A stretch of 51,875 bases of DNA from Sedimenticola hydrogenitrophicus (GTDB lineage Bacteria; Pseudomonadota; Gammaproteobacteria; Chromatiales; Chromatiaceae). The notes under the pieces are model-generated. The model did not search any database. It was not told where the DNA came from and was given only the letters and a program-made list of their open reading frames with translations. Positions within the stretch are counted from its first letter, which is position 1. Every line of letters starts with the position of its first letter. This document shows positions 1-51,875 of this stretch, one piece after another. Made by a program: the position numbers and the translations under genes. The DNA lies in NCBI RefSeq assembly GCF_029017505.1, contig NZ_JAQGEI010000040.1, positions 1 to 51,875 of the forward strand. The letters are read 5' to 3'.

Positions 1-40
1 GTTTTGAACACCCTCGTAATTTGCACCGTTGACCCCCAGT

Positions 41-373
41 TTAGACAGTGCCCTGCTGTTTTCTTGTGGAGTGAGCGTGTTTCATAGCCCTGGCCGCGTC
101 TGGACGGCTAGGGCGTAAACTACCCTGTTTAGGATTCCATTGCGTGATATCAAATGCTCCAGCCGCGATGCCCACTCCGCGCAATAGCTCCATAGCTTTG
201 CGGGGGTCGGCAAAACCACGCGGTTCCTTGCTGCGGGTCAGCACAAGTACAGCTTCCCCCGCCCGGGTGGTCACGGCGACATAGAACGCTCCGCCTTGGG
301 CTTTAAGCGTTACGCCAGTGACACCACCGGCGGCAGTTGTTGCACGAAGCTGCTCAAGTGTTAAGGTCTGCAT
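41..373 (-). CDS. ParC-like small plasmid protein
   Basis: A 110-residue protein. Its N-terminus reads LTLEQLRATTAAGGV, followed by short beta-strand-like stretches and an ending around LRGVGIAAGAFDITQWNP. I associate this pattern (a leading helix, then R-x-EPRxF, then a helix before a 'GI..FDI' end) with small proteins annotated as ParC-family partition-associated on broad-host-range plasmids. That recognition is from memory, and a partition role is inference. The gene at 4291-4524 has the same general build (EVEIRTLV at the start, FKKLETL, ELGIAGFEV at the end), so the two may be distant paralogues flanking the restriction block. It diverges from the RHH gene at 490; a perfect 10-bp palindrome lies in between. 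The last 30 residues look disordered and basic. Confidence 0.6.
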   Translation of the reverse strand: MQTLTLEQLRATTAAGGVTGVTLKAQGGAFYVAVTTRAGEAVLVLTRSKEPRGFADPRKAMELLRGVGIAAGAFDITQWNPKQGSLRPSRPDAARAMKHAHSTRKQQGTV

Positions 374-469
374 TTGGCGCTTCCTCTTGTCGGATGTTGT
401 TTAGCATATGTTTGACGGTTACCTGTTATTCGTCAAGTTTCTGCGGGGATTTCTCGACAAAATGCCAAT

Positions 470-479
470 GTGGCGCCAC
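470..479. promoter_or_regulatory. 10-bp palindrome in divergent intergenic region
   Basis: GTGGCGCCAC is a perfect palindrome 10 bases ahead of the RHH-gene ATG and between two diverging genes. It is a plausible operator for the RHH protein. Only the symmetry is seen; binding is inference. Confidence 0.35.
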
Positions 480-489
480 ACTGACACAA

Positions 490-714
490 ATGAAATCCTA
501 CTTAAAAGACCTGCACGCCTCTTTGAGGCGTTTTAGCGTGCGACTTCCGTCGGAAATGCTGGAAGCTATCGACACCGAATGCTCCCGCCGTGCTGGCTGC
601 GTATCACGCAATACTTGGATTGCTGAAGCGATTCAGGAGAAGTTAAGTCGGGAAAGTCTAACAAACCGCCTTGAAGGCGAGGGAGAAGGGGAGAAAAATG
701 GGCGACTTTTATGA
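490..714 (+). CDS. Ribbon-helix-helix DNA-binding protein, restriction-block regulator
   Basis: A 74-residue protein if the ATG at 490 is used; the frame stays open further upstream, but those residues are Cys/Ser-rich and unlike a real protein. The segment RFSVRLPSEMLEAIDTE followed by RNTWIAEAIQEKL is the beta-helix-helix pattern of CopG/MetJ-type RHH regulators. It overlaps the start of the methyltransferase gene by 17 bases, so the two are translationally linked, and it probably controls the restriction-modification genes in the way C proteins do in other systems. The regulatory role is inferred from fold and position. The C-terminus is a Glu/Gly-rich tail created by the overlap. Confidence 0.65.
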   Translation: MKSYLKDLHASLRRFSVRLPSEMLEAIDTECSRRAGCVSRNTWIAEAIQEKLSRESLTNRLEGEGEGEKNGRLL

Positions 715-1846
715 GTTTTTCGCCGGCGGGGGCATGGCTCGGGCTGGGTTAGGCCCCGAATGGGACTGCCTGTTCGCCAATGACTTTGATTCTAAGAAGG
801 CGGCCAGCTATGCGGCGAACTGGGGCGCAGATCATCTGCACGTCGGTGATGTGGCTGCGTTGACTACGGATGATCTGCCGGGTCACGCGGATTTAGCTTG
901 GGCATCGTTTCCTTGTCAGGACCTTTCCCTTGCTGGTGCTGGCGCCGGACTTAAAGGGGATCGCTCCGGCACGTTCTGGCCGTTCTGGAAGCTGATGAAG
1001 GCGCTGGATGACGAAGATCGCGCTCCTCATATAGTTGTCCTTGAAAATGTCTGGGGTGCTATTAGCTCTCACGAAGGAAAAGACTTCGCCGCGATCAGCT
1101 CCGCCCTTGCCGGTGCAGGCTACCGCTTTGGCGCAGTTGTTGTGAATGCGGTTAGATTTCTTCCGCAATCCCGGCCGCGGCTGTTCATTATCGCCGTTAA
1201 AAAGCCTGTAACGATCCCACGCGAGTTAATCACCGAAAAGCCGGGGGTGGAATGGCACCCGGCGGCACTTATAGAGGCTTACAGAAAGCTATCAAAACGC
1301 TCGCAAAACTCATGGGTTTGGTGGCAGATGCCCCTACCTCATGCCCGCACCTCTATTTTTGCTGACCTGGTAGAAGACAAGCCACAGGGCGTCACCTGGC
1401 ATACAGCAGCAGAGACAAAGAAACTGCTGGCCATGATGAGCCCTCGTAACCTAGCGAAGGTCGATGCTGCAAAAAAAGCAGGCCGCAAGATGGTTGGGAC
1501 TATCTATAAGCGTACCCGTGCGAATGGCGTCAACGGTGAAAAAGTACAGCGTGCGGAAATTCGCTTCGATGATATTGCGGGGTGCCTGCGTACCCCGTCG
1601 GGTGGTTCGAGCCGTCAAACCATCATGGTCATAAATGGCAAGCGGGTTCGGTCGCGCCTTTTGTCACCTCGCGAAGCTGCCCGTTTGATGGGGCTACCTG
1701 ATACTTACCTGCTACCTAAAAACTATAACGAAGCCTACCACCTTGCTGGTGATGGCGTGGCTGTGCCCGTGGTCCGCTTTCTCGCCGAATATATCCTTGA
1801 ACCGATGCTTTCTGCTGCCTTAACAGCAGCAAAGAAGGCGGCGTAA
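698..1846 (+). CDS. DNA (cytosine-5)-methyltransferase
   Basis: A 382-residue type II C5 methyltransferase. Motif I is FFAGGGMARAGLG near the N-terminus (AdoMet binding); motif IV is SFPCQDLSLAG with the catalytic Cys; motif VI is ENV; motif VIII is QSRPRLF; motif X is GDGVAVPVVRFLAEYI at the C-terminus. The target-recognition region lies around residues 190-310. The ATG at 698 is preferred over an upstream TTG at 671 because it has a GGGGAGAA ribosome site and opens directly into motif I. The stop overlaps the next start by one base (TAATG), so it is coupled to the DUF4928 gene. With that protein and Vsr it forms a restriction-modification cassette. The recognition sequence cannot be read from the protein. 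Confidence 0.95.
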   Translation: MGDFYEFFAGGGMARAGLGPEWDCLFANDFDSKKAASYAANWGADHLHVGDVAALTTDDLPGHADLAWASFPCQDLSLAGAGAGLKGDRSGTFWPFWKLMKALDDEDRAPHIVVLENVWGAISSHEGKDFAAISSALAGAGYRFGAVVVNAVRFLPQSRPRLFIIAVKKPVTIPRELITEKPGVEWHPAALIEAYRKLSKRSQNSWVWWQMPLPHARTSIFADLVEDKPQGVTWHTAAETKKLLAMMSPRNLAKVDAAKKAGRKMVGTIYKRTRANGVNGEKVQRAEIRFDDIAGCLRTPSGGSSRQTIMVINGKRVRSRLLSPREAARLMGLPDTYLLPKNYNEAYHLAGDGVAVPVVRFLAEYILEPMLSAALTAAKKAA

Positions 1847-2778
1847 TGACGGATTTAGTGGAAGCGCTATGTGAATTCAACAAAGAGCGAAAGTTCAGCC
1901 GCAAAGGTCCGTTATGCGTTGCTCTTGTTACTACTCAACACGCGCGAAACAAGGGTCTCCCCCTTGACTCTGAAAGCCTGCTTACTGGAGGCGGTGGCCA
2001 AGTTCTCGGCTTGGGCAAAGGTGCCGTGCAAGCAGTGTTAAAACGCCACGGCATCACCCGCGTTTTAGCGGCTGAAGGCGGGCGCACCAGTCGCGGCAGT
2101 ATTGGGAACATGCGCGAGTATGTGGTTTTCCTCAATAACTTGGCTGACGGTGGAGTCGTTGATCTGGATGCAGTAGAGGCGTTTTGGATCGAGCGCGTGC
2201 ACGAGTTCTTTTCGGCGAAGCCTTTCAAGATCAAGCTTGATGCGTCTCGCAGCCTTCGCACATTGGTTCGCCACGTGATTAGCCAGGCCGAAGAAAGGCA
2301 GCGCAAGGCGCCGGGTATGCAGTACGCAGGCGCAGTGCTGCAGCACCTGGTCGGTGCAAAACTTGATTGCGCTCTTGGTAATGGCTCCTTTGAGCACAAT
2401 AGCTTTTCTACGTCTGATGCACAGACCGGCCGGGCTGGTGATTTCTTCATTGGTGATGTAGCTATCCACGTCACCACAGCCCCTGGTGAGGCTATAGTTC
2501 ATCGCTGCCAGGACAATATCGATGATAGCCATAGACCCATCATCGTAACCACGGCTCGCGGGCTGGCTGCCGCCGAGGTTCTGGCAGAGAATGCTGGGTT
2601 AGGTGAACGGATCGACATTTTCGAAGTCGAGCAGTTCATTGCCCTTAACCTGTATGAACTTGGCAAGTTTGCAGCGGAAGGGCGGCGTGTTGCTGTCGGG
2701 GATCTGGTCACGCGTTACAATGAAATTATTGAAGACGTTGAAACCGATCCCAGCCTAAAGATCGAATTCCGCCAATAA
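1846..2778 (+). CDS. DUF4928 family protein, probable type II restriction endonuclease
   Basis: A 310-residue protein that I recognise as DUF4928-like, a family found beside C5 methyltransferases and Vsr genes. It starts on the last base of the methyltransferase stop codon. Position and partner make it the likely restriction enzyme of the set. I do not see a clean PD-(D/E)xK motif; the best candidate segment is around residues 198-212 (GDFFIGDVAIHVTT), where the usual lysine is not obvious. The function is therefore inferred from context. The N-terminal part (GGGGQVLGLGKGAVQAVLKRHG) looks like a DNA-binding helix region. Confidence 0.75.
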   Translation: MTDLVEALCEFNKERKFSRKGPLCVALVTTQHARNKGLPLDSESLLTGGGGQVLGLGKGAVQAVLKRHGITRVLAAEGGRTSRGSIGNMREYVVFLNNLADGGVVDLDAVEAFWIERVHEFFSAKPFKIKLDASRSLRTLVRHVISQAEERQRKAPGMQYAGAVLQHLVGAKLDCALGNGSFEHNSFSTSDAQTGRAGDFFIGDVAIHVTTAPGEAIVHRCQDNIDDSHRPIIVTTARGLAAAEVLAENAGLGERIDIFEVEQFIALNLYELGKFAAEGRRVAVGDLVTRYNEIIEDVETDPSLKIEFRQ

Positions 2779-2789
2779 TCGGGTAGAGA

Positions 2790-3245
2790 ATGAAGGAAAC
2801 ACCGGAGCAGAGAAGCCGCACGATGCGTGCTGTTTGCTCCCGCGACACTACACCAGAGATGGCTGTTCGCCGCTTCCTTCACGCCGCCGGACTTCGTTAC
2901 CGACTTCATGACCGACGCTTGCCCGGTTCTCCTGATCTGGTCTTTCCAAGTCGCCGTATTGCACTGTTCGTGCATGGCTGCTTCTGGCATCAGCATCCTG
3001 GCTGTGCGGCGGCCAAGCGTCCGCGTTCGCGCCTTGAATACTGGACGCGCAAACTTGATGGCAACATGGAGAGGGATCACCGTCAGTGCGCCGAGCTGGC
3101 GGCGGCCGGCTGGGAGGTTATTGTGATATGGGAGTGCGAAACGCGCGACTCCTCTGCCTTGGCAAGGCTGGCTGAAGACATTCGGTCGCGCCCGCTATCT
3201 CGATCTCGATCTCGATCTCGATTCTCGATGAAGAATTCAGGATAG
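2790..3245 (+). CDS. vsr: Very short patch repair endonuclease
   Basis: A 151-residue Vsr-type nuclease. It nicks 5' of the T in the T:G mismatches left when 5-methylcytosine deaminates, which matches the C5 methyltransferase two genes upstream. Visible family motifs are RSRTMRAVCSRDTTPE, the catalytic Asp in LPGSPDLVFP, the metal and wedge region FVHGCFWHQHPGC, and VIVIWECETRD. It follows the DUF4928 gene by 11 bases. The C-terminus, beyond the usual family end, is a Ser-Arg repeat encoded by a hexanucleotide repeat at 3197-3220. Confidence 0.93.
   Translation: MKETPEQRSRTMRAVCSRDTTPEMAVRRFLHAAGLRYRLHDRRLPGSPDLVFPSRRIALFVHGCFWHQHPGCAAAKRPRSRLEYWTRKLDGNMERDHRQCAELAAAGWEVIVIWECETRDSSALARLAEDIRSRPLSRSRSRSRFSMKNSG
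3197..3220 (+). repeat. Hexanucleotide microsatellite (ATCTCG)4 in vsr 3' end
   Basis: Four perfect tandem copies of ATCTCG, then a degenerate continuation, encode the Ser-Arg repeat in the Vsr tail. A 6-bp unit keeps the frame whatever the copy number, so length change would alter the tail only. Confidence 0.9.
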
Positions 3246-3277
3246 GTGCGACCTTCAAAAGAAACGGGTTCCAGGCG

Positions 3278-4036
3278 ATGTCAGCGCTGACGTGTCTGAA
3301 TCCGGGCGATCACTGGAGTGTTCAGGGAAACATGGGGCAAAAGCTTGAAATTGGAAAGTTTCTTAGCCTGAAACAGCAGGAACTTAATGCTGAAGATACT
3401 GATTTCGAGAAACTGGAGGTTTGCACCCAGTCGATCCATCGTTGGCTCCAGTACTGCGAGTACCATTACATCTGCCTTGTGGACGCTTCGGAAGAGGGGG
3501 GTCTAAGGCTAGATAGGATCTCAAACCCAGGTTATCGCCGCGCCGGCGAAACCGTCCCACTTAGGTATGTCTACGAGGCTCATATTGCAGCATTTCTTAA
3601 TAGCCTCCATGCCTTACTCGACTCGTTCCCTTATTTGTTAAATCTTTTCATTCCCGTGGATAAGCCTGACTCTATGGGAATTAAATGGAATGAAAACTTC
3701 ATTAATAAATACAAGAGCATGTGCTTCTATGATGAGCTTATGGATTTCATGTTGGATTGCACCTTCAATAAAGTGAAAGGTTACGTCAACACCATCAAAC
3801 ATAAGCATCTGATCAGAATTTCAAACAAGTGGGATCACTTAGAATTCGAAACGTATCGCTACAAGCAGCCGTATCGTGATAAACAGGGAAAAGTGATATT
3901 TCGTCCTGAAGTCGTTGCAGGTGAGGACGTTTTACCTTTTATTGAAGCATGCCATGGTGAACTAATTCCAAAGCTGTTCAACCTTGGTAATAGCATATTG
4001 CATTTCAAAGGTAGCCGGCTTGCTAATGATCCATAA
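3278..4036 (+). CDS. Unknown protein, possible HEPN-like
   Basis: A 252-residue protein, noticeably more A+T-rich than the plasmid backbone, immediately downstream of vsr. I do not recognise it firmly. The middle (FLNSLHALLDSFPYLLN) and the later VNTIKHKHLI with a preceding long helix resemble HEPN-type helical proteins such as the Cthe_2314 group, where an N-x-x-KH element recurs; this is a weak, memory-based resemblance. The start is uncertain: ATG 3278 has little ribosome site, whereas ATG 3332 has AGGGAAAC just upstream and would give 234 residues. Position next to a restriction system makes an accessory defence role possible, but nothing in the sequence proves it. Confidence 0.65.
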   Translation: MSALTCLNPGDHWSVQGNMGQKLEIGKFLSLKQQELNAEDTDFEKLEVCTQSIHRWLQYCEYHYICLVDASEEGGLRLDRISNPGYRRAGETVPLRYVYEAHIAAFLNSLHALLDSFPYLLNLFIPVDKPDSMGIKWNENFINKYKSMCFYDELMDFMLDCTFNKVKGYVNTIKHKHLIRISNKWDHLEFETYRYKQPYRDKQGKVIFRPEVVAGEDVLPFIEACHGELIPKLFNLGNSILHFKGSRLANDP

Positions 4037-4040
4037 TCAA

Positions 4041-4090
4041 TCGCAGCAGTTCGCAGCAGTTCGCAGCAGTTCGCAGCAGTTCGCAGCAGT
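4041..4090 (+). repeat. Five tandem 10-bp repeats (TCGCAGCAGT)
   Basis: Five perfect head-to-tail copies followed by a partial sixth (TCGC) lie in the gap between the gene ending at 4036 and the ParC-like gene. A helical-turn spacing of exactly 10 bp suits protein arrays such as a centromere or operator. Confidence 0.95.
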
Positions 4091-4215
4091 TCGCGGCCTG
4101 TGGCCGCCGGACCAATTTGCCCGTGTCCACGGTATTTGTCAGTGCCGATAACGGACGCTATGTTAAATCACCCCGCCAGAAGCGACCGCCCCGGCCCCTC
4201 CTAACCGCTTGATCT

Positions 4216-4244
4216 GGTAACCAAGACTATATATATTGGTTACC
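4216..4244. promoter_or_regulatory. 9-bp inverted repeat, likely operator of ParC-like gene
   Basis: GGTAACCAA and TTGGTTACC arms are separated by 11 A+T-rich bases, about 47 bp before the ATG at 4291. It is a typical operator geometry. The binding protein is unknown. Confidence 0.6.
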
Positions 4245-4290
4245 TACTTACTATTTTACCAAAACCGGCACTTTTGGCAGACCCTACCCC

Positions 4291-4524
4291 ATGAACGAAG
4301 TCGAAATCCGTACCCTGGTCCAGGCCGGCGTGGATCTCCGCCTGGCGGCCGTGCCCCGGCCCCTCGATCTCCCCGGCTTTACCGTGGTGATCAACACCGG
4401 CCGCCTGGAGCAGCGCGAAATGAAAACCCGGCGTGGCCAGGTCCGAGTATTCAAGAAGCTGGAAACCCTGTGGAAGCTGTGCAAGGAACTCGGGATCGCG
4501 GGGTTCGAGGTGCGGGTTCGGTAA
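4291..4524 (+). CDS. ParC-like small protein with duplicated 3' end
   Basis: A 77-residue protein beginning MNEVEIRTLVQAGVDLRL and ending ELGIAGFEVRVR, preceded by FKKLETLWKLCK. It has the same helix-strands-helix-strand build as the gene at 41-373 and resembles small plasmid proteins annotated as partition-associated; function unproven. Upstream are a tandem 10-bp repeat and an inverted repeat that could be its target. The last 26 codons (from 4446) are repeated almost base for base at 5549-5627, and the first 21 bases of the same block occur again at 4652, so the 3' end of this gene looks like a repeated entry point for inserted DNA. Confidence 0.65.
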   Translation: MNEVEIRTLVQAGVDLRLAAVPRPLDLPGFTVVINTGRLEQREMKTRRGQVRVFKKLETLWKLCKELGIAGFEVRVR

Positions 4525-4525
4525 G
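4446..4525 (+). repeat. 3'-end duplication block, copy 1 (intact gene end)
   Basis: An ~80-bp block from TTCAAGAAGCTGGAAACC to the stop codon. It is matched at 5549-5627 with only a handful of differences, in the same orientation. This copy is the natural 3' end of the 77-residue gene. Confidence 0.9.
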
Positions 4526-4601
4526 GTTCGCTCAGTTACGCATAAACGGTCGCGCCCATTGACCGTATTCGGGTTTTCCGAACACGGTGATCAGCATCGG
4601 A

Positions 4602-4643
4602 CCAATCGGGATAGCGAGGCGGCCTATCGGGATGGTGAGGCGC
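4602..4643 (+). repeat. Two tandem 21-bp repeats
   Basis: Units at 4602-4622 and 4623-4643 share CNATCGGGATRGYGAGGCG with few differences. They lie in the stretch between the first gene-end copy and the truncated second copy. Confidence 0.7.
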
Positions 4644-4651
4644 CCAGGGCC

Positions 4652-4672
4652 GAGTATTCAAGAAGCTGGATT
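4652..4672 (+). repeat. 3'-end duplication block, copy 2 (truncated)
   Basis: CGAGTATTCAAGAAGCTGGA matches the start of the block at 4443-4462 and then diverges. It looks like the remnant of a third copy, implying more than one insertion event. Confidence 0.75.
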
Positions 4673-4723
4673 CTATTCGTACGACAAGTGGCGCCGGCAC
4701 GATCAACAGAGGAAATAGGGGCA

Positions 4724-4987
4724 ATGGCGGATGCAGTTTATACACAAGGGCAACGGGCCATAGAGTTGTTGCGCCTGCTCCACCATTCGCACGGGTGGGT
4801 AACTATCGAAGAACTCTCGGTGGAGTTCGGAGAGAGCAGGGCGACGACAATACGCATTTTCGCTATGTTGCGCCGTGATTTTGAGGTGGTGATCACCTAT
4901 CACCGGTCACCGCAGGATAGCCCGCCTGGTTATTACAGCATCGACGATTGGGGTCTTTTTGACCGTCAGCGTGTTTTGACAGTTTAG
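4724..4987 (+). CDS. Small winged-helix DNA-binding protein
   Basis: An 87-residue protein starting at ATG 4724 behind an AGAGGAAA ribosome site; the longer open frame upstream only reads through the repeat blocks. AIELLRLLHHSHGWVTIEEL followed by FGESRATTIRIFAMLR is a DeoR/HTH_11-type helix-turn-helix, and the rest (FEVVITYHRSPQDSPPGYY) suits a wing and ligand part. It is the first gene of the three-gene insert between the duplicated gene ends and is followed at once by an XRE-type regulator, so a small regulatory pair is likely. Confidence 0.75.
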   Translation: MADAVYTQGQRAIELLRLLHHSHGWVTIEELSVEFGESRATTIRIFAMLRRDFEVVITYHRSPQDSPPGYYSIDDWGLFDRQRVLTV

Positions 4988-4993
4988 GAAGAG

Positions 4994-5314
4994 ATGATAG
5001 TGGATAAGAAACAGCTTGTTAAACTCATCCAGAATCACGAATCAGCCGAAGCCGGGATCGGCGAACGGGTACGAACATTAAGAATGGCCAATGGACTGAC
5101 GCAAGGACAGCTTGGAGACCTTGCCGGATCAAATAAGGCCGCGATTCAAAAGATCGAAATCGGCAAATCTATGCGGCCCAGATGCCTAGCAGCACTGGCT
5201 GCTGTCCTTGGCGTTAACCCGGCTTGGCTTGCCTGGGGTGCTCCATATGCTTCGCCTGAGATAAGGAGCCAGTCAGAACTCCCTGTTTCAGTGATAAGGC
5301 GAACGGTAAAGTAA
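4994..5314 (+). CDS. XRE-family helix-turn-helix protein
   Basis: A 106-residue protein. The Cro/CI-type HTH spans GERVRTLRMANGLTQGQLGDLAG through SNKAAIQKIEIGK, followed by LAALAAVLGVNPAWLAWG, the usual end of the domain. A GTG at 5000 is an alternative start with better spacing from the AGGAAG at 4986. It lies seven bases after the winged-helix gene and before a 60-residue acidic protein. It probably autoregulates; targets are unknown. An antitoxin role is possible but no toxin is evident. Confidence 0.85.
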   Translation: MIVDKKQLVKLIQNHESAEAGIGERVRTLRMANGLTQGQLGDLAGSNKAAIQKIEIGKSMRPRCLAALAAVLGVNPAWLAWGAPYASPEIRSQSELPVSVIRRTVK

Positions 5315-5357
5315 CCGAGAATCCAGAACAAAGCACTTTGGCGAGGAGAAGATATAC

Positions 5358-5540
5358 ATGATCAAGAAGGGCGACACAGTTGTAATCAAGCCGGAATGGC
5401 GTGATCCAGGCGATGAGGATTTTCATTGGATAGCACTAGAGGACGAGGACGGGGGGCGGGTGCGCATTGCGCCGACCGATACGGGCATGGCGATAGAGCC
5501 AAACTACGTCGTCGAAACGAGCATGTTAGAGGGCGAGTGA
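5358..5540 (+). CDS. Small acidic hypothetical protein
   Basis: A 60-residue protein starting MIKKGDTVVIKPEWRDPGDE and containing repeated beta-strand-like stretches (VVIKP, HWIALEDEDGGRVRI, NYVVETSML), suggesting an SH3-like or KOW-like small barrel. I do not recognise a characterised family. GGCGAGGAGA 10 bases before the ATG is a good ribosome site. It is the last gene of the insert; its stop lies 9 bases before the third copy of the gene-end block. Confidence 0.7.
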   Translation: MIKKGDTVVIKPEWRDPGDEDFHWIALEDEDGGRVRIAPTDTGMAIEPNYVVETSMLEGE

Positions 5541-5548
5541 GCTGGCGG

Positions 5549-5627
5549 GTCTTCAAGAAGCTGGAAACCCTGTGGAAGCTGTGTAAGGAACTCGGGATCG
5601 CGGCGTTCGAGGTGCGGGTCCGTTGAC
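5549..5627 (+). repeat. 3'-end duplication block, copy 3
   Basis: A near-identical copy of 4446-4525, including the codons for FKKLETLWKLCKELGI..FEVRVR and a stop codon, but without the rest of the gene. It marks the right edge of the 1.1-kb insert. Confidence 0.9.
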
Positions 5628-5649
5628 TGGTGAAGTGAGGTCCGGAGCC

Positions 5650-5661
5650 TTGACCGGTCAA
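5650..5661. promoter_or_regulatory. 12-bp perfect palindrome
   Basis: TTGACCGGTCAA lies between the third gene-end copy and the left inverted repeat. Its role is unknown. Confidence 0.4.
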
Positions 5662-5670
5662 CCGGGGTCT

Positions 5671-5835
5671 GTAGTGGTCAAGCATTGGGAAATGAGGCAT
5701 TATGAAGAATAATCGTTGTACGAGACGATCGATAGTCTTTCAGGAAGCGGGGCCGGAATGCTCAATACGGATACCTCACCTGCGCTATCACCCCAAATAG
5801 CGAACTGCCGGGTAGCCGGTAAAAAAACAAATGCT
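5671..5835 (+). repeat. 165-bp inverted repeat, left copy
   Basis: It runs from GTAGTGGTCAAGCATTGGG to ACAAATGCT and matches the reverse complement of 8837-9000 with only a few mismatches. Both copies sit just upstream of genes that read toward each other. In this copy the reading frame that is open in the right copy is broken by a stop (GAAGAATAA). Confidence 0.95.
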
Positions 5836-5869
5836 AGAAAGTTAGCTGTTATATTCAAGGGAGACCAGT

Positions 5870-6307
5870 ATGGGATTATTCGGTAAGATCTTTGGGTCCA
5901 AACATCCCGCTCCACCTTGTGCGATCCACAGTAGTGATAGAGCGCTGGTGCGCGACTCCGATGTTGCGTGGTGGAATGGCCTCTCTCTTGATGACTGCAA
6001 AGCGTTTGAGAAACAGGATAACATCACCCAAGTTGCAGCGTTTAAAATATTCATGGAAGAAGACGGCTTGTCGAAAGAAGAAGCGGCAAAGAAGGTTCGA
6101 CGTAACTTCCCCTTTTACTATTGGGCGCTTGAACAACGAGAAGATGAACATTTCCCTTTGTCAGAGTCAGACGCGAAGCTTCCTTATGTTTTGAAAGACC
6201 GCATCAATCGAGCCCTGATGAGGCGAAAGATTGACCGTCAGTCGTTAAGCAAAGCGACTTCGTTAAACGCACTAATTCGTGACCTTATCCGGTCTGGTGT
6301 AGCTTGA
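5870..6307 (+). CDS. Hypothetical protein
   Basis: A 145-residue protein behind AGGGAGACCAGT. I recognise no family. The N-terminus MGLFGKIFGSK resembles the opening of small cytosolic or membrane-peripheral proteins; the middle (DNITQVAAFKIFMEEDG, KEEAAKKVRRNFPFYYWAL) is helical and charged. It is the first gene inside the left inverted repeat and reads inward. Nothing indicates its function. Confidence 0.6.
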   Translation: MGLFGKIFGSKHPAPPCAIHSSDRALVRDSDVAWWNGLSLDDCKAFEKQDNITQVAAFKIFMEEDGLSKEEAAKKVRRNFPFYYWALEQREDEHFPLSESDAKLPYVLKDRINRALMRRKIDRQSLSKATSLNALIRDLIRSGVA

Positions 6308-6504
6308 ACTCACATTTCACTGGCATAGCGGCTAACTGATAAGGTTAGGTTGGAAAACTAACGGGTAACCCAATTGATAATCTCACACCCTGGCTTTACA
6401 GAACCAAGCTGATGGGTTCAAGATATTCACTGTTTTTGTCGTCAACCATCCAGTAAAAAAGCTCTAATAACCCTTTGAATTAATAACCTTGATTGGTGGA
6501 AAAC

Positions 6505-7134
6505 ATGGAAGATAAATGGATTATGTTGTATGCCACTCGAAGACGTAAGGAAATGTGGAACGAGGGAGAATTAGTTTGGATGCTTAGATGGATCAACTTA
6601 TCTAAGTTGGATTCGATAAGTTTGAGAAATGAGCAGTTAAAAGAGCATGTTGAACAAATCTATATTGATGGTCACTTCGACGACTCTGGAGTTATAGTTA
6701 AAGATTTGATTGATCATTCTTGTTTCCCATTTGATCAGTTATTCACATTGTTGGTAAATGTGTTAGATCTGGATAAATTAATTGAGGCACTTCAGCCTTG
6801 GCGACCTTCTGCCAGTATGTCAAATGAACATGCCTTATCCACTAGTGAATTGCTACACAAGACTAGGCTTGAGCTAGGCATTGATGCAGAGATCGAAGTA
6901 CGATCGGTAGGTTATATTTGGGATATGTTAACTGCAGCTAGGCTAGTTGGCTGTGGTCAGATTTATGTTCCCGGTGTGAGCGGATTCGTTCAATCTACTC
7001 AAATACAAGAAGGTCATTTTGAGGATAGTACTCGAGAGGGTCTGGTTTACTTTGTTTCCTCAGAGGGCGAACGAATAGATATTATAAAACGAACTATTCT
7101 CGAGGTTATATGTGTCTACCCATGCGATGAGTAG
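6505..7134 (+). CDS. Hypothetical protein, A+T-rich
   Basis: A 209-residue protein from ATG 6505 (GGTGGAAAAC upstream); in-frame TTG and GTG codons lie 9-12 bases earlier. It is markedly A+T-rich compared with the plasmid backbone, indicating foreign origin. Trp-rich and acidic N-terminus (KWIMLYATRRRKEMWNEGELVWMLRWINL) and a C-terminal stretch that may form a beta-sheet domain. No recognised family. It is the second and last plus-strand gene of the inverted-repeat segment. Confidence 0.6.
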   Translation: MEDKWIMLYATRRRKEMWNEGELVWMLRWINLSKLDSISLRNEQLKEHVEQIYIDGHFDDSGVIVKDLIDHSCFPFDQLFTLLVNVLDLDKLIEALQPWRPSASMSNEHALSTSELLHKTRLELGIDAEIEVRSVGYIWDMLTAARLVGCGQIYVPGVSGFVQSTQIQEGHFEDSTREGLVYFVSSEGERIDIIKRTILEVICVYPCDE

Positions 7135-7181
7135 AATCATGTACGGGCTCAAACCGGTAACTGTCAGGTCAGTAACGACTG

Positions 7182-7724
7182 CTACAATTTAGGCATTTTG
7201 GGGAAATATTCTACTGTACATTTCTTCACGGCACTCTCAGTAGCCTCAATGAACTCATACTTAGAATCATATGTCTTATTAGGCAGAAATATTGCGTTCG
7301 CTGCACAATCGCAATATTCTGAATAAGTTATTGGCATCAATCGCTTTAACCTAATCGCATAATTATAATCCGCCGAGCCACTATCTTTAATATCGCTTGT
7401 TGGGTTCATGCATGCTTCATAGTATTGCTTTCTTGCGTCAGCAATATCTTCATCGCTATATGTTTGTCTGGTTCGCTTCTTCCGAGTTGATTCTCGTTGT
7501 TTTTCTAAATACTCATAGCAAGCGTCATCGGCATACCTATTCGCATCCCCATATGACATGCTATTGAACCATGCTTCCATTTTTTCTTTACGGACCTCTC
7601 TCACACACTCTTGATAGTTATCATACCCAAACCAACCCGCATTAACTGTTCTAACAACAATCATATATATGATAGCGGGCGCCAATATCATGAAAGTAAA
7701 TCCCTTCCTCATCGGTTGCTCCAA
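7182..7724 (-). CDS. Hypothetical exported or membrane-anchored protein
   Basis: A 180-residue protein, or 176 from the second Met at 7712. MRKGFTFMILAPAIIYMIVV is one hydrophobic segment that could be an uncleaved signal anchor; the remainder is hydrophilic, Tyr-rich, with several cysteines (YQECV, DDACYEY, EACMN, YCDCAANAI, KKCTVEY) that could form disulfides in the periplasm. No family recognised. It converges on the gene ending at 7134. It is A+T-rich. Confidence 0.6.
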   Translation of the reverse strand: MEQPMRKGFTFMILAPAIIYMIVVRTVNAGWFGYDNYQECVREVRKEKMEAWFNSMSYGDANRYADDACYEYLEKQRESTRKKRTRQTYSDEDIADARKQYYEACMNPTSDIKDSGSADYNYAIRLKRLMPITYSEYCDCAANAIFLPNKTYDSKYEFIEATESAVKKCTVEYFPKMPKL

Positions 7725-7856
7725 TGTCTGAAGAATTTGCTGGTGAATAGTACATAGTTCGTATCATTGGGACAGACTCGATCGATCATGACCCCGTTGG
7801 TCTCATCATCTGATTTCGTGTGTCGCACCTAACCTTATTCGTTGAGCATCGGTCAT

Positions 7857-8165
7857 TCAATCACAGTGTTTGCGATGCAAGCTTTCAAACTCCCGCCGCT
7901 TGGCTTTGAGTGTTTGACCTTGGCTAGAACTATAGCCCTGACGTAACCGACGATTGATACTGGTGATTTCAGCTTCTAATTCGATACACGTAGATGGCGA
8001 GTGTTGGGGTGCGGGTGCGGTAGTATCCCCAACTCCACCAGAACAGCCATATACATGCCCAGCACGATTAGTCCAACATTCCATTCCGTTTGGAAGCTGA
8101 ATTCTTTCGTCTGAGTACGATGCTGAAGATATGCTAATGAGAACAAGTATTGCCAATAACCGCAT
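7857..8165 (-). CDS. Small exported hypothetical protein
   Basis: A 102-residue protein starting at ATG 8165, which has a strong TAGGAGGAAAAAC ribosome site; an in-frame upstream ATG at 8192 lacks one. MRLLAILVLISISSASYS is a signal peptide with likely cleavage after SYS or SDE. The mature part carries QLPNGMECWTNRAGHVYGCSGG, a Cys pair, and then a basic helix (SINRRLRQGYSSSQGQTLKAKRREFESLHRKHC). Unknown function. Confidence 0.65.
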   Translation of the reverse strand: MRLLAILVLISISSASYSDERIQLPNGMECWTNRAGHVYGCSGGVGDTTAPAPQHSPSTCIELEAEITSINRRLRQGYSSSQGQTLKAKRREFESLHRKHCD

Positions 8166-8268
8166 GTTTTTCCTCCTATGGTGTGCATTCATCCAGTTCG
8201 TATTTCTATGACTGCTTTATGAGCAAGGGGGCCTAGCTTATAAGGCAGCAATCGCCTGGAGCCGATGG

Positions 8269-8730
8269 TTAGAGGGCAGCACCGTTACCACCCGCCGAGA
8301 ATACCTGGATTACCGTGGCAAGGCCGATTGCAGCGCCTCCTACCGCAAAGCTCCAAATCTGGGCGCGGTAGATTCGCCAAGTCCATTCACCGAGACGCCT
8401 CGATTCTTCTCTCAATTCTTCCAGTTCTTGACTGTCATATTTTATGGGGTGCGCGATCTGTGCGGTAAGTCGGAAATCAGAAAGGCGGTTTAGTGAGCAC
8501 CAAAGTGCCAATGCCACAGATAGCGCGAGCAATCCCGAAGAAAGCACCCCGAGGCCGAAGGCACATGGAGCCGTTAGTTTACCTTCCAGGAGGAGCAAGG
8601 TCGCGAAACCAAGAAGGCCGGTACCAAGACCGAGGACGAGATTGGAAGTGGCACCGAGCTGTTCGCGCGTGATACCTTGCCATTTTACGAATCGCTCGTA
8701 GATATCCTTTTCTTCCTTTCCCTTTTCCAT
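8269..8730 (-). CDS. Hypothetical membrane protein
   Basis: A 153-residue protein with hydrophobic segments around residues 29-50 (SNLVLGLGTGLLGFATLLLL), 54-78 (APCAFGLGVLSSGLLALSVA) and 125-148 (IWSFAVGGAAIGLATVIQVF), so two or three membrane spans, joined by a charged helical loop rich in Glu/Arg. No enzyme motif. It is the outermost gene of the right arm and reads inward from the right inverted repeat. The 11-base sequence GGTTAGAGGGC at 8266-8276 recurs inverted at 8737-8747, framing the gene. Confidence 0.65.
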   Translation of the reverse strand: MEKGKEEKDIYERFVKWQGITREQLGATSNLVLGLGTGLLGFATLLLLEGKLTAPCAFGLGVLSSGLLALSVALALWCSLNRLSDFRLTAQIAHPIKYDSQELEELREESRRLGEWTWRIYRAQIWSFAVGGAAIGLATVIQVFSAGGNGAAL

Positions 8731-8753
8731 TCTCAGTGCCCTCTAACCTTTTA

Positions 8754-8792
8754 GCATTTATACCGCATGCCTCGCATGCGACATAAATGCCT
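8754..8792. other. Strong hairpin between membrane-protein gene and right inverted repeat
   Basis: An outer stem GCATTTAT/ATAAATGC encloses CGCATGC-CTC-GCATGCG. It lies in the leader of the minus-strand gene at 8269-8730. It could be an attenuator or a recombination remnant; there is no T tract. Confidence 0.6.
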
Positions 8793-8836
8793 ATTGAACT
8801 GAGCCGTCCTCGATAGGGTTACCAACTCTATTAATA

Positions 8837-9000
8837 AGCATTTGTCTTTTACCGGCTGCCCGGTGGTTCGTTATTTGGGGTGATAGCGCAGGTGAGGTAT
8901 CCGTATTGAGCATTCCGGCCCCGCTTCCTGAAAGACTATCGATCGTCTCGTACAACGATTTTTCTTCATAATGCCTCATTTCCCAATGCTTGACCACTAC
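8837..9000 (-). repeat. 165-bp inverted repeat, right copy
   Basis: The reverse complement of 5671-5835 with a few differences. On the minus strand this copy holds an uninterrupted frame of about 68 codons (MRHYEEKSLYETIDSL...), which is broken in the left copy, so it may be a fragment of a former gene. The 240 bases beyond it (9001-9240) show no gene. Confidence 0.95.
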
Positions 9001-9240
9001 TGGCCCCTAGACCCCTGGGGCACCACACGGGGAACCAGTGCGCTACTCCAGCGCGCCTTTGCGGATCTACCCACATCTGCTCCTTGCGCTGGTGGCGGAC
9101 CCGTTCAAGAAGGATCGCACCACGGAGTAGTAAGAAGCGGAACGTAGCGGATAAAATCAAACGAAGCCAAGAGCCAACCAGGCGGTCGAGAGCGACCGAC
9201 CGGGATAGCAGAGCGTGTGGCTGTCGCAGAACTTCTTATG

Positions 9241-9264
9241 AAAAATCCCGGCCAGAAGGCCGGG
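9241..9264 (-). terminator. Rho-independent terminator of the trb operon
   Basis: On the minus strand the stem CCCGGCC/GGCCGGG (loop TTCT) is followed by ATTTTT. It lies 23 bases after the small gene ending at 9287, closing the long minus-strand operon. Confidence 0.75.
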
Positions 9265-9286
9265 CAAAAGGCGGGGTTTGGGCCTT

Positions 9287-9445
9287 TTATTTATTCTCTT
9301 TCTCCGCGAATACTGGATGTATTTTGCCACCAAACAGTGTCAGCGTTATCAGACAGGTCAGCCATAAAATAGCGGCTGGTAGTGGCATGGCAGATGAAAA
9401 AGGGGTGAGTAGAGCGCAGAATTCCATAGTCGTCCAGTTGGCCAT
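9287..9445 (-). CDS. Small membrane protein at end of trb operon
   Basis: A 52-residue protein (MANWTTMEFCALLTPFSS... ending EKENK) starting 13 bases after AAAAGGACG. One long hydrophobic stretch (AMPLPAAILWLTCLITLTLF) spans the membrane. A good ribosome site, a minus-strand terminator just after it and its place at the end of the trb gene series support it as real. I do not recognise it. Its location is where RK2 carries genes of unknown function beyond trbP. Confidence 0.6.
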   Translation of the reverse strand: MANWTTMEFCALLTPFSSAMPLPAAILWLTCLITLTLFGGKIHPVFAEKENK

Positions 9446-9598
9446 ATTTCGTCCTTTTATCTAAGCTTGTTGTTAATAACTGGGCATTCTCCGGATACCC
9501 TAATAATCGAGGCCGGTCTCTCCCGGCGAGTCACACCACTAGGCAGGTGTCGCTGCCGCTAGGCCCAGGGCGAGCGGCATTCCCTTGCCGATCCAGCA

Positions 9599-10024
9599 TC
9601 AATACATCGGTACATAGACCAGCTCGATATCGACCCGTTGATTCTCCAGCTTTCCCGCTGGGGTTGTGTTGTCGGCTACAAAGTCGGTGGCTGATGCGTA
9701 ATTGACCATGATCTTCAGGGGCGATACCCCTCGATCTACCAGGTACTTCCGTGCTGCAGCGGCCCGAGCGAAGGCCAGAGCTTCATCCTTTGCGCTAGGC
9801 CTGGTTGTGCTGGTGCGGCCGCTGACATAGACCACAGACGCATCCTTGGCATCGGCCAGGATCTCGGCTACGTCCGGAGCTGGTTGAAACCTCGCGCTGG
9901 AATCCGGGTAAGACACCCGGACCAAGGTTGATACGGGTGCGCCTGCATACGTCTCTTGGGCGCCGGCGGATTGTGTCATGGCACCCATCAATAACATGCT
10001 CAGTAAAATAACCATTCGGCCCAT
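9599..10024 (-). CDS. OmpA-like periplasmic/outer-membrane protein
   Basis: A 141-residue protein. MGRMVILLSMLLMGAMTQSAGA is a signal peptide. The C-terminal part (VVYVSGRTSTTRPSAKDEALAFARA, then YLVDRGVSPLKIMVNYASATDFVADNTTPAGKLENQRVDIEL) follows the OmpA peptidoglycan-binding pattern, including the conserved N-x-T...G-x-x-x-NqRV ending. It follows trbO by two bases and belongs to the trb operon. RK2 has trbP here and then upf30.5, which I recall as an outer-membrane-type protein; this gene best matches the latter, and no TrbP-like gene is present between. The role is probably in the cell envelope during mating; inference. Confidence 0.75.
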   Translation of the reverse strand: MGRMVILLSMLLMGAMTQSAGAQETYAGAPVSTLVRVSYPDSSARFQPAPDVAEILADAKDASVVYVSGRTSTTRPSAKDEALAFARAAAARKYLVDRGVSPLKIMVNYASATDFVADNTTPAGKLENQRVDIELVYVPMY

Positions 10025-10025
10025 T

Positions 10026-10343
10026 TTAAGCTGCTCCTTTATGTTCCAGTCCCCGGCGCTGTGAGCCTCGGCGATCCTGGATGTTCTCCGCCAGTGTGGC
10101 GGCTTGGAATTCGATCAGTGCCCTCTTGGTTGCGGTGGGTATGCTCGCATCGGCCAGGGCGGCCTTACAGAGCTGTGCCTGAACAAACACCATCTGACGC
10201 TTCAGATTTTTGTTATTGGCGTTCCGGTCGTTGTTCAGTTTTGACACGATCAATAGCGCGTCATGACGTAGGCGATAAATAGCCGCCTTCGCCATGGGGT
10301 CCGCGTATTTTCTGATCTTGATCCTTGGTTTTTTCTCGGACAT
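10026..10343 (-). CDS. trbO: TrbO-position protein
   Basis: A 105-residue basic protein (MSEKKPRIKIRKYADPMAKAA...). It starts at ATG 10343, sharing bases with the trbN stop (ATGA). Assigned TrbO by order only (trbN-trbO in IncP plasmids; RK2 TrbO is a small non-essential protein). It is mostly helical and very rich in Lys, Arg and Ala, with no signal peptide or membrane span, so cytoplasmic. Confidence 0.55.
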   Translation of the reverse strand: MSEKKPRIKIRKYADPMAKAAIYRLRHDALLIVSKLNNDRNANNKNLKRQMVFVQAQLCKAALADASIPTATKRALIEFQAATLAENIQDRRGSQRRGLEHKGAA

Positions 10344-10876
10344 CACAATTCCCTTTTCAAAACCTGCCGAGGGATATAAACGGGGGCCTGCTTCGATTTC
10401 ATGGTTATGGGCGGTGCCACTGTCTTTTGTATAACCACCTCATTCGCATTCAGTCGGTTATCCAGCCAGTCCGCCCATTTAGTCGCCTTCTTTATCAGAT
10501 CAGCTCGATAGACCACGTTGTATTTTGGCGTCCGGGAGTGATAGTTAGCAGCCCGAGTCCACAGATCGCCTTGGTCGTTCCTGATGTGCTGCCTCAATCG
10601 CCAGGCAGCCAGGTCGAACGGGTAGCAGCCAGTGGCCGCCACATCGTTCGCCTGAATCCCATACTGTTCCAGGTCCTGCAGATATGCCGTGTTGAACTGC
10701 ATCGAGCCTACATCGTGGGTGCCGTTTTTATTACGAACCCACTGACCAGGCTTCCCGCCTTCTTTCTCAGCAACGGCCAGCACGATGTTGGCAGGTATCT
10801 CATATTTCACTGCTGCCGAGACCGCGCAGGTGACGCGCTCTTGTTCTATGGGAGGCAGATCCGCAACGAATGGCAT
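10343..10876 (-). CDS. trbN: TrbN lytic transglycosylase of the mating apparatus
   Basis: A 177-residue SLT-type muramidase that opens peptidoglycan for the transfer channel (VirB1 role). The catalytic-Glu segment is ANIVLAVAEKEGG followed by NGTHDVGSMQFNTAYL, with YHSRTPKYN further on, the usual lytic transglycosylase order. No clear signal peptide is seen from ATG 10876, unlike most VirB1 proteins, so the export route or the true start is open to question; in-frame stops limit extension. It lies five bases after trbM. Confidence 0.85.
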   Translation of the reverse strand: MPFVADLPPIEQERVTCAVSAAVKYEIPANIVLAVAEKEGGKPGQWVRNKNGTHDVGSMQFNTAYLQDLEQYGIQANDVAATGCYPFDLAAWRLRQHIRNDQGDLWTRAANYHSRTPKYNVVYRADLIKKATKWADWLDNRLNANEVVIQKTVAPPITMKSKQAPVYIPRQVLKREL

Positions 10877-10881
10877 ATTGA

Positions 10882-11367
10882 TTACCAGTAGAATGTAGGC
10901 CCGGCCGGCGTGCCTTCGATAAAAACATCCCCATACATCTTGGTTGCAATGCAGCCTTGTGGGTCCGATCCGTTATCGTTCTGCTGGCATATTCTGCCTT
11001 TTATGTAGTGACCGGGAACGTCTCTCCAACCGTTACAATCACCGGCGTCTGTATTATCCCAACTAGTGCATATCCGATGCGGGGCGATTTCGGCCGCAGG
11101 GCCATAATCAAAGGTCATATGGCTGCCACTTCCGGGAGGCGGATTTACTGCACAAGAGCTGAAAGCGGGGAGGGGGGGCTGGCGATGTCTCACGCGACTG
11201 ATCATTGCGGAATAGGCTGCACCGCAGCCGGCGGGAAATCCTCCCGGCATACAGATCCAAATGGAACATTCCGCTTGCGAGGCCGCATTGGCTGAATAGG
11301 GCGGAACCGCTGTCAGAAGCGCAGCGATAACAGCGACCAGTCTGGTTTTCCGGATCTCCGTTGGCAT
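10882..11367 (-). CDS. trbM: TrbM conjugal transfer protein
   Basis: A 161-residue exported protein starting at ATG 11367 with an AAGGAGACAAAC site; a longer GTG-started frame overlaps trbL but is less likely. The signal peptide ends around PPYSANA. The mature part is Cys-rich (AECSIWICMPGGFPAGCGAAY, ISRVRHRQPPLPAFSSCA, RICTSWDN, GDCNGW), which is the TrbM pattern, implying disulfides in the periplasm. In RK2 TrbM is not strictly essential. It sits between trbL and trbN as in IncP-1. Confidence 0.85.
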   Translation of the reverse strand: MPTEIRKTRLVAVIAALLTAVPPYSANAASQAECSIWICMPGGFPAGCGAAYSAMISRVRHRQPPLPAFSSCAVNPPPGSGSHMTFDYGPAAEIAPHRICTSWDNTDAGDCNGWRDVPGHYIKGRICQQNDNGSDPQGCIATKMYGDVFIEGTPAGPTFYW

Positions 11368-11387
11368 TGTTTGTCTCCTTGATTGAT

Positions 11388-13226
11388 TCACGTGTTTTGT
11401 GTGCCGTTATCACGGTTCACAAAGGCTGCGACCTCCGACTGAGGATCTGCTTCCTCACCCGATAGGCTGTTGTCCCCGAAAGAAGGGGTGTTATCACTAC
11501 CGGCCCCCGAGTGCTCCGCGAGGAAATCGCGGGCCTCGTCGGCTTGCAGTTGTTCTCTGAGCTCACCGGCAGCGGCTATGTCCTGCTTATCTTGGCGTGC
11601 CTGGGTGGTTGATCCTGGGTTGCGGATCTCCGATGCGATCTTTCCGCCAGCGGTCTGTTTTATGGCCCCCTTCGCTGAATCCACGATATTGGCGGCTTTG
11701 TCCTTAACGATCGATCCGGAGCCTTTAGCCAAGTTCGCGCCGGCGTCGGCGGCTATCTTGGTCGCTGTGCTGGCTGCCATAGCGGCGGCGGCCATGAAGC
11801 CCCCCTTTGGTTGTTGTGTGGCGCTGGTGCCGGAATCGGAGGCTGTCTGTTGCGTGCCTGGTACGCTGTCGTCTCCATTGGAACCTCCGCCGCCCGAGCT
11901 GGTAGCGCCTCCGCCACTGCCGGAGGATTCACCGCCGGCCGAAGATTGGCCACCACCACTATCGGCAACAGTATTTCCGGAGTCGCTGCCACCGCTCGCA
12001 GCAGTTCCACCGTTATCGCCTCCGGAGGGGGTCGCGGAACCCATCGGAGAAGCAAAGCCGGCAGCCTCTGCAAGCGGGGTATTTCCTGTACCCGGTAATC
12101 CTTCGCCGCCAGGTCCTCCACCACTGGGATCGCTGCCACCTCCGCCACCAGGTCCGCCACCCCAGAGGCTGGTCAGCACATCGCTGCCTGACGCCACGTT
12201 GGCGTTTGCCTGGGAGAAGGCGGCCATTAAGGCAGAAGCCCCCCCAGCGCCTTGCGTGGCTCCGGCGGCTATCATTGCACCGCCTACTGCAGCAGCTGCG
12301 GCAGCCATACCGGCAGCCCCCACCGCTGCACCGGCACCGAATTGGCCGATGCCCATCCCCCCCACGCTAGCGCCTGTAATGATTCCAGAGATGAGCTGCG
12401 GCACTTTGTTGGTAAGCACGAAAATTACGAGTACAACAATCATGACGACAGCCATTTCTGAAAAGTCGATCCCTGATTTCATGTTGTTGTAGTAGTCAAA
12501 GATGAGTGATTTACCTATGCCTACAAGAAGGATCATCGTCATGATTTGGGCAGCTATGCCCAGTACAGTTTTGTAGTAATTAATGGCCATATCAGAGGTC
12601 CAGCGGGAGCCCCCGAAACCAAGAAAAAATATTCCACCGTAGGCGAGTATCCATGCCGAAATAAGTAGCAGCAGCATATTCACGGCGATTAGCGCAGTGA
12701 GCGCGAGAATGAGCAGGGCTAAGATGATGCCAATGAAGCTATCTATCGGGGACCAACCGCTCGATTCAGCGAAAGCCTTACCAAGCAAGACAAAACCAAT
12801 GTCTACGATACTTGAAGGTGAGAAAGAACTGGCTAATCCTGTCATCGATGCGGCTGATCCACCCAGGCGCATCAAAGAATCAATAATAGACATGGCGAAT
12901 GCCGGTCCGTTATCCAGGAGCCACCAGAAAAACCCAGTAAAGACAGTAAAGCGAAAAAACTCGGCAAAGAACTCGCCTATATCGGCCTTGCGCAGCAACA
13001 TCATTCCGAATGTCCAGACCATCGAGATAAGCACTAAGGTCCAGAAAAGCCGAGTGGCTGCATTCTCAATCGTGTTTGCCCAATTGCTGGCGTTATCTTT
13101 GAATTTTAGAACGATCTCATCCATAAGGTTGAGATTAGTGATAGCCGCATTGGCATCTATCGCGAATATCAATAACACGATGAAAAGCGGCAATATACCC
13201 TTTACGCGGCGAGAGAGCACATTCAC
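11388..13226 (-). CDS. trbL: TrbL, VirB6-like inner-membrane channel protein
   Basis: A 612-residue protein. The first ~310 residues contain an N-terminal signal-like span and multiple transmembrane helices (VLISMVWTFGMMLL, LALLILALTALIAVNMLLLLISAWILAYGGIFFLG, MAVVMIVVLVIFVL) and the TrbL/VirB6 core motif around FGGSRWTSDMAINYYKTVLG. The C-terminal half is a low-complexity Gly/Ser/Ala region with runs such as GGGPGGGGGSDPSGGG, then a hydrophilic helical tail. It forms part of the inner-membrane pore of the type IV channel. It looks longer than RK2 TrbL, the extra being mostly the Gly-rich linker. Confidence 0.93.
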   Translation of the reverse strand: MNVLSRRVKGILPLFIVLLIFAIDANAAITNLNLMDEIVLKFKDNASNWANTIENAATRLFWTLVLISMVWTFGMMLLRKADIGEFFAEFFRFTVFTGFFWWLLDNGPAFAMSIIDSLMRLGGSAASMTGLASSFSPSSIVDIGFVLLGKAFAESSGWSPIDSFIGIILALLILALTALIAVNMLLLLISAWILAYGGIFFLGFGGSRWTSDMAINYYKTVLGIAAQIMTMILLVGIGKSLIFDYYNNMKSGIDFSEMAVVMIVVLVIFVLTNKVPQLISGIITGASVGGMGIGQFGAGAAVGAAGMAAAAAAVGGAMIAAGATQGAGGASALMAAFSQANANVASGSDVLTSLWGGGPGGGGGSDPSGGGPGGEGLPGTGNTPLAEAAGFASPMGSATPSGGDNGGTAASGGSDSGNTVADSGGGQSSAGGESSGSGGGATSSGGGGSNGDDSVPGTQQTASDSGTSATQQPKGGFMAAAAMAASTATKIAADAGANLAKGSGSIVKDKAANIVDSAKGAIKQTAGGKIASEIRNPGSTTQARQDKQDIAAAGELREQLQADEARDFLAEHSGAGSDNTPSFGDNSLSGEEADPQSEVAAFVNRDNGTQNT

Positions 13227-13238
13227 TAGATACCTCCT

Positions 13239-13469
13239 TTAATAAAGGTCACTTGGTCCCCAAGTTCTCTCTGGACTCTGTTTGAAAGTGCCCTGCCTAG
13301 CGCATTCCCCAGCAAACTTTTCTTGGGCGGATTTTGGCTCTATTGCGGCAATGAACTCTGGTTTGCAATTCGCGTTATTAGCTTCCGGCAATGGGGTGTT
13401 TTCTGCCGGGTCTTCAGAGAAGCACCCAGATAGAAGTACAGTAAGACCAAAGATAATTATTGTGCGCAT
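13239..13469 (-). CDS. trbK: TrbK entry-exclusion lipoprotein
   Basis: A 76-residue lipoprotein: MRTIIIFGLTVLLSGC gives a signal II lipobox (LLSGC). In IncP-1 TrbK blocks transfer into cells already holding the plasmid, acting in the recipient envelope. Placement between trbJ and trbL, size and lipobox all fit. Unusually, its last seven residues (WGPSDLY) are identical to those of TrbJ, the gene just upstream. Confidence 0.85.
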   Translation of the reverse strand: MRTIIIFGLTVLLSGCFSEDPAENTPLPEANNANCKPEFIAAIEPKSAQEKFAGECARQGTFKQSPERTWGPSDLY

Positions 13470-13478
13470 GCTATTTCC

Positions 13479-14273
13479 TCAATAGAGATCGCTTGGACCC
13501 CAGTTCTTAGTTGGGCTAGTTCCCAACGTAAATGCACCGGATCGCAGCCCTCTGCTGGCTGCCGCCTGTCTTGCCTCTTCCGCCATCTGTGCCTGCATTC
13601 GTGTGGTTACTGCATTCTGCTGGGCAATCAGGAGTCCCCGGATCTGTAGAAGCTGGTTGGCCTGCTGGCTGGCGAGCTGGTTGGCATAACCGATGGCCTC
13701 CATACGCCCTTCAGCGTTTCCAGCGGCTGTCTGGAGCTGTTCTAACCGGCTGGCGTCGCTCTGCAGGGCGTCCTGCTGTGCGTCCAACCCGCGAAATAGC
13801 GCATTGTTAGCCCGTTTCTGTGACGAGTAGCCGAGGTGGCGGGCTTGGTCCAGAGCTATCCGTTCTGCTGGAGAGCAGAAGCCGCTAGGATTGAAGCACG
13901 GAGAGGCTTCGTAATAATTGAGATCACCAAATTCCGATAGATAGGCATCGACATTGCCCATCGTAGTTTTGTAATACGCGAGGGAGTCGATGAGGTTACG
14001 GAGGTTGTTCATTGTCGAGACAGCATTGTCCCAGATGTAGGACGAAGGCTCTGTCGTGTTTTGCAGCATGTTTTGATACTGCTGCAGTTGGGTCTGATAC
14101 TGCTGAATCAGCTTGAGGGTCTGGCTGACCGATTCCGAGGCGCTGACCGTTGTTTGTATGATGTTGGTTACATCGATAACCGGGATGCCGCCGGCGTGAA
14201 CTGCCGGCAGTATCGGGCCGGAGGTCAGTGCAATGGCCAGTGCGATTTTAGCGGCTAAATTTTTCCATATCAT
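13479..14273 (-). CDS. trbJ: TrbJ, VirB5-like minor pilus component
   Basis: A 264-residue exported protein; the signal peptide ends around LPAVHAGG. A long Gln-rich coiled-coil (QTLKLIQQYQTQLQQYQNMLQN) precedes a Cys pair (EASPCFNPSGFCSPAE) and a second helical bundle, as in TrbJ/VirB5. It belongs at the pilus tip or base. The start overlaps a perfect KorB operator (14247-14259), which encodes residues N-L-A-A-K. The C-terminus WGPSDLY is shared with TrbK. Confidence 0.9.
   Translation of the reverse strand: MIWKNLAAKIALAIALTSGPILPAVHAGGIPVIDVTNIIQTTVSASESVSQTLKLIQQYQTQLQQYQNMLQNTTEPSSYIWDNAVSTMNNLRNLIDSLAYYKTTMGNVDAYLSEFGDLNYYEASPCFNPSGFCSPAERIALDQARHLGYSSQKRANNALFRGLDAQQDALQSDASRLEQLQTAAGNAEGRMEAIGYANQLASQQANQLLQIRGLLIAQQNAVTTRMQAQMAEEARQAAASRGLRSGAFTLGTSPTKNWGPSDLY
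14247..14259. promoter_or_regulatory. KorB operator inside trbJ 5' end
   Basis: TTTAGCGGCTAAA, a perfect 13-bp KorB site, lies within codons 5-9 of trbJ, so it is intragenic within the trb operon. Confidence 0.85.
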
Positions 14274-14290
14274 TGGGCTTCTCCTTGGCG

Positions 14291-15664
14291 TTAATAATCA
14301 AAAGACTGGTATGGCTTCGAGAACGTCAGATCCTTCGTGACGATGACGTTAAATCGAAAACCGGGGCGTATTTCCAGGGTTGGGGCAATGCTCAAGTTCT
14401 TGGCGACCATCTGCCCGGTTACCTGGCCGAGCTGCTGCCCCAGTGCCTCGCTCAGGGCATCACTAGACCGTTGGCTATCGCTGCTGCTACCCGAATCATC
14501 CTGACTCAGGGCAATGCCTGCCGTGACTCCTGACATGAGCAGGGCGGACCCGAAGATCCGGAGATAATGATTGTTCGTCTTGTCGTTGAACCCTGCATAT
14601 CCAGCGCCATCGGCACCAGGCATTGAACCAATGTCCAGGGCCTTGCCGTCCGGGAATACGACCCGTTGCCAGGCGACCAAAACACGCGACTGGCCATAGG
14701 CCACATCACTTGAATAGGTCCCGACCAGGCGGGACCCTTGCGGGATCAGTAAATGGCGGCCGGTAGGCGTGTCATAAACGTGCTGAGAGACCTGGGCCAC
14801 GATCTGGCCCGGCAGCTGCGAGTTGATTCCAGAAATCAGCGTGGCGGGCAATACGTAGCCTGCCCGCAGCTCATACGGAGAGCGGGGGGCTTCCGTGCGG
14901 GAACCCAGCCGCCAGCGGTCTTCGCCGCTGGCGCTATAGCCATCGGACACGGCGGCGGTTTGTAGGAGCGCAGGGGCTCCCGTTGCGCCAGTACCGCCGG
15001 CACCGCCCGCCTGGTTGTCTATCGTGCTTTTTACCTGCTCCAGGCGAGCCTGGTAGGCAGCGGTGGGGTCATCCCGAGTTGCTGCGTTTATCTGCTGCCG
15101 TACAGCCGCCAGTCGCTCGATCATTTCCTGCCGGTTACGGGGGGTGTTGTCGGGCACGCTGGATACCGATGGCGCACTACGCGGTGAGGTCATCTGTACA
15201 TTGGTTTTCGACTTCGCGGCCTCCTGGAGCATCTGCAGCTTCGCCATCCGTATACGTTCCGCCTCTTCGTCCCTGACCGGCGCTTGTAACGGTGCCAGTT
15301 GATTCAGTGCTGGCGGCGGAACGGGCGGGAGATCCGGATTCTCGGGCCTTGCGATGATCAGCTTAGGGGCATCTTCTTCCGGCACAGGAGGTGCTACAGC
15401 CGGTATAAAGCCGTCTGTATGTGACCCCGCTATGTCCTTTGCGAAAACGCTGGTGGAGCCTCCCTGCTTCTGTTTGGTGTCTGCGGGCTTATTTTGCTGG
15501 GCGGCACGATCTGCCGCGACAAGCGCCATGATTAACAAAAACGACCCCATCAGTGCGCCGAGGATATAGACCGGCATGTTGTTGACTCGGCGAACACCTC
15601 CCCTTTTGCTGACTTTGCCCGGCGAGGCGTCCGGGGCCATCTGGTCTGCGACTGTATCTGTCAT
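14291..15664 (-). CDS. trbI: TrbI, VirB10-like envelope-spanning scaffold
   Basis: A 457-residue protein with a cytoplasmic N-terminus, one membrane span (MPVYILGALMGSFLLIMALV), a Pro-rich periplasmic stretch (PENPDLPPVPPPALNQLAPL) and a C-terminal VirB10 beta-barrel domain marked by YELRAGYVLPATLISGINSQLPGQ, HLLIPQGSRLVGTYSSDV and the C-terminal hydrophobic antenna region with YLRIFGSALLMSGVTAGIAL. It joins inner and outer membrane parts of the core complex. It follows trbH by four bases. Confidence 0.95.
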   Translation of the reverse strand: MTDTVADQMAPDASPGKVSKRGGVRRVNNMPVYILGALMGSFLLIMALVAADRAAQQNKPADTKQKQGGSTSVFAKDIAGSHTDGFIPAVAPPVPEEDAPKLIIARPENPDLPPVPPPALNQLAPLQAPVRDEEAERIRMAKLQMLQEAAKSKTNVQMTSPRSAPSVSSVPDNTPRNRQEMIERLAAVRQQINAATRDDPTAAYQARLEQVKSTIDNQAGGAGGTGATGAPALLQTAAVSDGYSASGEDRWRLGSRTEAPRSPYELRAGYVLPATLISGINSQLPGQIVAQVSQHVYDTPTGRHLLIPQGSRLVGTYSSDVAYGQSRVLVAWQRVVFPDGKALDIGSMPGADGAGYAGFNDKTNNHYLRIFGSALLMSGVTAGIALSQDDSGSSSDSQRSSDALSEALGQQLGQVTGQMVAKNLSIAPTLEIRPGFRFNVIVTKDLTFSKPYQSFDY

Positions 15665-15668
15665 ACCA

Positions 15669-16121
15669 TCACTCCTTGCGTGCCCAGTACCCGGCGGGGG
15701 TTACTGTGCCTTGCTCCTGCCGGTACGGCCGATTAATGGCTTGATTGCCGATCTGGATTGTCAGGCGATACAGGCGGTCCTCTTTCGCCTGGTCGAGGAC
15801 GTACATCAGCGGTAAGCCTGCATCCACTGTATCCGCCTTGGGTGAATACTCCTGGAGCGCATAGCCTGCCTCCCGCAATCCTTTCACCAGCTCGCTACCG
15901 AATACATCCGGGGTGGGTTGTTTTAACGTGAGGTGCGTCTTTGCCGGTGGATACAGCATGGCCAGTTGTTTCAACGCGTCGTTGGCGATCTGCTGGTCCA
16001 CGCTGATCGGCTGATCTTTCAGGTAGTTGCCATACTGAGTTGGCCCACTGGTTGTGGCACAGCCGGTTGCGGCCAGGACCAGGATCAGGACGGCCATACG
16101 ACTACTGAACATCATGGTCAT
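15669..16121 (-). CDS. trbH: TrbH lipoprotein
   Basis: A 150-residue lipoprotein with lipobox LAATGC after a hydrophobic signal (MAVLILVLAATGCATTSG). In RK2 TrbH is a lipoprotein thought to take a VirB7-like place in the core complex. It overlaps the 3' end of trbG by 20 bases. The start could be Met 3 (16115), which is better spaced from the GGGGG upstream. Confidence 0.88.
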   Translation of the reverse strand: MTMMFSSRMAVLILVLAATGCATTSGPTQYGNYLKDQPISVDQQIANDALKQLAMLYPPAKTHLTLKQPTPDVFGSELVKGLREAGYALQEYSPKADTVDAGLPLMYVLDQAKEDRLYRLTIQIGNQAINRPYRQEQGTVTPAGYWARKE

Positions 16122-17037
16122 ATCCCCCTGTTTTTCGGTTGTCGGTTCCCCGGCTGATCGTCACCCGATCCTGATCGCTGCCGACACCGGCTATCAGGAT
16201 CGCCTTATCAAACACCTGGTCAACGATGTAGCGGTCTCCCTGTACGCGGTAGTTAACCAGCACGGTTTCATCATCGCTGAAAAATCCCCCGGTCTTACGA
16301 ACCACCAGCAGGCTCGGTGCCTCCGTCTGCGCCATTGTTTCAGGCATCTGAATGATGGTCTTCCGACCATCGTTATAAACCCGTACAGGCTTCCATCGGG
16401 CTTCTCCGGACAGCGCATAATCGAAGGACAGGTTGCCCAGGTACTCGCCTGTCTGAGGGATGGTTCTGGCCTCGCGCTCTTGTGTCTCTCTGGTACGGAC
16501 CGCATCCCATTTCGCCAGCGTGTCCTCCGGATAGGAGAATGCCACTTGCGGCATGTACTGGGTCCGATGTGATCGCAGCCGCAGGTGATAGGTGCGGCGG
16601 TTCGTGGTGACGACCAGACTGGTTTCCAGGCCTACATCCATCGGCTTGATGATGAGGTGTTGGATCTCACTGGCTCCGCTACCTGTGATTGCCGGTTCCA
16701 CCATCCAGCGGGCGGTATCGCCCAGGTGGATCGAGTTGACCAGCTCGCCGGGCTGCAGGGCCACATCACAGATCTGCAGGACCGCACAGACAATGCTGGG
16801 CTGTTGGGCACCGAATAGGAACCGGACTGATCCATCGGGACCCGCGACGGGCTTCATGCCGGTGGGTGTGCCGGCGGCCCATCGTTTGGCAATGCCGATA
16901 GCTTCCTTTTCCTGTGCGGTCAGCGTGGGATTGTTTTTAGAGAAAAACTTCTCCGCCAGGTCGCCATCGGCACCGGCCAGGGCCACGGTGGGCACCACCA
17001 GCGCGGCACCCAGGACTGCAATAAATCGCTTCTTCAT
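16102..17037 (-). CDS. trbG: TrbG, VirB9-like outer-membrane core protein
   Basis: A 311-residue protein from ATG 17037 (GAGG eight bases before); an in-frame TTG 21 bases upstream is less likely. MKKRFIAVLGAALVVPTVALA is a signal peptide. The CagX/VirB9 body includes TSLVVTTNRRTYHLRLRS, SFDYALSGEARWKPVRVYNDGRKTIIQMP and the end (GDRYIVDQVFDKAILIAG), the typical C-terminal domain binding the lipoprotein partner. It is part of the outer-membrane ring with TrbH and TrbI. Confidence 0.94.
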   Translation of the reverse strand: MKKRFIAVLGAALVVPTVALAGADGDLAEKFFSKNNPTLTAQEKEAIGIAKRWAAGTPTGMKPVAGPDGSVRFLFGAQQPSIVCAVLQICDVALQPGELVNSIHLGDTARWMVEPAITGSGASEIQHLIIKPMDVGLETSLVVTTNRRTYHLRLRSHRTQYMPQVAFSYPEDTLAKWDAVRTRETQEREARTIPQTGEYLGNLSFDYALSGEARWKPVRVYNDGRKTIIQMPETMAQTEAPSLLVVRKTGGFFSDDETVLVNYRVQGDRYIVDQVFDKAILIAGVGSDQDRVTISRGTDNRKTGGYDHDVQ

Positions 17038-17054
17038 GGTGGTTTGCCTCGTGT

Positions 17055-17825
17055 TCAAAGGAGTTTCGACCAGGAGTAATTACGCACGTAGATCCCGGTG
17101 GGATTCATGCGGATCTGTTCCTCAGTGGTTTGTGGAGTCGGTGCGGTGGTGTAAACCGTGATCAGGGCTCGCATGTTCACGGGCTTTCCGACGGCGACCC
17201 CCTGCCGGTCTCGGGTCGTTTCCACCCAATCCACCTGCCAGGTGTCCGGGGATTGAGGAATCGCCGAAGTGATCTCGGTACTGACCATGACCTTCGCGGC
17301 CCGTTGGAACGGGCTCGAATCTTCCGAGCCGTTCAGCCACTCGTTCATTTTTGCCGTGGCCGGATCATTGGCGGCCAGCTTGGCGTAGATGCGGAAGATG
17401 GCCCGGCGTTGCAGGGCTACATCCGGAGAGACCATACGAGCATCGGTAATGAACTCTGCTACCGAGGCATGTATCACGCGCTGATCCACGGGAGAGGCTG
17501 CCGTTACAGGACCGGCAGATATGGCCTGGCCCAGCTTATCCACCTCAATCACATAGGGGATGAACTTCGATTGAGCGCCGATATGGATGATCCCACCTAC
17601 AGCGGCCAGCACGATCATGAGGGTCAGGATCGCTACTACCTGCCACATCCGGCGCGAGGCAACTTGAGCGCCTACGTGATCATTCCAGGTGCGGCGTGCC
17701 GACAGATAGGGGTTCTCGCTTTCCCCCTGCCGGCGGCCGCCGGCAATGGCTTGTTCTCCACGCCGTGGGTCGGCGTCGGCGGGCTTCTTGAATACGATGC
17801 CCTTCATGGTGTCGCTAAAGCTCAT
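17055..17825 (-). CDS. trbF: TrbF, VirB8-like inner-membrane protein
   Basis: A 256-residue protein. The ATG at 17825 overlaps the trbE stop (ATGA). A short cytoplasmic N-terminus with NPYLSARRTWNDHVG precedes one membrane span (MWQVVAILTLMIVLAAVGGIIH) and the periplasmic VirB8 domain (FIPYVIEVDKLGQA, WQVDWVETTRDRQG). Bitopic assembly factor of the type IV channel. Confidence 0.95.
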   Translation of the reverse strand: MSFSDTMKGIVFKKPADADPRRGEQAIAGGRRQGESENPYLSARRTWNDHVGAQVASRRMWQVVAILTLMIVLAAVGGIIHIGAQSKFIPYVIEVDKLGQAISAGPVTAASPVDQRVIHASVAEFITDARMVSPDVALQRRAIFRIYAKLAANDPATAKMNEWLNGSEDSSPFQRAAKVMVSTEITSAIPQSPDTWQVDWVETTRDRQGVAVGKPVNMRALITVYTTAPTPQTTEEQIRMNPTGIYVRNYSWSKLL

Positions 17826-20365
17826 GCTGCCTCCAGATAGTTGTTCAGTTTCAGCCCCCGGGCGGCCAGCCAGTGGCCCACCCACTGATCTCCATACTTG
17901 GCTACGAGGTGTTGAATGGTTGCGATGGATTCCTTGTCGGTAGCGCCGACGAACGCCAGGGCCAGGGGGCCTAACGCCAGCTCATAGAGACGGCGACCCG
18001 CCTCTGAAACGCAGTAGTATTGGCGCTTGGGTATGGCGGTTGCGAGGATTCCGATCTGTCGATTATTGAGGCCCATGCGCCGATAGAGCGCGGCGGTTTC
18101 CTCATCCCGTGCGTAGACGTTTGGCAGGAAAATCTTGGTCGCTGTCGATTCCACGATTACATCCAGAATGCCGGAATTGGCGGCATCGGAGAGGGATTGA
18201 GTAGCCAGCAGCACCAGGCAATTTTTCTTTGCGAATGCCTTGAGCCATTCCCTGATCTTGTCCCGGAACACAGGATGGCCGAGCATGATCCAGGCCTCAT
18301 CCAGCAGAATGGCGGCCGGCTGGCCTTTCAGACTGCACTCGATGCGGCGAAACAGGTAGAGCAGTACAGGCAAAGCGTACTTTTCGCCGAGGTTCATCAG
18401 CTCTTCGATCTCGAAGCAGGTAAAGTCGGCCAGCGCCAGGCCGTCCTCTTCGGCATCCAGCAGGTGCCCCATCATGCCGTCGATGGTGTACTGTTTCAGC
18501 GCCTCGCGGATTTTCTCATCCTGGATCGTTACCGTGAATTCCGACAACGTGCGGGCGCCACTCTGGTGCATGCTCATGATGGCGTTGCCGATCTCGTTGC
18601 GTTGCGCCGGGCTGGTCTCCACGCTGTTCAGGGCCAGGGTGGTATCGATCCATTCCATTGCCCAGGCACGGTCGCCCTTCGTTTCCAAGAACTGCAGCGG
18701 GCAGAACGCCAGCCGGCTATCGTCAGAGGCTACAGAGAAGTGCCGGCCACCCACCGCGGCGGTGAGCGGATACATCGACATGCCTTTATCGAATGCGTAG
18801 ATCGACATGCCATGGTAGCGCCGGAGCTGCGCCGCGATCAGGCCGAGGTGGGTGGATTTACCGGCCCGTGTCGGCCCGAACATCAGCGCGTGGCCCAGGT
18901 CCCGTACATGCAAATTGAGCCGGAACGGCGTGCTGCCGCTGGTTACACAGTGCATCAGCGCCGGGGCCATTGGCGGATACATCGGGCATGGCGCGTGCTC
19001 GCTGCCAGTCCAGATGGTACTGATCGGCATCAGGTCGGCCAGATTCATGGTGTTTATGTGTGGCCGCCTGACGTTCTCCACGCCGTGGCCTGGCAGGCTA
19101 CCGAGGAAGGCATCTACCGTATTGATGGTTTCGATCCGGGAGGCAAAGCCGAGAGAGTCAATGGCCTTGGCGATCTGGCGGGCGGATCGCTCCAGTTTCT
19201 CCCGGTCCTCGTCCATCAATACGACCACGCTGGTGTAGTAGCCGCCGGCTACCAGCCCGCTGTTGATATCGGCAATGGCGGCCTCTGCGTCCGCGACCAT
19301 CGATAGCGCGTCCTGGTCAACGGCGCCCGAGTTTGTGTTGAAAACCTGGTCGAAGAATCCGCGTATTTTCTGTTTCCACTTCTTGCGGAATTTATCCAAA
19401 TGTTTCACGGCTTCATGCTGGTCCATGAAGATGAACCGCGATGACCAGCGATATTCACTAGGCAGCTCAGACAGTGCGCTCAAGATACCCGGAGTCGATT
19501 CCAGCGGGAACCCGTCGATGGCCACTACCTGGATATACTTCCGGCCGATCTTGGGCACCACGCCGCCCCAAAACTCCTGCCCACCGATGATGTTATCCAG
19601 ATACATCGGATTGTTGGGCAGCATGATCGGCTGGTTATTACCCGTGGCGCAGAATTGCAACCAGCTCAGGAAATCATCGTGGGTGTGCCTGCTCCCGTCC
19701 TCGTCAACGACCTGGTACCCCTGCAGCCGCGTGAGCTGCACGGCGGCCGATAGGCGGGACTCAATCGTCTGTATCTCATGCTTGAACTGTTCGATGAGGC
19801 CCATTGTCCGGGCCTTGTGATTTGGCACTGGCGTATCATCGTCAAACATCAGCTCAACGAATTTTCGTTGCACCAGCATGGGCGGAAACCATGTCAGGGT
19901 GAGGATGAAATAGCCCTCGTACATGGTCCCTGCCCGCTCGAAAAGTGCACGGCGCTCTTCATCGATGGCGACAGATACCGAGTCCGGGAAATGTGACAGC
20001 TCACGTTGAGAGTACTTCGGGGCCGGCCTGCGCGGTGCATCGATGTGGATCATCCAGCCGCTGCCGAGTCCGGCTAGCGCCTGGTTGATACGAGCGGATA
20101 CCATGTTGCGCTGTTCGTCGGTGCTGCTGCCGTTGTCGTCGCCCTGGTACAGCCAGGCGGCCATGAATGCGCCGTTTTTACATACGATAACGCCGTTATC
20201 TACCTCTGCGGCATAGTTGAGTAGATCGGCAAAGCCCTCGACCTTGGAGCGGTGTTTTTTCAGCCGTGATTCTGCCCCGGCGACCTGTATACGGCCGTAC
20301 AGGATCAGCACCAATACCACCCCGAGGGTAGCAATCGTGTAGCTCACCATTTCTAGTTCAATCAT
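17822..20365 (-). CDS. trbE: TrbE, VirB4-type ATPase
   Basis: An 847-residue ATPase from ATG 20365, which overlaps the trbD stop. An N-terminal membrane segment (IATLGVVLVLILYG) is followed by the CagE/TrbE N-domain and a P-loop near residue 500 (GPTRAGKSTHLGL). Walker B is AAILLDEAWIML near the C-terminus, and LVLLATQSLSDAANSGILD is the family's conserved Q motif. It powers pilus assembly and substrate transfer. Length matches IncP TrbE. Confidence 0.97.
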   Translation of the reverse strand: MIELEMVSYTIATLGVVLVLILYGRIQVAGAESRLKKHRSKVEGFADLLNYAAEVDNGVIVCKNGAFMAAWLYQGDDNGSSTDEQRNMVSARINQALAGLGSGWMIHIDAPRRPAPKYSQRELSHFPDSVSVAIDEERRALFERAGTMYEGYFILTLTWFPPMLVQRKFVELMFDDDTPVPNHKARTMGLIEQFKHEIQTIESRLSAAVQLTRLQGYQVVDEDGSRHTHDDFLSWLQFCATGNNQPIMLPNNPMYLDNIIGGQEFWGGVVPKIGRKYIQVVAIDGFPLESTPGILSALSELPSEYRWSSRFIFMDQHEAVKHLDKFRKKWKQKIRGFFDQVFNTNSGAVDQDALSMVADAEAAIADINSGLVAGGYYTSVVVLMDEDREKLERSARQIAKAIDSLGFASRIETINTVDAFLGSLPGHGVENVRRPHINTMNLADLMPISTIWTGSEHAPCPMYPPMAPALMHCVTSGSTPFRLNLHVRDLGHALMFGPTRAGKSTHLGLIAAQLRRYHGMSIYAFDKGMSMYPLTAAVGGRHFSVASDDSRLAFCPLQFLETKGDRAWAMEWIDTTLALNSVETSPAQRNEIGNAIMSMHQSGARTLSEFTVTIQDEKIREALKQYTIDGMMGHLLDAEEDGLALADFTCFEIEELMNLGEKYALPVLLYLFRRIECSLKGQPAAILLDEAWIMLGHPVFRDKIREWLKAFAKKNCLVLLATQSLSDAANSGILDVIVESTATKIFLPNVYARDEETAALYRRMGLNNRQIGILATAIPKRQYYCVSEAGRRLYELALGPLALAFVGATDKESIATIQHLVAKYGDQWVGHWLAARGLKLNNYLEAA

Positions 20366-20673
20366 CTGTAACGCTTCCCTTGTGTTGCCGTGTTTTCCCG
20401 GAACGGTGTACTGCGAGGCGGGTAATACCCCTGATATCTCCGGTGGCGGAGGTAGACGAATCGCATTTTCGGATCGGACTTCGCCATGATTCGGCACGCG
20501 AAGAGCGCACCGAACCACAGGACGAGGCCAAAGACCGTTGCCCGGAGCTCCTGGGCTGTGAAGATCAATGCGCCGGCCAAGAGACCGGCGAACATCACCA
20601 GTTCACGGTCCCCGCCCATAAACAGGTTTTCGCGGTTGCCAGCTCTACGGATGGGGATCGTGCGGAGCGCCAT
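20362..20673 (-). CDS. trbD: TrbD, VirB3-like protein
   Basis: A 103-residue protein beginning LRTIPIRRAGNRENLFMGGDREL, a segment diagnostic of TrbD/VirB3, then two adjacent hydrophobic helices (LVMFAGLLAGALIFTA and ATVFGLVLWFGALFACRIMA). It is an inner-membrane partner of TrbE; in some systems the two are fused. It overlaps trbE by four bases. Confidence 0.94.
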   Translation of the reverse strand: MALRTIPIRRAGNRENLFMGGDRELVMFAGLLAGALIFTAQELRATVFGLVLWFGALFACRIMAKSDPKMRFVYLRHRRYQGYYPPRSTPFRENTATQGKRYR

Positions 20674-20675
20674 GA

Positions 20676-21092
20676 TTACTTGCCCTCCCCCGCCTTTTGG
20701 GCTGACACCGCCACCTGGTGGGCCGCATCATTGGCCGGCGCCGCGATCACTGCGCCGCGACCGAAGAAGGTTGACATCATGTTTTGTGCGCCGACCAGGA
20801 GCGCCATGACCAGCACAATGAAAATCAGGGTCCGGAAAAATCCGTTCAGCTCGCCGCCAAAGATCAACACGCCGCCGGCTACGACAATGCCGATGATCGC
20901 CAGGGCGAAGGCGACGGGGCCGGTAACGGAGTTGCGGAGATCAGTCAGCCAGCTCTCATAGGGGAGAGATCCGCCCGTTCCCACGGACGCCAGCGCCGCC
21001 TGAGGGATCATCATGATGGACACGGCCAAAGCGGCCAGGGCGAGCGCCCACATCATGCGGTTGCTTTGGACAAAGGGGTGAGACAGTTGCAT
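20676..21092 (-). CDS. trbC: TrbC propilin (cyclic pilin)
   Basis: A 138-residue propilin from ATG 21092 behind AGGAGTAACAACCAA; a longer frame from 21134 overlaps trbB but lacks a site. A leader ends at QAALA, giving a mature N-terminus [13 protein letters not shown]. In RK2 the leader and a C-terminal tail are removed, then TraF removes four residues (AEIA) after FGRG and joins Ser to Gly into a 78-residue ring. Here the mature segment from Ser36 to the Gly of FFGRG is also 78 residues and the next four are AVIA, so head-to-tail cyclisation is expected. Two membrane helices are present. Confidence 0.95.
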
Positions 21093-21105
21093 TTGGTTGT
21101 TACTC

Positions 21106-22068
21106 CTAAACGGTTTTGGTGAGGTATTGGCCATTGCTGAATCCGGAAACCTCGATGATTTCCTGGATCTGGCGGCCGGAGCTGGTACGGGCGATATGAA
21201 CGACCATATGAACCGCCTCGCCTATGAGCGGTTCGATGGGTTTGGGTGAATCAGGGTGCATGCTGATCAGCATGGCGAGACGATCCAGGCCGGACTTGGC
21301 GTTGTTCGCGTGCAGTGTGGCCGCCCCTCCCTCATGTCCGGTATTCCAGGCCATGAGTAGATCCAGGGCCTCGGGTCCACGTACCTCGCCCACCAGTATT
21401 CTGTCGGGTCGCATACGCAGGGTGGTTTTCAGCAGCGCCGTCATGGTTACGTCCAGGCTGGTGTGGTACTGCACATAGTTTTCGGCGGCGCACTGGATCT
21501 CTCCGGTGTCCTCGATAATGAAAACTCGTTCGGTGGGATCGTTGGCAACCATCTGATTGATGATCGCGTTTACCAAGGTGGTCTTGCCGCTGCCGGTGCC
21601 GCCGATAATCAGGATGTTGCGGTGCGCCCGTACAGCCTCGATCAGCACGTCCCTTTGCTGTTCGGTCATTATGCCGCTTTCGACGTACTGATCGAGGGTA
21701 AAGATGGCCACCGCCTTTTTCCGGATGGCGAACGTGGGAGCTGGTACGACCGGCGGGAGCTGGCCGGCGAACCGGGAGCCGTCCAACGGCAATTCGCCCT
21801 CCAGGATCGGCTTTTGGCGGGTGACCTCTTTGCCGTGGTAGCCGGCTATGGTCTCGATGATGGCCTGGGCCTGCGCCGTGCGTAGCGTGCCCATGCAGCG
21901 CATTGGCTCGCCCAGTCGCTCCTGCCAGAGCCGACCATCGGCATTCAACATTATTTCTACGGTTTTCGGGTCTCTCAGTGCGGCCAGCAGCTCCGGCCCC
22001 ATGTCGCGTTCCAGCTTGCGCTTTGCCCGCTCCTTGATGCTATTCGTTTCGTTCTTTCCTGGTGTCAT
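21106..22068 (-). CDS. trbB: TrbB, VirB11-type ATPase
   Basis: A 320-residue hexameric secretion ATPase, the same length as the RK2 protein as I recall it. Walker A is [12 protein letters not shown] (Lys162), followed by the Asp box [13 protein letters not shown], Walker B with [19 protein letters not shown], and the His box [18 protein letters not shown]. It works with TrbE on the cytoplasmic face of the channel. First structural gene of the trb operon, separated from trbA by 226 bases holding a KorB operator and inverted repeats. Confidence 0.97.
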
Positions 22069-22240
22069 CCCGGTTCCTAGACGTTATTTCCTATCCCTCT
22101 GGCGAACATACGATATAGCGAAACTATTCGAGATGCAATACTTCGTGCATATCGAAGGGGTAGCGCCCTTTCGATGTATGTTTTTGTCAGTGGGAATCGC
22201 CTAATTTTTAGACAAAATTAGACAAATCGATTTAGGTTTT

Positions 22241-22253
22241 TTTAGCGGCTAAA
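22241..22253. promoter_or_regulatory. KorB operator between trbA and trbB
   Basis: TTTAGCGGCTAAA, perfect. It lies upstream of trbB, consistent with KorB control of the trb operon. The gap also contains nested inverted repeats at 22122-22177 (TTCGAGATGCA / TGCATATCGAA and CGAAGGG / CCCTTTCG). Confidence 0.88.
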
Positions 22254-22294
22254 ACGCGGGGTTTGGGCGTTCGTTCCGTGAAACTGCGTTGCTC

Positions 22295-22660
22295 CTATTT
22301 TTTTTCCTCTAGCTTTTTTTTGGTTTCATCGTTCCATTTCTTGACGATGAATGCTTTGTGCTCGGGTAGTACAGCTGTCACCCTCTCGTATCCTGCCGGC
22401 AGGCTTTTTATGGCTGGGTGTCCGGCTAGTTCTTCCAATGTCTTTCTATCCATGTCGGTAGATTCCAGCAGCATGGGCAAGGCAACGCCTAGTGCCGTCG
22501 CTAGGGATTCCATCACCTTCAGACTCGGGTTTGCCTTGCCGGTCGTTAGATCAGAGAGGAACGAGATTGACACCCCTGATCGTTTTGACAGCTCTTGCTT
22601 GGTCATGCCGCGCTCTTCTAGGATGCGCAGCACATTCGTGAAGAAAATGAAATCGTACAC
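22295..22660 (-). CDS. trbA: TrbA, repressor of transfer genes
   Basis: A 121-residue regulator starting with GTG at 22660 (GAGG five bases before). The N-terminal XRE-type HTH is GMTKQELSKRSGVSISFLSDLTTGK. The C-terminal part LPAGYERVTAVLPEHKAFIVKKW matches the KorA dimerisation domain, a known TrbA/KorA similarity. In IncP-1 TrbA represses transfer-gene promoters together with KorB. It diverges from ssb-trfA, with KorB and KorA operators in between. Confidence 0.93.
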   Translation of the reverse strand: MYDFIFFTNVLRILEERGMTKQELSKRSGVSISFLSDLTTGKANPSLKVMESLATALGVALPMLLESTDMDRKTLEELAGHPAIKSLPAGYERVTAVLPEHKAFIVKKWNDETKKKLEEKK

Positions 22661-22686
22661 TGGGCCTCTGCCTGAGAGCGGCTAAT

Positions 22687-22699
22687 TTTAGCCGCTAAA
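22687..22699. promoter_or_regulatory. KorB operator between trbA and ssb
   Basis: TTTAGCCGCTAAA inside a longer perfect palindrome (ATTTTAGCCGCTAAAAT). It sits in the divergent trbA/ssb promoter region where RK2 has the trfA/trbA control site. Confidence 0.92.
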
Positions 22700-22709
22700 A
22701 TTTTTTCTC

Positions 22710-22738
22710 TTGCCTGGCGGCATTTGTTTAGCTAAACT
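22710..22738 (+). promoter_or_regulatory. ssb-trfA promoter with KorA operator
   Basis: -35 TTGCCT (22710-22715), 17-bp spacer, -10 TAAACT (22733-22738). The KorA operator GTTTAGCTAAAC occupies 22726-22737, overlapping the -10, so KorA binding would block the polymerase. Confidence 0.8.
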
Positions 22739-22769
22739 TTGCCTACTATTTTCGACAGGGAGTTTTGCG

Positions 22770-23114
22770 ATGAGTCATAACCTTTTTCAATTTATCGGTA
22801 ATATTACCCGCGATGCGGATTTGAGTCATGCTGAATCTGGTGCTGCGCGCGTACAGCTTGATCTGGCCGTTGATCGTGTCTGGCGGGACCAGTCCGGAGA
22901 GAAGCAGCAGCAGACCGATTTTTTCCGCATCAAGGCGTTCGGCATGCTGGCCGAGAATGCCGCTAAGTACCTGGGCAAAGGGTCCAAGGTGTTCGTGGAT
23001 GGTCGCGTGGAACCCACTCGCTTCGAGCGCGGCGGCAAAACCGTGTATGGTATCGATTTCATAGCAAGCGGTATTCAGTATCTTGATACCAAGGCTCCGG
23101 GTGGTCAGGGTTGA
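22770..23114 (+). CDS. ssb: Single-stranded DNA-binding protein
   Basis: A 114-residue OB-fold SSB from ATG 22770 behind CAGGGAG; the frame upstream includes the promoter and is not coding. MSHNLFQFIGNITRDADLSHAESG, RVQLDLAVDRVWRDQ, FFRIKAFGMLAENAAKYLGKGSKVFVDGRVEP is the standard SSB core. Like RK2 SSB it is short and lacks the acidic DDIPF-type C-terminal tail of chromosomal SSB. First gene of the replication operon. Confidence 0.95.
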   Translation: MSHNLFQFIGNITRDADLSHAESGAARVQLDLAVDRVWRDQSGEKQQQTDFFRIKAFGMLAENAAKYLGKGSKVFVDGRVEPTRFERGGKTVYGIDFIASGIQYLDTKAPGGQG

Positions 23115-23149
23115 AGTAGGTTCAACCTTTTCTTTCCTTGGAGTTCAAC

Positions 23150-23171
23150 GCCGGCCTTTGGTGGCCGGCTT
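23150..23171 (+). other. Hairpin between ssb and trfA
   Basis: GCCGGCC/GGCCGGC arms around a short loop, followed by TTTACTG rather than a clean T tract. It may moderate read-through into trfA. Confidence 0.5.
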
Positions 23172-23192
23172 TACTGATGAGAGTGCGTTCTA

Positions 23193-24053
23193 ATGTCTGC
23201 TACCCGCAAAAAGAAAACCGCCTCTGATGCCCTCGCCAAGCAAGTGTCCGAGGCGAAGCAAGCGGCTGTCCTGAAGCAGTCGAAGGAAGAGATTAAGGAA
23301 ATGCAGCTTTCCTTGTTCGACCTTGCTCCCTGGCCTGATCATATGCGGGCGTTGCCTAATGACTATGCCAGGTCGGCGCTGTTTACGGTGCGTAACAAGC
23401 GGGCTCCTCGCCAGGCGCTGCAGAACCACCCGCTTTTTCACGTCAATAAGGATGTGGAGATCACCTATACCGGGGTTGAGCTGCGGGCCGAGGATGATGA
23501 GCTGGTTTGGCAACAGGTGCTTGAATACTCGAAACGGGTTCCCTTGGGGGACCCTATTACGTTCACCTTCTATGAGCTTTGCAAGGACATTGGTTGGTCG
23601 ATCAATGGCCGCTACTACAAGAAGGCCGAGGCGTGCCTGTCCCGCCTGCAGGCCTCCGCCATGCAGTTCTCTTCTTCTCGCGTCGGCCGCCTGGAGTCTG
23701 TTTCTCTGATCCACCGCTTTCGGGTCCTGGATCGGGGCAAGCGTAGCTCTCGATGCCAGGTTGAGATCGACGATGAAATGGTGATGCTGTTTGCCGGAGA
23801 TCATTACTCGAAGTTCATTTGGGAGAAGTACCGGAAGCTCTCCCCTACCGCTCGCCGGATGTTCGATTATTTTGCGTCCCATAAGGAGCCGTTTCCGCTC
23901 AAGCTGGAGACTTTCCGCCTGATGTGTGGTTCTGAGTCCACCAGGCCCAAGAAGTGGCGTGAGCAGGTGAATGATGCTTGCGAAGAGCTGCGCGATACCA
24001 AGCTGATAGAGAGTGCTTGGGTGCTGGATGATCAGGTGCATTGCAAGCGTTGA
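23193..24053 (+). CDS. trfA: TrfA replication initiator (short form)
   Basis: A 286-residue protein that aligns end to end with the short (33-kDa, TrfA2) form of RK2 TrfA: AKQVSEAKQAA, EMQLSLFDLAPWPD with the QLSLFD clamp-binding motif, FHVNKDVEITYTGVELRA, ITFTFYELCKDIGWSINGRYY, FIWEKYRKLSPTARRMFDYF and a CKR-type C-terminus. It binds oriV iterons, opens the origin with DnaA and loads helicase and clamp. An in-frame TGA at 23178 rules out the long TrfA1 form, which in RK2 begins within ssb and is needed for helicase loading in some pseudomonads. Confidence 0.97.
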   Translation: MSATRKKKTASDALAKQVSEAKQAAVLKQSKEEIKEMQLSLFDLAPWPDHMRALPNDYARSALFTVRNKRAPRQALQNHPLFHVNKDVEITYTGVELRAEDDELVWQQVLEYSKRVPLGDPITFTFYELCKDIGWSINGRYYKKAEACLSRLQASAMQFSSSRVGRLESVSLIHRFRVLDRGKRSSRCQVEIDDEMVMLFAGDHYSKFIWEKYRKLSPTARRMFDYFASHKEPFPLKLETFRLMCGSESTRPKKWREQVNDACEELRDTKLIESAWVLDDQVHCKR

Positions 24054-24106
24054 CCTTTCCCCTGGTGCACCTGGTCCGGACCTGGTGCGCCCGTTTCAGC
24101 CGTTGA

Positions 24107-24241
24107 TTACCCCCACCAGTTCCATATTTCCCAGATAGTAGCGGTCACGATGATTAGGATGCCTGCCCGTCTCGGGTAACAGAGCGCATAGCCGATCGCT
24201 AGGGCGAGTGGGTGCAGGATGATTTGGATGGTTCGGTTCAT
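24107..24241 (-). CDS. Small membrane protein downstream of trfA
   Basis: A 44-residue protein (MNRTIQIILHPLALAIGYAL..., ending WEIWNWWG) with GAGGA seven bases before the ATG. It has two hydrophobic stretches and a Trp-rich end, so it is a small membrane protein. It converges on trfA. RK2 has a small unassigned gene (upf16.5) near this place; equivalence is a guess. Confidence 0.5.
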   Translation of the reverse strand: MNRTIQIILHPLALAIGYALCYPRRAGILIIVTATIWEIWNWWG

Positions 24242-24440
24242 TGGGCAGTCCTCGGTGATTTGTGGGTCATATCTCTAAAAGACTTTTGTCCGAGAAGATT
24301 TTGGGGAATTTATGCCTATCCAGGGCATCCCCGTTGGGCCGGGCTGCTCCAGGTTCCGCTTCGCTCCATCCCCTCTGCTTCGCTCCAGGGACAAGCCTTC
24401 CGTATCCCTGATGCCTCCGCGCTCCGCTTGGTAATAAAGA

Positions 24441-24476
24441 GCCCATAGACCCTATCGGGACTATGGGCCGGTTTTT
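24441..24476 (+). terminator. Terminator downstream of trfA region
   Basis: GCCCATAG / CTATGGGC stem followed by CGGTTTTT. The rest of 24242-24701 holds no gene I can support; it contains C+T-rich, repeated CGCTTCGCTCC-type sequence. Confidence 0.75.
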
Positions 24477-24701
24477 GTCTGTATGCCCCAAACAGATGCT
24501 TCGCAACTGTCCGGAGCTGATAAGGGGCTCTGCCCCTCGCTCACGCAAGGGGTCTCCCCAACCTTCCGCGTTTCGCTGCGCTTCACTTGTGCAGGCCGGG
24601 CGATCCCCCTCCCCTTGCGTTCTCTACCCCCGCACTTCGCCAGTGGGTCAGGAGCGCAGGCGCTCAAATCCAAAACATCAAAAGCAGGGGGAATCGAATC
24701 A

Positions 24702-25433
24702 ATGGACGTATTGACCAAGGAACTGATTAGTTTGCATGGCAAGGAAGGGCTCAGAGCCGAGCAGTGGTTTGATTTGATGATCGATGACGTACTGGCGGGG
24801 TTTGGCCTGAAACTGACCGAGATCCCCGCTGACGCGGTGCAAGAGGTGTTGTTCAATCTCTCCGGGCTCTATGCCCGAGAGGTTATAAGGGCCGCACCGT
24901 TCGAGGACATTCTAGGTCCTGTTCACATGGATCTGGTCAGCCAGTATCAACAGAAGGGCACCGGGCAGTTTTTTACCCCACCGTCTCTTTGTCGGATGAT
25001 TGCTCAAATGTCACTAGGGGATTTCCGCATCGAGGACGAGCCGCGCCTGATCCGTGTTAGTGATCCTGCGGTTGGCGCTGGAGGCATGCTGTTGGCTGCG
25101 ATGGCCATCATTCTAGAAAACTGCAGCCCGGAGGCCTTGACGTGGATCTCTCTTACCGGGATCGACATTGACCGGCGCTGTGCACGGATGTTTCCGGTCC
25201 AGGTGCTTTCCGGCCTGTTTGTCCATCAGTGGCAAATTGGTGAGTTGGTGTCTTATCGCGGGAACACTCTAGGCAATCCTGCTGAGTGGTCTACCGTCTG
25301 CCATTACTCCAGGAGAGATCTGCCTGAACGGCCGCAGCCTGCTGATCATCCCATCGTTAAAAAAGCCGTAGCCGAGGCAATCATCAACCATGCCGCTAAT
25401 GATTCTGCCGCTGGCCAATTGGCCCTATTTTAA
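24702..25433 (+). CDS. N6-adenine methylase-like protein, probably catalytically degenerate
   Basis: A 243-residue protein. GQFFTPPSLCRMIAQM followed by SDPAVGAGGMLLAAMAI is motif X plus motif I of gamma-class adenine methyltransferases, and GIDIDRRCARMFPVQVLSGL is the next AdoMet-binding strand. The catalytic (N/D)PP(Y/F) motif is missing: the place where it is expected reads LGNPAEWSTVC, and the protein ends soon after. It may bind AdoMet or DNA without methylating. ATG 24702 follows CAGGGGG. It lies between trfA and oriV; the upstream reading frame is low-complexity and not included. Confidence 0.7.
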   Translation: MDVLTKELISLHGKEGLRAEQWFDLMIDDVLAGFGLKLTEIPADAVQEVLFNLSGLYAREVIRAAPFEDILGPVHMDLVSQYQQKGTGQFFTPPSLCRMIAQMSLGDFRIEDEPRLIRVSDPAVGAGGMLLAAMAIILENCSPEALTWISLTGIDIDRRCARMFPVQVLSGLFVHQWQIGELVSYRGNTLGNPAEWSTVCHYSRRDLPERPQPADHPIVKKAVAEAIINHAANDSAAGQLALF

Positions 25434-25486
25434 AACACCTTCATGGTTATCTGCTGTGAATAAACAATGAGCAATGGCGGCCATCA

Positions 25487-25880
25487 TGACACTTGAGGGG
25501 CGTTCTTTGACACTTGAGGGGCGTAGTTGTTAGGCGCGGTGTTGACACTTGAGGGGCAAAGTACTTTTTTCGGTAGCATCAGGGGCCGTGAGGCCCTATA
25601 CCACGCAGACACAGCAGGAGTTATCCACAGAATTTGTGGATAACCCTGTTAGGAAGCCGTTTTCGTATAGACACTTGAGGGGCGGCTTTATAGACACTTG
25701 AGGGGCGGCTTTATAGACACTTGAGGGGCCAACTATAGACACTTGAGGGGCCGGAATATTGACACTTGAGGGGCGCGGGTATTTGATTTTTTTCAGTTAA
25801 AACATATTGATACGTGCATTATTTTGCCCCACTAACCTCTAATAACCGTTTTTAACCATATATCTAACCAATATTTATAA
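25487..25880. other. oriV: Vegetative origin of replication, oriV
   Basis: Eight direct iterons of the core GACACTTGAGGGGC begin at 25487, 25508, 25543, 25669, 25692, 25715, 25737 and 25760; the last five are spaced 22-23 bp. Between groups, 25621-25643 holds two DnaA boxes facing each other (TTATCCACA...TGTGGATAA). After the last iteron comes an A+T-rich stretch (25780-25880) suited to strand opening, then a G+C-rich stretch to about 26070. This is the RK2 oriV plan. Confidence 0.96.
25621..25643. promoter_or_regulatory. Paired inverted DnaA boxes
   Basis: TTATCCACA and its inverse TGTGGATAA separated by five bases, both perfect matches to the consensus, inside oriV. Confidence 0.92.
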
Positions 25881-26229
25881 CCAGAGCATGGCAAAAAAGC
25901 ACACACAAAAGCATCGCAAAAAAACAGTTCGGCAAAAACCGGCCGCCGAAGGGGGGAGACCCCCCTTCTCAACCCCTCCCGTCGCTTCGCTCCTCCCATC
26001 CCCCCCAGGGGCTACGCCCCTCGCCCGCTGCGCGGGCTCACCCCAAAGTTTGCACACTTACAAAGGGGCTTCGCCCCTCTGCACACCCCATGGCGTTCAT
26101 GCTGTGGTGCCCCAATCAAACTCAGTGCCGCCACCTTATTCCGGAGCATTTAGTAAGTCCCAGGTTTAACTCCAAGAAAAGATTGGTGGCGATTGCGCCC
26201 CTCAAGTGTCAGGTAATAAATTCTTGTGC
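25881..26229. other. G+C-rich origin flank with no gene
   Basis: Several GGGGCTNCGCCCC-type hairpins (for example AGGGGCTACGCCCCT and AAAGGGGCTTCGCCCCT). The open frame here reads Pro/Ser-rich low complexity and is not a gene. It ends with the solo inverted iteron. Confidence 0.7.
26197..26211 (-). promoter_or_regulatory. Solo inverted iteron
   Basis: GCCCCTCAAGTGTCA, the reverse complement of the oriV iteron, stands alone just before the klcA promoter. RK2 also has isolated iterons outside the main clusters. Confidence 0.9.
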
Positions 26230-26258
26230 TTGACAATTAGGGCATATTGCCCTATTAT
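26230..26258 (+). promoter_or_regulatory. klcA promoter with KorC operator
   Basis: TTGACA (26230-26235), 17 bp, TATTAT (26253-26258). The KorC operator TAGGGCATATTGCCCTA fills 26238-26254 in the spacer. Confidence 0.9.
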
Positions 26259-26264
26259 GTGTCT

Positions 26265-26313
26265 TGAAGGCCGGGCTTCTCGCCCTGGTCAATTACCGGA
26301 GAATTTCCGATGA
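26265..26313 (+). repeat. 49-bp leader repeat, klcA copy
   Basis: Identical to 28389-28437 ahead of kleA, from TGAAGGCCGGGCTTCTCGCC to the start codon, including the CCGGAGAA ribosome site. Confidence 0.95.
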
Positions 26314-26744
26314 CTGAAATACAAGAGCAGGTCCCTGTTTCCGCGTCCCTGGTTGCCGAAGATAACCGTCTGGACTTCCTTCCTACTTCCTTCACTCCGC
26401 GCCTGATGATGCACGGTGAGGCCTTGGTCTATGCCTGGATGGACCGCCTTTCCGAAGACTACAAGGGCGGGTATTGGCATTTTTACACTCTGTCGAATGG
26501 CGGCTTTTACCTGGCGCCGGCTTTGGATAGCCCGATGCGCGTGGCAGTCGCCGGCAACTGGTTCGAGGGCGAATTGTCGGCTGACGCTGCCGGGATCGTC
26601 GCCACACTCTTCGCATTGTGTCAGCTTGCGGCTGATGTGCAAGGGACTGACGCGGGTGATCTACTGATCGACCGCTATTACTTCCTGCGCGATTTCGCTG
26701 CCGAGCATGCCGAAGGTCCGGCCATTTTCCGCGCTATTGACTGA
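26310..26744 (+). CDS. klcA: KlcA antirestriction protein (ArdB family)
   Basis: A 144-residue ArdB/KlcA protein: RLDFLPTSFTPRLMMHGEALVYAWM, YWHFYTLSNGGFYLAP, LSADAAGIVATLFALCQLA and the C-terminal LLIDRYYFLRDFAAEHAEGPAIFRAID follow the family closely. It relieves type I restriction in the new host. It is driven by the KorC-regulated promoter and is first in the klc operon. Confidence 0.96.
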   Translation: MTEIQEQVPVSASLVAEDNRLDFLPTSFTPRLMMHGEALVYAWMDRLSEDYKGGYWHFYTLSNGGFYLAPALDSPMRVAVAGNWFEGELSADAAGIVATLFALCQLAADVQGTDAGDLLIDRYYFLRDFAAEHAEGPAIFRAID

Positions 26745-26792
26745 TGAGGGGCGGCCCCGGTTTCGAGCCGGGGCCAAACCAAGGGGCAGGGG

Positions 26793-27779
26793 ATGAGTGA
26801 GCGGGACAAGCTAGCCGCCGAATTGGCGGCCTCGATGCCTGATAATCAGGCGGCGCTGTTGGATGTGGCTATGGCATCCGTGGACGATCTGCATGCGGCG
26901 GCCATTGGCGGAGACCAAGAGGCGACCAGGGCGGCGGCTGATAGATACGAGGCGACCGTCTGGAAACTGAACGGAGGCACTTTCTTTGGGTGTATGGCCG
27001 ATGTGAATGCACCGGGCCACCTGGTTGAGCGGCATTGTCGGGCCGTGCCTGGTGAGGTTCCCAAATGGGGGCAGTCAGGAGATTTTTTGATCGAGGTGGA
27101 GGGTATTCGTGCCATGGTAGAGTTTGGCGACGGTATGGGTGTGCTGCACACGGAGTTCATTTTCCATGCAGTGGACTTGGATAAGCTTTTTATTTCAGAA
27201 ACCGGCTACCGTTGCCACTACGATGATATTTACCTGAGGCAATGCGTGGATGAAGCCGCAGCGGCCATATTCGCGGCCTACCTCAAGGATAAGAAACACC
27301 CAATTGATGAAGAATATCGGGATCGCCTGGCAAGAGAGTTGCAGCCGGCCTGGCTGGTGCGCCTGGACCCGCCGGCGCGCCGATCCCCGGCGACTATTTC
27401 AGTGCCACCAGGTCACGAACTGGTGGATGTGATACTGCCCAAGCACCGGGCGTTTATAGCCAGAAAATGGGCGGCGCAGGCTCAGGAGAGACTAGCGGCC
27501 AAGGCCGCAGATTTGTACGCCAAGAAGGGGATGTTTAAGCCCGGATTGCGATGTGAAGTTGTTAAGGTCTATCGGCGGTGTTTTGCTAAGGAATTGGGGA
27601 AACCAGTGATAATTACGCGGGTTGCCCCTGATTCCATGCAGGTCTGGGCATATATGGATCGCCCGGTTGAATATAAAATTCGCAAGGGAAGGCGTGAAAT
27701 ATTTTATGATCCGAAGTGCAGAACATACCGTTTCCACTTCGATCAGCTGCGTCCCTTTCCGGATGGCGAAGCAAACTAA
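26793..27779 (+). CDS. klcB: KlcB
   Basis: A 328-residue protein following klcA by 48 bases, as in RK2. The central part (VPPGHELVDVILPKHRAFIARKWAAQAQERL) resembles the KorA/TrbA C-terminal domain, known for KlcB. The N-terminal ~220 residues carry no motif I recognise, and the last ~80 residues look like a small beta domain. Function in IncP-1 is not established. Confidence 0.85.
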   Translation: MSERDKLAAELAASMPDNQAALLDVAMASVDDLHAAAIGGDQEATRAAADRYEATVWKLNGGTFFGCMADVNAPGHLVERHCRAVPGEVPKWGQSGDFLIEVEGIRAMVEFGDGMGVLHTEFIFHAVDLDKLFISETGYRCHYDDIYLRQCVDEAAAAIFAAYLKDKKHPIDEEYRDRLARELQPAWLVRLDPPARRSPATISVPPGHELVDVILPKHRAFIARKWAAQAQERLAAKAADLYAKKGMFKPGLRCEVVKVYRRCFAKELGKPVIITRVAPDSMQVWAYMDRPVEYKIRKGRREIFYDPKCRTYRFHFDQLRPFPDGEAN

Positions 27780-27832
27780 GAGCAAAAGAATACCTGATTA
27801 CCAACAAAACTCAGCTAGGTTTGAATACCGTT

Positions 27833-28008
27833 AATAAGCCGCGAATAAACGCGAATAGACGCAAATAAATAACAAAATCAGTTGCCTGGGTAATGAGTAT
27901 CAAAATGGGTCTCTACCTAAAAATGGACGCTACCCTCCCGGCAAGGAGACAAGGCGCCTGGAAATTTACAGAATTCGCGTTCATTTGCGTTCATTCGCGG
28001 CTAATATT
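27833..28008. repeat. Inverted arrays of GCGAATRAAC decamers
   Basis: A left arm (27833-27867) contains three GCGAATARAC-type decamers; the right arm (27971-28008) carries the complementary series (GCGTTCATTTGCGTTCATTCGCGGC). About 100 bases separate them. The pair fills most of the 271-base gap between klcB and korC, so it may be a small repeated insertion or a regulatory structure. Confidence 0.8.
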
Positions 28009-28050
28009 CTCCTGCCTGTGGCTGAGCCAGGTGGGTAATCAGGAAAGAAT

Positions 28051-28305
28051 ATGACCGATACACAAAATATACGCCTGGAGTGTTTACGACCAGCAGAGAC
28101 CTGGGCGCAGCCGAGCGGGGAAGAGGTGAGGGAGGCGCTTCGTTTGGCGCATTTCACCGGCAGCAGAGCGGCAAAGGCCCTGGGGCTCGGAGCTAGGGGA
28201 GACAGAACAGTCCGGCGCTGGATCGGTGAAGACTCCGCAATACCTTACGCGGCTTGGGCGCTTCTTTGCGACTACGCCGGGCTAGGTATCATCTGGAGAA
28301 AATAA
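28051..28305 (+). CDS. korC: KorC transcriptional repressor
   Basis: An 84-residue protein: IRLECLRPAETWAQPSGEEVREAL, then FTGSRAAKALGLGARGDRTVRRWIGE, an HTH, then IPYAAWALLCDYAGLGIIW, matching KorC of IncP-1. It represses the klcA and kle promoters at TAGGGCATNNTGCCCTA sites, both of which are present in this window. Confidence 0.94.
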   Translation: MTDTQNIRLECLRPAETWAQPSGEEVREALRLAHFTGSRAAKALGLGARGDRTVRRWIGEDSAIPYAAWALLCDYAGLGIIWRK

Positions 28306-28306
28306 T

Positions 28307-28319
28307 TTTAGCGGCTAAA
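28307..28319. promoter_or_regulatory. KorB operator upstream of kleA
   Basis: TTTAGCGGCTAAA, perfect, just after korC and upstream of the kleA promoter. Confidence 0.92.
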
Positions 28320-28326
28320 ATTTCCC

Positions 28327-28379
28327 TTGCCCTTTTCTGATGGTTTAGCTAAACTATGCAACTAGGGCATTATGCCCTA
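28327..28379 (+). promoter_or_regulatory. kleA promoter with KorA and KorC operators
   Basis: TTGCCC (28327-28332), 17 bp, TAAACT (28350-28355). KorA operator GTTTAGCTAAAC at 28343-28354 overlaps the -10; KorC operator TAGGGCATTATGCCCTA at 28363-28379 lies just downstream of the start point. With the KorB site at 28307 three regulators converge here. Confidence 0.88.
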
Positions 28380-28388
28380 TTGCATATC

Positions 28389-28437
28389 TGAAGGCCGGGC
28401 TTCTCGCCCTGGTCAATTACCGGAGAATTTCCGATGA
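28389..28437 (+). repeat. 49-bp leader repeat, kleA copy
   Basis: Identical to the klcA leader at 26265-26313. Confidence 0.95.
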
Positions 28438-28673
28438 ACTCACAGAAGAAAACCATCCAGGGAGATACCCTGTCCACCGAGCAATGGGATGCGCTTTGTC
28501 GTTTTGCTGGTTATGAGGGGCGCCAGTGGAAGTCGGTGCTGGCTCAGTGTTGGCGGAATGGTTGTTATCCCTGGCATGTAAAAAACACCTCTAACGACGA
28601 AGCCTATCTTCAGCAGATCCGCAACCGGCGTGGACCTGGTTGGCTCATGAAGTGCAACCTTCGGCTTGATTGA
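28434..28673 (+). CDS. kleA: KleA
   Basis: A 79-residue protein: LSTEQWDALCRFAGYEGRQWKSVLAQCW and IRNRRGPGWLMK match the KleA/KleC family of IncP-1 plasmids, thought to aid stable maintenance. Here only one such gene is present; kleB, kleC, kleD and kleF are not seen. It is controlled by KorA, KorB and KorC sites upstream. Confidence 0.88.
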   Translation: MNSQKKTIQGDTLSTEQWDALCRFAGYEGRQWKSVLAQCWRNGCYPWHVKNTSNDEAYLQQIRNRRGPGWLMKCNLRLD

Positions 28674-28706
28674 GGTAGCAGGGATCTGTTTGTTTGGGTG
28701 GTTGGT

Positions 28707-28731
28707 GACGCCCCGGCTTAACCGGGGCGTC
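28707..28731. other. Hairpin between kleA and kleE
   Basis: GACGCCCCGG / CCGGGGCGTC, a perfect 10-bp stem with a CTTAA loop and no T tract; perhaps an RNA-stability or attenuation element. Confidence 0.65.
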
Positions 28732-28818
28732 TGGCCTGGCGCTGGCACACCAAGACCATGCTTCCCAGGGTGGGAGAGCTATCAGCATTGAACACGCAAG
28801 TTCATGGAGGGTCAAGTT

Positions 28819-29184
28819 ATGTCGAATATCGTACAGTTTCCTAAATCGCCTCAAGTCACGGAAGAAGTTAGCCCCGGGCCGGTTGTTAACAGCGATGACT
28901 CAGCTAAGCGACCTGGTAGGATCTATCGTGCTGGTAGGGGAATATTGCGTTTTCTATGGCTGTTGCTGGTCCTGTTCTGGCCCCTGTTGAGGTTGGTGGT
29001 TATTGCTGATGTGACCTTCCAGATGTTCCGGATGATCTACTACTGGAGTTCTCCAGAGATGAATGCCGGATGGGTCTTTCTGGGGCATTTCTCAGTGCTT
29101 ACTCTACTCACCTATCTGGTCGCCTCGTACCCAGCGGATGACGTTTTAGCGGCTAAAAAAGTTGACAGAAAAGGCATGGTTTAG
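28819..29184 (+). CDS. kleE: KleE membrane protein
   Basis: A 121-residue protein from ATG 28819 (GGAGG eight bases before; a nearer-upstream ATG at 28804 is part of the ribosome site region). MSNIVQFPKSP is the typical KleE start, followed by hydrophobic spans (ILRFLWLLLVLFWPLLRLVVI and WVFLGHFSVLTLLTYLVA). Its 3' end contains the KorB operator and the korA promoter. Confidence 0.88.
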   Translation: MSNIVQFPKSPQVTEEVSPGPVVNSDDSAKRPGRIYRAGRGILRFLWLLLVLFWPLLRLVVIADVTFQMFRMIYYWSSPEMNAGWVFLGHFSVLTLLTYLVASYPADDVLAAKKVDRKGMV

Positions 29185-29190
29185 CTAAAC
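29146..29190 (+). promoter_or_regulatory. korA-incC-korB promoter with KorB and KorA operators
   Basis: KorB operator TTTAGCGGCTAAA at 29146-29158, -35 TTGACA at 29162-29167, KorA operator GTTTAGCTAAAC at 29179-29190 overlapping the -10 (TAAACT). All lie in the 3' part of kleE. This is the autoregulated central control promoter. Confidence 0.92.
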
Positions 29191-29248
29191 TATTCCTTCT
29201 ATTGGCGGCTGGCACCGCTATTTTTTAGACAACCAGGGTGGCGTGATT

Positions 29249-30328
29249 ATGGGTGCAGTGTATGAAAAAGCAGCTAACCGAAGCCCAGTTCCAGGCGGCA
29301 GTAAAACACCTGGATATCGGCCAACAGACCATCGATATAGCGCGGGGTGTGTTGGTCGAGGGCAGAACGCAGACGGAGTTTGCAAAGGCGCTAGGGCTCA
29401 CCAAGGGGGCGGTTTCCCAGGCAGTGAAGCGGGTTTGGTTGGCGCACACGGCGGAGAATCTGCCGGAAGGGTACGAACGGGTCACGGTCGTACTGCCGGA
29501 ACACAGGGCGTTCATCGTCAAGAAATGGGGCGAGGACGCCAAGAAAAAGCAGGGAACAGAATCATGAAAACAATGGTCACCGCGAATCAGAAAGGCGGGG
29601 TTGGGAAAACGGCAACGCTGGTGCACCTGGCGTTTGATTTCGTGGAGCGCGGCTTGAGGGTTGCGGTAGTCGATCTGGATACGCAAGGGAACGCCTCCTA
29701 TACGCTACAGGCCTTCGCCTGTGGTTGTACGGCGAGCAGGATGTTTAATGGGGCTGAGGGCCTGGCTGACCATTTCGGGGATATGGACGATGGCGGTTTG
29801 ATGCGATTGATCGAATCAGACCCCCAAATGGCGGATATGGAAAAACGGAGTATTTCCGAGGCCGGCGCCGCATTCCGGGCCAATATCGAGGCATTGGAAG
29901 CGGCTGGCTTTGATGTGGTGTTGATCGACACTGCGCCATCGTTGGGCGTGGGGCTGGCGGCTGCGCTACTGTCCGCGGACTACGTGCTATCGCCCATCGA
30001 GCTGGAGGCGTACAGCATCCAGGGTATTAAAAAGATGGTTACCACGATTGCCAATGTCCGAAAGGCTAACCCCAAGCTGAAATTCCTGGGGATGGTCCCA
30101 AGCAAAGTTGATGCACGTAACCCCCGCCATGGCCGGCATCTGGCCGACCTGGAGCAGGCCTATCCGCAGTTGCTCATACCTGCCGGTGTGGGACTGCGTA
30201 GCAGTATTGCCGATGCGCTGGCGAGTGGGGTGCCTGTTTGGAAGATAAGAAAGACGGCAGCCCGTAAGGCCGCGAAAGAAGTTCGCGCACTGGCTGACCA
30301 TGTGATTACAAAAATGGAGATCGTTTGA
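29249..30328 (+). CDS. incC: IncC partition ATPase (ParA family)
   Basis: As in RK2, two forms are predicted. IncC1 starts at ATG 29249 and reads through korA in another frame (MGAVYEKAANRSPVPGG...), giving 359 residues; IncC2 starts at ATG 29564, overlapping the korA stop, giving 254 residues. The deviant Walker A is NQKGGVGKTATL; VVDLDTQGN and VVLIDTAPSLG complete the ParA-type site. With KorB and KorB operators it partitions the plasmid. The upstream extension keeps the RK2 IncC1 pattern even though it is compositionally odd, so the overlap seems maintained. Confidence 0.95.
   Translation: MGAVYEKAANRSPVPGGSKTPGYRPTDHRYSAGCVGRGQNADGVCKGARAHQGGGFPGSEAGLVGAHGGESAGRVRTGHGRTAGTQGVHRQEMGRGRQEKAGNRIMKTMVTANQKGGVGKTATLVHLAFDFVERGLRVAVVDLDTQGNASYTLQAFACGCTASRMFNGAEGLADHFGDMDDGGLMRLIESDPQMADMEKRSISEAGAAFRANIEALEAAGFDVVLIDTAPSLGVGLAAALLSADYVLSPIELEAYSIQGIKKMVTTIANVRKANPKLKFLGMVPSKVDARNPRHGRHLADLEQAYPQLLIPAGVGLRSSIADALASGVPVWKIRKTAARKAAKEVRALADHVITKMEIV
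29262..29567 (+). CDS. korA: KorA global repressor
   Basis: A 101-residue protein from ATG 29262 (MKKQLTEAQFQAAVKHLDIGQQTIDIARGVLV). The HTH is TQTEFAKALGLTKGAVSQAVKRVW; the C-terminal dimerisation domain is LPEGYERVTVVLPEHRAFIVKKW. It binds GTTTAGCTAAAC at the ssb-trfA, kleA and korA promoters and cooperates with KorB. Encoded wholly inside the long incC frame. Confidence 0.97.
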   Translation: MKKQLTEAQFQAAVKHLDIGQQTIDIARGVLVEGRTQTEFAKALGLTKGAVSQAVKRVWLAHTAENLPEGYERVTVVLPEHRAFIVKKWGEDAKKKQGTES

Positions 30329-31335
30329 TGAGTGCCAAGACAGCTATTAAAAAGCAATCGCCTGCAATGTCGGGCTTGGGCCTGGATGGCATCGGCGATC
30401 TGTCGAGTCTGTTGGGTGATCCTTCGACAGGGGGTTCTTCAGGTGGTCCACTTGAGATACCGCTAGATTTGATCGATGAGGACCCGAATCAGCCGCGCCA
30501 TGCAGATAATCCGGGTTTCTCAAAGGAGAGCCTGGGCGAGCTGGCCGCGACGATCCGCGACCGGGGCGTTAAGTCGCCGATCTCGGTGCGCGAGCATCCC
30601 GAGGCGGAGGGCCGCTACCTCATCAACCACGGTGCCCGCCGCTATCGCGGCTCGAAGGTGGCCGGGAAGGAAACTATCCCGGCTTTCGTTGATAACGACT
30701 ACAACGAGGCCGACCAGGTTATCGAGAACCTGCAACGCAACGAACTGACGGCCCGCGAGATTGCCGATTTCATCGGCCGCGAGCTGGCGACAGGGAAAAA
30801 GAAGCAGGCGATTGCGAAGGAGATCGGCAAGTCCCCGGCGTTCGTCACTCAGCACGTCACATTGCTGGATCTGCCGGAACCCATTGCAGTTGTGTTCAAT
30901 GCTGGCCGGGCCAATGACGTTACCGTTGTTAATGAGCTGGTCAAGGCCTACAAGAAGAACCCGGAAGAGGTCGGCGCGTGGCTGGATGATGATGACCAGG
31001 AGTTGACGCGGGGATCGGTCAAGCTGCTACGTGAGTACCTGGAGGACAAGCGGCAGCATGAAGAGAAAAACGAGGACCCCAATCCAGGTAACGCCGAGGA
31101 AGAGGAAGAGGGGGGAGAAGAGCCCGCAGGAGAGAAGAAGCCGAAAAAAGACCCTGATCCGGATCAGCTGAAAAAGGCTATCGTGCTGGTGACGCATGAC
31201 GGCAGGGCGGCGCGTTTGATTCTCAATCGGCGTCCCCCTACCGATGGTTTCGCCTGGTTGAAAGACGAACTGGATGGCCACGAGTACGAAGCAGACCTGA
31301 CCCAGGTGCAGTTGGTATCGATCATGGAGGGGTAA
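30328..31335 (+). CDS. korB: KorB, ParB-family partition and global repressor
   Basis: A 335-residue protein. After a linker come LDLIDEDPNQPRHADNPGF (IncC-interaction and CTP-binding start), the ParB/Srx motif INHGARRYRGSK, VIENLQRNELTAREIADFIG, the HTH KKQAIAKEIGKSPAFVTQHV, and a C-terminal SH3-like dimer domain after an acidic linker. It binds TTTAGCSGCTAAA as a sliding clamp, repressing at a distance with KorA and TrbA, and partners IncC. Its ATG shares a base with the incC stop. Confidence 0.97.
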   Translation: MSAKTAIKKQSPAMSGLGLDGIGDLSSLLGDPSTGGSSGGPLEIPLDLIDEDPNQPRHADNPGFSKESLGELAATIRDRGVKSPISVREHPEAEGRYLINHGARRYRGSKVAGKETIPAFVDNDYNEADQVIENLQRNELTAREIADFIGRELATGKKKQAIAKEIGKSPAFVTQHVTLLDLPEPIAVVFNAGRANDVTVVNELVKAYKKNPEEVGAWLDDDDQELTRGSVKLLREYLEDKRQHEEKNEDPNPGNAEEEEEGGEEPAGEKKPKKDPDPDQLKKAIVLVTHDGRAARLILNRRPPTDGFAWLKDELDGHEYEADLTQVQLVSIMEG

Positions 31336-31363
31336 CAGGCCCTCCACTAGAACACCCCTCCTT

Positions 31364-31391
31364 GACCCCGCCAATGTGCGGGGTTTTTTTT
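31364..31391 (+). terminator. Terminator after korB
   Basis: ACCCCGC / GCGGGGT stem followed by eight Ts, 28 bases after the korB stop; it isolates the korA operon from kfrA. Confidence 0.93.
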
Positions 31392-31417
31392 GCCTGTCGA
31401 ATAGAATAAAGGTTGCA

Positions 31418-31452
31418 TAATAATAATAATTATATTATTCTTATTATTATCT
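31418..31452. promoter_or_regulatory. A+T repeat upstream of kfrA, possible KfrA operator
   Basis: AATAATAATAATTATATTATT then CTTATTATTATC forms an imperfect inverted repeat of trinucleotides 25 bases before the kfrA ATG. In RK2 KfrA autoregulates at its promoter; this is the only likely target here. Confidence 0.55.
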
Positions 31453-31476
31453 TATCAGAGTCAGGAGACTACCCGT

Positions 31477-32418
31477 ATGAATCAACCCACTATCCCCGCT
31501 GACGTGCGTGAGCGCATCGTCGCTGTTGCCGATCAGCTCTATCAGGAGGTCGAGCGCGAACGGTTCCCTACTGTCGATCAGGTGCGCCGCGCTGCCAAGG
31601 TGAATATGAACGACGCCTCCGCCATCATGAAGGAGTGGCGCCGGGCGCAGACCGCCCAGGCCGCCCCTGTAGCCATCCAGGTCCCGGAGGCCATACAGCA
31701 GGCGAACGCCGCAGCCGTGGCCACCCTCTGGCAGCAGGCCCAGGAGTTGGCGAACGAGAGTCTGCGTGCCGCTCAGGCCGGTTGGGAGGCGGAGCGTGGT
31801 GAGCTGGACGCCATGCGTCAGGAACTCGCCGAGGCCTACGAGACGCAAGCCCGCGAGCTGGACCAGGTGGAGGTGCGCGCCGCAGCCGTCGAGCAGGCTG
31901 CCCAGGAGGCCGCGCAACGGGCAGCCGACGAGATCGGCGCTGTCCGGACCGAGCTGGTCCAGGCACTTACCCGTGCCGAGCGTGCCGAGGCCAAGGCCGA
32001 CGAAATAGAGCGCCGGGCCACCGATCTGCGCACCGAGTTGGACCACGCGCACCGGGAGCAAGAGCGCCTAGCCGCAGCTGCCGAGGCAGATCGGTCCCGT
32101 GTCGCGTCTGTGATCCAGGAGCGTGACCGCCTGGCCGCCGAGGTGGCCAACCTATCGGCCAAGCTCGATACTGAACGGGAGACTCACCAGGAGCAGCGTA
32201 AGATCTCCGCCCAGGAGGCTCACCGGGCCTCCGAGCGTCTGACCAAGGCCCAGGCGGAGCGCGACGAGGGACGTATGGTTGCGTCTACTGCGCGGGAAGA
32301 GGCGGCTGCCCTGCGTGGGGAGATCGATGCCTTGCGCCAGCAGCTCGCCAGCCAGCAGGAGTTGTTGCGTGGCCTCACAGGCCCCAAAGGTGACGGCAAG
32401 GCTGATCGGCGCAAGTGA
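31477..32418 (+). CDS. kfrA: KfrA, coiled-coil DNA-binding protein
   Basis: A 313-residue protein with an N-terminal HTH region (RERIVAVADQLYQEVERERFPTVDQVRRAAKVN...IMKEW) and then an Ala/Glu-rich coiled coil covering almost all the rest. KfrA is an autoregulated, filament-forming protein that supports stable inheritance in IncP-1. RBS CAGGAGAC upstream. The coiled coil is highly biased in composition, which also explains large open frames on the other strand. Confidence 0.94.
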   Translation: MNQPTIPADVRERIVAVADQLYQEVERERFPTVDQVRRAAKVNMNDASAIMKEWRRAQTAQAAPVAIQVPEAIQQANAAAVATLWQQAQELANESLRAAQAGWEAERGELDAMRQELAEAYETQARELDQVEVRAAAVEQAAQEAAQRAADEIGAVRTELVQALTRAERAEAKADEIERRATDLRTELDHAHREQERLAAAAEADRSRVASVIQERDRLAAEVANLSAKLDTERETHQEQRKISAQEAHRASERLTKAQAERDEGRMVASTAREEAAALRGEIDALRQQLASQQELLRGLTGPKGDGKADRRK

Positions 32419-32448
32419 CGTGGGCTGTCGAGAGGGTCAGTGGTAATG

Positions 32449-32476
32449 TAGTCTATTAGACTAGTCCATTAGACTA
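32449..32476. promoter_or_regulatory. Two overlapping palindromes TAGTCTATTAGACTA
   Basis: A perfect 7-1-7 palindrome at 32449-32463 overlaps a one-mismatch copy at 32462-32476, spaced 13 bp, 28 bases before the kfrB-like gene. It is a strong operator candidate, distinct from the KorA, KorB and KorC sites. Confidence 0.8.
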
Positions 32477-32504
32477 ACAACCCATAACGGGAAAATAGAG
32501 AATT

Positions 32505-32852
32505 ATGAAACAGCGTCTTGTGGTGATGAACGGTCAGCGCATCGTTCAAACAGAGCAGGGAGGAGCATGGAAGAATGAGAAGGTTGATAAGGCCGGCGCA
32601 TTGAAGCCGGGTATGTACAACCTATATATGGCCCAGGAAGCCGATAAAACCAAGTCGTATGACGGTCAGATCGTCCATGCTGATAGCAGTGGAGTTTACC
32701 AGCAGTTCGGCAAAAAGTTTGTCATGCACTCACCCATGGATTTCGATATAGTACCTGCTATCGGCAGCGCGAAATCCATTAATTATGATGCGCAAGGGAA
32801 GGCCCAAGTGTCCGCAATGGCGGCGCAACGGGGGCGCAGCCGATCACGTTGA
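32505..32852 (+). CDS. kfrB: KfrB-domain protein
   Basis: A 115-residue protein: MKQRLVVMNGQRIVQTEQGGAWKN and KAGALKPGMYNLYMAQEADKTKSYDGQIVH, then VYQQFGKKFVMHSPMDFD, the pattern of the small KfrB domain found downstream of kfrA in IncP-1 plasmids. The tail is basic. With KfrA and KfrC it supports segregation in R751-type plasmids. The name is given by position and domain resemblance. Confidence 0.78.
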   Translation: MKQRLVVMNGQRIVQTEQGGAWKNEKVDKAGALKPGMYNLYMAQEADKTKSYDGQIVHADSSGVYQQFGKKFVMHSPMDFDIVPAIGSAKSINYDAQGKAQVSAMAAQRGRSRSR

Positions 32853-32853
32853 T

Positions 32854-32866
32854 TTTAGCGGCTAAA
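32854..32866. promoter_or_regulatory. KorB operator upstream of kfrC
   Basis: TTTAGCGGCTAAA, perfect, two bases after the kfrB stop and 13 bases before the kfrC ATG. Confidence 0.9.
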
Positions 32867-32879
32867 AAAGGGAGGTTTG

Positions 32880-34175
32880 ATGAAAGGTCTGGGAAGAGGG
32901 GAGCGTTCACGATGGGGTAAGTTTCCTCGTGTGATCCGGAATGGAGACCTGGGGCAGCTCAAGGAGCAGCCAGAATACACGGCAGCCAAGGGGGGCGATG
33001 CCGGCGCGGCGCTGGACATGGTGGATCGCTTGGTCACTGATGAAATGATCGAGCAAATAGAAGCTCTACTAGAAGAGAACAAGGACGTGCGAGTGCTCCC
33101 TGTGCTGGCTGCAGAGACAGCAGGGAACAACAAGATCCCCGTGGCGCTGGCGGAGGTGCTGAGTGACCGGCTAGGCATGGAGGTGGAGACAGAGATCGTG
33201 CAGCGTGAAAAGATTCAGCGTACTGACTCCAGCACCGATTATCGCTTGGCGTTCAACCCCACATTTGACGGATCAGTTAAGCCTGGTCAAAAGTACCTGG
33301 TTGTTGATGATACGCTGACTATGGGCGGGACCGTGGCATCGTTGCGAGGCTATGTTGAAAACCGGGGCGGTAAGGTTGTTGGCGCTGCTGTTATGACTGC
33401 ACACCCTGGTGCACTGGATCTGGCCGTGAAACCCTCGATGCTGGACGCTATCGAAAAAAAGCACGGCAAGGCAATGGATAAGTATTGGACGGAGGTATTT
33501 GGTTATGGCATCGATTCACTCACCCAAGGAGAGGCGGGACACCTCAAAGCGGCCGCGTCTGTTGAAGCAATCAGAGATCGAATCTCTGCGGCACGATATG
33601 CAGGCATCGAGCGCCTGGATGAAGGCCGAGCTCAAACGACGGAAGGAGGTGGGGCGGACCTGATTGATTCCGCCCTGGGCCTGGAACGTGAGCAGCAGGC
33701 TCTTTTGGAAGCGGCGCCTGTTGAGCAGAGCTATCAAGAGGCCTTATCCCTGTATGTGCAAGCCAAGCATGAGCAGGTAGAACACATTGAGGAGCGCCTA
33801 GAGGGCTTGATAGACAGACAGCAAGCCAGTCTGGCGCAGTCACGATCTAACCCGCCTGGCTTGTTATCGAGGCCTAGCACTAAGCGGGCCTGGCAAACAC
33901 TGCAGGCGCGACAGCGTGCGCGTATACAGACGCTCCACAGCCGGCTAGATGCTGTTAGGGAGGTTAAGGAGGGGATGGGTCTGCACTCGCCCAGGATTGA
34001 AGAGCTGGCCACCAGAAAGCTACGCGCCGAGCGGCCCGAGCTGGCGTCTGATTGGGATGCGATGAGGGAGTCACTGCGCCGGCATCAAATGATGGTGCGC
34101 AAGCAAGAGCAAGAACAAAAACAGGCAAGGGAGCGCAGTCGCGGCCAGTCCTTGGCCATCAACCGGCCTAAGTAG
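32880..34175 (+). CDS. kfrC: KfrC-like protein with phosphoribosyltransferase domain
   Basis: A 431-residue protein from ATG 32880 (GGAGG upstream). Residues ~40-190 form a type I phosphoribosyltransferase domain, with the PRPP loop KYLVVDDTLTMGGTVASL and an upstream VLPVLAAETAGNNKIPVALA segment. The remainder is helical: a middle linker, then LSRPSTKRAWQTLQARQRARIQTLHSRL and EGMGLHSPRIEELATRKLRAE, which I recall as the KfrC C-terminal signature. So a KfrC tail carries an enzyme-like head; whether it binds PRPP is untested. It converges with traM, five bases away. Confidence 0.8.
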   Translation: MKGLGRGERSRWGKFPRVIRNGDLGQLKEQPEYTAAKGGDAGAALDMVDRLVTDEMIEQIEALLEENKDVRVLPVLAAETAGNNKIPVALAEVLSDRLGMEVETEIVQREKIQRTDSSTDYRLAFNPTFDGSVKPGQKYLVVDDTLTMGGTVASLRGYVENRGGKVVGAAVMTAHPGALDLAVKPSMLDAIEKKHGKAMDKYWTEVFGYGIDSLTQGEAGHLKAAASVEAIRDRISAARYAGIERLDEGRAQTTEGGGADLIDSALGLEREQQALLEAAPVEQSYQEALSLYVQAKHEQVEHIEERLEGLIDRQQASLAQSRSNPPGLLSRPSTKRAWQTLQARQRARIQTLHSRLDAVREVKEGMGLHSPRIEELATRKLRAERPELASDWDAMRESLRRHQMMVRKQEQEQKQARERSRGQSLAINRPK

Positions 34176-34180
34176 TTATC

Positions 34181-34615
34181 CTATCCCGCCGCCCATAGCA
34201 CCACCCCAGCAGCCAGCAATGTCATTACAGCAGCGACTATGTTCATGGTCGCTGCTGCACGAACACTGCCGATGGGCTGGCGGATCTGAAGGACAGCATC
34301 TTTAATCTCTTTTTGGATGACCACTGTCGCGGCGCTTGCTCCTTCCTTCATGGTTGATGCCATCGCCTCCTTGCTGGCCGTGAGTGCTGCGTTTAGCATG
34401 CGCTCGGCCTTATTCTTGGCATCGTCGCTCCAGCGGTGCGCAATCGACTCCAGTTCCTCCTTGAATCGATCCAGGATCTCTTGCTGGGCTGCTGCGCTAT
34501 CCTGCATCAGCCGTTCGTTAATAGTCTGCAATACCAGGATCGGGTCATCACGGCCCACGGCTATGCCGTGTTTGGCCGCGATTTCCTTAATGGTTTCCTC
34601 GATCTTATCGGTCAT
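34181..34615 (-). CDS. traM: TraM
   Basis: A 144-residue protein: long amphipathic helices with an acidic N-terminus (DKIEETIKEIAAKHGIAVG, DDPILVLQTINERLMQD) and one C-terminal membrane span (NIVAAVMTLLAAGVVLWAAG). In IncP-1 TraM is the last gene of the traKLM leader operon and boosts transfer. Its first base overlaps the traL stop. Confidence 0.9.
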   Translation of the reverse strand: MTDKIEETIKEIAAKHGIAVGRDDPILVLQTINERLMQDSAAAQQEILDRFKEELESIAHRWSDDAKNKAERMLNAALTASKEAMASTMKEGASAATVVIQKEIKDAVLQIRQPIGSVRAAATMNIVAAVMTLLAAGVVLWAAG

Positions 34616-35340
34616 TACAGCACCGCCGCATTATCCATTAGCCCGAATAGTTGCTTGCGAATAATTTTAAGCCGCTGCCGGGTCATAATCGTGAGCGATT
34701 CCATCGCCAGCGCCTCGTCGAACGTCAGGCGGGCTTGTAGCATTTCCGAGAAGTCCCGGCCGTGGGTCTCTTTCTTGAGTTCCGGAATCTGGATGATGGC
34801 GGAAACCCGGTCTTTATTATTGGTGTATGCCTTCATTTGCTCAAAGCTCTTGCCTTCATGCTCGATGGCTCCCCAATAGGGGTTCAGCCAGACCACAAAC
34901 AGGCATTCAGACGGGTATTGATCCGCCAGTTGGGCGAACCCGCTCACTGTGTCCAGCAGGGCTTGGCCGCCGGTAATGACCGTATGCACAACCAATTCAT
35001 GCCCCATTTCCTGCAGGATCGCGGGCACTTCGTTGGTTATCAGGTAGTGGGAGAGGGGTACGAAGCTGCTGGCGCCGTTGTCTATGATCACGTCATCCTT
35101 GGATGGAGCGATCAGTTCGACCAGGGCGTCAAAATTGCGGCTGTTGATTTCATCGTCATCCATGATGTTCAGCCGGCGTACATTTAGCGCCTTGTATCCC
35201 TCGAAGGTCGCGTTTACCGGATCAGTATCGATGCACAGGGGGGTCTGTCCCTTGGCCGACTTATACTGTGCCAGGGTGGCCGCTAAGACCGATTTGCCGA
35301 CCCCGCCCTTTCCTTGTAGAACCATGTGAACCTTTGCCAT
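34615..35340 (-). CDS. traL: TraL, ParA-like ATPase
   Basis: A 241-residue P-loop protein: VLQGKGGVGKSVLAATLAQ (deviant Walker A), LCIDTDPVNATFEGYKAL, DVIIDNGASSFVPLSHYL. It belongs to the traKLM operon reading away from oriT. Its mechanism in transfer is not settled; the fold is ParA/MinD type. It overlaps traK and traM stop/start codons. Confidence 0.94.
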   Translation of the reverse strand: MAKVHMVLQGKGGVGKSVLAATLAQYKSAKGQTPLCIDTDPVNATFEGYKALNVRRLNIMDDDEINSRNFDALVELIAPSKDDVIIDNGASSFVPLSHYLITNEVPAILQEMGHELVVHTVITGGQALLDTVSGFAQLADQYPSECLFVVWLNPYWGAIEHEGKSFEQMKAYTNNKDRVSAIIQIPELKKETHGRDFSEMLQARLTFDEALAMESLTIMTRQRLKIIRKQLFGLMDNAAVL

Positions 35341-35708
35341 TAAATCAAATCCTCTTTGTTGGGTGTTGCGTTGTATTCAAAACCGCCCTTCTTGGGCTGT
35401 TTCTCCTGTTTCGACTTGGCCTTCTGTTCGGTCGGCTCCACCTTTGCCTGGTCGGCGGAGGGGAGGGGCGTCGAACCTGCCTTAATGTATCTCTTCACAT
35501 GGCGGCGGAATGTCTCATAGCTGCATTTAATCCTGCCGGTCTCGTGCATGTGCTCGTAGATGGTAGTTAGTGCATAGCCGGCTTCCATGGCCTCTCTCAC
35601 GTTCGCCTTGACCGCCAGGAATGCTACGGCTACCGCGTCTTGCCGGCGCTTTTTCTTGGCTCGTTTTCCGGCCCATTCAGCTAGCTCTTCTGTGTATCGC
35701 TTGCTCAT
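35340..35708 (-). CDS. traK: TraK, oriT-binding protein
   Basis: A 122-residue basic protein from ATG 35708 (MSKRYTEELAEWAGKRAKKKRRQDAVAVAFLAVKANV), close to RK2 TraK, with YALTTIYEHMHETGRIKCSYETFRRHVKRYI as a DNA-binding helical region. It wraps the intergenic oriT DNA beside nic. The frame extends 89 codons upstream but runs through oriT, so the internal ATG is right. Confidence 0.95.
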   Translation of the reverse strand: MSKRYTEELAEWAGKRAKKKRRQDAVAVAFLAVKANVREAMEAGYALTTIYEHMHETGRIKCSYETFRRHVKRYIKAGSTPLPSADQAKVEPTEQKAKSKQEKQPKKGGFEYNATPNKEDLI

Positions 35709-36045
35709 CGCTGGTAGTCCATATTGTGCATTTTGCGTGTATTTACTGTGTAAAGCACAAGTATAACGCTTGGAATATAAGCGGTAAGCTCTGTATATCA
35801 CGCGGTTTCCACGCATTCTAGCCCATGTTTCGATATATACGCTACTTTTCCTTTTTATATCCACATCGTTAGGTGTAAACTTTCCTTTGGAGTTACACCG
35901 CCGTAAGGCGGGCAGGATGGGCGAAGTAGGCCCACCCGTAAACGGGCGTTCCTTCTTCGCTGTCCTTATTCGCACCTGCGGTGCTCAACGGGAATCCTGC
36001 TCTGCGAGGCCAGCCGGCTACCGCCTGCATAACAGAGGTTGAACG
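35709..36045. other. oriT: Origin of transfer, oriT
   Basis: The divergent traK/traJ interval. GGCAGGATGGGCGAAGTAGG at 35911-35930 matches the RK2 nic region; the nick is expected on the bottom strand (ATCCTG^C), between 35912 and 35913. An inverted repeat GGTGTAA/TTACACC at 35872-35899 precedes it, in the place of the TraJ-binding repeat. The downstream part (CCCACCCG, CTGCTCTGCGAGGCCAGCCG) also matches RK2 closely, whereas the traK side is A+T-rich and diverged. Confidence 0.96.
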
Positions 36046-36417
36046 ATGGGAAAACAAACGACAGTAACCCGAAAGAACAGTCCACCTATTAAGGTGTACT
36101 GTCTGCCGGAAGAGAAGGATCTGATCGAATCCAATGCGAAGGCGGCCGGCATGAGTGCGGCGCGTTATCTCCGCGAGGTCGGCCAGGGTTACCAAATAAA
36201 AGGAATAGTTGATTACGAACAGGTGCGGGAGTTGGCCCGGATCAATGGCGATCTGGGGCGCCTGGGTGGTTTGCTAAAACTCTGGCTGACCAATGATGAG
36301 CGTACTGCGCATTTTGGCGACTCGACCATACGGGCGTTGCTGGGCCGCATTGAGGCCACCCAGGACGAGATGGGAAAGATCATGATGTCCGTTGTCATGC
36401 CGAGGGCGGAGCAGTGA
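36046..36417 (+). CDS. traJ: TraJ, relaxosome protein
   Basis: A 123-residue RHH-type protein: TRKNSPPIKVYCLPEEKDLIESNAKAAGMSAARYLREVGQGYQI, then VDYEQVRELARINGDLGRLGGLLKLWL, very like RK2 TraJ. It binds beside nic and recruits TraI. ATG 36046 follows AGAGGTTGAACG. Confidence 0.97.
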   Translation: MGKQTTVTRKNSPPIKVYCLPEEKDLIESNAKAAGMSAARYLREVGQGYQIKGIVDYEQVRELARINGDLGRLGGLLKLWLTNDERTAHFGDSTIRALLGRIEATQDEMGKIMMSVVMPRAEQ

Positions 36418-36421
36418 TTTT

Positions 36422-36434
36422 TTTAGCCGCTAAA
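36422..36434. promoter_or_regulatory. KorB operator between traJ and traI
   Basis: TTTAGCCGCTAAA, perfect, 27 bases ahead of the traI start. Confidence 0.9.
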
Positions 36435-36460
36435 AACTCGGGGTCACCGGGGGGCATGCT

Positions 36461-38665
36461 TTGATTGCAAAGCACGTTCCCATGCGTTCGGTCGGTAAAT
36501 CCGACTTCGCCGGCCTGGTGAAGTACATCGTCGATGAGCAAGGCAAGACCGAACGGCTGGGCAATGTCCAGGTGACGAACTGCCAAGCCGAAACCATGCA
36601 GGCCGTTATTGGTGAGGTGTTGGCGACGCAACATATTAATACCCGTGCTGAGAGCGACAAGACCTTTCATTTGCTGGTCAGCTTCCGCCCGTGCGAGACG
36701 CCCGAAGCGGACACCTTGAAGGCCATTGAGGATCGCATCTGCGCCGGGCTTGGGTACAGCGACCACCAGCGTGTCAGTGCCGTGCACCACGATACCGACA
36801 ATCTGCACATCCATATTGCTATCAACAAGATCCACCCGGTCAGGAATACGATGCACGAGCCGTTCCAATCCTACCGGACCTTGGGCGAACTTTGCCAAGT
36901 GCTCGAACGTGACTATGGGCTGGAGCGCGACAATCACCAGAGCAAGCGTACGATTGCCGAGGGTCGAGCGGCAGATATGGAACGGCACGCTGGCATTGAT
37001 AGCCTGGTGGGCTGGGTCAAGCGCGAATGCCTGGATGAGATCCGTGGTGCGCAGTCATGGGCCGAGCTGCACCAGGTCATGCGCGACAACGGGCTGGTGC
37101 TTCTCCATCGGGCTAACGGTTTCGTGATCGAGGCCGGCGACGGGACGATGGCGAAGGCGAGTACCGTGGCCCGTGACCTGTCCAAGCCGAAACTGGAGGC
37201 GCGTTTGGGGGCGTTCGTGCCGTCCCAAGAACAGATTGATCGTAAACAGGCGCGGCGTGAATATGGCAAGCAGCCTTTGCGTTCACGCATTAATACCGTT
37301 GAGCTTTACGCCAAATATAAAACTGAACAGCAAACCCTGGTCGCTACCAAAAAAGCGGACCTGGAGCGGTTGCGGCACTGGAAAGATTCGGAGATCGAGG
37401 CTGTGAAACGGTCGAACCGGCTGCGCAGGTCGAGTATCAAGGTATTGGGGCAGAACAGGGCCAACAAGAAATTACTTTACACTCAGGCGAGCAAGTCACT
37501 ACGGGCGGATATTCAGGCGATTAACCGGGAATTCCGGATCAAGAAAGGCGGGCTATCCGATACCCATAGACGGCGGACATGGGCCGATTGGCTAAAGAAG
37601 GAGGCATTGCGCGGTAATGCCGAGGCCTTGACGGCTCTTCGTGCCCGTGAGGCGGCCCAAGGCCTCCAGGGGAGCACTGTGAAGGGGGAGGGTGGTGCAA
37701 AACCGGGACACTCCCCGGTGATGGACAACATCACCAAGAAGGGCACGATCATCTATCGCGCCGGCAAGAGCGCGGTGCGTGATGACGGGGACAAGTTGCA
37801 GGTTTCTCGTGAGGCCACAGGCGAGGGTCTTGTGGAAGCACTCCGTTTGGCTGGCGAACGTTACGGCAACCGGATAACGGTCAACGGCACTGTTGATTTC
37901 AAGGCGCGGATCATCCGTGCTGCCGCTGCTGGACGCTTGCCTATCACCTTTGCCGATCCGGAGCTGGAGCGCTGGCGGCAGTCACTATTAACCAATGAGG
38001 GAACACATGACAGACCAAATCAAGATAGAGGACGAGCTGGACGCGGCGCTGGCCGCGCTGGACCAGGAGCCGCTACCGGTGAGCACACAAACCGACACGG
38101 TAGCAGTGTCGAGCGAGGTCCTGGACGAGCAACTGCCGGAACCGGCGCACCAGGCGGACAGCGCAAGCCGAACGTTGGACGCATTGGACGAGTCCCGCCG
38201 CCCCAAAGCCAGCACCGTCTGCGAGGATTGTCCGAACTCGGTGTGGTTCGCATCGCCAGCGGAGGTGAAGTGCTATTGCCGCGTGATGTTCCTCGTAACC
38301 TGGAGCAGCAAGGAGCCAAACCAGATAACCAACTGCGACGGCCTCTTTCTGGGCCAGGAGTAGCGCCAGAGGCATTGGCAGCGGCGGCTAAATACATAAC
38401 GGAGCGCGAGGCCAAACGCTTAAAAGGCTTCGATATACCGAAGCATTGCCGATATAATGGGGAAGCAGGTGCGTTTTCCTATGCGGGCTCCAGGAACATC
38501 GAGGGCCATACGTTGGCCCTCCTGAAGCGTGGTGATGATGTGCTGGTGGTGCCGGTAGATCCGGCCACGGCGCGTCGCATAAAGCGTGTTTCGATAGGGG
38601 AGAGCGTCACAATTAACGCGAAGGGTTCGATTACAACATCAAAGGGACGAAAGGGAAGAAGATGA
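36461..38665 (+). CDS. traI: TraI relaxase (MOB-P)
   Basis: A 734-residue relaxase starting with TTG (MIAKHVPMRSVGKSDF). Motif I has Tyr22 in VKYIVDEQGKT, which attacks nic and stays on the 5' end; motif II is Ser74 in HLLVSF; motif III is HHDTDNLHIHIAINK with His109/110, His116 and His118, positions matching RK2. The C-terminal half (helical, then RGAGRAGPGA-type low complexity) and the last ~100 residues (a KfrB-like end) are less conserved. traH lies inside it in another frame; its stop overlaps the traG start. Confidence 0.97.
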   Translation: MIAKHVPMRSVGKSDFAGLVKYIVDEQGKTERLGNVQVTNCQAETMQAVIGEVLATQHINTRAESDKTFHLLVSFRPCETPEADTLKAIEDRICAGLGYSDHQRVSAVHHDTDNLHIHIAINKIHPVRNTMHEPFQSYRTLGELCQVLERDYGLERDNHQSKRTIAEGRAADMERHAGIDSLVGWVKRECLDEIRGAQSWAELHQVMRDNGLVLLHRANGFVIEAGDGTMAKASTVARDLSKPKLEARLGAFVPSQEQIDRKQARREYGKQPLRSRINTVELYAKYKTEQQTLVATKKADLERLRHWKDSEIEAVKRSNRLRRSSIKVLGQNRANKKLLYTQASKSLRADIQAINREFRIKKGGLSDTHRRRTWADWLKKEALRGNAEALTALRAREAAQGLQGSTVKGEGGAKPGHSPVMDNITKKGTIIYRAGKSAVRDDGDKLQVSREATGEGLVEALRLAGERYGNRITVNGTVDFKARIIRAAAAGRLPITFADPELERWRQSLLTNEGTHDRPNQDRGRAGRGAGRAGPGAATGEHTNRHGSSVERGPGRATAGTGAPGGQRKPNVGRIGRVPPPQSQHRLRGLSELGVVRIASGGEVLLPRDVPRNLEQQGAKPDNQLRRPLSGPGVAPEALAAAAKYITEREAKRLKGFDIPKHCRYNGEAGAFSYAGSRNIEGHTLALLKRGDDVLVVPVDPATARRIKRVSIGESVTINAKGSITTSKGRKGRR
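38007..38363 (+). CDS. traH: TraH, encoded within traI
   Basis: A 118-residue acidic protein from ATG 38007 (GAGGGA seven bases before), read in a frame different from traI. MTDQIKIEDELDAALAALDQE opens it; the C-terminal TVCEDCPNSVWFASPAEVKCYCRVMF carries two close Cys pairs that could bind metal. RK2 TraH is likewise nested in traI and helps hold the relaxosome together. Conservation of the Cys-rich end supports a real gene. Confidence 0.88.
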   Translation: MTDQIKIEDELDAALAALDQEPLPVSTQTDTVAVSSEVLDEQLPEPAHQADSASRTLDALDESRRPKASTVCEDCPNSVWFASPAEVKCYCRVMFLVTWSSKEPNQITNCDGLFLGQE

Positions 38666-40560
38666 AAAAACAGAACAGCCATGCAGGGCCTCAAGTACGT
38701 AAAAAACAGAGCACCAATAAACTATTGCCGGCGCTGGGCGCTTTGTCATTAGGTGCGGGCCTACAGTCTGCCACACAGTTTTTTGCCCACTCCTTCGATT
38801 ATCAGGCGGTCCTGGGTGGTCATCTGTTCCATATCTATGCCCCCTGGTCAATTCTGGGGTGGGCGTCGAATTACTATACCCAGTACCCCGATGAGGTTAT
38901 GCGGGCGGCCGGCGTTGGCCTGGTGGTTGCTACCGCTGGCCTGTTGGGCGTAGCTGTTACAAAGATTGTTTACGCTAATTCGTCTCGGGCCGACGAGCAT
39001 CTGCACGGATCGGCACGGTGGGCCAAGAAAAAGGATATTCAGGCGGCTGGATTGTTACCCCGTCCACGCAAGCTGCTCGATGTGGTCACAGCCAAGGAAG
39101 CCCCTACCCAGACCGGCGTGTACGTGGGCGGCTGGGAAGATGAGGACGGTAGTTTTTACTATTTGCGGCACTCTGGCCCAGAGCACGTATTGACCTATGC
39201 GCCCACCAGGTCCGGTAAGGGTGTTGGCCTGGTGGTACCTACCCTCCTGTCTTGGCCGTCGAGTTGTGTTATTACCGATCTAAAGGGCGAACTGTGGGCG
39301 CTGACCTCGGGCTGGCGGAAGCTGCATGCCGGCAACAAGGTCTTGCGGTTTGAGCCGGCATCATTGAGTGGCTGTATACGATGGAACCCCCTGGATGAAA
39401 TTCGTGTAGGAACAGAATACGAGGTTGGCGACGTGCAAAACATGGCGACTCTGATTGTTGATCCGGATGGCAAGGGCATGGAGTCGCACTGGCAAAAAAC
39501 GGCGTTCGCGCTCCTGGTCGGCGTGATTCTGCACGCACTCTATAAGGCTCGCAACGAAGGTGCGGCGGCTACTTTGCCTGCTGTAGACGCCATGCTGGCA
39601 GACCCTAACCGTGATATTGCCGAACTGTGGATGGAAATGACCACCTACGGTCATGTTGACGGGAGTAATCATCCGGTGATCGGCTCTGCCGCAAGAGATA
39701 TGCTGGATCGTCCGGAGGAAGAGGCTGGATCGGTACTGTCTACCGCGAAATCCTATCTCTCGCTCTACAGAGATCCAGTTGTAGCCCGGAATGTCAGTGA
39801 GTCCGAGTTTCGCATCAAGGACCTGATGAATTATGGTGACCCTGTAAGTCTGTACATCGTCACTCAGCCGAATGATAAAGCGAGACTGCGGCCCCTGGTG
39901 CGAGTCATGGTTAACATGATAGTTCGGCTGCTGGCCGATAAAATGGATTTTGAGAACGGCCGGCCCAAGGCGCATTACAAACACCGCATGTTGATGATGC
40001 TGGACGAGTTCCCCAGCTTGGGCAAGCTGGAGATCCTGCAAGAGTCCCTGGCATTTGTCGCCGGTTACGGCATCAAGTGTTACCTGATAGCTCAGGATAT
40101 TAACCAGCTCAAATCTCGTGAAACAGGCTATGGTCACGACGAAACCGTAACCTCCAACTGTCACGTACAAAACGCCTACCCGCCCAACCGGGTAGAGACG
40201 GCCGAACATTTGTCTCGCCTGACTGGGCAGACCACGGTGGTAACGGAGCGGGTGACGACCAGCGGCCGGCGCACGTCTGCCATGCACGGCCATGTCTCCC
40301 GCACCTTCCAGGAGGTGCAGAGGCCGCTTCTGACGCCTGATGAGTGTCTACGCATGCCCGGCCCGACCAAGACGGCCACGGGCGAGATTGAGCAACCAGG
40401 TGACATGGTTATTTATGTCGCCGGCTATCCCGCCATCTATGGCAAGCAGCCGCTCTATTTTAAAGACCCGATCTTCCAGGCTCGCGCCTCAATCTCCGCT
40501 CCACGGTCAAGTGATGTGTTGCGGCGGGTTCCGGTGGAATCTGAGGCCATTGCCCTGTGA
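38662..40560 (+). CDS. traG: TraG coupling protein (VirD4 type)
   Basis: A 632-residue ATPase linking relaxosome and channel. Two N-terminal membrane regions lie around residues 22-62 and 82-102; Walker A is APTRSGKGVGLVVPTLLSWP (Lys186); Walker B is MLMMLDEFPSLGKLE; then IAQDINQLKSRETGYG. Length and motifs match RK2 TraG. The stop overlaps the traF GTG. Confidence 0.97.
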   Translation: MKKQNSHAGPQVRKKQSTNKLLPALGALSLGAGLQSATQFFAHSFDYQAVLGGHLFHIYAPWSILGWASNYYTQYPDEVMRAAGVGLVVATAGLLGVAVTKIVYANSSRADEHLHGSARWAKKKDIQAAGLLPRPRKLLDVVTAKEAPTQTGVYVGGWEDEDGSFYYLRHSGPEHVLTYAPTRSGKGVGLVVPTLLSWPSSCVITDLKGELWALTSGWRKLHAGNKVLRFEPASLSGCIRWNPLDEIRVGTEYEVGDVQNMATLIVDPDGKGMESHWQKTAFALLVGVILHALYKARNEGAAATLPAVDAMLADPNRDIAELWMEMTTYGHVDGSNHPVIGSAARDMLDRPEEEAGSVLSTAKSYLSLYRDPVVARNVSESEFRIKDLMNYGDPVSLYIVTQPNDKARLRPLVRVMVNMIVRLLADKMDFENGRPKAHYKHRMLMMLDEFPSLGKLEILQESLAFVAGYGIKCYLIAQDINQLKSRETGYGHDETVTSNCHVQNAYPPNRVETAEHLSRLTGQTTVVTERVTTSGRRTSAMHGHVSRTFQEVQRPLLTPDECLRMPGPTKTATGEIEQPGDMVIYVAGYPAIYGKQPLYFKDPIFQARASISAPRSSDVLRRVPVESEAIAL

Positions 40561-41081
40561 AGCGGCTTGCAAAGGTGGTGGCCGGGTCGGGTGTACTTGT
40601 CCTGTGCTTTGGCGCGTTGGCTTATGCGACTGGAGCCCGTATCAACACTACCCGCAGTATCCCCGTGGGCCTGTACTGGACGACCACTAAGCCCGTGGAG
40701 CGGGGAGCTTATGTGGTTGTCTGCCCACCTCAAAAAGAGGTTTTCGACGAGGCTGTCCGGAGGGACTATCTCGGCGCGGGTATGTGCCCTGGTGACTACG
40801 GCTACATGATGAAGCGAATTTTAGCCGCTAAAGGTGACCTGGTATCCGTTGACTCTGATGGGGTTCAGGTAAACGGAAAGGTACTGCCCATGAGTATCCC
40901 CCTTGATGCAGATGGCGCCGGCCGTCCTATGCCGCATTTTCGTGTTGATCAGTACAGGTTGAGCGGGGATGAGTTTTTGCTGATGGGGGATGTAACAGCT
41001 AATTCATTTGATGGGCGTTATTACGGCTTGATCGGGCGTTCACAGATTGTATCTGTAATTCGTCCGGTTATTACATGGTAG
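40557..41081 (+). CDS. traF: TraF, pilin-cyclising peptidase
   Basis: A 174-residue S26-type protein starting with GTG 40557. An N-terminal membrane anchor (VVAGSGVLVLCFGALAYA) precedes Ser34 (TRSIPVGLYW), Lys86 (GYMMKRILAA) and Asp152 (NSFDGRYYG), each three positions before the RK2 catalytic Ser37, Lys89 and Asp155 as I recall them. It removes the last four residues of TrbC and closes the ring. A perfect KorB operator lies inside the gene. Confidence 0.95.
   Translation: MKRLAKVVAGSGVLVLCFGALAYATGARINTTRSIPVGLYWTTTKPVERGAYVVVCPPQKEVFDEAVRRDYLGAGMCPGDYGYMMKRILAAKGDLVSVDSDGVQVNGKVLPMSIPLDADGAGRPMPHFRVDQYRLSGDEFLLMGDVTANSFDGRYYGLIGRSQIVSVIRPVITW
40820..40832. promoter_or_regulatory. KorB operator inside traF
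   Basis: TTTAGCCGCTAAA, perfect, in the codons just after catalytic Lys86 (ILAAK). It lies mid-operon with no evident promoter beside it. Confidence 0.85.
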
Positions 41082-41092
41082 GAGTTCAAGGT

Positions 41093-43174
41093 ATGACAAG
41101 GTTGTTTATTGCTGAAAAGCCCTCTGTGGCCAAGGCTATCGCTGGAGAGCTGGGGGCGACGGGTAAGGGGGATGGTTATATAGAGTGTGGTGCTGACAAG
41201 GTGACGTGGTGTTTCGGCCATATGCTGGAACAGGCCGGGCCAGATGAGTACACGCCCGAGGACGTACCACGCAATGCCAATGGCCGTAAGGTCTGGCGGA
41301 TCGATGAGCTGCCAATTATACCGACCACCTGGTTGTTGCAACCCAAGCCCGATGCGAAAAAACAGCTGACGATCATCGGGAAACTTATCAAATCCGCCAG
41401 TGAAATCGTCAATGCTGGCGACCCCGACCGGGAAGGTCAATTGCTGGTCGATGAGGTTCTGGCGCATTTCAGGAACACTAAGCCAGTGCGCCGCTTTTGG
41501 GTGTCGTCTCAAGATTCGGTGACAGTCAAGCGCGGCCTTGCTGCGCTCAAGGACAACAGCGCCTATGCCGGCTGGGCTGACGCTGCCCGAGGCCGGGGCC
41601 GTGCCGACTGGCTCATTGGCATGAATCTGAGTCGTGCATTCACCCTACGGGCACAGCGTGGCGGATCACGGTCATTACTCACCGTGGGGCGGGTGCAAAC
41701 CCCGACGCTGGCCCTGGTGGTTGCCAGGGACCGCGAAATCGAGGCATTTAAGCCGATGCCGTATCACAAGATCCGGGCTGAAATAACCCATGCCGGCGGG
41801 ACGTTTATCACCGCGTGGAAAGCGAAGGAGGATCAAGCCGGCCTCGATTCCGAGGGCCGCCTGATCGATACCGCCGTTGCAGACGCCCTGGTGGCCGCTG
41901 TCACTGGCCAGGCCGGCAGCGTGGCCGAGTACAAGCAGGAGGCTAAGAAACAAAACCAACCGCTGGCGTTCGCCCTGTCTGACATAACGGCGCTGGCATC
42001 CAGCAAGTTCGGCTATAGCGCCGAGGACGTGCTGAATACCTGCCAGGCGCTCTATGAAACCCACAAGCTGACCTCGTACCCGCGTACCGACTGCGCCTAT
42101 CTGCCAGAGTCGCAGCACGCCGATGCGCCGCAGGTTCTTGAGGCTATCAAGCACGTCAACCCGGAGTTGGGCGGAATCGTGGACGGTGCGGATTCGCGCA
42201 TCAAGTCCAAGACCTGGAACGACTCGCAGATTACCGCGCACCATGGCATCGTCCCGACCATGCACAAGGGCAGCGTGGGTCGCCTCAGTGACATGGAGCG
42301 TAAAATTTACAACCTGATCGTTCGGGCCTACCTCGCGCAGTTCTACCCGCTGCACGAATACCTGAGCACCACGGTTGGCGTCGATGTTGCCGGCGAGAGG
42401 TTCGCCGCCACCGGCAAGGTTGTCACACGCAACGGCTGGCGTGATGTGTTCCAGGATACCGACGACGACACCGACAAGGATCAAGACGAAGGCGGCAACC
42501 AGACACTACCACCGATGGCCCAGGGCGATGGCGTGGCCTGCCTGCAGGCCACGCGGAAGGATGCCAAGACGAAAGCCCCGGCGCGTTTTACCGAGGGCAC
42601 GCTGATTCGGGCGATGGAGAACATCCACAAGTACGTCACCGAGCCGGAGTATAAGAAGATGCTGCGCGACGGCGACGGCATCGGCACGTCTGCAACCCGC
42701 GCCTCTATCATTTCCGAATTGAAGCGCCGCGAGTTCCTGGAAACCAAGGGCAAGCAGATCATCAGTTCGACCTTGGGCCGCAGCATGATCGACGTGTTGC
42801 CCGAAGTGGTGAAGAGCCCGGTATTGACTGCCCTTTACGAGCGCATGTTGAAAGGCATCGAGCAGGGGGCCGCCAGCCTGGAGGCCTTCATTACCAAACA
42901 AGAGGAGTTTATCCGTAGCCAGGTCGCTAAGGCGAATGATGGCGCAGTGACGATTGCCGGCGGTAAAGAGGCGGCCCCGGTGTCGTCTCTGCATAAGTGC
43001 ATGAGTTGTGGCAGTGGTCTATCGCGGAGGCCAAGCAGAAAGAAAGGACAGTTCTGGTGGGGATGCAGTAACTACCCTACCTGCAAGCAAACGTATCCAG
43101 ACCTGAAAGGCAGGCCGGACTATAGCAAGGGCCGTAACGGCTCTACCAGCGACAACAAGGAGAAGTCGGTATGA
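41093..43174 (+). CDS. traE: TraE, topoisomerase III-like protein
   Basis: A 693-residue type IA topoisomerase from ATG 41093 (GGAGTTCAAGGT upstream). Toprim: [14 protein letters not shown] and [15 protein letters not shown]; the catalytic Tyr lies in [13 protein letters not shown] (about residue 328); a C-terminal zinc-ribbon [17 protein letters not shown] ... [15 protein letters not shown]. In IncP-1 TraE is dispensable for transfer in E. coli. Confidence 0.96.
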
Positions 43175-43395
43175 ATAGCAAAAAAGACACTGACGCGGTT
43201 AGCGTATTTGATGATGAGGCGAATGCAGCCGAAGCATTATATGAAAAATTGGCTGATGCCCAGACGCCGGGCTATGAAGCCGAGTTTGATCCGGAGGAAG
43301 CCGAGCGTGCCGGTGCGTTCGTGGAGGACGCATTGAGCGAGCAGGACGCTCAAGAGAGCACCGAGGATCTGCCCGAGCTTGGGGAGACGGAATGA
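43171..43395 (+). CDS. traD: TraD
   Basis: A 74-residue acidic protein ([42 protein letters not shown]), a TraD-like size and composition, between traE and traC with four-base overlaps on both sides. Role in IncP transfer is unknown. Confidence 0.82.
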
Positions 43396-46300
43396 AACAG
43401 AAAAAACCGTTTCACGAAGTGGTCGCGGAGCGACTGATTGAACAACTAAAGGCGGGCACTGCTCCGTGGCAAAAGCCATGGGAGCCTGGTGCGGCCAGTA
43501 CATATCTACCGATTAACCCGACAACGGGTAAACGCTACAAGGGTATCAATGCGATGTTCCTGATGAGTCAGGGGCGTACAGATCCGCGCTGGATGACCTA
43601 TAAGCAGGCGGCTGTTGTAGACGCCCAGGTCCTGAAAGGCGAGAAGGGCACCCCTGTTCAATACTGGAAGTTTACTGAGGAACAGACAAAACGGGATGGC
43701 CATGGCAAGCCGGTGCTCGATGACAACGGCAAGCCTGTGAAGATTATCACCGAGCTGGAACGTCCCCGTGTGTTCTTCGCCACAGTGTTCAATGCTGAGC
43801 AAATCGAAGGTCTGCCGCCACTGGAAAGGAAGGAGCAACCAGAGCATCAATGGGATGCAGTAGAGCGTGCAGAGCATATTCTGAAGGCCTCTGGAGCAAT
43901 GATCACTCATGCGCCAAGTGACCGTGCGTTCTATCGACCCGTGAGCGATAGTATAACCTTGCCGGAACGCGGCCAGTTTCCTAGTGCGGATCGGTACTAT
44001 GCCACAGCGCTACATGAGCTGGGTCACTGGACCGGGCACCACTCCCGCCTGGATCGAGACCTTTCGCATCCGTTTGGTAGCCAAGGGTATGCCAAGGAAG
44101 AGCTGAGAGCGGAAATCGCCTCGATGATCCTGGGCGATGAATTGGGCATCGGCCATGATCCAGAGCAGCATGCGGCCTATGTCGGCTCCTGGATCAAGTC
44201 CCTGGAAGAGGACCCGCTGGAGATCTTCCGGGCTTCTGCAGATGCCGAGAAGATTCAAGGCTATGTGCTGGCGTTCGAGCACCAGCAGGTTCAGGAAAAC
44301 ACGCAGATACAGGAGAAGGAGATGGAGCTACCGATTTCGAACAAGGAGCAGCAGGAGCGGTTGTTGGCTGCTATGTCGGTCGAAGTATCGGCCAACCTGC
44401 AGGCTGTTTCTGATGCCCGTAGGCAGTTGTCGGCCGCCGAGATCGATGGAGTTCAATTTGAAAGCACCGCCAGTGAGCGGCTAGGTGTGGATCTGCCCAG
44501 TCGCTGGAATGGCGGCGTTCAGGTGCAGGGCAATGTATACGAAGAGGCCGAAGGCCTCGATGGGCCAGAGCGCCATATCGCCCCGGCTCATGTCATTGGC
44601 GTAGAACCTGAGTTTTGGGGAGTGTATGCGGAAACTGATGATGGTGCCCATCTATGGGTTGCCGACTTCGATAGCCAGGCACAGGCTGACGAACTGGCTG
44701 ATCGCATCGCTTTGATCGATGCACTGGCTGAGAGTAACGAAGATGAGCAGGCCGTTAAGTTGGCTCGTATTGTCGAGGAGCGTGTGAGCCGTGATCCGAA
44801 CAGCAGCGACGACGAGCTTAAAGCCGCTAAAGAAGCACGCAAAGATGCCGAGGCGACGGCCATGCTCAATAGTGACGCCCAGCAGCGCCGCATTACGGCC
44901 GCGCTCCTTGATGCCGATTTGCAGCGCCACATGGCCGAGTTTGAAAGCACCCAGCAGGGGCAGGAACAGGCTCATGTCGGCCAGGAGCAGAGGCCAAAGC
45001 GTGAATACATCGACGTGCCGTTCAAGGAGAAGGTCGAGGCCAAGGGTCTCGGAGCACGCTGGGACCGTCAGGAACGCTCCTGGTATGTTCCCCCGGGCGC
45101 GGATACTACCCCCTTCGCTAAATGGATGGGGAAAACACCCGAGGCCGGCCAGGCGCCAGAGATACAGCAAGCTGCCACTGCCGAGCGCCAATATCTGGCG
45201 GTGCCTTATGGAGAGCGCAAGGCGGCCAAGGCTGCGGGTGCCCAATGGGACAAGGTGGCGAAGTCCTGGTATGCCGGCCCAGGTGCTGACATGGAGCAGC
45301 TGCAACGCTGGCTGCCCGATAATGTGGCTGGGCAACAAGGGCCGGCCCTGTCGCCCAGGGAGGAATTCGCGGAGGCCCTGAGCTCCCTTGGCTGTGAAGT
45401 TAGCGGGGAACACCCGATCATGGACGGTAAAAAGCACAGAATCAGACTCGAAGACGACAAAAGTGGTGTTAAGCATGACTTCGGGGGTGGGTTCTATGTC
45501 GGTCACCTGGATGGCCACCCGGCCGGATACATCAAAAACAATCGGACGGGTCTCGATATGAAATGGAAATCCAAGGGCTATTCACTCGATCCCCAGGAGA
45601 AGGCCAAACTACAGGCTGAAGCGGCCGGGAAGCTGGCCGCCCGGGCGGCTGAACAAGAGCGGCTGCATGAGGCCACTGCACAACGGATCAGTAAACAAAC
45701 GGCTGGCCTAGTCGCGCCGGCCGAGCCTACCCCGTATATGCGGGAGAAGGGCATCCAGGTTCATGCCGGCGCTCTGACCGACAAGAGCAGGAAGACTACC
45801 TATATCCCCGCTACCGACGCCGCCGGGAAACAGTGGACAACGCAGTACATCCAGGCGAACGGCACTAAGCGGTTCGCCAAGGACAGCCGCAAGGAAGGAT
45901 GCTTTCACGCCGTTGGCGGCATCGAGGCGGTTGCGGCAGCTCCAGCACTGGTGATCGGCGAAGGGTACGCCACAGCTACCACGCTGGCCGAGGTCCTGGG
46001 GTATGGGACCGTTGCGGCGTTCGACGCCGGTAACCTGAAGGCGGTCGCGGTGGATCTGCACGAGAAATATCCCGATAAGCCCGTTATTGTGGTCGGTGAC
46101 GATGATCGCCAGCTGGTCTTGACGCAGGGAATCAATAGCGGAAAAGAGAAGGCGCAGGAGGCTGCTAAGGCGGTCGGCGGACAGGCTATCTTTCCGGTGT
46201 TCGCGCCAGGCGAAAATGAGTACCCGAAAGAGCTGGAACCCGTTACCCCTCAGAGTTACCGAAAACATGCGTTGGCCGCGAAGGCACTGGCAGACGCGGA

Positions 46301-46571
46301 GAAGGACCCGGAGCGGTTTAAGCTGATTGAAGGGGATCGGGGCAAGTTACAGAGCGATTTGCTCAGTGGGGCGCAGCTGGAGGCCTTAGCCAAGATGAAG
46401 CAGCACACCGATTTCAACGATCTGGCTAATAACAGTACGCTAGGGCGTGATGGGGTTGAACGCCAGGTAAGGGCTGCTGTGGGTCTGGCTATCGAGAAGG
46501 CTAAGCAAAAACAAGAGAAGAAACAGGTGCAATGTCAGGAGCAGAAGCCGCGAAGAACGGCGCGAATTTAA
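43392..46571 (+). CDS. traC: TraC DNA primase with ArdC-like N-terminus
   Basis: A 1059-residue protein. The N-terminal ~290 residues are an ArdC-type single-stranded-DNA-binding and metallopeptidase-like domain ([24 protein letters not shown] at 208-212). Two tandem ~45-residue modules ([20 protein letters not shown] and [23 protein letters not shown]5710-like) follow near 540-640. The C-terminal primase part has [19 protein letters not shown] (Glu857) and VVGDDDRQ, the Toprim residues. It primes the transferred strand in the recipient and is itself exported; the ArdC-like part may protect incoming DNA. Last gene of the Tra1 operon here; traB and traA do not follow. Confidence 0.96.
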
Positions 46572-46599
46572 CCCCGATCTAGGCAGTAGGCTGATAACA

Positions 46600-46630
46600 A
46601 ACACCCCGCTAAGGCGGGGTGTTTTGGTTT
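46600..46630 (+). terminator. Terminator after traC
   Basis: AACACCCCGC / GCGGGGTGTT stem with a TAAG loop, followed by TTGGTTTGG. It closes the tra operon. Confidence 0.85.
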
Positions 46631-47687
46631 GGTTCGCGCTATTCAAAAGCAGCGAGATTTATCGGCTTGATGAGGTTAGTTCTTTATACTCCTTAACCAC
46701 CAACACAATCCGCGACCGTTGTTAGCAGAAAAAAGCACTTGCTATCCCATCTGCTTCTTTCTTCCGGTACGTTCGTGAAATTATTTCACCTAACCCCCTT
46801 TGTCTGGTAACCTGCTGAGCTATAAGTAATATCCGCTTGGCAGGATGTTGAATACCCCTCCAATCCAGTGTCACAGCCAAGTCAGATAGACTAAAAAAGC
46901 AGGATAATGCATAGAACAAAAGTCGCTTTTTACAAATAATGCGCGAGCAACATTTCTCCAGAAATGCGCGAGACGCATAATCAGCGGTTCTATGCAAATA
47001 GGCAAATAAATCAACAACTTACAGCATTTATTCGAGCGCTGCTCCGGAAAATAAAAGCAAGCGCAAAAAAGGAATAATCTGACGGAAGCCGCTGAAAAGG
47101 GAGACAGGGAGTGATGAATAAAAATGTTACCGTGAAGCCGCGTGCTCACGCAGTAAACGAGTTTACCGGATGAGCACGCGGCTTCACGGCAAGGAATCCC
47201 TCCCTATCAGGTGCCAATGGCCCAACAGCCGAGCCCACATCCTGTCCTCCCCTCGATGGCGTCTCCCCAAATACACGGCGTGCGAAGGGGAAGCGAGTCG
47301 GATGTATGAAAGGCCCAGCATAGAACCACCCGTTGAGATGGACCGATTGCTCCACTGCGTTCCGCAACGGCCACTCAACATTAATCGTTATGTTTGAAGA
47401 ATCGAGAGTCCTCGCCAGCCACATGCTGCGTAACTGGACCGGTCTCTCACGGCGGCCGCTGCAATACCGCCGTACTGCTTGGGAACCCTTCCGACACTGA
47501 AAAGTGGCCGTTGGGTAATCCCATCTCCGTGCGGTACCCACGGAGTAGGTGGCAAAGTGCTTGCCACCGTTGGAGGCAAAGAATCCGCCCGCGAAAGCCG
47601 ACGGCTCTTCGTACCCTCCAAAGAACGGCCACATTGTTTATGCGGTCGCTCAGGCCTGTTGCGGCTGCACATAGTTGGAATTATCCA
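46631..47687. other. 1.1-kb stretch without a supported gene
   Basis: After the tra terminator I find no recognisable coding region. It holds A+T-rich sequence to 47110, a 60-bp palindrome (47130-47189), then G+C-rich sequence with several small hairpins. Open frames of 162 codons (minus) and 132 codons (plus) overlap each other and carry no recognised motif. Confidence 0.6.
47130..47189. repeat. 60-bp near-perfect palindrome
   Basis: Outer 19-bp arms (CCGTGAAGCCGCGTGCTCA and complement) plus inner GTAAAC/GTTTAC arms around a two-base centre; only four positions per side fail to pair. It could extrude as a cruciform or mark two joined element ends. Confidence 0.95.
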
Positions 47688-47792
47688 ATGAAAGTGCAAA
47701 CTGCAATCAGGGTGAATGTTGATGTTGCGAAAGTCATTACTGCTCTAACAGGGTTTGTCTTGGCAATCGCATACATCATCCATTCTACCTAG
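47688..47792 (+). CDS. Small hydrophobic peptide
   Basis: A 34-residue peptide (MKVQTAIRVNVDVAKVITAL...YIIHST) with one membrane helix. The ribosome site is weak. It precedes a UUCG-loop hairpin and the first attC-like site, so it could be the last gene of the cassette before the recognised array. Not a family I know. Confidence 0.4.
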   Translation: MKVQTAIRVNVDVAKVITALTGFVLAIAYIIHST

Positions 47793-47798
47793 TGGTGA

Positions 47799-47818
47799 GG
47801 GGCGGCTTCGGCCGCCCC
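47799..47818 (+). terminator. UUCG-loop hairpin
   Basis: GGGGCGGC-TTCG-GCCGCCCC, a perfect 8-bp stem with no T tract; a terminator-like or RNA-stabilising element just after the small peptide gene. Confidence 0.55.
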
Positions 47819-47834
47819 GATCCCTGAACAATGG

Positions 47835-47923
47835 AACATAACATCGTCTTGAACCGGACGCGCCTAAGCGTCGCGGTTTGTTGTTGGGTTCATCGTGCGC
47901 GCCGGTTAAGGCGGCGTTAGCTT
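47835..47923 (+). other. attC: attC-like site 1 (probable)
   Basis: Starts ACATAAC and ends GGCGTTAGCT, the latter a good right-hand core site (GTTRRRY). The interior has partial symmetry (GAACCGGACGC...GCGTCGCGG and GAACC...GGGTTC), but the arms pair less well than in the other sites. Its position before the first array gene supports it. Confidence 0.6.
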
Positions 47924-47944
47924 TAAAAAAGGAGACTCAGTGCA

Positions 47945-48172
47945 ATGAAGCGAAATCCAATCACGTGGTTACCATCACAAATGCCAAGAATCGAAATCCT
48001 ACCTCTGATTGCAATGCTTGCCCTTCAAGGTTGTGGTCCTAATGCACAAGAAAAATATGGCTTCACTGATGCTCAATGGCTGTATTACGAGAAATGCAGA
48101 GGAAACCTACTCAAACTGGGAATCACACAAGGCATTGATGAAGGCTGCGCAATAGAGGCAAAGGCCGAATAG
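47945..48172 (+). CDS. Small lipoprotein, cassette gene
   Basis: A 75-residue protein with a lipobox-like segment LIAMLALQGCGPNAQ about residue 25-34 after a charged N-terminus, so probably a lipoprotein, though a start further in would be needed for a typical signal length. Strong AAAAAAGGAGAC upstream. The rest (YGFTDAQWLYYEKCRGNLLKLGITQGIDEGCAIEAKAE) is a small two-Cys domain. No family known. It directly follows attC-like site 1. Confidence 0.6.
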   Translation: MKRNPITWLPSQMPRIEILPLIAMLALQGCGPNAQEKYGFTDAQWLYYEKCRGNLLKLGITQGIDEGCAIEAKAE

Positions 48173-48210
48173 TATCTGCCTCGTATAAAAACGGCTTCGA
48201 GAGAGAAATT

Positions 48211-48486
48211 ATGATTGCGCACGAAAAAGAATATATTTCATATATTACACAGAGAGGCGTTGGTTCAAACGATAAAGTAGCAGATTCTGTGCGGTCGTAT
48301 GTGTCGTATCTGAACAGCGTTCAGAAGCACCTAGGTGTTGAGATTGGACCGAAATCGTTGAGCTGCGCGTCAGATATCGAGCGATTGTCAAGAATGCTAT
48401 CTGGAAAAGTGTCAGATAAAACGATTGGAAACTATGTATCTGCAATGAAGCAGTACGTATCTATGGTTAATGAGCGATCGTTGTAG
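48211..48486 (+). CDS. Hypothetical cassette protein (possible nuclease N-terminal fragment)
   Basis: A 91-residue helical protein: SYITQRGVGSNDKVADSVRSYVSYLNSV and ERLSRMLSGKVSDKTIGNYVSAMKQYVSMV. This repeat of helical 'S-Y-v-S-Y-L' and 'K-T-I-x-N-Y-x-S-A-M-x-x-Y' resembles the N-terminal part of some HNH-type restriction proteins and the SAM-like domain of recombinases; the match is from memory and weak. No catalytic domain follows, so it is either a stand-alone helical domain or a truncated gene. Confidence 0.5.
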   Translation: MIAHEKEYISYITQRGVGSNDKVADSVRSYVSYLNSVQKHLGVEIGPKSLSCASDIERLSRMLSGKVSDKTIGNYVSAMKQYVSMVNERSL

Positions 48487-48540
48487 CGTGGGAAAAGCAC
48501 AGTGTCCCTGCATTCATATTTAATAAATAATGGAGTTTAA

Positions 48541-48843
48541 GTGTCAAAATTAAAAATCATATTTCTTCTACTGTCTTTCGCTTTACTCACTGCTTGCTCG
48601 GAAGGTCCTGGTCCGCTCGAAGGATCATGGAAAATGAGTGGTTTGATACCATTAACTGTAACCTATCGTGATGGTGAAGAAGAAAGTATGGGGTTAATTA
48701 GTAAAGTAACTTACACGCATGAAGGCAATGATGTTCTGGTCACATATGTTGATGGCCTTGCAAAAGGCACGACAATGAGAGTTAGCATCACGGGCCCTAA
48801 TACTGCCGTTACAGGTATGGGCAAATTAACTAGAATAAAATAA
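48541..48843 (+). CDS. Small lipoprotein, cassette gene
   Basis: A 100-residue lipoprotein starting with GTG: KIIFLLLSFALLTACSEG is a signal II peptide with lipobox LTAC. The mature part (GSWKMSGLIPLTVTYRDG, KVTYTHEGNDVLVTYVDG) alternates like a small beta-barrel. Function unknown. It is the last gene before attC site 2. GGAGTTTAA lies just upstream. Confidence 0.7.
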   Translation: MSKLKIIFLLLSFALLTACSEGPGPLEGSWKMSGLIPLTVTYRDGEEESMGLISKVTYTHEGNDVLVTYVDGLAKGTTMRVSITGPNTAVTGMGKLTRIK

Positions 48844-48848
48844 TGAAA

Positions 48849-48934
48849 TATAACAAGGCAATTTCACTCGGACGTCAAAAAGCATCGCTCGTACCTCGCA
48901 ATGCTTTTCTCCTCCGGTGAATTGCAGCGTTAGA
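48849..48934 (+). other. attC: attC site 2
   Basis: Left TATAACAAGGCAATTTCACTCGG and right CCGGTGAATTGCAGCGTTAG pair with the expected bulges (CAATT, CAC, CGG), with GCGTTAG as right core site. A clear integron recombination site. Confidence 0.88.
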
Positions 48935-48942
48935 GATATTTC

Positions 48943-49749
48943 ATGCAGCTAGTTCTAATCATGCCTGATATTTGTGAAGATAAAGAATATCGCTTTCATC
49001 TGGCAAAGGCAGCTCCTAGTGGAAATCGACCGCTTGATGCGCTCGCAAAATCGGATGATGAATGGTTAAGGTGGCAGCTCTATCGAGGCACGGCTAAAGA
49101 ACGATTCACTAAAGACTTAATTGTGTCATTCGCCCACATTTCTGGTGAGAGATTCTTATTTGGCGGGATATTTGAGATAAAAAGCAGAGCATCAAAGAGG
49201 TACAAAGTTGAGCTTACCAATAGGTATACTGAGCTTATAGGGAGGTTGGTGCTAAGGGTGCATGGTGAAAATAAAAGAGCTACTGTATTCAAGCCTAGCT
49301 ATGTATGCAGTAATTCGGAAGTTGTAGGGCTATACGAACAAAAATTCAAAGGCGAGCCATTCTCTTCGTTTGAGGAAATTAACCATAGCTTCAGTGCGAT
49401 AGAGATTATTATCAAAAATGATCTGAATGACTGGAGAGCAGCCCTTAGCTCAGTAAATGGTGTTTACCTGCTTTCTGATGAAAATACCGGAAAACACTAT
49501 GTCGGGTCAGCATGTGGCTCTGAAGGGATTTGGGGGCGATGGAGGAGTTATGTGTACAGCTACCACGGCAATAACGACGAATTAGTTACGCTTTTCGCAG
49601 ATAAAAGCGAGACCTATTTTCAGCAACATTTCAAATTTTCATTACTAGAGATATTGCCATTTACTTCACCCAAGGAGGAAGTTCTAGCAAAAGAGACCTT
49701 GTGGAAAAGAAAATTATTTTCTAGAGAGTATGGTTATAACAGAAACTAA
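48943..49749 (+). CDS. GIY-YIG nuclease-domain protein, cassette gene
   Basis: A 268-residue protein. The C-terminal ~100 residues are a GIY-YIG domain: NGVYLLSDENTGKHYVGSA, GIWGRWRSYV (the Arg), and a final Glu in EETLWKRKL-like context (AKETLWKRKLFSREYGYN). The N-terminal ~160 residues (YRGTAKERFTKDLIVSFAHI, RFLFGGIFEIKSR) look like an extra DNA- or ligand-binding domain common in stand-alone GIY-YIG proteins. It may cut DNA for restriction or mobility; not determinable here. The whole cassette is one gene plus attC. Confidence 0.82.
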   Translation: MQLVLIMPDICEDKEYRFHLAKAAPSGNRPLDALAKSDDEWLRWQLYRGTAKERFTKDLIVSFAHISGERFLFGGIFEIKSRASKRYKVELTNRYTELIGRLVLRVHGENKRATVFKPSYVCSNSEVVGLYEQKFKGEPFSSFEEINHSFSAIEIIIKNDLNDWRAALSSVNGVYLLSDENTGKHYVGSACGSEGIWGRWRSYVYSYHGNNDELVTLFADKSETYFQQHFKFSLLEILPFTSPKEEVLAKETLWKRKLFSREYGYNRN

Positions 49750-49751
49750 TT

Positions 49752-49850
49752 GCATAACAAGTCGTGCCTGTACGTGCCTTCGGCGACGGACAGCCTTTCG
49801 CTGCGTCGTTCCTCCTACGCAAAAGTCTGCCGCAGCACTCGGCGTTAGGC
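49752..49850 (+). other. attC: attC site 3
   Basis: Starts TGCATAACAAGTCGTGCC and ends GCACTCGGCGTTAGGC, with GTTAGGC as right core site and partly complementary arms; it closes the GIY-YIG cassette. Confidence 0.8.
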
Positions 49851-49872
49851 CAAGGAAATCAACTTTGAAGCC

Positions 49873-50706
49873 ATGAGCGAACATCACCAAATAGAGTATC
49901 AACAATGCTATGTTGCATTTCTCGATATCCTTGGATTCGAGAGGCTTGTTATGAGCAAGAGTGCGAGTTCAAAAAAGAAGATAGAGGAATACTTCAGTCT
50001 TATAAATAACGTTGTTGATGGATTTAGGGAGGTTTCGTCAAAGAGATATATTGGAACGCTCATTATCAGCGACTCAGTGATTCTCTCCGTGCGAAAAACC
50101 GATGATAGAAAAAGCAATATTGAGATGCTGCGGCAGTTATGTATGGCAATTAGAACAATTCAATATCGCCTTGCACTAAACAATATTTGGTTAAGGGGTG
50201 GTGTGTCTAGCGGTGATGCATACTTTAGTGCTTCTGAGAGCCAAATCGTTGGCCCTGCATATATCAATGCTTACAACCTAGAAAAACGAATCGCAATTTA
50301 CCCGCGCGTAATTATAGATACTAATTTAATCAATGAGTTGAAATGCGAGTCAGCAGATTCACTAATTGATGAAATAAATACTTATAATCCCGAACAAAGT
50401 AAGTATGGCGCAGAAGGTCGCGATGTGCTTTTTCAGTGGAATAAGAGCGGGCATGAGACAGTGGGCATGAAAAAGGACGTTGCTTTATTTGTGGATTACT
50501 TGGCTCCTTCATTCGCAGAACGCAATAAACTAAAGCGAGTTGTTAATAACGTAGTAAAAAGCATGTATCAGGACAATCAAGTGTACTCAAAATACAGGTG
50601 GGTAGTTGAGTATCTTATGGCGAGATGTATTCCGCTTAATAAGTATCATGGTCTGCATCAGAGTAAAGAAATCAATGTTCAGTTTGATAGGCTTAGGGGT
50701 TTGTGA
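49873..50706 (+). CDS. Nucleotidyl-cyclase-fold protein, cassette gene
   Basis: A 277-residue protein. CYVAFLDILGFERLVMSK is the first metal-binding strand of a class III cyclase-like fold (F-x-D-I-x-G-F), followed by IGTLIISDSVILSVRK, and LRGGVSSGDAYFSASESQIVGPAYINAYNLEK, the second metal/loop region. The C-terminal ~80 residues are extra. Similar folds occur in Pycsar pyrimidine cyclases, which make a signal for a partner effector; the adjacent cassette is a candidate but not a typical effector. Cyclase activity is inference. A+T-rich compared with the backbone. Confidence 0.7.
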   Translation: MSEHHQIEYQQCYVAFLDILGFERLVMSKSASSKKKIEEYFSLINNVVDGFREVSSKRYIGTLIISDSVILSVRKTDDRKSNIEMLRQLCMAIRTIQYRLALNNIWLRGGVSSGDAYFSASESQIVGPAYINAYNLEKRIAIYPRVIIDTNLINELKCESADSLIDEINTYNPEQSKYGAEGRDVLFQWNKSGHETVGMKKDVALFVDYLAPSFAERNKLKRVVNNVVKSMYQDNQVYSKYRWVVEYLMARCIPLNKYHGLHQSKEINVQFDRLRGL

Positions 50707-50708
50707 GT

Positions 50709-50781
50709 GGCCTAACCAGGCGCTCCACTCGACGAAAACCGCAACGCGGTTTTCGTCGAGTGAGCTTAGTCGTTATGCGCC
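50709..50781 (+). other. attC: attC site 4 with long perfect hairpin
   Basis: GCCTAAC at the left and CGTTATGCG at the right frame a perfect stem of about 17 bp (ACTCGACGAAAACCGC / GCGGTTTTCGTCGAGT) around AAC. This is the best-folded attC in the array. Confidence 0.88.
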
Positions 50782-50801
50782 GCTAAATTAGGCAAACAAA
50801 G

Positions 50802-51386
50802 ATGGCACAAGATTCGTTAATGGTTCAAATTTTTGCCGAGGTTCGGCGTGCCCTGAAAAAAGAAAGCGTGCGGGGAAGCGTGATTATCGCTGCTGCCAAG
50901 ATCGAAGAACAGCTTGAAGAGTTGTTAAAAAATAGATTTCTGCTTTGTTGCGAAGACAATGACTTACTTTTTAATGGGGGAAATGCGCCAATTGGCACAA
51001 TGTCATCAAAAATAGAATTGGCATATCGCACGGGATGCATTAGTGCAAAGCTAAGGAAAAGTCTTCATATTTTAAGAAAATTAAGAAACGACTTTGCGCA
51101 TTTATCGCACGAAATAAGCTTTGATACTCAATCTGTAAAAGACAGGACAAGAAATCTTTTGAAATTGAATAGTGAGTTTGTGGAATTAATCTGGAGGGAG
51201 TCACGCGATGAAATCTTTTCAGCAGTTGGGATAACCGAATCACCCAAATGTGAAGATTACTTTACCGATATGCTACAGAATGCTGGTTATCGACATGCCT
51301 TCGAAATATGGGCTAGCGCTGTAGCCGGGTCATTAGCAGAAAAATGCTCAGAGATAGTGCGCTTGGAGGTTAATGGCGATGCCTAA
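50802..51386 (+). CDS. MltR/HEPN-like protein, cassette gene
   Basis: A 194-residue helical protein. VIIAAAKIEEQLEELLKNRF, then APIGTMSSKIELAYRTGCIS, then LRKSLHILRKLRNDFAHL matches the MltR-type (DUF4145-like) pattern; RNDFAH is an R-x4-H motif as in HEPN ribonuclease domains. Function could be a repressor or an RNase toxin; the sequence does not decide. It ends four bases into attC site 5. Confidence 0.72.
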   Translation: MAQDSLMVQIFAEVRRALKKESVRGSVIIAAAKIEEQLEELLKNRFLLCCEDNDLLFNGGNAPIGTMSSKIELAYRTGCISAKLRKSLHILRKLRNDFAHLSHEISFDTQSVKDRTRNLLKLNSEFVELIWRESRDEIFSAVGITESPKCEDYFTDMLQNAGYRHAFEIWASAVAGSLAEKCSEIVRLEVNGDA

Positions 51387-51443
51387 CAAGGCAAATCAAC
51401 TCGGACGCAATACTCGCTGGAGCTCGTATTGCGCCGGTAATTT
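51381..51443 (+). other. attC: attC site 5, truncated by IS256-type element
   Basis: GCCTAACAAGGCAAATCAACT... pairs with ...GTATTGCGCCGGTAATTTG as a proper attC, but the GTTAGGC end is missing because IS sequence begins at about 51444. Confidence 0.8.
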
Positions 51444-51875
51444 GGGTAGTGTTCATAATTCTGTGTCATTTCTTTACCATAGTGCAAAAAGGAATGACTG
51501 ATGACAACACAAAAAACTAACTTTAATATGGAGGCCGCCATCAAAGCCCTGCGTGAAGGCAAGGACCTCACCGGTAAGGATGGTGTGCTCACCCCACTGA
51601 TCAAGCAGCTGACCGAGTCGGCCATCCAGGCCGAGCTGGATAGCCACCTGGCCGAGGGCGGCGACGCCCCTAACCGCAAGAACGGCAGTACGCCCAAGAC
51701 CGTCAAGAGCTCTGCTGGTTCCTTTGAGCTACAGACGCCTCGCGACCGAGCCGGCACCTTCGAGCCTCAGCTCGTCAAGAAGCATCAGACCCACCTGACT
51801 GATGAGTTGGAACGCAAGATCATCGCCCTGTTCGCACTGGGCACCAGCTATCAGGATATTCGGACCCACATCGAG
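51444..51875 (+). mobile_element. IS256-family insertion sequence, left part
   Basis: The left end reads GGGTAGTGTTCATAATTCTG, the usual style of IS256 termini, followed after 30 bases by a transposase gene. The element continues past the window edge, so its right end and target duplication cannot be seen. Confidence 0.82.
51501..51875 (+). CDS. IS256-family transposase, N-terminal part
   Basis: The first 125 residues of an IS256-type DDE transposase, cut by the window end. MEAAIKALREGKDLTGKDGVL, TPLIKQLTESAIQAELDSHLAEG, APNRKNGSTPKTVKS, and LQTPRDRAGTFEPQLVKKHQ followed by LGTSYQDIRTHIE are the standard N-terminal sequence. It is preceded by AAAAAGGAATGACTG. The catalytic DDE residues lie outside the window. 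Confidence 0.95.
   Translation, partial: MTTQKTNFNMEAAIKALREGKDLTGKDGVLTPLIKQLTESAIQAELDSHLAEGGDAPNRKNGSTPKTVKSSAGSFELQTPRDRAGTFEPQLVKKHQTHLTDELERKIIALFALGTSYQDIRTHIE

Follow-up and report, generated by a model that had tools for sequence, protein, structure and literature searches.

The stretch of DNA analysed here (the window; 51,875 nucleotides) is contig C40 of a 5.13-Mb genome and carries, at 4291-4524, an intact gene for a protein of 77 amino acids (aa), the 3′ end of which occurs again further downstream. Positions refer to the window, and features lie on its forward strand unless the reverse is stated. The window belongs to a conjugative plasmid encoding a TrfA replication protein, KorB/ParB, a MOBP relaxase, and VirB/Trb-type (type IV) transfer genes. 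Upstream of the 77-aa gene, a cytosine methyltransferase, a DUF4928 protein (a type II restriction enzyme according to PADLOC), and a Vsr endonuclease are encoded in a row at 671-3245 and likely form a restriction-modification island within the same accessory region. A ten-base tandem repeat, TCGCAGCAGT, is present in about six copies at 4031-4107, between a 252-aa open reading frame (ORF) and the 77-aa gene. Two relatives are central for the comparison: a contig of 135,003 bases from Sedimenticola hydrogenitrophicus SB48 (G001; locus L013), which belongs to the same genus, and a contig from a genome of the same family (G017).

The 77-aa gene was called ParC-like in the preliminary description of this DNA, a label for which Pfam, NCBIfam, and PHROGs offer no basis (0 families). 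Of 210 family genomes, 3 contain the gene, as do 3 of 142 relatives, its own genome being included in both counts. A search of 398 genomes sampled from the phylum recovered it in its own genome and, as weak matches (E 1.8e-5 to 5.5e-4), in three others. These three weak relatives, all from outside the family, are longer proteins (about 150-170 aa) that resemble the 77-aa protein in their N-terminal part; one (G177) matches Pfam PaaA2, the other two are without a Pfam match, and each is followed by a ParE_toxin ORF as defined by Pfam (3/3; L010, L011, and L012). The domain stands alone on the window plasmid and is part of a longer protein accompanied by a ParE_toxin ORF in the distant relatives. 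A tblastn search of the plasmid collection returned five weak Rhizobium plasmid records (40.9% identity), and nothing was returned from viral contigs with the 77-aa gene, the XRE protein described below, and two exact patterns. The gene of the window and that of SB48 differ by 10 silent codon changes (stop codon included) and by no replacing change, which points to purifying selection. The predicted structure of the protein has a mean pLDDT of 45.9, and no inference was taken from this model. In one alignment, the row for L006 came from a translation of the opposite, incorrect strand, and it was disregarded.

The repetition of the gene end, as first described, is real, and the coordinates originally given for the outer copies are accurate to a few bases. 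The last 81 nt of the gene (copy 1, 4444-4524) occur again on the same strand at 5546-5626 (copy 2), with 94% identity over 77 nt ungapped and 74 of 81 matching positions over the block with the stop codon; among 2000 dinucleotide shuffles of the gene, none exceeded 41/81. A third copy had been described as a truncated 3′ end starting at 4652. Such a copy exists, but it starts at 4644 and is an internal piece of the gene: the 27 bp at 4644-4670 agree with 4437-4463 at 26 of 27 positions (18/27 at best in 2000 shuffles) and carry the allele of copy 1. Copy 2 covers nt 154-234 of the gene and copy 3 nt 147-173, and their end points therefore differ. A 16-nt core, TATTCAAGAAGCTGGA, is common to the three copies (4448-4463, 4655-4670, and 5550-5565); with up to two mismatches it has 3 matches against 0.03 expected, one of them by construction, as the pattern was taken from the window. 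The check for a fixed crossover point thus yields this core with unlike end points, in a repeat that only one genome has. Copy 2 also reads as a 29-aa ORF with a GTG start (5537-5626), which overlaps the stop of the acidic gene described below and has GAGG upstream; it could be translated as a C-terminal peptide of the 77-aa gene.

Between the outer copies lie a winged-helix-like ORF, an XRE protein, and a small acidic ORF, in agreement with the preliminary description. The winged-helix-like ORF (87 aa, 4724-4987) reaches 20.5 bits with Pfam HTH_IclR, below the cut-off of 22, and among 89 genomes searched it was found only in its own. The XRE module (4978-5307; gene 4994-5314, HTH_31) is 93.9% identical to positions 8564-8893 of SB48 locus L013, and the acidic-protein module (5297-5550; 60-aa gene 5358-5540) is 95.7% identical to positions 8237-8490 of the same locus. 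The 60-aa acidic protein matches no family and has five relatives at 53-62% identity in viral contigs (L041-L045), where the context is different; some neighbouring ORFs there resemble DNA methylase or primase genes by eye. Taken together, the inserted genes look like small regulators of phage or plasmid type.

The remainder of the insert consists of short pieces. At and after the stop codon of the intact gene, a 34-bp block (4521-4554) has a counterpart with 94% identity on the S. thiotaurini plasmid NZ_CP011413, situated there downstream of a gene for a 213-aa tyrosine recombinase. Two iteron-like 17-mers follow at 4605-4642 (4605-4621 and 4626-4642), spaced by 21 bp. The SB48 contig has four iterons with the same 21-bp spacing (two exact, two with 1-2 mismatches) beside a rep gene of the TrfA/RepC kind, which scores above the cut-off with both Pfam TrfA and RepC. 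Any further iteron matches, whether in SB48, the window, G017, or the S. thiotaurini plasmid, contain 2-3 mismatches and stand at scattered positions. The iteron pattern has 5 matches in the window, three of them weak and scattered, against a mean of 0.4 in shuffled windows. The loose pattern gives 8 matches on the SB48 contig against about 6 expected, and since this number is near expectation, the argument from SB48 rests on the four-fold regular spacing. For 4555-4604, 4671-4723, and the winged-helix gene, no source was found among the relatives searched.

The block at 4521-4554 was also considered as the attachment site of the 213-aa recombinase. This reading was rejected, as the block is present only at the S. 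thiotaurini locus among the eight plasmid loci with this recombinase or its relatives that were examined (42 records matched, 30 being among the matches listed). In Sedimenticola and Shewanella plasmids, inverted repeats are seen by eye just upstream of the recombinase gene (L112-L116), and the one at the four Shewanella loci is conserved by the same inspection; the upstream repeat is perhaps the recombinase's own recombination site.

The two relatives share very different amounts of backbone with the window. The G017 contig matches 35,368 of the 51,875 window bases; the aligned blocks are collinear and, where long, 84-97% identical, and the relaxase, ParA, KorB/ParB, VirB4-like, VirB6-like, and topoisomerase proteins of G017 match those of the window at 86-99.6%. 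The SB48 contig contains only short pieces of the window backbone. At E 1e-5, neither contig gives a match to the window TrfA, which for the G017 contig means that the replication genes differ. The trfA stretch (22705-24335) is unmatched on the G017 contig, though the transfer and partition genes match at 86-99.6%, which suggests an exchange of the replication module. The longest region mostly not shared with G017 runs from 46888 through the contig ends to 9219 and contains the 77-aa gene. That the ends of the contig join would follow from collinearity, no end overlap having been found.

The DNA downstream of the 77-aa gene differs in all three genomes. In G017, the gene is uninterrupted and runs directly into the sequence which in the window forms the flank at 5627-5755, so that G017 is, by its sequence, the empty site, and the stretch at 5627-5670 is the native downstream flank of the gene. 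Downstream of the gene, G017 carries about 7 kb in which three long ORFs lie. In the window, the gene is followed by the 1.1-kb insert and by approximately 3.5 kb of mostly unshared DNA, and the backbone begins again at 9220. In SB48, the order is gene, acidic module, a spacer of 73 bp, and XRE module; the two modules stand in the opposite order to the window and there is no second copy of the gene end. A nucleotidyltransferase gene, an HTH gene, and then transfer-gene remnants lie beyond them, and SB48 has a TnpB of its own upstream of the 77-aa gene. In a search of 38 genomes, a 100-base query spanning the 73-bp spacer had no match outside G001 itself. The same backbone place thus carries different cargo, as expected of a plasmid accessory hot spot, with n = 3 and with G017 alone sharing long backbone. 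The variable cargo proposed earlier is accordingly borne out by DNA that differs in 3/3 genomes and by two reordered modules, but the site-specific slot proposed with it is not, as end points differ and five recombinase and transposase queries found nothing in the window. Reuse of the site at least twice is likewise unproven, the 27-bp piece being all that it rests on. A search of the plasmid collection by DNA with the whole slot gave no result.

The origin of the insert is best read from alleles and junctions. Two types of gene end are present: copy 1 has GTTCGGTAA, as SB48 does (GTTCGATAG), and copy 2 has GTCCGTTGACTGGTGAAG, as G017 does (GTCCGCTGACGGGTGAAG). Likewise, the intact gene ends in GTTCGGTAAGG and the SB48 gene in GTTCGATAGG, and the displaced copy ends in GTCCGTTGACTGGTGAAGTGAGGTCCGG, like G017. 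Between copy 1 and copy 2 there are 7 codon differences, of which 6 are silent (stop codon included) and 1 is replacing. Copy 2 is therefore the displaced native 3′ end of the gene, its end and its flank matching G017. At its junction, the end of the acidic module (GGCGGGT) meets the CGGGT of the gene, an identity of 5 bp. The 11-mer AGGCGAACGGT lies at the XRE/acidic junction (5297-5307), and with one change it is found at each end of the acidic-spacer-XRE block of SB48, preceding the acidic module as AGGCGCACGGT and following the XRE module as AGGCGAAAGGT. The border between the two modules in the window hence looks like the joint of a block that was opened elsewhere. The form is that of a circular permutation, which may have come about through the short repeats. 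These repeats are imperfect as well as short, and for the 11-mer pattern AGGCGNANGGT, which was itself derived from the data, 0.15 chance matches would be expected in the window. The legible junctions consist of one 5-bp identity and of 11-bp near-identities.

The arrangement most likely represents an ordinary recombination scar in the cargo region of the plasmid. More precisely, a block of approximately 1.1 kb lies between an intact gene with an SB48-type 3′ end and a displaced 3′ end of G017 type, and we consider it, with a probability of about 0.6, to be a scar left by recombination between two related plasmids through the 77-aa gene, inside an accessory region. Recombination of two plasmids with different alleles of this gene would leave each copy like another relative. 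The gene-end type and the XRE, acidic, and iteron pieces are all found within 57.3-64.4 kb of the SB48 contig (about 7 kb), and this clustering favours a related plasmid as the source of the insert. In such an event, a related plasmid, or a circle derived from one, would have recombined with the window plasmid through the common gene sequence, either by a Campbell-type single crossover or by homology in the gene at one end and the 5-bp microhomology CGGGT at the other. The cargo may then have been trimmed and permuted through short direct repeats (AGGCGNANGGT), and the outcome would be a restored gene, a displaced old end, and a 27-bp gene fragment. Selection on the gene probably kept only those events that left it whole.

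Several observations weigh against such a scar. By its module order, the insert is neither a simple circular nor a collinear copy of SB48, so that one or more additional rearrangements must be assumed; the counterpart of the 34-bp block lies on a third plasmid, that of S. thiotaurini, and not in SB48; the comparison comprises only three genomes; and a lost integrase would leave the same geometry. Moreover, the roles of donor and recipient are uncertain, since SB48 shares only short pieces of backbone and the window TrfA is unmatched on both contigs.

The insert could instead be a small element that a tyrosine integrase, later lost, placed site-specifically in the 3′ end of the gene, although we regard this as unlikely. 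Integrase-made islands in gene 3′ ends restore the gene with the 3′ end of the element and displace the native end to the far border. The window agrees with this pattern in its restored gene with a foreign end and in the native end displaced together with its native flank at the far border, and the 16-nt core of all three copies and the empty site in G017 also speak for such an insertion. The integrase-type geometry noticed in the preliminary description is therefore present, but it fits a single homologous crossover equally well. Unlike the known islands, the window shows no integrase and no end points shared between copies, copies 2 and 3 spanning different positions of the gene, and SB48 is without a second gene-end copy. 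The earlier statement that the window has no recombinase held within two comparisons: tblastn (E 1e-3) gave no match in the window for five proteins of relatives, namely two tyrosine recombinases, an integron integrase, an IS91 transposase, and a TnpB, and the three ORFs of the insert, compared with protein families, showed no integrase family. The same five queries found nothing on the G017 contig. On the SB48 contig, they gave a single weak tyrosine-recombinase match (66.9-67.4 kb, 25.5%, E 7e-7), with no second stretch resembling the 77-aa gene nearby. A casposon or GIsul2-type element, as also suggested at first, is defined by its own Cas1 or integrase, and neither family is represented among the three ORFs of the insert.

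A one-off local duplication of the gene end followed by drift would agree with the double copy being limited to 1 of the 3 genomes. We judge it improbable, since each copy has the allele end and the flank of a different relative, and the modules are shared with SB48.

The neighbourhood of the insert also raises the question of a rolling-circle transposition of IS91/ISCR type, in which the end at 5671-5835 would have mobilised and copied neighbouring DNA together with the 77-aa gene. An IS91-like 3′ end does lie just past the native gene flank at 5671-5835, with another partial form in G017, and full elements are present in the genus. However, the copy at 5671-5835 is truncated, stopping at position 206 of a 300-base repeat without the terminal hairpin part, and it lies outside the insert, whose own ends are not IS91 ends; tblastn with the transposase was also empty in the window and the G017 contig. 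This origin is accordingly held to be very doubtful. A fuller copy of the 3′ end is present on the reverse strand at 8744-9021. The IS91-like element itself measures 2.5 kb and encodes a 404-aa Y2 transposase and a 287-aa tyrosine recombinase; it occurs twice in G004 (L101 3275-5811 and L102 3610-6146; 99.4% identity), and single 3′ ends are found upstream of various genes in G000, G001, and G004.

There is only a slight chance that the gene's 3′ end serves as a landing site for the exchange and reordering of small regulator modules on circulating plasmids without a resident recombinase, through a host or trans-acting enzyme that would act at the core TATTCAAGAAGCTGGA. Three genomes are too few for such a slot mechanism to be claimed.

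Shuffling of integron-type gene cassettes by an integron integrase is the least credible origin: integron cassette arrays consist of small one-gene modules, which the window resembles in its small modules of permuted order, and integron integrases occur in the genus, with matches over the family cut-off in 6 of 19 genomes, but by eye, in pairwise alignments, none of the module borders (AGGCGNANGGT, TTAGG, and GGCGGGT) is an attC end, no integrase was found on the plasmid, and the own genome has only weaker partial matches below the cut-off, on contig C32. An attC-like repeat of 165-300 bp with a hairpin end beside the insert was likewise taken up as an integron site and rejected, as it is the 3′ end of the IS91-like element.

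Accessory hot spots are described for related plasmid types, and PMC7039861 names the parA locus as an insertion site in pSFA231, pMOL98, and pSB102; in the hot spots presented in that text, the cargo is transposon-borne (IS1071). The window plasmid resembles the IncP-1/PromA hot-spot plasmids in its backbone of TrfA, KorB, MOBP relaxase, and VirB/Trb-type genes and in accessory DNA that differs at a fixed place. In contrast to these hot spots, its 1.1-kb insert has no transposon ends, and unlike the parA-locus insertions, the 77-aa gene lies away from the ParA-like and KorB/ParB genes of the window (29.2-31.3 kb). Among the titles and openings of abstracts listed in literature searches, none names this arrangement, which is no proof of its absence from print.

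If further relatives showed fixed end points, the locus would instead represent a cargo slot that works without a recombinase. With the scar as the preferred reading, two alleles of a conserved small plasmid gene are joined around a mosaic insert which holds the iterons of another plasmid type, and the locus would record, in legible form, a recombination between plasmids in a sulfur-oxidising genus that has received little study.
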